Positions 1 through 32,954 of a stretch of 32,954 nucleotides of DNA are shown here, piece by piece. Position numbers and translations under genes: made by a program. The stretch is from Candidatus Cloacimonadota bacterium. GTDB taxonomy: Bacteria; Cloacimonadota; Cloacimonadia; Cloacimonadales; JAMOQM01. Location: the NCBI GenBank assembly GCA_027064005.1, contig JAMOQM010000009.1:1-32954 (forward strand), read 5' to 3'. The notes beneath the pieces were generated by a model. It was not told the DNA's origin. It was given only the letters and a program-made list of their open reading frames with translations, and ran no database searches. Position 1 is the stretch's first letter. Each line of letters opens with the position of its first letter.

Positions 1-5
1 TTCAT
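1..5 (-). CDS. Start of a leftward gene running off the left edge (partial)
   Basis: Only the start codon and two further bases are inside the window. On the minus strand an ATG at 5-3 is preceded by AAGGAGAG (plus-strand 10-17), a strong Shine-Dalgarno sequence with normal spacing, and by a promoter at 53-82. Nothing can be said about the product. The A/T-rich region to the right carries no competing rightward gene until 1304, so this gene and the one at 1304 are divergent. Confidence 0.55.
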
Positions 6-52
6 TACTCTCTCCTTTTCTTCTTTTTTTTTCATATATTAATATGATTCTT

Positions 53-82
53 CAAAATTGTGTTTTTTGTAATACGTGTCAA
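53..82 (-). promoter_or_regulatory. FCB-type promoter (TTGACA-N16-CAATTTTG) of the left-edge gene
   Basis: Read on the minus strand, TTGACA (77-82) is followed after 16 bases by CAATTTTG (53-60). This fits the Bacteroidetes/Flavobacterium pattern TTG-N19-TAnnTTTG except for the first base of the -7 box. The same spacing occurs at 8973-9002 and 32882-32911. A transcript would begin near 46 and reach the ATG at 5 with a leader of about 40 bases that contains the Shine-Dalgarno sequence. Confidence 0.5.
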
Positions 83-303
83 CATTTTTTAGCATATATG
101 GTTTACATTTTAAAGAGAAACACAATGCAATAAGCTGTTGGTAAATATGAAATTTGCCGTAATTACCGACAAAATGAACAAGATTCACGTTATATTAGTT
201 GAAATTTTTCCTCATTATATTTTATAATATTTTTAAAAAAAATTAAATAATTTAGGACTCTAAAAAAAAATCATAATTTAAAGTATAGTAAGAAGAAAGA
301 AAA

Positions 304-332
304 GGTTTAAGGTTTAGGTTTAGGGTTTGAGG
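304..332 (+). repeat. Short GGTTTA/GGGTTT degenerate tandem repeat
   Basis: Four to five consecutive near-copies of GGTTTA or AGGTTT, telomere-like in appearance. It lies in the non-coding region and most likely arose by slippage. No function is implied. Confidence 0.5.
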
Positions 333-544
333 CAATGTCGATTGTCACATTTTCTTAGATTTTTGTTCAGATAGAAAATAATAATAATGAAGTTGCTAAA
401 TTTAGATTTTTATACTTTTCAGTAATTTTTATGTTCATTTTAAATTATCCGTTCTTCTTTTTCTTTGAGGTTTTTTCATTCAAAATTCAAAATTAATAAT
501 TCAAATTTTTTTTCTTAATTTCGTGAAAATTTTAGTTGATATTT

Positions 545-599
545 AAAGTCGAACAATCGGAAGAACTCTCGTTGGTCGTACATTCCGATGTTCTTAAAT
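545..599 (+). repeat. Intergenic repeat unit, copy 1 (short form)
   Basis: A 55-base unit beginning AAAGTCGAACAATCGG and ending CCGATGTTCTTAAAT. It contains an imperfect inverted repeat (GAACAATCGGAA against TTCCGATGTTC, one extra base in the left arm), so the transcript can form a hairpin with a loop of about 20 bases. It recurs nearly unchanged at 732-786 and 1020-1074. This copy lacks the 145-base extension of the other two and is followed by the hairpin block at 621-657. Confidence 0.85.
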
Positions 600-620
600 C
601 ACCACCTCTGTCATTCCCGT

Positions 621-657
621 CCGGCAGCTGCCGGGTCATTCTCGCGAAAGCGGGAAT
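621..657. repeat. Two G+C-rich hairpins of REP-like character
   Basis: A perfect 14-base palindrome CCGGCAGCTGCCGG (621-634) is followed by an 8-base stem with a GAAA loop (638-657, ATTCTCGC/GCGGGAAT, one G-T pair). The phrase CGCGAAAGCGGGAATC is typical of dispersed palindromic intergenic elements in many bacteria. The base composition is far above that of the surroundings. A weaker imperfect hairpin follows at 676-718 (CAACTTCCGAA against TTCGGAATGTTG). Confidence 0.7.
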
Positions 658-731
658 CTCCTTCCGGTGTTCTCTCAACTTCCGAATGTTTGAACGGAGT
701 GAAATCTTCGGAATGTTGAATTTACACCACC

Positions 732-931
732 AAAGTCGAACAATCGGAAGAACTCCCGTTGGTCGTACATTCCGATGTTCTTAAATTTGTTTGTAACGAC
801 TTACAAAGTCGTTGTACTTCTTTCTTTATTTTACTTTTTACTTTTTACTTTTCTTCTTTTTCTTCCTTCTCTTAATTTGTGTTAATTCGTCTTCATTCGC
901 GAAAATTCGTGGTTTCTTTTCATTCAAAATT
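732..931 (+). repeat. Intergenic repeat, copy 2 (200-base long form)
   Basis: Starts with the 55-base unit and continues through a perfect 8-bp inverted repeat (AACGACTT-ACA-AAGTCGTT, 795-813), a pyrimidine tract and TTAATTCG/CATTCGCG words. It is almost identical to 1020-1219, at a constant offset of 288 bases. The near-identity points to recent tandem duplication or copying of a dispersed element. Confidence 0.9.
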
Positions 932-1019
932 CAAAATTAAGAATTCAAAATTAATTAAGTTTCTTTCTTCTTTTTTCCTCATTATTCATCATTCATTGTT
1001 CATTATTCATTTTGTTTTT

Positions 1020-1219
1020 AAAGTCGAACAATTGGAAGAACTCTCGTTGGTCGTACATTCCGATGTTCTTAATTTTGTTTGTAACGACTTACAAAGTCGT
1101 TGTACTTCTTTCTTTATTTTACTTTTTACTTTTTACTTTTCTTCTTTTTCTTCCTTCTCTTAATTTGTGTTAATTCGTCTTCATTCGCGAAAATTCGTGG
1201 TTTCTTTTCATTCAAAATT
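1020..1219 (+). repeat. Intergenic repeat, copy 3 (200-base long form)
   Basis: Matches 732-931 with only a few substitutions over 200 bases, including the same 8-bp inverted repeat (1083-1101). It ends about 85 bases before the EIIA-like gene, so only its right flank can contain that gene's promoter. Confidence 0.9.
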
Positions 1220-1247
1220 AACTTACTTTCTTTTTATTTTAAATCTC

Positions 1248-1276
1248 TTGTCAAAAAAAAAGGCGGTTAGAATTTG
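1248..1276 (+). promoter_or_regulatory. Possible promoter of the EIIA-ClC operon (TTGTCA-N15-AGAATTTG)
   Basis: TTGTCA (1248-1253) and AGAATTTG (1269-1276) resemble the FCB promoter seen elsewhere in the window, but spacing is one base shorter and the -7 box lacks its conserved A. Transcription would start near 1283, just upstream of AGAGGT (1293-1298), the likely ribosome binding site. Confidence 0.35.
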
Positions 1277-1303
1277 ACTAAAAATATTAAATAGAGGTAA
1301 ATT

Positions 1304-1756
1304 ATGGTTAAAGTCGCAGATTACATAACTTTAGAGAGAATTGTATTCTTTAAAAAAGGTTGTAAAAAAGAGAATATTATAAATAAGTTAACCGAACTTG
1401 TTGCAACATCAGACAAAGTTAATAACAAAGAGAGTTTCAAAAAAGATATTTGGGAAAGAGAAACGTTGATGAGTACCGGAATCGGATTGGGTATAGCTAT
1501 TCCGCACGCAAGAAGTGAATACATAAAGGATATTGTTATTGCCATCGGTATTTCAAAAGAATCAATTGATTTTGATTCTATAGATGGGAAACCGGTAAAT
1601 TATATCATAATGATTGCTGCCAATAAGGATCAACACAAAGAATATTTACAAATTCTCGCCAAAGTTGCTCTGGTATTAAAAAGTAAAAAGAAACGTGAAA
1701 AAATAATGAATTCCGAATCTATAGAAGATATTTATCATATTTTCAATAAAATTTAA
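1304..1756 (+). CDS. PTS EIIA-type (fructose/nitrogen family) domain protein
   Basis: A 150-residue single-domain protein of the PTS_EIIA_2 fold (PtsN/FruA-IIA group). The phosphorylatable histidine is His68 in the motif GIAIPHAR. In this family a phosphate passes from HPr/NPr to this histidine, then to a sugar-specific EIIB or, in PtsN-like proteins, serves as a regulatory signal. No EIIB, EIIC or HPr is encoded nearby, so a regulatory role is more likely than sugar uptake. The ATG at 1304 has AGAGGT at 1293-1298. The ClC transporter starts 27 bases downstream, so the two are probably co-transcribed, which suggests but does not prove that EIIA modulates the ion transporter. Cytoplasmic; no signal or membrane segment. 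Confidence 0.85.
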   Translation: MVKVADYITLERIVFFKKGCKKENIINKLTELVATSDKVNNKESFKKDIWERETLMSTGIGLGIAIPHARSEYIKDIVIAIGISKESIDFDSIDGKPVNYIIMIAANKDQHKEYLQILAKVALVLKSKKKREKIMNSESIEDIYHIFNKI

Positions 1757-1783
1757 TTTTTACATCATAAGAAAGGGGAAAAG

Positions 1784-3565
1784 ATGTATAAACATAGTAA
1801 ATCTTTAATTAACGAGTTATTTTCTTTTAATTCGAAATCTCATCAATCAAATATCAAACGCACGATTATGATATCGTTTTTTGCTGTTTTGGTTGGTATA
1901 ATTTCCGGATTAGGGGCAGTAGCGTTTCGTTATATGATAGCTTTTTTTCACAATTTGTTTTTTCTAAAAACAATTTCATTTCAGTATGATTCGGCAGCTA
2001 ACTTTATTTCAAGTTATGGCTGGACTGTAATTTTTGTCCCGGTTGTCGGGATGATAATCGTAAATTTTTTAACGGAAAATTTTGCACCGGAAGCTCGTGG
2101 TCACGGAGTACCGGAAGTAATGTCGGCAGTTTACGAAAATGGTGGTAAAATCCGCCCGATTGTTTCAATAATAAAATCTTTCGCTTCTGCAATTTCAATT
2201 GGTTCCGGCGGATCTGTTGGTCGCGAGGGTCCGATTGTTCAGATTGGAGCAAGTTTTGGTTCGTCTTTAGGACAGATTTTTAAATTAAAACCCCGCGAAA
2301 CAATTATCTTAGTTGCTGCGGGTGTTGCCGGCGGAATTGCTGCAACTTTTAATGCTCCGATTGGTGGAGTAACATTTGCAATAGAATTAATTTTACCGGA
2401 ATTTAGTATATTAACATTTTTACCTTTGATAATTTCTTCAACGGTAGCAACTTATATTGCTTCATTATTCTTAGGATTGGCACCGGCATTTGTAATTCCA
2501 ACCTATCATTTTGTTTCTCCTTATGAATTTATATTTTACATTGCATTGGGATTTTTGTCTGCTTTTGTTGCGATTCTTTATATAAAAACACTTTACGGGA
2601 TGGAAGATTTTTTTGAAAAGATTAAGATTAATCCGTATCTAAAAGGGATAATCGGTTCTTTAATTTTAGGAATTATTGGTTATGTTTTATATAGATTTTT
2701 CGGACATTACTATATTTTCGGGGTTGGATATTCATTTATTACAGATACTTTATTGAATAAGAACACTACATTAATCGTTGTTTTTGTTTTGATTTTCCTA
2801 AAGATAATTGCGAATTCCTTAACTTTAGGAGCCGGAGGTTCCGGTGGTATTTTTGCTCCTTCTTTATTTATGGGAATAGGATCCGGAGCGGTAATCGGGA
2901 TTATTGTAAATAATTTATTTCCCGGGATAGTTGCTCCGGTTTCGGCTTATGCTTTAGTTGGAATGGCTGCTGTCGTTGCCGGTACAACAAGTGCCAGTTT
3001 AACCGCCATTGTTATGACTTTTGAGATGACGAGAAATTATGAAATTATGTTGCCGCTTATGTTGGCAGTCGGGATTTCTCATTTTACAACGAGATTGCTT
3101 TATAAGGAAAATATTTATACAAAAAAATTAGTTAGAAGGGGTATTCATGTCCAATCTGACAAATTGGTTAGTATTTTCAAATTGACCGAAGTAAAAGAAG
3201 TTATAAATCCAAATATAATTTATGTTACTAAAGATATGCTTGTAAACGAAGCTTTAGTTTTGATGACGGTTAATGATTTAGCTGTTCTGCCGGTTATTGA
3301 CGGTAATGAAGTTCTTGGAGTTGTCAAATACACGGATTTATTCAATTTTTATGATACTGACGCTGATAAGCCAATCTTAGATTTGATAATTGATCTTGAT
3401 ATTATTATCTCGCCTAAAAATGATACGGTTGAAGCTATGGAAAAAATGGGAAATAATAAAGTCGGACTTTTGGTTGTTAAAGATAATGATAAAATTCTTG
3501 GAATAACAACGCGAAATAAAATCATTAAAAAATATTTTGAAAAAAGGAAAAGGCTATTAGATTAG
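1784..3565 (+). CDS. ClC family chloride channel/transporter with C-terminal CBS pair
   Basis: A 593-residue membrane protein. Residues about 25-440 form the ClC core and about 465-590 two CBS domains, which in the family bind adenine nucleotides and gate transport. Signature motifs are GHGVP (106-110), GSGGSVGREGP (140-150, with gating Glu148), GGIFAP (354-359) and Tyr445. They correspond to the chloride-coordinating and gate positions of E. coli CLC-ec1. The residue matching the internal proton-transfer Glu203 of CLC-ec1 appears to be Leu202, and GSGIP is replaced by GHGVP, so coupling and ion preference are uncertain; homologs with GHGVPEV are common in bacteria. AAAGGGGAAAAG precedes the ATG. 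It lies 27 bases after the EIIA-like gene, in an apparent operon. Confidence 0.93.
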   Translation: MYKHSKSLINELFSFNSKSHQSNIKRTIMISFFAVLVGIISGLGAVAFRYMIAFFHNLFFLKTISFQYDSAANFISSYGWTVIFVPVVGMIIVNFLTENFAPEARGHGVPEVMSAVYENGGKIRPIVSIIKSFASAISIGSGGSVGREGPIVQIGASFGSSLGQIFKLKPRETIILVAAGVAGGIAATFNAPIGGVTFAIELILPEFSILTFLPLIISSTVATYIASLFLGLAPAFVIPTYHFVSPYEFIFYIALGFLSAFVAILYIKTLYGMEDFFEKIKINPYLKGIIGSLILGIIGYVLYRFFGHYYIFGVGYSFITDTLLNKNTTLIVVFVLIFLKIIANSLTLGAGGSGGIFAPSLFMGIGSGAVIGIIVNNLFPGIVAPVSAYALVGMAAVVAGTTSASLTAIVMTFEMTRNYEIMLPLMLAVGISHFTTRLLYKENIYTKKLVRRGIHVQSDKLVSIFKLTEVKEVINPNIIYVTKDMLVNEALVLMTVNDLAVLPVIDGNEVLGVVKYTDLFNFYDTDADKPILDLIIDLDIIISPKNDTVEAMEKMGNNKVGLLVVKDNDKILGITTRNKIIKKYFEKRKRLLD

Positions 3566-3572
3566 TGTTTTT

Positions 3573-3647
3573 AAAACTTTCTTCAACTTAATAATTAGAT
3601 TTTGTAATAATGAAGTTTAATATATTTTGGAGAAAGTTTTTTTATTA
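3573..3647 (+). terminator. Weak long-loop hairpin with T-run after the ClC gene
   Basis: A 10-bp perfect inverted repeat (AAAACTTTCT, 3573-3582; AGAAAGTTTT, 3631-3640) is followed by more T residues. The loop is about 48 bases and the stem is A/T-rich, so the terminator call is weak. The loop also contains TTG-N17-ATATTTTG (3602-3629), a possible start signal for the next gene. Confidence 0.3.
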
Positions 3648-3663
3648 AATATGAGGATTATTT

Positions 3664-4560
3664 ATGAATAATATGCTTGGATTTTTACCTGTTATTTTGA
3701 TTTTTGTTTTAGGAATTATTACAAGACGTATAAAGCTTTTCAATAAGGAGAATGCCGATCTTTTTCTAAAACTTGTTTTTTATGTAACTCTTCCTGCTTT
3801 ATCTTTGGAATCAATTGCTACTGTAGATTTATCTTTTGATATGATATATATCCCTATTGCCGCTATGTTGACCATATTTATTACGGGAGCAATAGCTTTT
3901 TTAATTGGCAAAAGATTAAAATTTAAAGATAAAACTATGGGGACATTTTTAGTCGGTTCAATGATAATGAATACCGGTTTTACTTTACCATTCTTTACCG
4001 CTGCTTTTGGCGATAACGGATTTGTCAGAGCGTCTTTGTTTGATTTGGGAAATAGTATATTGATTTTTACTTTTATTTATTTTGTGGCAATGAAATATGG
4101 AAAATCTGAGAATTCTTCTAAAGAAATGGCTATAAAATTTTTAAAATTACCACCGATTTATGCGATTTTATTAGGAATCGTTTTCAATCTTTCTAATATA
4201 CATCTTCCTCAAACATCTTTAAAATTCCTTACTTTGGTCGGAGCTCCCACGATTCCTCTAATTATGCTTTCTTTGGGGATTTATTTTCATCCTAAGAATA
4301 ATAATTTTGGAAAAATAAGTTTGGTTCTTTTTATTAGAAACGGTCTGGGTCTTTTAATCGGCTATTTATTAGCTTCATTTTTTCACTTAGAAGGCCTCAA
4401 TCGGGTAATTGTCATCATTAGCAGTGCTGCTCCGGTTGGATATAATACTTTGATTTTTTCCGATATGGAAAATTTGGATACCGAATTTTCCGCAACCTTG
4501 GTTTCTCTTTCAATAATTATAGGAATCTTCTATATCCCTTTCTTAATCTATATAATTTGA
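3664..4560 (+). CDS. AEC (auxin efflux carrier) family permease
   Basis: A 298-residue protein that is almost entirely hydrophobic, with about ten predicted membrane helices. It has the N-terminal pattern of the Mem_trans/AEC family (helix, GIITRR loop, then FYVTLPALSLESI) and a C-terminal half with an internally related arrangement (GAPTIPLIMLSLGIYF). Characterised bacterial members move dicarboxylates such as malate or malonate; the substrate here cannot be read from the sequence. GAGGA (3653-3657) is a good ribosome binding site. It stands alone: 98 bases separate it from the ClC gene, and the next rightward gene begins 433 bases later. Its last bases overlap a decayed minus-strand reading frame. 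Confidence 0.88.
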   Translation: MNNMLGFLPVILIFVLGIITRRIKLFNKENADLFLKLVFYVTLPALSLESIATVDLSFDMIYIPIAAMLTIFITGAIAFLIGKRLKFKDKTMGTFLVGSMIMNTGFTLPFFTAAFGDNGFVRASLFDLGNSILIFTFIYFVAMKYGKSENSSKEMAIKFLKLPPIYAILLGIVFNLSNIHLPQTSLKFLTLVGAPTIPLIMLSLGIYFHPKNNNFGKISLVLFIRNGLGLLIGYLLASFFHLEGLNRVIVIISSAAPVGYNTLIFSDMENLDTEFSATLVSLSIIIGIFYIPFLIYII

Positions 4561-4784
4561 TAAAAATAAAGCCCTAATTGATGCAATTCCCGCAAATGGA
4601 AAGATTAAGAGAGTTGTCAGAATATTCACCTTTTTTTTTATTTTCCCTAAATCCTGTATTTTTTTACCCGCTATAAAATATTGAATTAGCTCAATAATAT
4701 TGTCCGGTATTTAATCTTTTGCTACGTCGCTAAAAAAAAGTTCTTTACTTCTGATACTCCATTGATTTTTTTGATAATGTTCAT
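4543..4784 (-). pseudogene. Decayed small-protein gene (frameshift plus in-frame stop)
   Basis: On the minus strand an ATG at 4784 opens MNIIKKINGVSEVKNFF and runs into an 8-T tract (4731-4738). One missing T there would join it to SDVAKD, a TAA stop (consistent with a CAA to TAA change), and then an open frame IPDNIIELIQYFIAGKK that continues through a basic stretch into a hydrophobic segment (ILTTLLIFPFAGIASI) to a stop at 4543. Repaired, it would be about 80 residues: an amphipathic N-terminal half and one membrane helix. Its composition looks protein-like, unlike the rest of this intergenic region. There is no clear ribosome binding site. The alternative is a chance open frame in A/T-rich DNA, or a sequencing error at the homopolymer; the latter would not remove the TAA. 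Family not recognised. Confidence 0.45.
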
Positions 4785-4993
4785 TTAAACATCCGTTTGG
4801 ATTATTGTTTGTAACTATTGTTTGTAACATATTACATTATATACAAATAGGAGGTTTACCTACAGTTTTTTTCTACTTTTAGCTGTTATTTTCCAATGAT
4901 TTAGCAACTGCGAAACTTGAATCTATTAAAAATATATAGACATTTTTCAGCGATTATTTTCGTTATTGATTTTATAATAATTTGGAGGAATTA
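4785..4993. other. Intergenic DNA upstream of the glycosyltransferase cassette
   Basis: About 210 bases without a gene. It contains a tandem 13-base repeat (4804-4829), an orphan Shine-Dalgarno-like TAGGAGGT (4849-4856) with no start codon behind it, and a TATAAT at 4973-4978 too close to the GTG to be its promoter. A TTG-N17-ATTGTTTG arrangement (4797-4824) might be a promoter but is weak. Confidence 0.5.
4804..4829 (+). repeat. Tandem 13-base repeat ATTGTTTGTAACT
   Basis: Two adjacent copies, 4804-4816 and 4817-4829; only the last base of the second copy differs. The core TTGTTTGTAAC is also found in both long intergenic repeats (786-796 and 1074-1084). Tandem half-sites one helical turn apart are typical of operators, but a repeat fragment is equally possible. 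Confidence 0.6.
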
Positions 4994-6661
4994 GTGATAA
5001 AAATTATTCAAAGTAAGAACGGATATTTAGTTCCGATAAAAAATAATATTTCTATTCACAGTCGATATAATCCGATTGAAGAAGGTAAAAAATATGCCGA
5101 CAGATTCCTGAATTCTGAGAAAAAAAATAATTCTCTAATCGTTATTGGACTTGGTTTTGGTTATCATATCTTTCCACTTTTAGAAAATTATGAAGAAATT
5201 ATTATTTATGAAAATGATGAAGAATTTTTTGAAAAAATGCCTTTAGAATTGAAAAATAAATTAACAAAATGCCAGATTATTAGAGATCTTAAATTATTGA
5301 ATTTTACCAAAAAATACGATATTTATTTAATTCCGGTTATGGAAAAATTTTATCCCGGTATTGTGGAAGAAATCACTGTTTTATCTCAAACCAATACAAA
5401 TGTTAAATACTCAAACTTACGAATAATGCTAAATTACCCGATTTATGGCGGTTCATACACAACTTCAATTTATGTGAAAAATGCTCTCAAGCAAATAGGC
5501 GTTAATTTGTCTGAAATGGACAATTCAATCGCCGAACCTCTTTTTGAGAAAATTAGAAATCTCGAAAATAAAGAAATCGGCGGAAATTTATCATCATTAT
5601 TAATTGATATTTTATCTTCTCTCTTTTGGGAAAAATACACTGAATTCAAACCTCATATTTGTTTATTTATGGCCCAATCCCCCATTTCCACAAATATTTT
5701 GAAAAAGATAAAAGAGACCGGGGGAATCAGTGCATTTTGGTTTGTAGAAGATTATAAAAGATTTGATTATTGGAAAGAATATGCTCCGATTTTCGATTTA
5801 TTTTGTACTATTCAGAAAGATGATTTTTTCGCCGAATTGAGTAAAATTAATGCAAAGAATATCTTATATTTACCAATGGCAGCTAGCAATTCTTTTTCCA
5901 AAGAAATTTCTTTAACCTCGGAAGAACTTGAATTTTACGGTTCCGATATTTCGTTTATGGGAGCAGGATATCCAAACCGGCATTCTCTTCTTTCAAAATT
6001 AACGGATTTTGATTTGAAAATTTGGGGTACGGATTGGAATGATAATAAAACATTACTGCCCTTTATTCAAAAAGAAGGGAAAAGAGTCAGTATTGATGAA
6101 ACGATAAAAATCTATAAATCGTCGAAAATTAATATCAACCTTCATTCTTCGATGAATTTTTCACCTTCAATAGAAAATGGCGATTTTGTTAATCCCCGTA
6201 CTTTTGAAATTTTGGCTTGTGGAGGATTCCAATTAATAGATAACCGCAAATATCTTCCGGAATTGTTTGAAGACGGTAAAGATTTGGTTGTGTTTCATTC
6301 TGAAGAAGATCTTAGAGAAAAAATAATTTATTATCTAAATCATCCTGAAGAAAGAGAAAAAATTGCGAAAACCGGTCAAAGTAAAGTCTTAACAAAATAC
6401 ACTTATGTAAACCGAATGAAAACGCTTTTAAACCTTCTCATAAAAAAATATCCGATAATTTCCGAAACAATATTTACCGAAAATGCCAGAAAAAATGAAG
6501 TTATTCAAAAAATAAGTAATCCTGATTTTAGAACATTTATTAAAGAAAGTGATTTTAGCAAAATTGACGATTTGGATAAAATGATAAAAAAAATCTCTGA
6601 AAGCGAAACGATGTCAAATTCAGAAGCAATTTTACGATTTATAAAAACATTTGAGGATTAA
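4994..6661 (+). CDS. CgeB-like (DUF3880-type) glycosyltransferase with Maf-like N-terminal motifs
   Basis: About 555 residues from the GTG at 4994. An in-frame TTG at 4982 is rejected because it overlaps the Shine-Dalgarno GGAGG (4984-4988), which is correctly spaced for the GTG. The N-terminal part has SRYNP and GLGFGYH, motifs I associate with the MptE/Maf-type glycosyltransferases of flagellar and surface glycosylation. The middle (FWFVEDYKRF, PMAASNSFS) and the C-terminal half (SFMGAGYPNRHSLL, VNPRTFEILACGGFQLIDN) match the CgeB/Glyco_trans_1 GT-B fold, with the acidic nucleotide-sugar-binding region RTFEI. No signal or membrane segment: cytoplasmic. Its TAA stop directly abuts the next ATG, so it heads a three-gene cassette. 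The acceptor is unknown. Confidence 0.82.
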   Translation: MIKIIQSKNGYLVPIKNNISIHSRYNPIEEGKKYADRFLNSEKKNNSLIVIGLGFGYHIFPLLENYEEIIIYENDEEFFEKMPLELKNKLTKCQIIRDLKLLNFTKKYDIYLIPVMEKFYPGIVEEITVLSQTNTNVKYSNLRIMLNYPIYGGSYTTSIYVKNALKQIGVNLSEMDNSIAEPLFEKIRNLENKEIGGNLSSLLIDILSSLFWEKYTEFKPHICLFMAQSPISTNILKKIKETGGISAFWFVEDYKRFDYWKEYAPIFDLFCTIQKDDFFAELSKINAKNILYLPMAASNSFSKEISLTSEELEFYGSDISFMGAGYPNRHSLLSKLTDFDLKIWGTDWNDNKTLLPFIQKEGKRVSIDETIKIYKSSKININLHSSMNFSPSIENGDFVNPRTFEILACGGFQLIDNRKYLPELFEDGKDLVVFHSEEDLREKIIYYLNHPEEREKIAKTGQSKVLTKYTYVNRMKTLLNLLIKKYPIISETIFTENARKNEVIQKISNPDFRTFIKESDFSKIDDLDKMIKKISESETMSNSEAILRFIKTFED

Positions 6662-8257
6662 ATGGAAAAAGCATTAATTATAAATTTAACGAGAATGGGT
6701 GATTTAATTCAAACAATCGGATTGGTAAAATCTTTAACAAGAAAAGGTTATAAAGTTGATTTTTTATGCGTAGAATCCTTCTCAAAAATATTGAATTATG
6801 TACCTGAAATTGAAAATATTATCAAAATTAATGCAGATAATTTCTTAACTAATTCATCAAAAAACGTGTTTGAAAAATATCTTGAAATTGAGGAAATTAT
6901 CAATTCTCTAAATCAAAACAATTATTCGCTTCTTGTAAATCCTATAGCTTCAATACCTTCTGCATATTTGAGTTTCATCATCAAAGCAAAAGAAAAAAAA
7001 GGCATAGTTTTTACTAAAAATAGAGAGCAGTCTATCAAATCAAAATGGTCTGCTTTTCATCTCGCAAATGAACATAATTCGGGAGATCACGGATTTAATT
7101 TGGTGGATATTTTTGGCGGAGTCGGAGATTGTAAGATTTCAAGAAACGATTACAAGATTAATTCTAAAGAAAAAACAGATTTTGGAATTAGAAACAATTT
7201 ACCAAAAATCGGATTTCATATCGGAGCAAGTAAATCAAATAAAACTTGGGAAAAGGAAAAATTTAAAACTGTGATTTTGGAATTGTTGAAAGAAAAATGC
7301 TGCAATATTATCCTTTTTGGCGGTTATAATGAGCTGTCTCTAAATCCATATTTTGCCGATGTTTCTTCTAATTTATTCATTAATAGAATTGGTAAAACCG
7401 GTTTAGATGAATTAATCTCGGAAATTTCTTCCTTAAATCTATTGGTAACAAATGATACGGGACCAATGCACATTGCGGCAATTCAAAAAATCCCGATAAT
7501 TGACGTTTCATTGGGACCGGTAAGTTTGTGGGAGACTTCGCCTTATTTGGAAGATTGTTTAATTATAGAAGCTAATATCAAATGCCATCCTTGCAAATTC
7601 AGTTATATTTGCGACCATCTTTCTTGTCATCATCTTATTCAGGAAAGTCATTTATTAGAAGCGATTAAATACAAATTAAATTTAGAAAATAATTTATCAA
7701 ATAATCAATCGGTTAATTTTTTCCAAACAAAATTTGATCCCGCCGGTTATCTCCATAACGTTCCGCTTTTTAAAAAAAATATTTCGGAATATGACTTATT
7801 TTTTGAATTAAAACGGCTGATCTGGATCCAATCTTTAGATCCTAATCTTGAGAATGATTTTCAGGAGAAATATTTGGAATATATAAAGAAATATTACTTT
7901 TTTGAAAACATCAATTTAGATTTTACAATATTGGCTAAAATCAACACAGATATCAAATATTTATTAGAAAAATTAAAAGATTTAAAAAACATAAACCTTA
8001 ACAGTGAAAAAGAAATTGACAGAATAAAACAAACTTGGACTGATGTAAAAGGAATTAAAGAAAGGCTATTTAATGCCAATAATAAAAAAGAAATTTATGA
8101 CTTTTTTCTCTTTGCAAAATTTAGAGAAAGTTCCTTAAATTCTTTAGATATAAAAAATATGATTAGTGAAACAATGAATATTTATGAATTGCTTCATCAT
8201 CAAATTAAAAGTTTGATTAAATTGCTTATGAGGTGCAACAATGAAAGTTTATCTTAA
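6662..8257 (+). CDS. Glycosyltransferase family 9 (heptosyltransferase-like) with long C-terminal extension
   Basis: 531 residues. The first 345 or so form a GT9 protein: N-terminal INLTRMGDLIQTI, IGFHIGASKSNKTW in the middle, and the signature TNDTGPMHIA at 263-272, which binds the nucleotide-sugar diphosphate. A cysteine cluster (CHPCKFSYIC...C) follows, as in many GT9 proteins of this type. Typical heptosyltransferases end near 350 residues. The remaining 185 here are predicted mostly helical, rich in Lys, Glu and Asn, and not recognised. The ATG follows the previous stop with no gap (GAGG at 6653-6656), and the third gene overlaps the end by 17 bases, so the three are translationally coupled. 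The helical tail may dock a partner or the acceptor protein. Confidence 0.85.
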   Translation: MEKALIINLTRMGDLIQTIGLVKSLTRKGYKVDFLCVESFSKILNYVPEIENIIKINADNFLTNSSKNVFEKYLEIEEIINSLNQNNYSLLVNPIASIPSAYLSFIIKAKEKKGIVFTKNREQSIKSKWSAFHLANEHNSGDHGFNLVDIFGGVGDCKISRNDYKINSKEKTDFGIRNNLPKIGFHIGASKSNKTWEKEKFKTVILELLKEKCCNIILFGGYNELSLNPYFADVSSNLFINRIGKTGLDELISEISSLNLLVTNDTGPMHIAAIQKIPIIDVSLGPVSLWETSPYLEDCLIIEANIKCHPCKFSYICDHLSCHHLIQESHLLEAIKYKLNLENNLSNNQSVNFFQTKFDPAGYLHNVPLFKKNISEYDLFFELKRLIWIQSLDPNLENDFQEKYLEYIKKYYFFENINLDFTILAKINTDIKYLLEKLKDLKNINLNSEKEIDRIKQTWTDVKGIKERLFNANNKKEIYDFFLFAKFRESSLNSLDIKNMISETMNIYELLHHQIKSLIKLLMRCNNESLS

Positions 8258-8843
8258 TGGAAATGTTAGTGAAATTAAAATCACATCTATTAGTACCCTG
8301 TCCGATGTAATCGTTCAAATGGAAAAAGAAATCGACAAATCTCAAATTATTACGGAATTAAAATTAAATGAAAAAATATTAGGAAGCGATTGGTATAATA
8401 ATGCAAAAAATATTTTCCTGCTTGATGAAGATGATTTATTCATTACAACCCAATCTTCAGATTATATTGCCGTTCAAGCATTAAATTCTTCTCAAAAATC
8501 TTTTGAAACAATTACTGCTGATTTTCAAAAAGTTTCCGATATGTTCAGATTTGATAATGAAATTAAAGCCAATTCCTATTTTGCTCAATGTATTGAAAAT
8601 TTTCAATGGTATCTTAAAATTATTTCTGATTCTCTTTCATTATTAGGTAAAAATTTAAGTTCTATCCAATTAAGTGATAAAAACCTTGAAGAAAAAATTA
8701 CAGAGTTATCCGCAAAATTGGAAGAAATGATTGAATGCCAACAAAGTAAAGATTGGATTTTATTGGCAGATATGATTGAATATGAACTTTTACCACTATT
8801 GAAATCATTAACGGAAATTTATGATATTCTTGAAATAAATTAA
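8241..8843 (+). CDS. Hypothetical protein of the glycosyltransferase cassette
   Basis: 200 residues, family not recognised. Residues 1-70 alternate short strands and a helix (MKVYLNGNVSEIKI, then LDEDDLFITTQS), suggesting a small beta-grasp-like or mixed alpha/beta domain. Residues 75-200 look all-helical with coiled-coil tendency. No signal peptide, membrane segment or catalytic motif is visible. GAGG (8230-8233) precedes the ATG, which lies inside the GT9 gene. The coupling and the acidic, helical nature suggest an adaptor, chaperone or acceptor-recognition subunit for the two glycosyltransferases; that is inference only. Confidence 0.7.
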   Translation: MKVYLNGNVSEIKITSISTLSDVIVQMEKEIDKSQIITELKLNEKILGSDWYNNAKNIFLLDEDDLFITTQSSDYIAVQALNSSQKSFETITADFQKVSDMFRFDNEIKANSYFAQCIENFQWYLKIISDSLSLLGKNLSSIQLSDKNLEEKITELSAKLEEMIECQQSKDWILLADMIEYELLPLLKSLTEIYDILEIN

Positions 8844-8972
8844 ATTTTATTGATTAAACTATTGTACGACTACAATAATGAATAATTAAAAAAGGTAAAA
8901 TTAAGAAAATATTCTCCTCCTTTCCGTTGATCTTGTTTTAATTCGGGTGCATTCGTATTTCCAAGCATAATC
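8844..8972. other. Intergenic DNA before the wtp promoter
   Basis: Holds a small 7-bp hairpin with loop CGAC (8860-8877) without a following T-run, so not a convincing terminator. At 8938-8957 the words TTAATTCG and CATTCG resemble parts of the long repeats at 732 and 1020, so this may be a decayed relative of them. Confidence 0.4.
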
Positions 8973-9002
8973 TTGACATAATATTTTACTAAACGAAATT
9001 TG
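8973..9002 (+). promoter_or_regulatory. FCB-type promoter of the wtp operon (TTGACA-N16-GAAATTTG)
   Basis: TTGACA (8973-8978) and GAAATTTG (8995-9002) have exactly the spacing of the promoters at 53-82 and 32882-32911. The predicted start, about 6-8 bases downstream, falls at the first base of the structured leader (about 9009), which supports both calls. Confidence 0.6.
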
Positions 9003-9008
9003 TTTCAT

Positions 9009-9142
9009 CACCGAGTAATTATTTCTAAACTTCTGGCACGAAATAATTACCGATGGGTATATTTGGAAACAAATATGCCTCCCGTATTTGGAAAGGTGGG
9101 ATCACAACCTTACCTTCCAATAATAAAAAATTGGAGGTTCTA
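9009..9142 (+). promoter_or_regulatory. Moco/tungsten-cofactor-type riboswitch candidate with Shine-Dalgarno-sequestering hairpin
   Basis: The 134-base leader is highly structured. Helix 1 is an 11-bp perfect stem, 9015-9025 with 9040-9050. Helix 2 is a 7-bp stem closed by GAAA, 9059-9065 with 9070-9076. Helix 3 pairs TCCC (9080-9083) with GGGA (9098-9101). The joining sequences CACCGAG, CCGATGGG, GCCTCCCG and GGAAAGGTGGGATCACAACC resemble, from memory, the conserved core of the Moco RNA motif (Rfam RF01055), whose variants precede molybdenum and tungsten genes. The expression platform is visible: ACCTTCCAAT (9112-9121) pairs with ATTGGAGGT (9130-9138, one bulge) and hides the ribosome binding site of wtpA. 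ACCTTCC could alternatively pair with GGAAAGGT (9090-9097). The downstream tungstate/molybdate importer fits feedback control by cofactor. Family assignment needs a covariance search; the structure itself is clear. Confidence 0.72.
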
Positions 9143-10075
9143 ATGAAATTATTAACTAAAATCTTACTACCGATTTTAGCGTTAACCCTCGTTTTTAGTT
9201 GTTCTAAAAATGAGAAAAAGAAAATTTACGTTTTCCACGCAGGAAGCTTATCAATTCCGTTTAAACAAATGGAAACAGCGTTTGAGACAAAATATCCTCA
9301 ATATGATATTCTCCGTGAATCCAGCGGAAGTCGAAAAGCTGCTCGAAAAATTTCTGATTTGCACCGAGAATGTGAAGTTATGGCAAGTGCCGACTATACT
9401 GTAATTGATAAGATCTTGATTGCGGACAAGTTTGCAAAATGGAATGCCAAATTTGCTACAAATGAAATGGCAATAATGTACAATCCAAAAAGCAAATTTG
9501 CTAATGAAATCAACAGTAAAAATTGGTATGAAATTCTTCAAAGAAAAGGTGTTCAATACGGGCACAGCGATCCAAATGCCGATCCTTGCGGATATCGAAC
9601 AATGTTAGTCTGGCAACTTGCGGAAAAGTATTACAAAAAGGCAGATTTGTTTAATAAATTAAATAAAGGTTGCCCGCTTAAAAATATTAGAAGTGCCGAA
9701 GTTGATTTAATCGGACTTTTAGAAGCAGGGGAATTGGATTATCTTTTTATTTATAGATCTGTTGCCGAACAACATCATTTACCTTTTGTAATTCTTCCTG
9801 ACGAAATTAATCTTAAATCAGCGAAATACAAAGATTTTTATAAACAGGCGACCTATGATGTTAACGGCAAAAAACCGGGTGAAAAAATCACAAAAACAGG
9901 TAAACCGATGGTTTATTCAATCACTATTCCATCAACCGCAAAAGAAATTAAAGGTGCGGAATTATTTGTAAAATTTGTTCTTTCAGCCGAAGGACAAAAA
10001 ATTATGACAGATAACGGTCAACCTTCGATTAATCCGGCTCAAATTACAGGTGAAATTCCCGACTTTTTGAAATGA
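9143..10075 (+). CDS. wtpA: Tungstate/molybdate ABC transporter substrate-binding lipoprotein WtpA
   Basis: 310 residues from the ATG at 9143, set by GGAGG (9133-9137). An in-frame ATG at 9053 would add 30 residues but lies inside the leader RNA and would remove the signal sequence from the N-terminus, so it is rejected. Residues 1-20 form a lipoprotein signal peptide ending in LVFSC (Cys20 lipidated). The mature protein binds oxyanions outside the cytoplasmic membrane: YVFHAGSL, RESSGSRKAARK, the WtpA hallmark DPNADPCGYRT and an acidic ligand region (SAEVDLIGLLEAGELDY) match the archaeal-type WtpA family rather than classical ModA. WtpA coordinates tungstate or molybdate through carboxylates. 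The stop overlaps wtpC (ATGA), forming one operon with ATPase and permease. Confidence 0.93.
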   Translation: MKLLTKILLPILALTLVFSCSKNEKKKIYVFHAGSLSIPFKQMETAFETKYPQYDILRESSGSRKAARKISDLHRECEVMASADYTVIDKILIADKFAKWNAKFATNEMAIMYNPKSKFANEINSKNWYEILQRKGVQYGHSDPNADPCGYRTMLVWQLAEKYYKKADLFNKLNKGCPLKNIRSAEVDLIGLLEAGELDYLFIYRSVAEQHHLPFVILPDEINLKSAKYKDFYKQATYDVNGKKPGEKITKTGKPMVYSITIPSTAKEIKGAELFVKFVLSAEGQKIMTDNGQPSINPAQITGEIPDFLK

Positions 10076-11100
10076 TGTTAAAAATAGAAAATTTAGATCT
10101 TAATATTTCTAAAAAACATTTACTGAAAAATATAAACCTTGAAATCGAGAAGAATGATTTTTTCGTTCTTCTCGGCTCAACGGGAAGCGGTAAAACCTTG
10201 TTAATTGAATCAATTATCGGATTGCATAAATATACCGGAAATATCTTTTATGAAGGAAAATCAATTAATAATACAAAGATTGAAGATAAGAATTTCGGAG
10301 TTGTTTTTCAAAACTTTGCTTTATTCCCTCATAAATCCGTAAGAGAAAATATCTTATTCTCAATAAAGATGAGAAAATTGCCGGATGGTGAATCCAAACT
10401 TAAATATCTCGCGGAAAAATTTGAGATTACTCATCTTTTAGATAGAAATCCTAAAAATCTTTCAGGCGGAGAAAAACAAAAAGTTGCCATCGCCAGAGCA
10501 ATTATCGGAAATTCCAAATTGTTACTTATGGATGAACCTTTCGCCGCAATCGACACTGCTTTTAGAAATATTATGTATAACTTCATCAAAAAAGTTCATA
10601 AAGAATTTGATTTAACGACAATTCTTATTACTCATAATTTTGATGAAGCTGTATTTTTGGCTGACAAAATCGCAGTAATAAATAAGGGAGAAATCCTTCA
10701 AATCGGGACGCCTAAAAATATTTTCTATCAACCCAAAAATAAATACATCGCCCAATTTGTTAATTCCGATAATATTTTTGAAATAGTTAAACGTGATTCA
10801 AAGTACTTTTTAGGAAAGATTGATATCCCTCTTGGTCAGGAATTTATCAACAAAAAATATGTGGTTCTCCATTCCGAAAACATAATCATTTCAAAAGAAA
10901 AAATAAAGAGTAGTGCAAGATTCTCAATCTTAGGAAAAATCACTGCCATTAACCAAAATTTATACCACTCAATAATTTCTATTGATGCCAAAAACAAATT
11001 CAAAGTAAGAATAACAAATCAATCATTAGAAAAAATGAATCTAAAAATCAATGGTGAAATCTACCTAACTTTTAAAGAAAGCAGTCTGATATTTATATGA
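10072..11100 (+). CDS. wtpC: Tungstate/molybdate ABC transporter ATP-binding protein WtpC
   Basis: 342 residues. The nucleotide-binding domain has Walker A GSTGSGKT (35-42), Q-loop Gln80, signature LSGGEKQKVAIARA (130-143), Walker B LLLMDEP (150-156) and the switch His188 in ILITHN. The last 110 residues or so form a small regulatory TOBE/MOP-like domain (VLHSENIIIS, ILGKITAI), as in WtpC/ModC proteins, where it can sense the oxyanion. It powers uptake through WtpB at the cytoplasmic membrane. It begins by an ATGA overlap with wtpA and has no separate Shine-Dalgarno sequence, so translation is coupled. The start may be either of two adjacent Met codons (10072 or 10075). Confidence 0.93.
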   Translation: MMLKIENLDLNISKKHLLKNINLEIEKNDFFVLLGSTGSGKTLLIESIIGLHKYTGNIFYEGKSINNTKIEDKNFGVVFQNFALFPHKSVRENILFSIKMRKLPDGESKLKYLAEKFEITHLLDRNPKNLSGGEKQKVAIARAIIGNSKLLLMDEPFAAIDTAFRNIMYNFIKKVHKEFDLTTILITHNFDEAVFLADKIAVINKGEILQIGTPKNIFYQPKNKYIAQFVNSDNIFEIVKRDSKYFLGKIDIPLGQEFINKKYVVLHSENIIISKEKIKSSARFSILGKITAINQNLYHSIISIDAKNKFKVRITNQSLEKMNLKINGEIYLTFKESSLIFI

Positions 11101-11870
11101 AAAAATTAATTTATCTCATTCTAATTATTTTATCAATAACCTTGTTTCTTTTTATTTTCATTCCACTTTTCAAGATGATAATTTCCGCAAATCCCAAATT
11201 AATTACAGATGCTTTGGCTGACAAAGAAATCGTTTCCGCAATTCTTCTAAGTTTTAAATGTGCTTTGATTGCAACAACCATTGCCTTGATTGCCGGGATT
11301 CCGCTTTCATTTTATCTTGCACGTTATGACTTTCCTTTCAAATCTCTGGTAGAAGCTGTTCTTGATATTCCCGTTATGATACCTCATACCGCCGTTGGCA
11401 TCGCCTTATTGACAGTTTTTGGCTCAAGATTCTTCCTCGGAAAATTATTTAATTCTATTGGAATTGATTTTGTCGGAACTGAATTTGGAATTATTATCGG
11501 AATGATGTACGTAAGTCTTTCATATTTAATAAATCACGCCAAATCCGGATTCAAAAATGTCGATCCAAAATTAGAAAAAGCTGCTCGAACTTTGGGTGCT
11601 TCATCTTTAAAAACCTTTTTTTACGTAACTCTGCCTTTGGCAAAAAATGACATTTTAAGCGGAGCTATTATGATGTGGGCAAGGGGATTATCGGAATTCG
11701 GAGCAGTTGTTATTTTGGCTTATCATCCGATGACGGCACCGGTTTTGATTTTGGAAAGATTTCAATCATACGGTTTAAATTATTCAAAACCAATTGCGGT
11801 TTTATTAATTTTAATTTGTATTGTGCTTTTTACTTTATTAAGATGGGTAAATAATAGAAAAAAATATTAA
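11097..11870 (+). CDS. wtpB: Tungstate/molybdate ABC transporter permease WtpB
   Basis: 257 residues with about six membrane helices, of the binding-protein-dependent permease family. The cytoplasmic EAA coupling loop is at about 160-180 (EKAARTLGASSLKTFFYVTL), followed by the usual Pro-rich turn and LSEFGAVVILAY, characteristic of ModB/WtpB. It overlaps wtpC by an ATGA. Gene order A-C-B, all overlapping, indicates a single transcript from the riboswitch-controlled promoter and ending at the hairpin 11877-11903. Confidence 0.93.
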   Translation: MKKLIYLILIILSITLFLFIFIPLFKMIISANPKLITDALADKEIVSAILLSFKCALIATTIALIAGIPLSFYLARYDFPFKSLVEAVLDIPVMIPHTAVGIALLTVFGSRFFLGKLFNSIGIDFVGTEFGIIIGMMYVSLSYLINHAKSGFKNVDPKLEKAARTLGASSLKTFFYVTLPLAKNDILSGAIMMWARGLSEFGAVVILAYHPMTAPVLILERFQSYGLNYSKPIAVLLILICIVLFTLLRWVNNRKKY

Positions 11871-11876
11871 AAAAAA

Positions 11877-11903
11877 TCGGGAGATTAACTCCCGAAAATT
11901 TTT
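11877..11903. terminator. Bidirectional terminator between convergent wtpB and CoA-transferase genes
   Basis: A 7-bp stem TCGGGAG/CTCCCGA (11877-11883, 11889-11895) with loop ATTAA, flanked by an A-run on the left (11871-11876) and TTTTT (11899-11903) on the right. It can therefore act as an intrinsic terminator on both strands, exactly where two convergent operons meet. Confidence 0.85.
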
Positions 11904-12564
11904 AGAATTCAGCTAATTTGCAATTTTCATCTAATACAATATCAGCGTCGGTATTTTCAACAATATATTCAGGAGTATAAGGACTAAAATATTCGCGAAG
12001 AACAAATTTATTTTCCTTAACTTCAAAGAATCCTAAATCCGTAACAACGTAATTTACTTGATTTTTTGCTGTTAAAGGTAAAGTGCATTTTTTCTTTAAT
12101 TTTGATTTACCAAAGCGATCAAAATGAGTTGTGGCAGCAATAACTTTTTTGGCACCAACGGTTAAATCCATTGCACCACCCATTCCCGGAACTAATTTTC
12201 CCGGTATTTTATAATTTGCCAAATTCCCGAGTTGATCAACTTCCAAAACTCCGAGAACAGTATAATCAAGATGTCCGCCCCGAATAATTCCAAAAGAAGT
12301 TGCGGAATCAAAAAAAGCTCCCCCGGACAAAATAGAAACCGGCATCCCGCCTGCATTTACTAAATCCCAATCTTGGTCTTCTTTTTTTGGTACGGGACCT
12401 AAACCGATAAATCCGTTTTCTGAATGCAAAGTAATGGTTATTCCGTCAGGAAGGTAATTTCCAACTTTTGTCGGAAGTCCAATCCCTAAATTAACAAAAT
12501 CACCGTTATGAAATAAGCGAGCAATTTTTTTGGCGATAATCTCTTTATTTGGTTTATATTCCAT
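11902..12564 (-). CDS. CoA-transferase (3-oxoacid/acetate type) subunit B
   Basis: 220 residues, a family I CoA-transferase beta subunit (AtoA/ScoB/CtfB group). The catalytic glutamate, which forms the glutamyl-CoA thioester, is Glu49 in HSENGFIGLGP. Also seen are GGMPVSILSGGAFFDSATSF and VPGMGGAMDL, both hallmarks of the subunit. With subunit A it moves CoA between acyl-CoA and a carboxylate such as acetate or acetoacetate; the substrate pair cannot be told from sequence. AGGAGGG lies just upstream of the ATG and overlaps the stop of subunit A (gap 9 bases). Cytoplasmic, probably A2B2. A role in fermentative acid production or amino-acid breakdown is inferred. Confidence 0.92.
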   Translation of the reverse strand: MEYKPNKEIIAKKIARLFHNGDFVNLGIGLPTKVGNYLPDGITITLHSENGFIGLGPVPKKEDQDWDLVNAGGMPVSILSGGAFFDSATSFGIIRGGHLDYTVLGVLEVDQLGNLANYKIPGKLVPGMGGAMDLTVGAKKVIAATTHFDRFGKSKLKKKCTLPLTAKNQVNYVVTDLGFFEVKENKFVLREYFSPYTPEYIVENTDADIVLDENCKLAEF

Positions 12565-12573
12565 TTTTCCCTC

Positions 12574-13245
12574 CTATCCTTGAACTATGAAATGTACAAA
12601 AATTGATGGTGTATCAATTGATTCAGGATCAAGTTCACCAATCTCAACAATTTCTTCAGCTTCCACAATTACAGTTTTGGCAGCGGTTGCCATTATTGGA
12701 TTGAAATTTCGAGCTGATTTTGAAAAAACTAAATTTCCTGCTTTATCGGCTTTTTTAGCTTTAATAATTGCGACATCGGCAGGAAGTGGTTCTTCTAAAA
12801 TAAATTTTTTGTTATTTACTTCAATAATTTGTTTGCCAACTTCAACTTCTGTTCCAATTCCGGTTGGAGTTAAAATCCCGCCCAGTCCAAATCCGAAAGC
12901 TCTAATTCTTTCTGCCAAAGTTCCTTGCGGAATTAAATCCACTTCTGTTTCACCGGCATTCATTTGTCGGATAGTTTCCTTATTTGTTCCAATATGAGAA
13001 ACAATAACTTTTTTAAATTGTTTGTTAACAATCAATTCTGCCACACCATTTACAATATTTTTATCAGGATTGTAAATAGCGGTATCGTTACAAATCAAAG
13101 TCAGTTTTGATGTCCCTGCAATTTTTAGAGCTTTTATAAGTTTTTCCGGAGAACCGCATCCAAGGAATCCTCCCACCATTAAACTCATATCTTCAGTAAT
13201 TAATTTTACTGCCTCTTCTGCAGAGATAATAGGTTTCTTAATCAT
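12574..13245 (-). CDS. CoA-transferase (3-oxoacid/acetate type) subunit A
   Basis: 223 residues, alpha subunit (AtoD/ScoA/CtfA group). It shows MVGGFLGCGSPEKLI near the N-terminus (CoA-binding glycine-rich loop), VSHIGTNKE, LIPQGTLAERIRAFGFGLGG and LTPTGIGTEVE, all conserved in the family. It contributes CoA binding; the catalytic Glu is on subunit B, encoded directly downstream. AAAGGAGA (13251-13258) is a strong ribosome binding site. Only 21 bases separate it from the stop of the U32 gene upstream, so the three genes are probably one transcript ending at the terminator 11877-11903. Confidence 0.92.
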   Translation of the reverse strand: MIKKPIISAEEAVKLITEDMSLMVGGFLGCGSPEKLIKALKIAGTSKLTLICNDTAIYNPDKNIVNGVAELIVNKQFKKVIVSHIGTNKETIRQMNAGETEVDLIPQGTLAERIRAFGFGLGGILTPTGIGTEVEVGKQIIEVNNKKFILEEPLPADVAIIKAKKADKAGNLVFSKSARNFNPIMATAAKTVIVEAEEIVEIGELDPESIDTPSIFVHFIVQG

Positions 13246-13266
13246 AACAATCTCCTTTTATTTTTT

Positions 13267-15279
13267 TTACCAAAGTCCTTTTTTAAAATTAAAACCTGTT
13301 GAAGGTCTTTCAGCTTCCGATTCACTTAATTTTTTCAAGATTCTATTAAATAAATTCTTGGATGGTTTTTGAAATGAAAAGTCAACTAAAAATTTATTAA
13401 ATCCTTTTTTCTCAAATTTATTTTTGTATTGAAGAACGGAAACAGGTTTTAGCGGAATAATATTTGTCATTCCATCTTTTAATGATTTTCTGTAAATTTC
13501 CGTTTTATCTTCAAAAGTTTCATTATCGTCCACAGTTATCGGCATTCTTGAATAGAAAAGTTGCGGATAAAAATACATCGGAATAAATCCGCTTTTATTA
13601 TTTGAACTGAACAGATTATCAATATCGGTTTCCATTGGATAGATATATTCTTTAATATTTTCCTGAAGAAGAAATCGTGCCGATGCGTCATTTAAGACGT
13701 AAACGTGTTCGTTTGTCATTAAATTTATTTTCTTCATATTTTTAAAAATCAAACTCTGCGAAATATGACTAATCACAAAATTCTTTATTCCGTGGCGAGC
13801 AAATTCATAACATTTATCTTCATAAAAAGAAAGATTTTCTTCAGAAATAAAAAGAGGCAATTCAATATATATTTTTTTCATATTATTGCGGATAAATTTT
13901 TCATTAAGATTAATTGCTTCTAATTCTCTTTGATTTAGATTGAGAATCAGACCATCAATTCTATCCATATAAATTTTTCTCAACCAAGACAAAGTATCTA
14001 TTCTGACAAATACTTCGGTCGATTTTGCATTATTTCTGGTTAAATACAATTGTTTCAAAGCAGCTTTTTTTTGATTTTGGGGAAATTTCATTTTCAAAAC
14101 TTGCCTGATTTGAGGTAATTTTGATTTGAATTTTAGCCCTGATTTCCCAATTAGGAATATTTTATCACCTTTTTGGATTGGCAAACTACGAGTTGATAAT
14201 GATATTTTTTGCCCGGACTTCACATTTTCACATTCAGTATTTTCAGGAAAAATTCGGATATCCTTTATTTTAATTGCCTGACTGTTTGTACCTGATTTTG
14301 GCATTATCCTTAATCTGTCGCCAATTTTTAGAGATTGATGCGGGACAAAAACAAATCTATCGGAATTTACATCTTCTACAAGTCCTAACAAAATTCCCGT
14401 ATAAGAATTTTCAGAGATAGAATTTTTAACAGAATGTCCCATAAAATAAGCTGTTTTTTCACGACCAAAATCATATTGCAACATTTTTTTCGCTTGAGGA
14501 ATTTTGGAATAATCATCCAACGCCATTCGATATGCGGAAGCAACTTGATAAACATATTCCGGTGATTTCATTCTTCCTTCAATTTTCAAAGAACGAATCC
14601 CCATTTTTTCAAACTTAGGTAAATAATCTATCAACTGTAAATCCTTCAAACTAAAAAGGTATTTATCTTCCATCCCTTGTCGGTACAATCTTCGACACGG
14701 TTGTCGGCATTGACCGCGATTAGCACTCATTCCACCGAGGTAACTGCTGAATAAACATTGTCCTGAAAAAGAATAGCATAATGCTCCGTGCACAAACAAT
14801 TCTAAATCCAATTTGGAATGTTTGCTGATTTTGCCGGTTTCGGAGAGTGTTAATTCCCGAGCTAAAATAACTCTTTCAAATCCTTTTTCTTTTGAAAAAT
14901 CCGTACCAAAAGAATTGTGGTTTGACATTTGAGTACTGGCGTGAACCGGTAAATCAGGAAAATATTTTTTCAAAAAATAATAAACGCCCCAATCTTGGAT
15001 AATTACAGCTGCAATTTCCGTTTGATTTAGAATGTAAAGTAAGTCTAATAAACTTGATAATTCTTTATTTTTTATAAGAGTATTCACGGTAATATAAACT
15101 GAAGCATTGTAATCTTTGGCAACTTTAACAAGGGTTGGAACGTCTCCGACAGAGAAATTCTTTGCCCGTTTTCTGGCATTAAATTGACCAACGCCAAGAT
15201 AAACAGCATCTGCCCCACCTTCTAATGCTGCATAAAAAGATTCTGTATTTCCGGCAGGAAGTAATAATTCCGGTTTCAT
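13267..15279 (-). CDS. U32 family protein, RlhA-like size and layout
   Basis: 670 residues. The N-terminal half is a U32 TIM-barrel: LLLPAGNTESFYAALEGGAD at the start, VHASTQMS, then four cysteines (168, 175, 191, 195) in CYSFSGQC and RGQCRQPCR that bind an iron-sulfur cluster in this family, and SLKIEGRMKSPEYV. The C-terminal half resembles the DUF3656-type extension. The length is close to RlhA (E. coli, about 650), which hydroxylates 23S rRNA C2501 using prephenate; shorter U32 proteins such as TrhP modify tRNA. RNA hydroxylation is therefore more likely than proteolysis, despite the peptidase label. The ATG at 15279 has a weak AAGGA upstream (15286-15290). It probably heads the operon with the CoA-transferase genes, an unexplained pairing. 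Confidence 0.85.
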   Translation of the reverse strand: MKPELLLPAGNTESFYAALEGGADAVYLGVGQFNARKRAKNFSVGDVPTLVKVAKDYNASVYITVNTLIKNKELSSLLDLLYILNQTEIAAVIIQDWGVYYFLKKYFPDLPVHASTQMSNHNSFGTDFSKEKGFERVILARELTLSETGKISKHSKLDLELFVHGALCYSFSGQCLFSSYLGGMSANRGQCRQPCRRLYRQGMEDKYLFSLKDLQLIDYLPKFEKMGIRSLKIEGRMKSPEYVYQVASAYRMALDDYSKIPQAKKMLQYDFGREKTAYFMGHSVKNSISENSYTGILLGLVEDVNSDRFVFVPHQSLKIGDRLRIMPKSGTNSQAIKIKDIRIFPENTECENVKSGQKISLSTRSLPIQKGDKIFLIGKSGLKFKSKLPQIRQVLKMKFPQNQKKAALKQLYLTRNNAKSTEVFVRIDTLSWLRKIYMDRIDGLILNLNQRELEAINLNEKFIRNNMKKIYIELPLFISEENLSFYEDKCYEFARHGIKNFVISHISQSLIFKNMKKINLMTNEHVYVLNDASARFLLQENIKEYIYPMETDIDNLFSSNNKSGFIPMYFYPQLFYSRMPITVDDNETFEDKTEIYRKSLKDGMTNIIPLKPVSVLQYKNKFEKKGFNKFLVDFSFQKPSKNLFNRILKKLSESEAERPSTGFNFKKGLW

Positions 15280-15422
15280 TTTTTATCCTTATTTAATATA
15301 TTTCGTTCTGTAATTTATTTCCATTTCGATAAAATCAAATTATTATTTTCTTAATTTTTAGAAAAGGAAAAACTGAAAAAACAATCAACTTTCTCAAAAA
15401 ATGATTCTATCAGATTTTAAAT

Positions 15423-17405
15423 TTAATCTTTCATCAACAATCCGGCATAAATTTCCATCACTGATTTCACATAAAAATCACTGTGATTATAAGCATAAAC
15501 CGCATTATAAATATTTTTGGAAGTGAGTTTTTTCCCACGAAGTCCATTTTTGTATAAATAATTTTCAATGCTCGCAATATTATCTTCGAGAGAATAAATA
15601 TCCACTTTTGATTCCACATTATTTGAATCGATAAAATAACTATTTAATGAGGAGGGAATAAATTGTCCCCATCCGCAAGCACCGGCAAATGAACCGATAT
15701 AATAAAAAACATCGGTTTGCGTTTTTTGGGTAAACCTGTTTAAATGAACAAGTTCATTCAAAGCAAATCTCCTTCTTTTGGGAAGTAACAAATACTGAGA
15801 ATAAAGAGAGTTAAATACATAAAAATTCCCCTTTTGTTTTTTCTCGGCATAATTTGTTTCAATTCCTAAAATAGCAACAATCAGTTGATACGGAATCCCA
15901 TGTTTTTTCTGAACCGATTCTAAAAACTCTTTATGTTTTGAGATAAATTTTTTCCCGCGAACAATTTTTGAATTTACGGCAAAATAGCGTTTATACCAAT
16001 TAAAATCTTTTTTCTTTTTATTTTTAGAAGTTTTTACAACCTGATGTTCAGGCATTCTCGTAAAATATTTTTTCATTTGGGGATAAATTTTAAAATGTTT
16101 ATTGCGGATTTGTTCTGCCAACCAATTTGTATTTACGCCTTTTGCTATCAATTTTTCATTCAATTCTTTTGTTATTTCCAAATATTTTTTGGGAATATTA
16201 TTAAATCTGTCATCTCCGTAAATTAATGTTTTACAATTATTTTCAAGAATCAAACGCGGATTATTATTAGAAATTAATTTCAGCGAATTATCTTCATTAT
16301 TTAAAGAAAATTTTAGATAATGATTTGAATAAAAAGTAATTTTATAAACAGACCCAATTGATGATATTTCTAATAAAGGAACATTTTTTGTTAAACATTG
16401 AAAATCTTTATTTGAAATATACAGATTTTTTACTTTGAAAAAATATGAGCCGTTTTCTCGCGGGGAAGCATTTTCAGCATCAAAATCAAGATACGGTTTG
16501 GATGAAGAAATTAGCTCAAATTTGTATTTCAAACTATAATTTTGTTCATTTAATCTTGTAATATTTTCTTTCCATATTTTTCTTTTATTTTTGAAATCAA
16601 AATCGGAATGTTTTTTCCAAATTCTTGCTTTTTCTTCAGAATCAATTTCAGGATTAGGAAACATTGCTATTTGTTCTTGAATATTTTTCGGCATAATTTC
16701 AATAGCAAAACTGATCCAAAACATATTTTCTTTTATATATTCATTAGAAATATTTGGAAGTTCGGAATTCTGAACCGCTCGGTAAAATAATTCTGTTCGC
16801 AATATATTTTTACTCCGACAAAAATCTGAAAATTCTCTTCCTTCTTTAGAATATTCCGACCAATATTTTTTTTCTTTTTCAATCTCATCTTGATTTAAAT
16901 TATACTCTTGATACAGTCTTAAATCATTGAAATCCTTAAGAAATTTTTCTGTTTGAGAATAATCTTGAGACAAACTTGTAGTCAAAATTTTGAAAATCAG
17001 ATCCATTTCAATTTGCCATCTTGTCATATAATATGAATCAAAAATATGAAGTCCGGAAATCAAATCATTATTAATTTCCACATTCGACAAATGCTTTTCG
17101 ACTTTATTTTTTATTAAATATGAAATAATTGCCGGTTCAAGATTATAGATTTTAATCGCTTCCGAATCCAAATTATCGACATTTTTCAGCCTGTTATTTT
17201 CTACCGAATAATTTGATTTTTTTGAGATATCAAAGAAATTTCGCTTAATATTAATCTCATCCGCATTAAAAAATTCGGCGATTTTTTTCAAATCTTGATT
17301 TAATTTCTCTTCTTTATTCAAAGAATACAAATTCCCTGCCAAGAAAATTATCATCATAAAAATTATTCTAATATATATATTTTGTGTTTTAAACAGTCGC
17401 ATCAT
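15423..17405 (-). CDS. MltB-like lytic murein transglycosylase with large unknown N-terminal region
   Basis: 660 residues. Residues 1-28 form a signal peptide (basic start, then IIFMMIIFLAGNLYS), so the protein is exported; no lipobox cysteine is seen. About 495-655 are an SLT_2/MltB-type transglycosylase domain: HGIPYQLIVAILGIETNYA with catalytic Glu516, then GSFAGACGWGQFIPSSLNSY, and AVYAYNHSDFYVKSV near the end. Such enzymes cleave the MurNAc-GlcNAc bond of peptidoglycan. The 465 residues before it are helical and charged and not recognised; they include a beta-rich part around 290-400. MltB itself is about 360 residues, so the N-terminal region is an addition. GAGGTG (17409-17414) supports the first of two adjacent ATGs. 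recG ends 90 bases upstream. Confidence 0.85.
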   Translation of the reverse strand: MMRLFKTQNIYIRIIFMMIIFLAGNLYSLNKEEKLNQDLKKIAEFFNADEINIKRNFFDISKKSNYSVENNRLKNVDNLDSEAIKIYNLEPAIISYLIKNKVEKHLSNVEINNDLISGLHIFDSYYMTRWQIEMDLIFKILTTSLSQDYSQTEKFLKDFNDLRLYQEYNLNQDEIEKEKKYWSEYSKEGREFSDFCRSKNILRTELFYRAVQNSELPNISNEYIKENMFWISFAIEIMPKNIQEQIAMFPNPEIDSEEKARIWKKHSDFDFKNKRKIWKENITRLNEQNYSLKYKFELISSSKPYLDFDAENASPRENGSYFFKVKNLYISNKDFQCLTKNVPLLEISSIGSVYKITFYSNHYLKFSLNNEDNSLKLISNNNPRLILENNCKTLIYGDDRFNNIPKKYLEITKELNEKLIAKGVNTNWLAEQIRNKHFKIYPQMKKYFTRMPEHQVVKTSKNKKKKDFNWYKRYFAVNSKIVRGKKFISKHKEFLESVQKKHGIPYQLIVAILGIETNYAEKKQKGNFYVFNSLYSQYLLLPKRRRFALNELVHLNRFTQKTQTDVFYYIGSFAGACGWGQFIPSSLNSYFIDSNNVESKVDIYSLEDNIASIENYLYKNGLRGKKLTSKNIYNAVYAYNHSDFYVKSVMEIYAGLLMKD

Positions 17406-17495
17406 TTCACCTCAAAATCTATCTATAATTTTGCCCGTTCTTATCAAGATATTTTTATTAATTTATTGAGAGCCATTTCAATCCTATCCTAATTT

Positions 17496-19574
17496 TTAGA
17501 ATTTGAATAATTTTTCTCTCTCGAAATATCTCGGGAAATAGTTATTATGCAAGCTTTTATGCTTTTCTAATTTTAAATCGTAATCCTCTTTAATTATCTC
17601 AATTGCCAATTCTCTCGCTTCTTCCAAAACATCCTGATCGCGTAAAATATTTGCGTGTCGATAACTTGGCATTCCCGATTGAATTGTCCCGAAAAATTCC
17701 CCCGGACCCCGCAATTCCAAGTCTTTTTCAGCAATTAAAAATCCGTCATTCGTTCTATTCATCATTGATAATCTTTCTCGACCTTCTTTGGAAATCGGCG
17801 GGTATGAAATAAGATAACAAAATGATGCTTCCGAGCCTCGTCCTACTCGACCTCGCAATTGATGCAATTGGCTTAATCCAAACCTTTCGGCGTGTTCAAT
17901 CATCATAATAGTAGCGTTGGCAACATCGATTCCAACTTCAATAACTGTCGTTGAAACCAAAATATCATATTTATGATTTTTAAAATCCAGCATAATTTCA
18001 TCTTTTTCCGCCGGCTTCATTCTTCCGTGTAAAAGAGCACATCTGAATTCTCGGAAAACTTCATCTTTTAATTTATTATAAATCGAAGTTGCATCTAATA
18101 AATCCAATTTTTCAGATTCTTCAACTAAAGGACAAACAACGTAAACTTGACGTCCTTTCTTTAATTCCGCTCTAATTTCTTCATAAACGAGATTTTTCTT
18201 TGAACTTCCTTTCCAAATAGTTGTAACCGGTTTTCGCGAAGGAGGCAATTCATCTATTCTTGAAATATCCAAATCACCAAAAACAGTCATCGAAAGAGAA
18301 CGAGGAATTGGTGTTGCCGACAAATATAACAAATCCGGATAGTTATTTTTTTTAGACAAAACAGAGCGTTGTTTTACTCCAAAACGATGTTGTTCATCAA
18401 TAACAACCAGCCCTAATTTTTTGAAAAATATATCTTTTTGAAAAAGTGCGTGTGTGCCGATAATGATATTTATCTCACCGGTTGCAATTCTTTCTTTAAC
18501 CTTTTTTTTGCCTTTATAATTTCCGCCTTTTATTAATTCTACTTTGATTGAGGTTTGATTTTTAAGAAATGAAGAAATACTTTTTAGATGCTGTTCCGCC
18601 AAAATCTCGGTTGGAGCGACAATTGCCGCCTGAAATCCATTCTCGACCGCAATCAACATTGCAAATAAAACGACAATAGTTTTCCCCGATCCAACATCGC
18701 CTTGAATCAATCTCCGCATTTGTTCTGCCTTTGTCATATCTTTGATAATTTCTTTTAGAACTTTTTTCTGAGCATTTGTCATTTCAAACGGAAGTTCTTT
18801 TTTTAATTGCGAAGTAAATGTTTTATAAAGCTGAAATTTATGCCCTTTTTGAATAACCTTATTTGAATAATATACGCGTGAAAGCATCAGTTGTTGATAA
18901 AATAATTCTTCAAAAACAAATCTTTTTTTGGATTCCTCAACCTTTTCTAAATCTGTTGGAAAATGTATTCTTTGCAGAGCAATATAACGCGGTTCAAATC
19001 CCTTTTTTTTGAGAATAAATTCCGGCAAAGTTTCTTCAATATCTTGATGATAATCTCGAAATAAATTAAGAATCAGCTTTCGCATTCCTTGAGTTGTCAA
19101 AGATGCTGTTAAATTATAAACAGGTAAAATCGACCTTTTCTCCCAAAATTTATCCTGTTTTTCTTTATCCAATAATTCTATTTGAGGATGAATAATTTCA
19201 AAACGACCGGCAAATTCGTTAATTGTACCACCAACCCAAATATTTTGCCCAACTTGTAATTCATCAACCAACCATTTGCCAAATCTAAACCATTTACAAT
19301 TTATAAATCCGCTTTTATCACTGATTTGAACAATAAGTTGCTTTTTCCCGGAGAAAGAATTGTTGTTATTTATTGAGGTTATTTTTCCGGTAAATGAGAC
19401 ATTATCGCCAACATTAAATTGTGAAATAGGAATATTAACTTTTCTATTAATATAGGTTCGCGGGAAAAAATCCAGCAAATCAGCCATTGTGTAAATATCT
19501 AATTTAGCCAATAATTTTGCCTTAAATTCTCCTACACCTTTCAAATATTTTATCTCGGAATTTAAACGATTCAT
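17496..19574 (-). CDS. recG: ATP-dependent DNA helicase RecG
   Basis: 692 residues from the ATG at 19574. A GTG two codons earlier (19580) is part of the Shine-Dalgarno GAGGTG and is rejected. The N-terminal wedge/OB domain (about 50-150: INRKVNIPISQF, NVSFTGKITSI) recognises branched DNA. The helicase motor follows, with Walker A GDVGSGKT (292-299), DEQH box (393-396) in VVIDEQHRFG, SATPIPRSL, ATTVIEVGIDVANA-type motif V (seen as STTVIEVGID) and QLRGRVGRG. RecG remodels stalled forks and Holliday junctions. Length and all motifs are normal, so it looks fully functional. The transglycosylase gene lies 90 bases downstream and may share the transcript. Confidence 0.97.
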   Translation of the reverse strand: MNRLNSEIKYLKGVGEFKAKLLAKLDIYTMADLLDFFPRTYINRKVNIPISQFNVGDNVSFTGKITSINNNNSFSGKKQLIVQISDKSGFINCKWFRFGKWLVDELQVGQNIWVGGTINEFAGRFEIIHPQIELLDKEKQDKFWEKRSILPVYNLTASLTTQGMRKLILNLFRDYHQDIEETLPEFILKKKGFEPRYIALQRIHFPTDLEKVEESKKRFVFEELFYQQLMLSRVYYSNKVIQKGHKFQLYKTFTSQLKKELPFEMTNAQKKVLKEIIKDMTKAEQMRRLIQGDVGSGKTIVVLFAMLIAVENGFQAAIVAPTEILAEQHLKSISSFLKNQTSIKVELIKGGNYKGKKKVKERIATGEINIIIGTHALFQKDIFFKKLGLVVIDEQHRFGVKQRSVLSKKNNYPDLLYLSATPIPRSLSMTVFGDLDISRIDELPPSRKPVTTIWKGSSKKNLVYEEIRAELKKGRQVYVVCPLVEESEKLDLLDATSIYNKLKDEVFREFRCALLHGRMKPAEKDEIMLDFKNHKYDILVSTTVIEVGIDVANATIMMIEHAERFGLSQLHQLRGRVGRGSEASFCYLISYPPISKEGRERLSMMNRTNDGFLIAEKDLELRGPGEFFGTIQSGMPSYRHANILRDQDVLEEARELAIEIIKEDYDLKLEKHKSLHNNYFPRYFEREKLFKF

Positions 19575-19682
19575 TTTCACCTCATTCCAAATAAAAAATT
19601 AGGTTTAGCTAATGCAAGAAATAAATTTAATCTGCCACCTAAATCTTAAATTCTATTCCATATTCATAGGATATTTCCATAA

Positions 19683-19714
19683 AAAAAGTCCCTCTAAATT
19701 TTGAGGGACTTTTT
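19683..19714. terminator. Strong terminator after the giant surface protein gene
   Basis: A 12-bp perfect stem, AAAAAGTCCCTC (19683-19694) with GAGGGACTTTTT (19703-19714), and an 8-base loop. In the minus direction it lies 14 bases past the stop of the 1801-residue gene and ends in a T-run, so it should stop transcription before recG, which needs its own promoter. It is symmetric enough to act on both strands. Confidence 0.9.
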
Positions 19715-19728
19715 GGAATCGTTTCCGA

Positions 19729-22700
19729 TTATTTCAACAAAATAGCTTTTCTTGTTTGATGAATCTTACCCGCATTTAAGTTAATAAAATAAATGCCAGA
19801 ACTTACATCTTTGGAATTTTTATTTTTACCGTTCCAAATTAGAGAATGCATTGCTTCACCTTTTTGAATTCCTTGATGAAATTCATTAACTTTTTGACCT
19901 TTAGTATTATAAATTTTGACAATTACATCAGCATTTTTACTCAAATAGTAATTTATTGTTGTTTGAGGATTAAATGGATTTGGAAAAATCTTTTGAATCC
20001 CCGGTACAATTGTGATTTCCGGTGCATCAGGATTTTGTGGATCACCGGAACCAAGAGTAACGTTTACAGGTCCGAAGAATTGTGAACTTCCGTCCAAATC
20101 AAGACTTTCCAACCAATAATAATATTTTTTGGAAATTTGAACATCATTATCAATATAAGAATAATTACTCTCGTTAGAAGAATTTTCAGCTGGAATTAAA
20201 ACAGAAGTTATTTTGATTCGGCTATTTTCTTCATTAGTTATATTTCGATAAATATTATAACCTAAAATATCTGTTTCCGATTGCGTTATCCATTTTATTT
20301 GAGCAAGATTCTCGGCAGTTTGAATAGCTGTAAATGATGAAAGTTCGACAGGGAGAGTGGATTCATTGCCTTTATTTACAACAAATTCTTCTTCACCTCT
20401 TCTATTGGAAATCCAATCAAAAGCTACTTGTCCCTCAGTAAAAACAACATTATGAGCTTCTGTTTCAACAAGTTCCCAAGCAGTACCATTCAAATGTATT
20501 AATTCTGTTGGAATAAATCCACCTTTGAAATTAAAAGTAGTTCTTGTTGAATTTCCATTGGGAATAGTAAAATGAAGAGTAGCTCCACAATTAGCCGGAT
20601 TTGGAAGCGGTGTATTCGGCTGATCTTGCATCTGAATCGGAATATTTATGTTGCTTACCGCCGAGGTAAAAGTTAAATCAATAGTAGGAGTAACGGCACC
20701 GCTACCAAAATTAATTGGCGGAAAAACTATTTGTGGAGGAGTAGTTCCCGTGTAATTTTGAATTTCTTCATAAACAATTTCGGTAGGTTCTTCATTTGTA
20801 TTTGCAGGTTCTGCCATTACTGTAAATGACCATTCTGTTGGACTTGCACAATTTCCTTGAGCATTGTAAGGAATTATTTTCCAATTTACATTAGATCCCC
20901 AAGCAATTTGATTTAATTGTTTATGATATAATTTATTGGTTGTATATTCTACTGCCTGACCGACTTGAGTACCATTCTGTATAACTTTGAAATATGTTGG
21001 TAAAGTACTTCCGCTGTATCTCCAGCTAACCGTTACTGTTCGTGGCAAATCCGTTGAATTATTTGCCGGAAAAACATTTGTGGCTGCTGTTGGAGCAGAT
21101 CCGAATGCTTGCCATTGTAAATAAGGATAACCGCTATTGTTGCTACTATCTATACTCCAATCACCGGAATTGGTTGTGAAATCCCAATTTGCATTTGTAA
21201 AAGTAGCTTGAGTTTTCATTTCTACCGTGGTTTTTGCTGTAGCTCCTAAACAGGTTGATTGGTTAGAGACTTCACTATCAAAAAAATTGTTTGTATATAT
21301 TTCCGTATCATTTTCATTATGAGCACCAATAAAGCCTTTGTCAGCTGCCAAACCATCAGCATTTCCCCAAATAGTACCTTCCGAACTAAATATTTGAGAA
21401 GCAGAATAGCAATTTTGAATTGTGATATTTCCGGAATTATGACCCATGAATGTTCCAAAAACCGTATTATCCCCTGAAATCCTTACTATCTTTGATTGTG
21501 AATAACAATTACTAATGTTCATTGAATTATTATCTCCAATAAGTCCTCCGCTATACGTAATTCCTTTAACATTTCCATTACTGTAAGAATTACTAATCGT
21601 ATTTGTAGTGTAAATAGAGGTAGTCATTCCTATTAAATTACCGACACATATAGTTCCAATAACAGAATTGCTTACTGAACAAGAGGTTAAATTTTTTCCC
21701 TCATAGTATCCAATTAATCCACCGGTTACTATCTCTCCCTTAACTGTCCCTAAATTAATATGACAATTTTCTATGTCATAACCAAACTTATAGCCAATTA
21801 AAGCACCTGTATTGTTTCTTCCGGTTATATCTGCTGACGCTAATATCAAATTTTTCACATAACCTGATAAATTATTTATATATCCAAACAATCCAACATT
21901 ATCAGTTAAAGATCTGTTGATATATAAATTGCTTATTGTATGATTATCTCCATCATAATTTCCGGTAAATTTGTTAGTCTCATTACCAATTGGAGAAAAT
22001 CCATTGTAAGTCCCATTTCCATCTAAATTCCAGTAAGATGTAGCAGAAGCATCGATATCAGCGGTTTGCTTAAAATATTTATCCCAAACGGAAATATGTG
22101 TGCTTAACCATAATAAATTGTCTAAATTTGCAATTAAATACGGGTCTGCTTCCGTTCCACTTCCGGTTGCCGGTATCCCACCGTTAACAATTGTAATATT
22201 TACCGGATCGAAAAATTGGGAATTTCCATCCGAATCAATACTTTCCAACCAATAATAATATGTTTGTGACATTTGAACACTGTTATCAATATATGAATAA
22301 GTAGTTTCGTTAGGTGAATTTACAGCAGGAATTAATGTAGAAGTTATTTTGGTGCGAGTATTTTCATCATCACTAAAATTTCGATAAATATTGTAACCTG
22401 CCAAATCTAATTCGTATTGCACAGTCCAATTTAATTTAGCAAAATTATCTTGATTTTGAATAACATCAAATGATGTTAGCGCAGCAGGGAAAGTAGAATC
22501 ATATCCAAATTCTCCCGGAGTTCCTGAAGTGCTTGTTAGAGTAGCCCAGTTCCCATTATTTTTACGAATAATTCGTTTATTTACCTGTATTTCCGGAGTT
22601 CCTTCAACTATGGCTTTTGAATTGTAGTTAAGCGCGTAAGCGTATCCTTCGGTAATTTCAAGAGAGCTATTACCGGAATCATAGTTGGTATTTGTTAAAG

Positions 22701-25134
22701 ATTTTAACCAAGCAAGATTAATATCCGATAAAGATCCACCATTCCCTATTACAAAAAAACTTCTCCCCGGTATTGAATATCCTTGAGGAATGCTATATGA
22801 ATATGATCCTGAAACAAATCCGGACCCATCATCTGTTCCTTTTATTATACTATACCCGTCTAAACTTATTTCTGAATAATCACTATTGTATAATTCTATA
22901 AAACCTGTATTTTCATTTTCTCCAGTTTTGTTATCGCATACTTCACTTATATAAAGATTCCCGGAATTTGTTTGAGAAGAAGTAGTGAAGGTTATTGTTT
23001 TTCCGTAAGATGTTCCATAAGAATTTGTTGCATAAGCTCTAACATAATATTCAGTCATAGGTAAAAGATTTGTTAAAGAAGAATGATACGTACCTCCACC
23101 GGAACTACCATCTTCAGTTTTATTATCATTAATAGTAGGATCACCTGTAGTATTCCAACAAGCACCTTTTTGAATAAGATAATTTTCTCCGACATCAGTA
23201 ATATTTCCGGTAAAATCAGCTGTTTCCATTGTTATATTATTTACATCTTCCGTATATACTGTGGGGTCAGCTAAATCTCCGCCTCTTAGGTAATTAATAG
23301 AATAAGAATCTCTACTGAAGTGATAAGCTTTTATTCCTTTTAACGCTATAAGTATATTATCATTATCAATTGAGCCATCATTATATACGTGAAACATTAT
23401 ATATCTTGTATCAAAATCTGCGGTTGTAATTATTGTTGGATTTGATACATAACCATCACTTTCATGGTTGGTCCCTTCTCCTATAGTTTTGATGTTTGTA
23501 ACCGGTACCCAGCCCGAATCAAATGAAAGAGGTTGTCGTGAATCAAGATATTCGGTATTTTTATAAATCTGTATCCCGGTTGTTTTGCCATCATAAAACC
23601 CTTGAAATACTCTAAATTGATTAATAGAAGTTACCTGGTGCATGTCAATAACCAAAATACCGTATCCTCCCGCAGAATTATGCCAATAAGTTCCTTCACT
23701 ACTATCTGTTTGAAACCAATTGTCAGGATCATTTAAAAAATTATTTCTATCCCAAACCGCACAAGGAGGGTTCATTCCACTCCAATTATCCAAATTATGG
23801 TATGGTATTGTAACACCGCCATAAGAATTTATTTCAATAGGAATTGCCGGAATGGTGGAATAAACATCATGGGTTCGAAACTTAACTTCCTCCCCATAAT
23901 TGGTTCCTGCACTGTTGGTAACAAAAGCTCTTAAGTAATAAGTAGTATAAGGTGAAAGATTTGTAAGTGAAGCACCAAAAGTACCTGTATATGATACTTC
24001 ACCCAATTCTAACTTAGAATCAAAAATTGTAGGAAAGCCGGTTGTACTCCAACAAAAACCATGTTGGGTAACATTTGAAGTCCCAAGATAAGTAATTTTA
24101 CCATGTGCATTTGCTGAGTTCACAGTTTCATCTGTTACATATTGTGTTGTTACGGAAGGTTCTGCTTGTGGAGGGACACCATCATTTATTGTCCAATTAT
24201 AAGCTTCTATTATGTGTTGTCGAGCAGCTAAAGGGTCTCCGTCTGAACAAGTATTATTTCCGGCATCAAGCGTAACATATGTTTTTAAATTTAGTGATGA
24301 CCAACCTATTAATAGTGCGTCATAATTAGCTCTTGAAAGTGAAACATCCGTAAGCATACCATTCATACGACTAACATTGCTTACATCCCATTGATCGAGA
24401 TTTTGATTGAAATTCTCCGCCCCCCAAAACATCCATCTCATATCGTTTACCTGTGAAACATTCCATGAATTAATATTTTGATTGAATGCGACTGCACTAT
24501 AAAACATATACTCCATAGTACTTACACTTGAAACGTCCCATGAATTAATGTCTTGGTTGAATGCGATTGCTCCTGAAAACATTGAGCTCATATCAATTAC
24601 ATTACTGACATCCCATGAATATAAAGGTTGATTAAAAGCTTCGGCACCATGAAATAAACCTTCCATTCGCTCAACATTTGAAACATCCCATGAATTAATG
24701 TTTTGGTTGAATGTATCACAATTATAAAACATATAGTCTAAAACCACTACACTGGCTGGTAGCTCATTAGGTACTTCTACAACAGAAGAATTTGCACATG
24801 CGTTTGTAAGGTCAATAAGTCCAATATCTCCAAAGCTAAGAATTTTAGTTAGTGATTGGTGTTGATTACTGCCAAACCCCGTTAGTTCCCCGGATATTGT
24901 AACAGTATGATTACCGGCATTTGCATATGTATGACTATGAAATCCATAATCTGTAATATGTTCCGAAGCTCCGTCTCCCCAATCAACAGTTACATTAACG
25001 TCCCCATTCAAACACATTTCTACACTATCACCATCATATGCAGTTTCATAAATTAATGTCATCGGTGAAGCCATTAAACCTGTAGCAAATAGCCATAACA
25101 AAACCACAATGGATATAAATAGGTACTTTTTCAT
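19729..25134 (-). CDS. Giant modular secreted surface protein with BspA-type repeats and Por/T9SS-like tail
   Basis: 1801 residues. A signal peptide covers 1-22. Approximate modules: a PKD-like segment with VDWGDG (51-55); five 25-residue BspA/DUF285 repeats (135-259); an Fn3-like region (325-425); a discoidin-like segment (445-530); a second Fn3-like region (635-715); a lamin-tail-type domain (725-870, LYISEVCDN, GFIELYN); an Fn3-like module (880-985); a GLUG-rich region (990-1330, repeats such as GLIGYYEG and GGLIGDN); a beta-rich segment; a second copy of the 880-985 module (about 1597-1700); and a C-terminal tail with FPNPFNPQTTINY and VKIYNTKGQKV, as in proteins exported or anchored by Por/T9SS-like systems in FCB bacteria. 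An adhesin or extracellular binding role is likely; no catalytic site is seen. AAGGAGG (25142-25148) inside the end of the preceding gene couples it to the 77-aa gene and the sigma-54 promoter. Confidence 0.9.
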   Translation of the reverse strand: MKKYLFISIVVLLWLFATGLMASPMTLIYETAYDGDSVEMCLNGDVNVTVDWGDGASEHITDYGFHSHTYANAGNHTVTISGELTGFGSNQHQSLTKILSFGDIGLIDLTNACANSSVVEVPNELPASVVVLDYMFYNCDTFNQNINSWDVSNVERMEGLFHGAEAFNQPLYSWDVSNVIDMSSMFSGAIAFNQDINSWDVSSVSTMEYMFYSAVAFNQNINSWNVSQVNDMRWMFWGAENFNQNLDQWDVSNVSRMNGMLTDVSLSRANYDALLIGWSSLNLKTYVTLDAGNNTCSDGDPLAARQHIIEAYNWTINDGVPPQAEPSVTTQYVTDETVNSANAHGKITYLGTSNVTQHGFCWSTTGFPTIFDSKLELGEVSYTGTFGASLTNLSPYTTYYLRAFVTNSAGTNYGEEVKFRTHDVYSTIPAIPIEINSYGGVTIPYHNLDNWSGMNPPCAVWDRNNFLNDPDNWFQTDSSEGTYWHNSAGGYGILVIDMHQVTSINQFRVFQGFYDGKTTGIQIYKNTEYLDSRQPLSFDSGWVPVTNIKTIGEGTNHESDGYVSNPTIITTADFDTRYIMFHVYNDGSIDNDNILIALKGIKAYHFSRDSYSINYLRGGDLADPTVYTEDVNNITMETADFTGNITDVGENYLIQKGACWNTTGDPTINDNKTEDGSSGGGTYHSSLTNLLPMTEYYVRAYATNSYGTSYGKTITFTTSSQTNSGNLYISEVCDNKTGENENTGFIELYNSDYSEISLDGYSIIKGTDDGSGFVSGSYSYSIPQGYSIPGRSFFVIGNGGSLSDINLAWLKSLTNTNYDSGNSSLEITEGYAYALNYNSKAIVEGTPEIQVNKRIIRKNNGNWATLTSTSGTPGEFGYDSTFPAALTSFDVIQNQDNFAKLNWTVQYELDLAGYNIYRNFSDDENTRTKITSTLIPAVNSPNETTYSYIDNSVQMSQTYYYWLESIDSDGNSQFFDPVNITIVNGGIPATGSGTEADPYLIANLDNLLWLSTHISVWDKYFKQTADIDASATSYWNLDGNGTYNGFSPIGNETNKFTGNYDGDNHTISNLYINRSLTDNVGLFGYINNLSGYVKNLILASADITGRNNTGALIGYKFGYDIENCHINLGTVKGEIVTGGLIGYYEGKNLTSCSVSNSVIGTICVGNLIGMTTSIYTTNTISNSYSNGNVKGITYSGGLIGDNNSMNISNCYSQSKIVRISGDNTVFGTFMGHNSGNITIQNCYSASQIFSSEGTIWGNADGLAADKGFIGAHNENDTEIYTNNFFDSEVSNQSTCLGATAKTTVEMKTQATFTNANWDFTTNSGDWSIDSSNNSGYPYLQWQAFGSAPTAATNVFPANNSTDLPRTVTVSWRYSGSTLPTYFKVIQNGTQVGQAVEYTTNKLYHKQLNQIAWGSNVNWKIIPYNAQGNCASPTEWSFTVMAEPANTNEEPTEIVYEEIQNYTGTTPPQIVFPPINFGSGAVTPTIDLTFTSAVSNINIPIQMQDQPNTPLPNPANCGATLHFTIPNGNSTRTTFNFKGGFIPTELIHLNGTAWELVETEAHNVVFTEGQVAFDWISNRRGEEEFVVNKGNESTLPVELSSFTAIQTAENLAQIKWITQSETDILGYNIYRNITNEENSRIKITSVLIPAENSSNESNYSYIDNDVQISKKYYYWLESLDLDGSSQFFGPVNVTLGSGDPQNPDAPEITIVPGIQKIFPNPFNPQTTINYYLSKNADVIVKIYNTKGQKVNEFHQGIQKGEAMHSLIWNGKNKNSKDVSSGIYFINLNAGKIHQTRKAILLK
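24358..24732 (-). repeat. Five in-frame 75-bp repeats (BspA/DUF285) in the surface protein gene
   Basis: Five consecutive 25-residue units, residues 135-259, with consensus MFxxAxAFNQxINSWDVSNVxxM. Each unit keeps AFNQ (or an equivalent), the Trp and the V-S-x-V core. The surface of such repeat solenoids is often a binding face. Identity between units makes this stretch prone to expansion or contraction by recombination. Confidence 0.9.
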
Positions 25135-25136
25135 TT

Positions 25137-25370
25137 TTAAGCCTCCTTAGCTTTTGATTCGATTAGTTCAATTAATTCGTTGTAATTTTTTTTCAGTTCT
25201 TCCACCTGGGATTTTAGCTTAAACCAATTTCCCTCAAGATAGAGGTTTCTTATATTTCCTGCTTTAAATATTATAGTAAAACCATATCTTTGATTTATTT
25301 TATCTTCTACAAATTCGCTTATAAAGCTAATCTCTGTTAGATTGAATCTAAAAAAATACGAATTTTTCAT
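25137..25370 (-). CDS. Small hypothetical protein preceding the giant surface protein
   Basis: 77 residues from the ATG at 25370, chosen because AAGGAG (25376-25381) precedes it. An upstream in-frame start at 25427 has no ribosome binding site and would place the sigma-54 promoter inside the gene. No signal peptide or membrane helix: cytoplasmic. Residues 5-47 look like alternating strands (FFRFNLTEISFI, YGFTIIFKAGNIRNLYL), and 50-76 form a charged amphipathic helix with coiled-coil tendency. Family not recognised. It is the first gene of the surface-protein operon: the next Shine-Dalgarno sequence begins before its stop is cleared, and only two bases separate stop and next ATG. It may be a regulator, chaperone or partner for the surface protein, or act on the divergent activator; none of this is shown by sequence. 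Confidence 0.7.
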   Translation of the reverse strand: MKNSYFFRFNLTEISFISEFVEDKINQRYGFTIIFKAGNIRNLYLEGNWFKLKSQVEELKKNYNELIELIESKAKEA

Positions 25371-25396
25371 TACAACTCCTTGTTGTTTATTAAGAG

Positions 25397-25412
25397 AGCA
25401 ATGATTGTTCCA
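25397..25412 (-). promoter_or_regulatory. Sigma-54 (-24/-12) promoter of the 77-aa/surface protein operon
   Basis: The minus strand reads TGGAACAATCATTGCT. The consensus is TGGCACGnnnnTTGCW. The invariant GG and GC are present exactly ten bases apart, and only two defined positions differ. A transcript would begin near 25386, five bases before the Shine-Dalgarno sequence of the 77-aa gene. A divergently encoded sigma-54 activator lies 157 bases upstream, which makes a functional promoter very likely. Confidence 0.78.
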
Positions 25413-25449
25413 AAAAATAAAAACCATTATCTAAGCTCCATAACCTTTT

Positions 25450-25478
25450 ATTATATAATCAATTACATAATATTGCAA
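25450..25478 (-). promoter_or_regulatory. Alternative sigma-70-like promoter for the same operon
   Basis: The minus strand has TTGCAA (25473-25478), 17 bases, then a perfect TATAAT (25450-25455). In DNA this A/T-rich a TATAAT is easily found by chance, and the window's other promoters are of a different type. It could give basal expression beside the sigma-54 promoter. Confidence 0.3.
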
Positions 25479-25530
25479 TTTATTGTCTTCCGGGAAAAAC
25501 AAAAAAAGTAAAAATAAAATTGACAGACTT

Positions 25531-25542
25531 AGCGATATCGCT
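25531..25542. promoter_or_regulatory. 12-bp perfect palindrome, candidate activator-binding site
   Basis: AGCGATATCGCT lies between the divergent genes, 119 bases upstream of the sigma-54 promoter and 27 bases before the activator's start codon. Enhancer-binding proteins with Fis-type helix-turn-helix domains bind palindromes of this size at about this distance. It also lies 5 bases after a TTGACA (25520-25525), so occupation could control the activator's own gene. Confidence 0.5.
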
Positions 25543-25568
25543 TCTCTAAATCGAAAGGAGTTGCGATA

Positions 25569-27911
25569 ATGCTAAATACTAATTTATATAAATTTGAAGA
25601 GTTTGAAGAAAAATTAAATAAAGTTGGGAAAATAGAAAGTCTGGGAATATATTCAGAAATTCTTGCGGAATGTTCTTCTAAAAAAAATAGTGATATTTAT
25701 AAATATTTTGATTATTTCTTAGAACTAATTGAGCAATACTTGAAGTTTGATCCTAATCCCCCGGGAAGAATAAAAAATATTATCTCTCTTAATTTTCAAA
25801 TTGTTTTTAAATATATTCGCGATACATCTTCTTTAGATCAATTTAAGAAATATGATAATGAACTAAAAAAATATGATCATTTAATTACCGATAAACTATT
25901 ACGAGCAAAAATTTATCAATATTTAGGTTATCTGTTCTGGCTTATTCCTGAAATTTCAAAAGGAATTGAATGCCTGGAAGAATCATTGTCGCTGATAAAT
26001 GAAACAGGGAAAGTTGATGAAATCCCCGGCAGATATACTAATATAGGATATTTGTACGAAGAAATAGGAGATACAGATAAAGCTGAATATTATTATTCGC
26101 AAGGACTGAATTTTGCAAAAAAATATAATTCGCAAGAAGCATTAAAGTCCGCCTATACTTCAATGGGACGGTTATATAGATCACGACATTATCTTAACAA
26201 AGCAATACAATTTTTTGACAAAGCCCTGTCTTTATATTATACGAAAGAAAATTTAAATAAAGTAAATATTATCTGTAATTTGGCAAAATGTTATCTTGAA
26301 AAAGAGGATTATAAAGTCGCCTTAAAATTACAAAAACAAATACACGAAGAATGGGTAAAAAAAAATAACCCGACACTTTATTTTTCCATTAATGAATGTC
26401 TTGGTGTAACCTATAAGCATTTAAAAAAATACGATTTATCAGAAAATTTACTATTAGAAAGTAATAAATACTTTTCTGAAAACAATCTTGAAGGAGAATT
26501 ATGCGAAAATTATATACATTTAAGTTCTCTATATATAGAAAAGAATGAAAATCAAAAAGCATTTGAGATATTAAACAAAGCTTTAGAACTGGCTAAAAAA
26601 AATGATAACGATTCCGATAAAAAGGAAATTTTTATTTTGTTGGGAAATTTATTGAAAAAAGAAAAAAAAGTTAAAAAAGCAATTTCTTATTTCAAAAAAG
26701 CTTTAATGTTGAATAAAGGAACGAAAAAGGATTATGAAAACCTAGAAATAATTTCTTATCTTTCCGAATGTTATGAAGAAATAGAAAATTACAAAAAATC
26801 AAGTGAATATCTGAAAAAACAAAAATCTCTATTTTCCAAAATAATTAAAGAAAAAGACAACAAAATTATAGAATTACAAAATAATTCCATAATAGGTGTA
26901 AGTGGAAATAAGCATTATCTTTTTAAGCAAAGTGATTCTTTGATACCAATAGAATTGACTGAAAAAATTGGGGCACATTTAATTGGGGTAAGTGATAAAA
27001 TGATAAAACTTGTAAATCAAGTAATTACCTTTGCCGGCAATAGCGATATTCCGATTTTAATAAGAGGTGAAACAGGTACCGGTAAAGAACTCATTGCAAA
27101 ACTTATTCATTATTCCAGTTCAAGAGCGGAATATCCGTTTATTGCTATAAATAGCTCGTCTTTTACCAAAAGTTTAGCTTCCGGTTCTTTATTCGGTCAT
27201 AAAAAAGGTTCTTTTACTAATGCAATAAAAGACCAAAAAGGATATTTCGAAGCAGCAAACAAAGGAACACTTTTTTTTGATGAAATAGGAGATATGCCTT
27301 TAGATATTCAATCTAGTTTACTAAGAGTTTTGGAAGAAAAAAGCATTTTACCTATTGGAGCCAATAAAGAAATAAAAATTGATTTTAGATTAGTCACTGC
27401 AACGAATATCGATATTTATAAAAAAGTAAAAAATAACGAATTTCGTTTGGATTTTTTAAATAGAATTAATGTCTTAGAAATAACAATTCCTCCTTTACGC
27501 GAGAGAAGAGAAGATATCCCGCTATTAATAAATTATTATATTAATGATATTTCAAATAAATTCAATATCAATATAAAAAAAATAAAATTAAAAAATTCGT
27601 TTTTAAAGAAATTGTATAATTATGACTATCCCGGAAATGTGAGAGAATTGAAAAATATAATCGAAAGATTTTTGATGAATTATAATAATAATATTGATTG
27701 GGATACCATAATTCTTAAAAGAAACGAAATTACTACTCATCATAATGATACAGCTCAACCGCAATTATTAAATTTGATGGAAAATGAGAAAAAACTAATT
27801 TTAATAGCTCTAAAAGAAAGTAACAATGTTAAAACTCGGGCAGCGGAATTATTGGGTATCTCAATATATGCTCTTTCCCGAAAACTAAAAAAATATGAAA
27901 TAGTAACGTAA
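25569..27911 (+). CDS. TPR-containing sigma-54-dependent transcriptional activator
   Basis: 780 residues. Residues 1-430 are TPR-like helical repeats (for example GYLYEEIGDTDKAEYYYSQG and SMGRLYRSRHYLNKAI), presumably sensing a partner. About 470-700 are the AAA+ domain with Walker A GETGTGKE (500-507), Walker B GTLFFDEIGD (566-575) and the arginine-finger region FRLDFLNRINVLEI. The sigma-54-contacting loop, normally GAFTGA, is GSFTNA at 547-552; the essential Phe and Thr remain. The C-terminus (about 735-780) is a Fis-type helix-turn-helix (TRAAELLGISIYALSRKLKKY). AAAGGAG (25554-25560) precedes the ATG. It is divergent from the 77-aa/surface protein operon, which carries a sigma-54 promoter, so that operon is the likely target. 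No receiver or PAS domain is present. Confidence 0.93.
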   Translation: MLNTNLYKFEEFEEKLNKVGKIESLGIYSEILAECSSKKNSDIYKYFDYFLELIEQYLKFDPNPPGRIKNIISLNFQIVFKYIRDTSSLDQFKKYDNELKKYDHLITDKLLRAKIYQYLGYLFWLIPEISKGIECLEESLSLINETGKVDEIPGRYTNIGYLYEEIGDTDKAEYYYSQGLNFAKKYNSQEALKSAYTSMGRLYRSRHYLNKAIQFFDKALSLYYTKENLNKVNIICNLAKCYLEKEDYKVALKLQKQIHEEWVKKNNPTLYFSINECLGVTYKHLKKYDLSENLLLESNKYFSENNLEGELCENYIHLSSLYIEKNENQKAFEILNKALELAKKNDNDSDKKEIFILLGNLLKKEKKVKKAISYFKKALMLNKGTKKDYENLEIISYLSECYEEIENYKKSSEYLKKQKSLFSKIIKEKDNKIIELQNNSIIGVSGNKHYLFKQSDSLIPIELTEKIGAHLIGVSDKMIKLVNQVITFAGNSDIPILIRGETGTGKELIAKLIHYSSSRAEYPFIAINSSSFTKSLASGSLFGHKKGSFTNAIKDQKGYFEAANKGTLFFDEIGDMPLDIQSSLLRVLEEKSILPIGANKEIKIDFRLVTATNIDIYKKVKNNEFRLDFLNRINVLEITIPPLRERREDIPLLINYYINDISNKFNINIKKIKLKNSFLKKLYNYDYPGNVRELKNIIERFLMNYNNNIDWDTIILKRNEITTHHNDTAQPQLLNLMENEKKLILIALKESNNVKTRAAELLGISIYALSRKLKKYEIVT

Positions 27912-28183
27912 AATTTTCTTAATCATTAATGCTGACAGACCGGAGGCGAACAAGTAACAAAACTTTATAAAATAATGGGAAAGGTTCATTTTTTGATAAT
28001 GATATTTATTTATTATTGTTAGCAACTGTTCAGCAAGTTTTGTAGATTTCAAATAATTTTTCATCTTCCATAAAAACTTTCTTTTCGTCCCAAACAATCC
28101 AATTAAATTTATACCAAAACTTGGCAAATTATGCTACTCTAAATACTTAATGAAAGCAATCTTTTAATTCATAATTTTTATCT

Positions 28184-29056
28184 TCAATCTTCTTCTTTAT
28201 TAAATTCCGAGGTAATTTTATTGAATAATAGTGAGACTGTTTGATTTTTCCCAATATTTTTTTTTGCTTTATCAGCTATTTTAAATGCTTCTTCGAAGTG
28301 TTTATGTTTCATTAGAATATTTATTAAATCAATATAATTATAGGAATTACTCGGATCCAATTCAATATTTTCTTTTAATAGTTTTATACAAAGATCGGTT
28401 TTCCCGATTTTATCTGCTGACAATCCATAAATTCGCAAGAAAGTTTTTGACGAAAAGTGCATCTTTTTTGCTTTACCAAACTCAACAAAAGCTTGTAACC
28501 ACCAATTGAGATAATAGTAGCTCAATCCTCTCAAATAGAAAATTTGACCTTGTTTACCAAATTTTTTTTCAACAAAATCAATCTTTTTAATTGCTAAAAC
28601 ATATTGTTTTTTTGCTAAATATTGTTCGATAAGAAAAAAATATCCAACTTCAAATTCCGGTGTTCTTTGCAGTAAATCTTCTAATAACGCAATACTTTCA
28701 TTAATCTTCCCCAATCGATTAAGACTGATTGCTTTATTATAATAAATTTCAGGAAAATATTCCTCAATTAAATCAAAATAATGAATGGCTATTTCATATT
28801 CTTCTATAGATAAATATAAATTAGCTATTCGAAACAAGATAGTAGAATCTTGCTGATTTTTTGAGAGAAGATATTGATATTCTTCTATTGCTTCCACAAT
28901 AAAGTTGTTTTTGGCATAAATTTCTGCCAATTCAAAATGCAAATCATAATTATCCGGATATTCTTTCAAGCCGTCTTTCAATAAATCTACAGCTTTCAAC
29001 CAGTTTTTATTTTTTTCGTACTTAACTTTCCAAATAATATTATTTATTTTTTTCAT
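28184..29056 (-). CDS. TPR repeat protein
   Basis: 290 residues made of about seven or eight tetratricopeptide-like helix pairs (WLKAVDLLKDGLKEYPDN, LHFELAEIYAKNNFIVEAIEEY, ILFRIANLYLSIEEYEIAI and so on). No signal peptide or membrane helix, so a cytoplasmic protein-protein scaffold is likely. Its ATG lies 17 bases inside the end of the dihydrouridine synthase gene, so it is translated by coupling and is the last gene of the leftward operon. The partner is unknown. It converges with the sigma-54 activator gene, and no clear terminator was found in the 272 bases between them. Confidence 0.85.
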   Translation of the reverse strand: MKKINNIIWKVKYEKNKNWLKAVDLLKDGLKEYPDNYDLHFELAEIYAKNNFIVEAIEEYQYLLSKNQQDSTILFRIANLYLSIEEYEIAIHYFDLIEEYFPEIYYNKAISLNRLGKINESIALLEDLLQRTPEFEVGYFFLIEQYLAKKQYVLAIKKIDFVEKKFGKQGQIFYLRGLSYYYLNWWLQAFVEFGKAKKMHFSSKTFLRIYGLSADKIGKTDLCIKLLKENIELDPSNSYNYIDLINILMKHKHFEEAFKIADKAKKNIGKNQTVSLLFNKITSEFNKEED

Positions 29057-30017
29057 ACAAATTTCTTATCTTGGCAAGGATTTCGGTTGCATTTGTAGAA
29101 TGATTAATAAATTCTCTAACCTGGCTTCCGCCGGTAAAACCTTTAGTATAATATGAAAAATGAGATCGCATTTCTTTAATTCCAACTAAATCTCCTTTAT
29201 ATTTTAACGTCAAATTAAAGTGGTTTTTAACAACATTAAATTTTTCACTATTATCTATATTTTGAATCCTACCTGTCAAGAGAAATGATTTTATCTCATC
29301 AAAAAGCCAGGGTTTTCCAATTGCTCCCCGACCAATCATTATGGAATCACAATTAGTTTTTTTATATAAATCTTCTGCTGTTTTGACATCAAAGACATCT
29401 CCGTTTCCTACAACCGGAATTGTCAGTTTTTCTTTAATCTCTGCAATCACATTCCAATCACTTTTACCGGAAAAGAATTGATTCCGAAATCTCGGGTGAA
29501 CAACAATGAAATCTATCCCACTATTTTCAAGCATTGAAGCAAAATCCAAAGAATTTGCAGATTTATCCCAGCCGGATCGTATTTTTGCTGAAAGCGGAAT
29601 ATCAGATCCTGCGAGAACTTTTTTCATCTCAATTACAATTTGTTCGGCAATTTTAGGCAACTTCATTAAGGCTGAACCGGCTCCGCGTTTAACCACTTTT
29701 TTGACCGGACACCCCATATTTATATCAACAAAATCCGGATTATGTTTTAGGACGACTTCGAGGGATTTTGCCATAATTTGCGGATCGGAACCAAATAATT
29801 GAATTCCAAACGGGCGTTCGAAATTTTCAAATTCTAAATAATCCAAAGTTTTACCGGAATTATAAATCAATCCGTCTGCACTCACCATTTCACTCACCAA
29901 AACATCCGCCCCATTTTGTTTACAGATTTGTCTAAATGCTGAATCGGTTATTCCGGCAAGAGGTGCCAACCACAATTTTTTATCTAACAATAAATCGTAT
30001 TTTTCTTGAGAAATCAT
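29040..30017 (-). CDS. tRNA-dihydrouridine synthase (DusB-like)
   Basis: 325 residues. An FMN-binding TIM barrel starts LWLAPLAGITDSAFR. The catalytic Cys102 lies in DINMGCPVKK, with AKIRSGW, VHPRFRNQFFSG, VVGNGDVF and MIGRGAIGKPWLF following in the family order. A helical C-terminal tRNA-binding domain completes a normal length. The enzyme reduces specific uridines in the tRNA D-loop with NADPH. The subfamily (DusB-type) is judged by overall pattern. The ATG shares its A with the stop of the gene before it (TAATG). Confidence 0.92.
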   Translation of the reverse strand: MISQEKYDLLLDKKLWLAPLAGITDSAFRQICKQNGADVLVSEMVSADGLIYNSGKTLDYLEFENFERPFGIQLFGSDPQIMAKSLEVVLKHNPDFVDINMGCPVKKVVKRGAGSALMKLPKIAEQIVIEMKKVLAGSDIPLSAKIRSGWDKSANSLDFASMLENSGIDFIVVHPRFRNQFFSGKSDWNVIAEIKEKLTIPVVGNGDVFDVKTAEDLYKKTNCDSIMIGRGAIGKPWLFDEIKSFLLTGRIQNIDNSEKFNVVKNHFNLTLKYKGDLVGIKEMRSHFSYYTKGFTGGSQVREFINHSTNATEILAKIRNLYEKNK

Positions 30018-30994
30018 TAATATTCCAAAATATCCAAAAAGGACTCAATACGTAATTTTGTGCGTTCATCCAATTCGCTCGGTTCATCAGCTTCAACAAT
30101 CAAAAAAGGAAGATCAATATGTTTTTTTAGAATTATCTGATCGATTTGTCTATGACAAAATGATTGGGAATAGCTCAAAACCGCCTGAATTTTTCTCTTT
30201 TTAAGTTCAGGAATAATATCAGCCAATCTTTCCTCAACAGTATATGGATAAGTAAATTTCAAATATTGTTCAGTGATATTATCTGACAAATAAGGCATTG
30301 AAAACTGACGTTGAACTTCATTAAAAACAACATTTGCATTCATTTCATTAAGATAATCATAAAGATTGGATAAGATTGGAGGCACGCCGATGTAAGCAAA
30401 TTTAACATCATAATTAAAGGGTTTTCGAATCTCGGCTGTTTTTAAAAACACATCCAAATCTTTTTCAAATTTATCGGGATTTCCCATAAAATCAGAGGAA
30501 TTTACCAGCCAAAAATGATTTTCCAAACCGGTGATTAAATTTTCTTTCCAAGTAAGTTCATCAAGATAAATCAGCTTTTTTCTAATCTTATCTAATTTCC
30601 TTTTAGTTTTAATTACCGAATTATGATCGATCTTGAAAATCTTTTCCAATTTATAAATTTCCTTATTTAGAAACTCGGCATCGGTATTTTCATAAGGATA
30701 AGAAAACGGTATTACATCGATATTTTTATCCTTAAAAGTTGACATCAAAGAATGCGTATTTGAGCAATCTCCTTGCACAATTCCTACAATTGCATCAATT
30801 TCAGATGAGATTCCGACAGCATACATTCCCTTTATCCAAGCACATAAATTCCCGGGATATCCGCTATTTTCCGCTTTTTCCACATATTTTTTCGCATCTC
30901 CGGTTATAAATATATTATTCAAATCAATAGGAATATTGTTTGAGGCAAAAACAACTTCCACGGGAAAACTTGTTGTAAATCCAATTTTTTTCAT
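30017..30994 (-). CDS. 2-hydroxyacyl-CoA dehydratase D-component-like protein
   Basis: 325 residues of the HgdB/FldB/BcrC-like superfamily. Three cysteines suited to [4Fe-4S] ligation are at 51 (YPGNLCAW), 77 (VQGDCSNT) and 280 (SQSFCHRQ). The order and spacing match the family. The N-terminus (GFTTSFPVEVVFASNNIPIDLNN) is the typical start. In characterised systems a second subunit and an ATP-driven activator (HgdC/BadF type) are needed; neither is encoded in this window, so this is an orphan single-subunit member, and dehydratase activity is not established. Its ATG abuts the stop of the ABC-F gene and its stop overlaps the dihydrouridine synthase start. Confidence 0.85.
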   Translation of the reverse strand: MKKIGFTTSFPVEVVFASNNIPIDLNNIFITGDAKKYVEKAENSGYPGNLCAWIKGMYAVGISSEIDAIVGIVQGDCSNTHSLMSTFKDKNIDVIPFSYPYENTDAEFLNKEIYKLEKIFKIDHNSVIKTKRKLDKIRKKLIYLDELTWKENLITGLENHFWLVNSSDFMGNPDKFEKDLDVFLKTAEIRKPFNYDVKFAYIGVPPILSNLYDYLNEMNANVVFNEVQRQFSMPYLSDNITEQYLKFTYPYTVEERLADIIPELKKRKIQAVLSYSQSFCHRQIDQIILKKHIDLPFLIVEADEPSELDERTKLRIESFLDILEY

Positions 30995-32860
30995 TTATTC
31001 TTCAGTCCATTCCAAGTATTTTATTTCTTTTTCATCAATTTCATCAACAATCTCGTTAATCTCATTTTTAATATTTTCTGATTTTGCAATCAGTCCTTTA
31101 ATTTTTTCAGAATCCTTATATGTTTTTGGATCTGACATTTGCTCATTAATTTCATCTAATAATAATTTTTTAGATTCAACTATTTCATTGAGCTCGTCAA
31201 TTTCTTCTAATAATTTATTTAACAAATACGGATTAACTTTTTTCTTTTTAGCTGTTCTCGTAGTTTTTACCAATTTAACTTTTTTAACTTCATCGGCAAA
31301 TATTTCTGACAAATTTTTATTTGTTTCAAAAAGTACAGAATCTTTGATCACCCATTTCCGAGTAGCAATTCTATCAATAAAATATCTATCATGAGAAACA
31401 AACAACAAAGTTCCTTGAAATTCCAGTAATCCTTTTTCAAGATTATCAATCATCTTCAAATCAAGATGGTTGGTTGGTTCATCAAGAATAATCAGATTGG
31501 GTTTTTGCAAAATTAATAATGCCAAATACAACCTTGCCTTTTCCCCACCGCTCAAAGTAGAAACCAAAGATTCCGTGTTATCTCCGGTAAAATCAAATTT
31601 TGCCAAATAAGATAAAACCTCACCAATCGGTCTTCCCGGCATTAAATCCCAAATTGTATCAAGAACAGTCAAAGCATCGTTTAATTTGATATGAAGTTGA
31701 TCGTAATAGCCAATATTTATGCGAGAACCAATTTTGATCTCACCTTTCAAAGTTTTTATCTCACCTAAAATGGATTTTAAAAGAGTAGATTTTCCACAAC
31801 CGTTTGGACCTAAAATAGCGATTTTATCCTGAAATTTTACCAATTGATTTATATCTCGACACAACACGGTGGAACCGAATCCAATATCTACGTTTTTAAA
31901 TTTTAAAACTTCCTCACCTGACCGAGATTCAATCTCAAATTTAAGATGGTGATTTTTCCCATTTTTTGGTGCTTCTATTCTATTCAATTTATTTAACATT
32001 TTTTGACGGGATTGAGCCATTTTTGTTTTTTGCCCCGCCATATTTCTTCTGATAAAGTCTTCTGTATTTTCAATAAATTTTTTCTGTTTAATAAATTCTT
32101 TTTCCAGCTGCTTTTCGTGCAATTTTGATTCTGAAAGATAAAAAGAATAATTTCCACTATATGTAATTAAGTTTGCTGATGAAATTTCCAAAATTTTTGT
32201 TACGGTTCTGTCCAAGAAATAGCGATCGTGAGAAACTATTACGTATGGTTTACTCGAAGATTTAAGATACTTTTCCAACCAAAAAATCATTTTAAAATCA
32301 AGATGGTTTGTTGGTTCATCAAGAAAAAGCACATCGTATGGCTTTAATAAAATTTTTGCCAATTCTATTCGAGATTGCTCACCTCCGCTAAAAGTCCCGA
32401 CGTTTTGATTCCAAGAAGTTTTAGGAAATTTAAGAATAGATAAAATTTTCTCCATCTCAGTAAAAATATGGTAACCGTTAATTGATTCAATTTTATTTTG
32501 AAGTTTTTCCAATTGTTTTAAATCATCATCATCTTTTAAATTTTTTTGAATTTCTTCCATTTGATTATGAAGGGAAATGACGTCTTTTCGTGAAGATAAA
32601 ACTTCTTCATAAAGAGTGTTCTCATAATTCAAATTCGGTTGTTGCGACAAATAAGCAATCGATCTATTTTTCGCAATATGGACATCACCTTCATCTGCCG
32701 GCAATTGTTTAGTTATAATATTAAACAAAGTTGTTTTGCCGGCTCCATTTCTACCGACAAGCCCGATTTTAGAATTTTCTTCAATCGAAAAAGATATATT
32801 TTTTAGAACCGTTTTATCTGCGAAATTCTTTGATATTTTTGATATAGAAATTAAACTCAA
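30995..32860 (-). CDS. ABC-F family ATPase
   Basis: 621 residues with two ABC ATPase domains and no membrane segment. Walker A motifs are GRNGAGKTT (36-44) and GPNGCGKST (351-359), with signatures FSGGEQSRIELAK and LSGGEKARLYLALL and Walker B LFLDEPTNHLD and LIILDEPTNHLD. The inter-domain linker (charged helices, about 240-310) is that of ABC-F proteins, which bind the ribosomal E-site and aid translation or antibiotic tolerance. The C-terminal 100 residues form a coiled coil (EIDELNEIVESKKLL), as in Uup-like members. The start is a TTG at 32860, backed by GGAG five to six bases upstream; the nearby ATG at 32872 reaches a stop after three codons. It heads a four-gene operon. Confidence 0.93.
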   Translation of the reverse strand: MSLISISKISKNFADKTVLKNISFSIEENSKIGLVGRNGAGKTTLFNIITKQLPADEGDVHIAKNRSIAYLSQQPNLNYENTLYEEVLSSRKDVISLHNQMEEIQKNLKDDDDLKQLEKLQNKIESINGYHIFTEMEKILSILKFPKTSWNQNVGTFSGGEQSRIELAKILLKPYDVLFLDEPTNHLDFKMIFWLEKYLKSSSKPYVIVSHDRYFLDRTVTKILEISSANLITYSGNYSFYLSESKLHEKQLEKEFIKQKKFIENTEDFIRRNMAGQKTKMAQSRQKMLNKLNRIEAPKNGKNHHLKFEIESRSGEEVLKFKNVDIGFGSTVLCRDINQLVKFQDKIAILGPNGCGKSTLLKSILGEIKTLKGEIKIGSRINIGYYDQLHIKLNDALTVLDTIWDLMPGRPIGEVLSYLAKFDFTGDNTESLVSTLSGGEKARLYLALLILQKPNLIILDEPTNHLDLKMIDNLEKGLLEFQGTLLFVSHDRYFIDRIATRKWVIKDSVLFETNKNLSEIFADEVKKVKLVKTTRTAKKKKVNPYLLNKLLEEIDELNEIVESKKLLLDEINEQMSDPKTYKDSEKIKGLIAKSENIKNEINEIVDEIDEKEIKYLEWTEE

Positions 32861-32881
32861 TTACAACTCCATTTTTTTAGC

Positions 32882-32911
32882 CAAATATTTTTGAGAGGCG
32901 GATAATGTCAA
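32882..32911 (-). promoter_or_regulatory. FCB-type promoter of the ABC-F operon (TTGACA-N16-AATATTTG)
   Basis: The minus strand has TTGACA (32906-32911), 16 bases, and AATATTTG (32882-32889). The arrangement is identical to the promoters at 53-82 and 8973-9002. The start would fall near 32875, leaving a short leader that holds the ribosome binding site of the TTG-initiated gene. Confidence 0.55.
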
Positions 32912-32954
32912 TATTGATATCTTCAATTTTTATTAATTGCACAACTTAGAAAGT

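What the first reader, a model, noticed from the sequence alone, without database searches (positions are those of the whole stretch)
19729..27911. Self-contained sigma-54 switch for a giant secreted protein
Three parts fit together: a TPR-type sigma-54 activator, a divergent near-consensus -24/-12 promoter with a palindrome about 120 bp upstream of it, and an operon of one unknown 77-aa cytoplasmic protein and an 1801-aa surface protein. The parts belong to known families, but I know of no described system pairing a TPR enhancer-binding protein, a small cytosolic protein and a BspA/GLUG modular protein. It may be a way to display a large adhesin only on a protein-borne signal.
Basis: partly seen in the sequence, partly recalled or inferred. 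Interest (0 to 1): 0.78.

Follow-up and report, generated by a model that had tools for sequence, protein, structure and literature searches.

The report
Sigma-54 switch for one surface protein
A bacterial control gene sits back-to-back with an operon that makes an undescribed small protein and one very large secreted surface protein; the same set recurs across the bacterium's phylum, so it looks like a conserved way of switching single surface proteins on and off.

Summary
A TPR sigma-54 activator (25569-27911 +) lies divergent to a two-gene operon: a 77-aa protein (25140-25370 -) and an 1801-aa protein with signal peptide and type-IX (Por) tail (19729-25134 -). A -24/-12 site (25412-25397 -) predicts a start at 25386. 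The main addition: the 77-aa protein belongs to an undescribed family (motif GFTIxYxNGxIxN; no Pfam or NCBIfam family) with 45 hits in 29 of 125 genomes of this phylum and no convincing hit in 396 genomes of the Bacteroidales-containing phylum. It lies within 1 kb of a sigma-54 activator in 26 cases, directly before a signal-peptide protein in 27, and has a -24/-12-like site upstream in 28 of 41 (shuffles: mean 1.0, max 5). The activator's own upstream region carries TTGAC plus enriched GCGA/TCGC half-sites (AGCGATATCGCT here). The layout resembles pspF/pspA. I read it as a dedicated switch for single type-IX cargoes; the small protein most likely feeds back on the activator, which is untested. 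The 'protein-borne signal' and 'adhesin' parts remain speculation. New variant of a known kind.

The parts
25569..27911 (+). TPR-type sigma-54 activator, 780 aa: TPR superhelix (about residues 2-436), AAA+ (472-638), Fis-type HTH (740-776); AAA+ loop reads GSFTNA instead of GAFTGA
   Evidence: Pfam, model, loop comparison
25530..25543 (.). UAS-like palindrome TAGCGATATCGCTT, probable activator binding site
   Evidence: sequence; half-site enrichment in relatives; only exact copy in the genome
25520..25525 (+). TTGACA, probable -35 element of the activator's own promoter
   Evidence: TTGAC at this place in 13 of 16 relatives against 0.6 expected; also at 41 of 140 other gene starts; no consistent -10 found
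25397..25412 (-). sigma-54 -24/-12 promoter TGGAACAATCATTGCT, predicted start 25386
   Evidence: sequence; conserved in relatives
25137..25370 (-). 77-aa cytosolic protein, founder of the GFTIxYxNGxIxN family
19729..25134 (-). 1801-aa secreted protein: signal peptide-like start, PARCEL/DUF285 repeats, lamin-tail domain, GLUG-like repeats by eye, Por_Secre_tail
19681..19714 (.). terminator-like hairpin with T runs on both strands, end of the operon
   Evidence: sequence

Best explanation
It is a locally acting sigma-54 switch dedicated to one type-IX-secreted surface protein. The TPR activator binds palindromic sites next to its own gene; bound there it probably damps its own transcription and, once its TPR domain is relieved by an unknown signal, loops over about 120 bp to open the -24/-12 promoter. 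This yields one mRNA for the 77-aa protein and the 1801-aa protein, which is exported by the type IX system. Because the 77-aa protein is the first product and its gene all but touches the next one, I think it most likely reports operon output back to the activator and limits it, as PspA does to PspF. Shown by sequence comparison: gene layout, promoter, enriched half-sites, conservation, rpoN and a SprA homologue in the genome. Inferred: DNA binding, looping, self-repression, one mRNA. Guess (about 0.4): the feedback role of the small protein.
For: rpoN and SprA are in the genome. Relatives of the activator at 30-46% identity again face a -24/-12 site and a secreted gene. Small-protein family: 45 hits in 29 of 125 genomes; 26 lie within 1 kb of a sigma-54 activator, 9 divergent and 17 co-directional; 27 are followed within 300 bp by a gene with a signal peptide-like start; 28 of 41 have a -24/-12-like site near their start versus shuffle mean 1.0, max 5, and 5% of control ORFs. 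TTGAC in 13 of 16 and half-sites 46 versus 18.8 upstream of the activators. Only one exact UAS copy in the genome although it has dozens of Por tails. [quoted passage not shown]
Against: No expression or binding data. The activator's AAA+ loop is GSFTNA, which may weaken sigma-54 contact. Several activator loci lack the small protein, and some small-protein loci have no activator nearby, so neither strictly needs the other at the locus. Two members sit beside response-regulator-like activators, so the TPR part is not the obligatory target. No consistent -10 for the activator gene. Exact palindromy at the site is only modestly unusual (22 of 1000 shuffles as good).
Confidence: 0.6

Rival explanations
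1. Same switch, but the 77-aa protein is a cytosolic escort or export-quality factor for the large cargo (binding its signal peptide or Por tail), not a regulator.
For: The small gene stays with a secreted gene even where no activator is adjacent (for example L182, L184, L178, L059); the two genes overlap by 4 bp or lie within 3 bp in 11 loci, which favours matched amounts; the shared element among partners is the Por tail.
Against: The partners' other domains differ widely; the genome has dozens of Por-tailed proteins but one small-family member, so most cargoes need no such helper; activator-cargo loci without the small protein exist (L050).
Confidence: 0.3
2. The small protein is a short leader gene of little function, kept for translation coupling, and the locus is an ordinary sigma-54 activator with a surface-protein target.
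For: The small proteins are divergent (mostly 18-41% identity to the window copy) and absent at many activator loci.
Against: A profile finds members outside its training set (L062 E=2e-11, L059 E=2.5e-7) in the expected place, and the model is confident (pLDDT 87.5), so it is a conserved folded protein.
Confidence: 0.08
3. The activator mainly controls other genes elsewhere and the adjacency is incidental.
For: Activators can act in trans, and some small-family loci have no activator nearby.
Against: The divergent layout with a -24/-12 site recurs at about the same distance in relatives; the UAS-like 14-mer has no second exact copy, and the one near-match read in full lies inside a coding region.
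Confidence: 0.07

Closest known systems
E. coli PspF / pspABCDE (phage-shock) control
   Same: Receiver-less sigma-54 activator divergent to its target operon, whose first product is a cytosolic protein; in Psp that product inhibits the activator (PMC6003685). AAA+ domain of the same fold.
   Different: The activator here has a large TPR part; the 77-aa protein has no detected relation to PspA; the target is a type-IX cargo, not a membrane-stress operon. Inhibition is untested.
PEP-CTERM / PrsK-PrsR sigma-54 regulon
   Same: Surface proteins with a C-terminal sorting tag under sigma-54 control with upstream activator sites (PMC1569441).
   Different: There one two-component regulator serves many genes; here a TPR activator sits beside one cargo, with a different sorting tag and a small-protein first gene.
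Activator inhibitors such as FleN (of FleQ) and HrpV (of HrpS)
   Same: Cytosolic proteins that bind a sigma-54-type activator and limit it (own knowledge; FleN-FleQ structures appear).
   Different: No sequence or fold relation between the 77-aa family and any solved protein was detected.

Membership tests
Sigma-54 enhancer-binding protein | AAA+ sigma-54 interaction domain with Walker A | tested here: met
   PF00158 E=2.6e-57; GETGTGKE
Sigma-54 enhancer-binding protein | GAFTGA loop | tested here: inconclusive
   GSFTNA in the window and its near-identical copy; relatives mostly GAFTGA or GSFTGA
Sigma-54 enhancer-binding protein | Fis-type HTH and rpoN in the same genome | tested here: met
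   HTH_8 E=3.7e-11; Sigma54_DBD E=6.6e-49
Type IX secretion cargo | N-terminal signal peptide and C-terminal Por/T9SS type A tail | tested here: met
   PF18962 33.8 bits, cut-off 27; TIGR04183 28.3, cut-off 23; signal peptide by sequence only
Type IX secretion cargo | Type IX translocon in the genome | tested here: met
   SprA_N over cut-off, E=1.8e-11; other components not searched
PspF/PspA-like control | Activator divergent to its sigma-54 operon | tested here: met
PspF/PspA-like control | First operon product binds and inhibits the activator | not testable with these tools
   needs an interaction or reporter assay
PspF/PspA-like control | First operon product is a PspA homologue | tested here: not met
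   no Pfam or NCBIfam match to PspA; predicted beta sheet plus one helix, not a long coiled coil

The most novel reading that the evidence does not exclude
The GFTIxYxNG family is a new class of cytosolic regulator that couples export of single type-IX cargoes to sigma-54 activation: it holds the activator until the cargo it is made with engages the secretion system, giving each surface protein its own secretion-gated switch.
Probability: 0.22. Interest if true: 0.82.

Novelty: new variant of a known kind. Interest (0 to 1): 0.6.

Why it matters
How type IX cargoes are regulated one by one is poorly known (own knowledge), and I found no paper in the held library that pairs sigma-54 activators with them. 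A recurrent switch with its own small-protein family in a little-cultured phylum is a concrete, testable module: one activator, one -24/-12 promoter, one small protein, one surface protein. It also gives a new protein family of about 65-115 aa whose place in the operon points to a regulatory or export-coupling role.

Tried and rejected
Known family for the 77-aa protein: none by Pfam, NCBIfam (only a sub-threshold helix match to Lacal_2735), PDB sequence (chance level) or PDB fold (best E 0.25). Presence outside the phylum: no match in 8 genomes reached through other-phylum loci and one weak match with stops in 396 genomes of the phylum of L098, a Bacteroidales record. Naming the organism: the single genome-collection scan returned only generic activators from other phyla; I suspect Cloacimonadota from genome sizes and gene content, untested. 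Second genomic targets of the activator: of the near-matches, the one-mismatch site near sprA lies inside a coding region; the others were not examined. The near-identical locus in G004 (98% activator, 97% small protein, 90% large protein) sits alone on an 8.4-kb contig of a genome from another family; it may be a misbinned contig or recent transfer and was left out of the promoter count. The activator fold search returned only AAA+ relatives among the matches shown, nothing on the TPR part.

Full report
What is there. The window is contig C9 of a 2.4-Mb, 153-contig genome. The activator (25569-27911 +, 780 aa) has a long TPR region, a sigma-54 AAA+ domain and a Fis-type HTH, with no receiver domain; the AlphaFold model shows TPR-like helices to about residue 436, then AAA+. 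On the other strand lie a 77-aa gene (start 25370; the 96-aa ORF begins upstream of the -24/-12 site and cannot be the sigma-54 product) and, 2 bp on, an 1801-aa gene with a signal peptide-like start, PARCEL/DUF285 repeats, a lamin-tail domain and a Por tail over the curated cut-offs. The -24/-12 site TGGAACAATCATTGCT runs from 25412 to 25397 on the minus strand and predicts +1 at 25386. A terminator-like hairpin follows the large gene.

rpoN is present, and a SprA-type translocon protein is present. Synteny is conserved: among 58 relatives of the same order, activators 30-46% identical to this one again face a -24/-12 site and a secreted gene.

The small protein is a family. Remote relatives were found beside these activators, aligned, and used to search the phylum: 19 of 125 genomes with six seeds, then 45 hits in 29 of 125 genomes with twenty; the last few hits are weak. 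Two members outside the training set were recovered at E=2e-11 and 2.5e-7. The motif is V-S-x-I ... G-F-T-I-x-Y/F-x-N/D-G-x-I-x-N, followed by a helix; the model is confident (pLDDT 87.5; strands, then helix 49-76). No described family or fold matches. In the phylum that holds L098, a Bacteroidales record, there is no convincing member (one weak match with stops in 396 genomes).

Context counts. In one search, 26 members have a sigma-54 activator edge within 1 kb (9 divergent, as here; 17 downstream of the activator in the same direction). In one search, 27 are followed within 300 bp by a gene with a signal peptide-like start; in 11 the two genes overlap by 4 bp or lie within 3 bp. In one search, 28 of 41 have a -24/-12-like site (score 5 or more) near their start, against a shuffle mean of 1.0 (maximum 5) and 15 of 281 control ORFs. 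The 26 and 27 include the window and its near-identical copy in G004; the 41 exclude that copy. The members found by the first, activator-adjacent seeds bias the activator count upwards, but the phylum search itself did not look at context. The secreted partners examined share the Por tail but not their other domains. The activator tree places small-protein loci in both main groups, divergent in one and nearly always co-directional in the other, consistent with an old association, rearranged and sometimes lost.

The activator's own upstream region. In 13 of 16 activators examined TTGAC lies 45-76 bp before the start (0.6 expected), followed by GCGA/TCGC-type half-sites (46 versus 18.8 in shuffles, maximum 32). 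In the window it is TTGACA-GACT-TAGCGATATCGCTT. TTGAC also precedes 41 of 140 other genes, so it may be an ordinary -35; no consistent -10 was seen. Perfect palindromy at that exact spot is only modestly unusual (22 of 1000 shuffles as good). Binding there would place the activator both over its own promoter and about 120 bp upstream of the sigma-54 promoter. Only one exact copy of the 14-mer exists in the genome.

How it most likely works. A low level of activator sits on its sites; an unknown input acts on the TPR part; the activator then drives the sigma-54 promoter; the operon makes the small protein first and the type-IX cargo second. For the small protein, feedback on the activator is my first choice (about 0.4), escort of the cargo second (about 0.3). 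Points against feedback: loci with one but not the other, and two members beside response-regulator-like activators. The AAA+ loop GSFTNA departs from GAFTGA and deserves an activity test.

Compared with the known. pspF/pspA shares the layout and the first-gene regulator (PMC6003685), but the proteins other than the AAA+ domain are unrelated. PEP-CTERM/PrsR shares sigma-54 control of sorting-tagged surface proteins (PMC1569441), but with one two-component regulator for many genes. A broad sigma-54 survey links the factor to the cell exterior (PMC3162934) and does not mention TPR activators. I therefore call it a new variant of a known kind, with an undescribed small-protein family as its new element.

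Noticed in passing
G004:C313 (L045, 1-8359): A 98%-identical copy of the activator with the small and large genes sits alone on an 8.4-kb contig of a genome from another family, which also has its own 40%-identical activator: misbinned contig or recent transfer.
   Followed up: partly
window 25569-27911 (AAA+ loop): The sigma-54 contact loop reads GSFTNA instead of GAFTGA, only in this locus and its near-identical copy among 33 compared.
   Followed up: partly
L053, 10800-11470: The secreted gene after the small gene looks broken into several short ORFs while activator, promoter and small gene are intact.
   Followed up: no
L048, 1-395: An activator closely related to that of L047 has no small gene and no recognisable -24/-12 site in the 394 bp held upstream, suggesting loss of the target.
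   Followed up: no
G000:C54 (L057, 3654-7925): A second kind of TPR activator of about 1,430 aa occurs in many genomes of the order; upstream of this copy lie two near-identical 190-aa ORFs that look like transposase-type proteins.
   Followed up: no
G000:C126, about 5800-11500: A gene with a type-IX tail, a coaX-like gene and sprA lie in a row, suggesting a type IX gene cluster.
   Followed up: no
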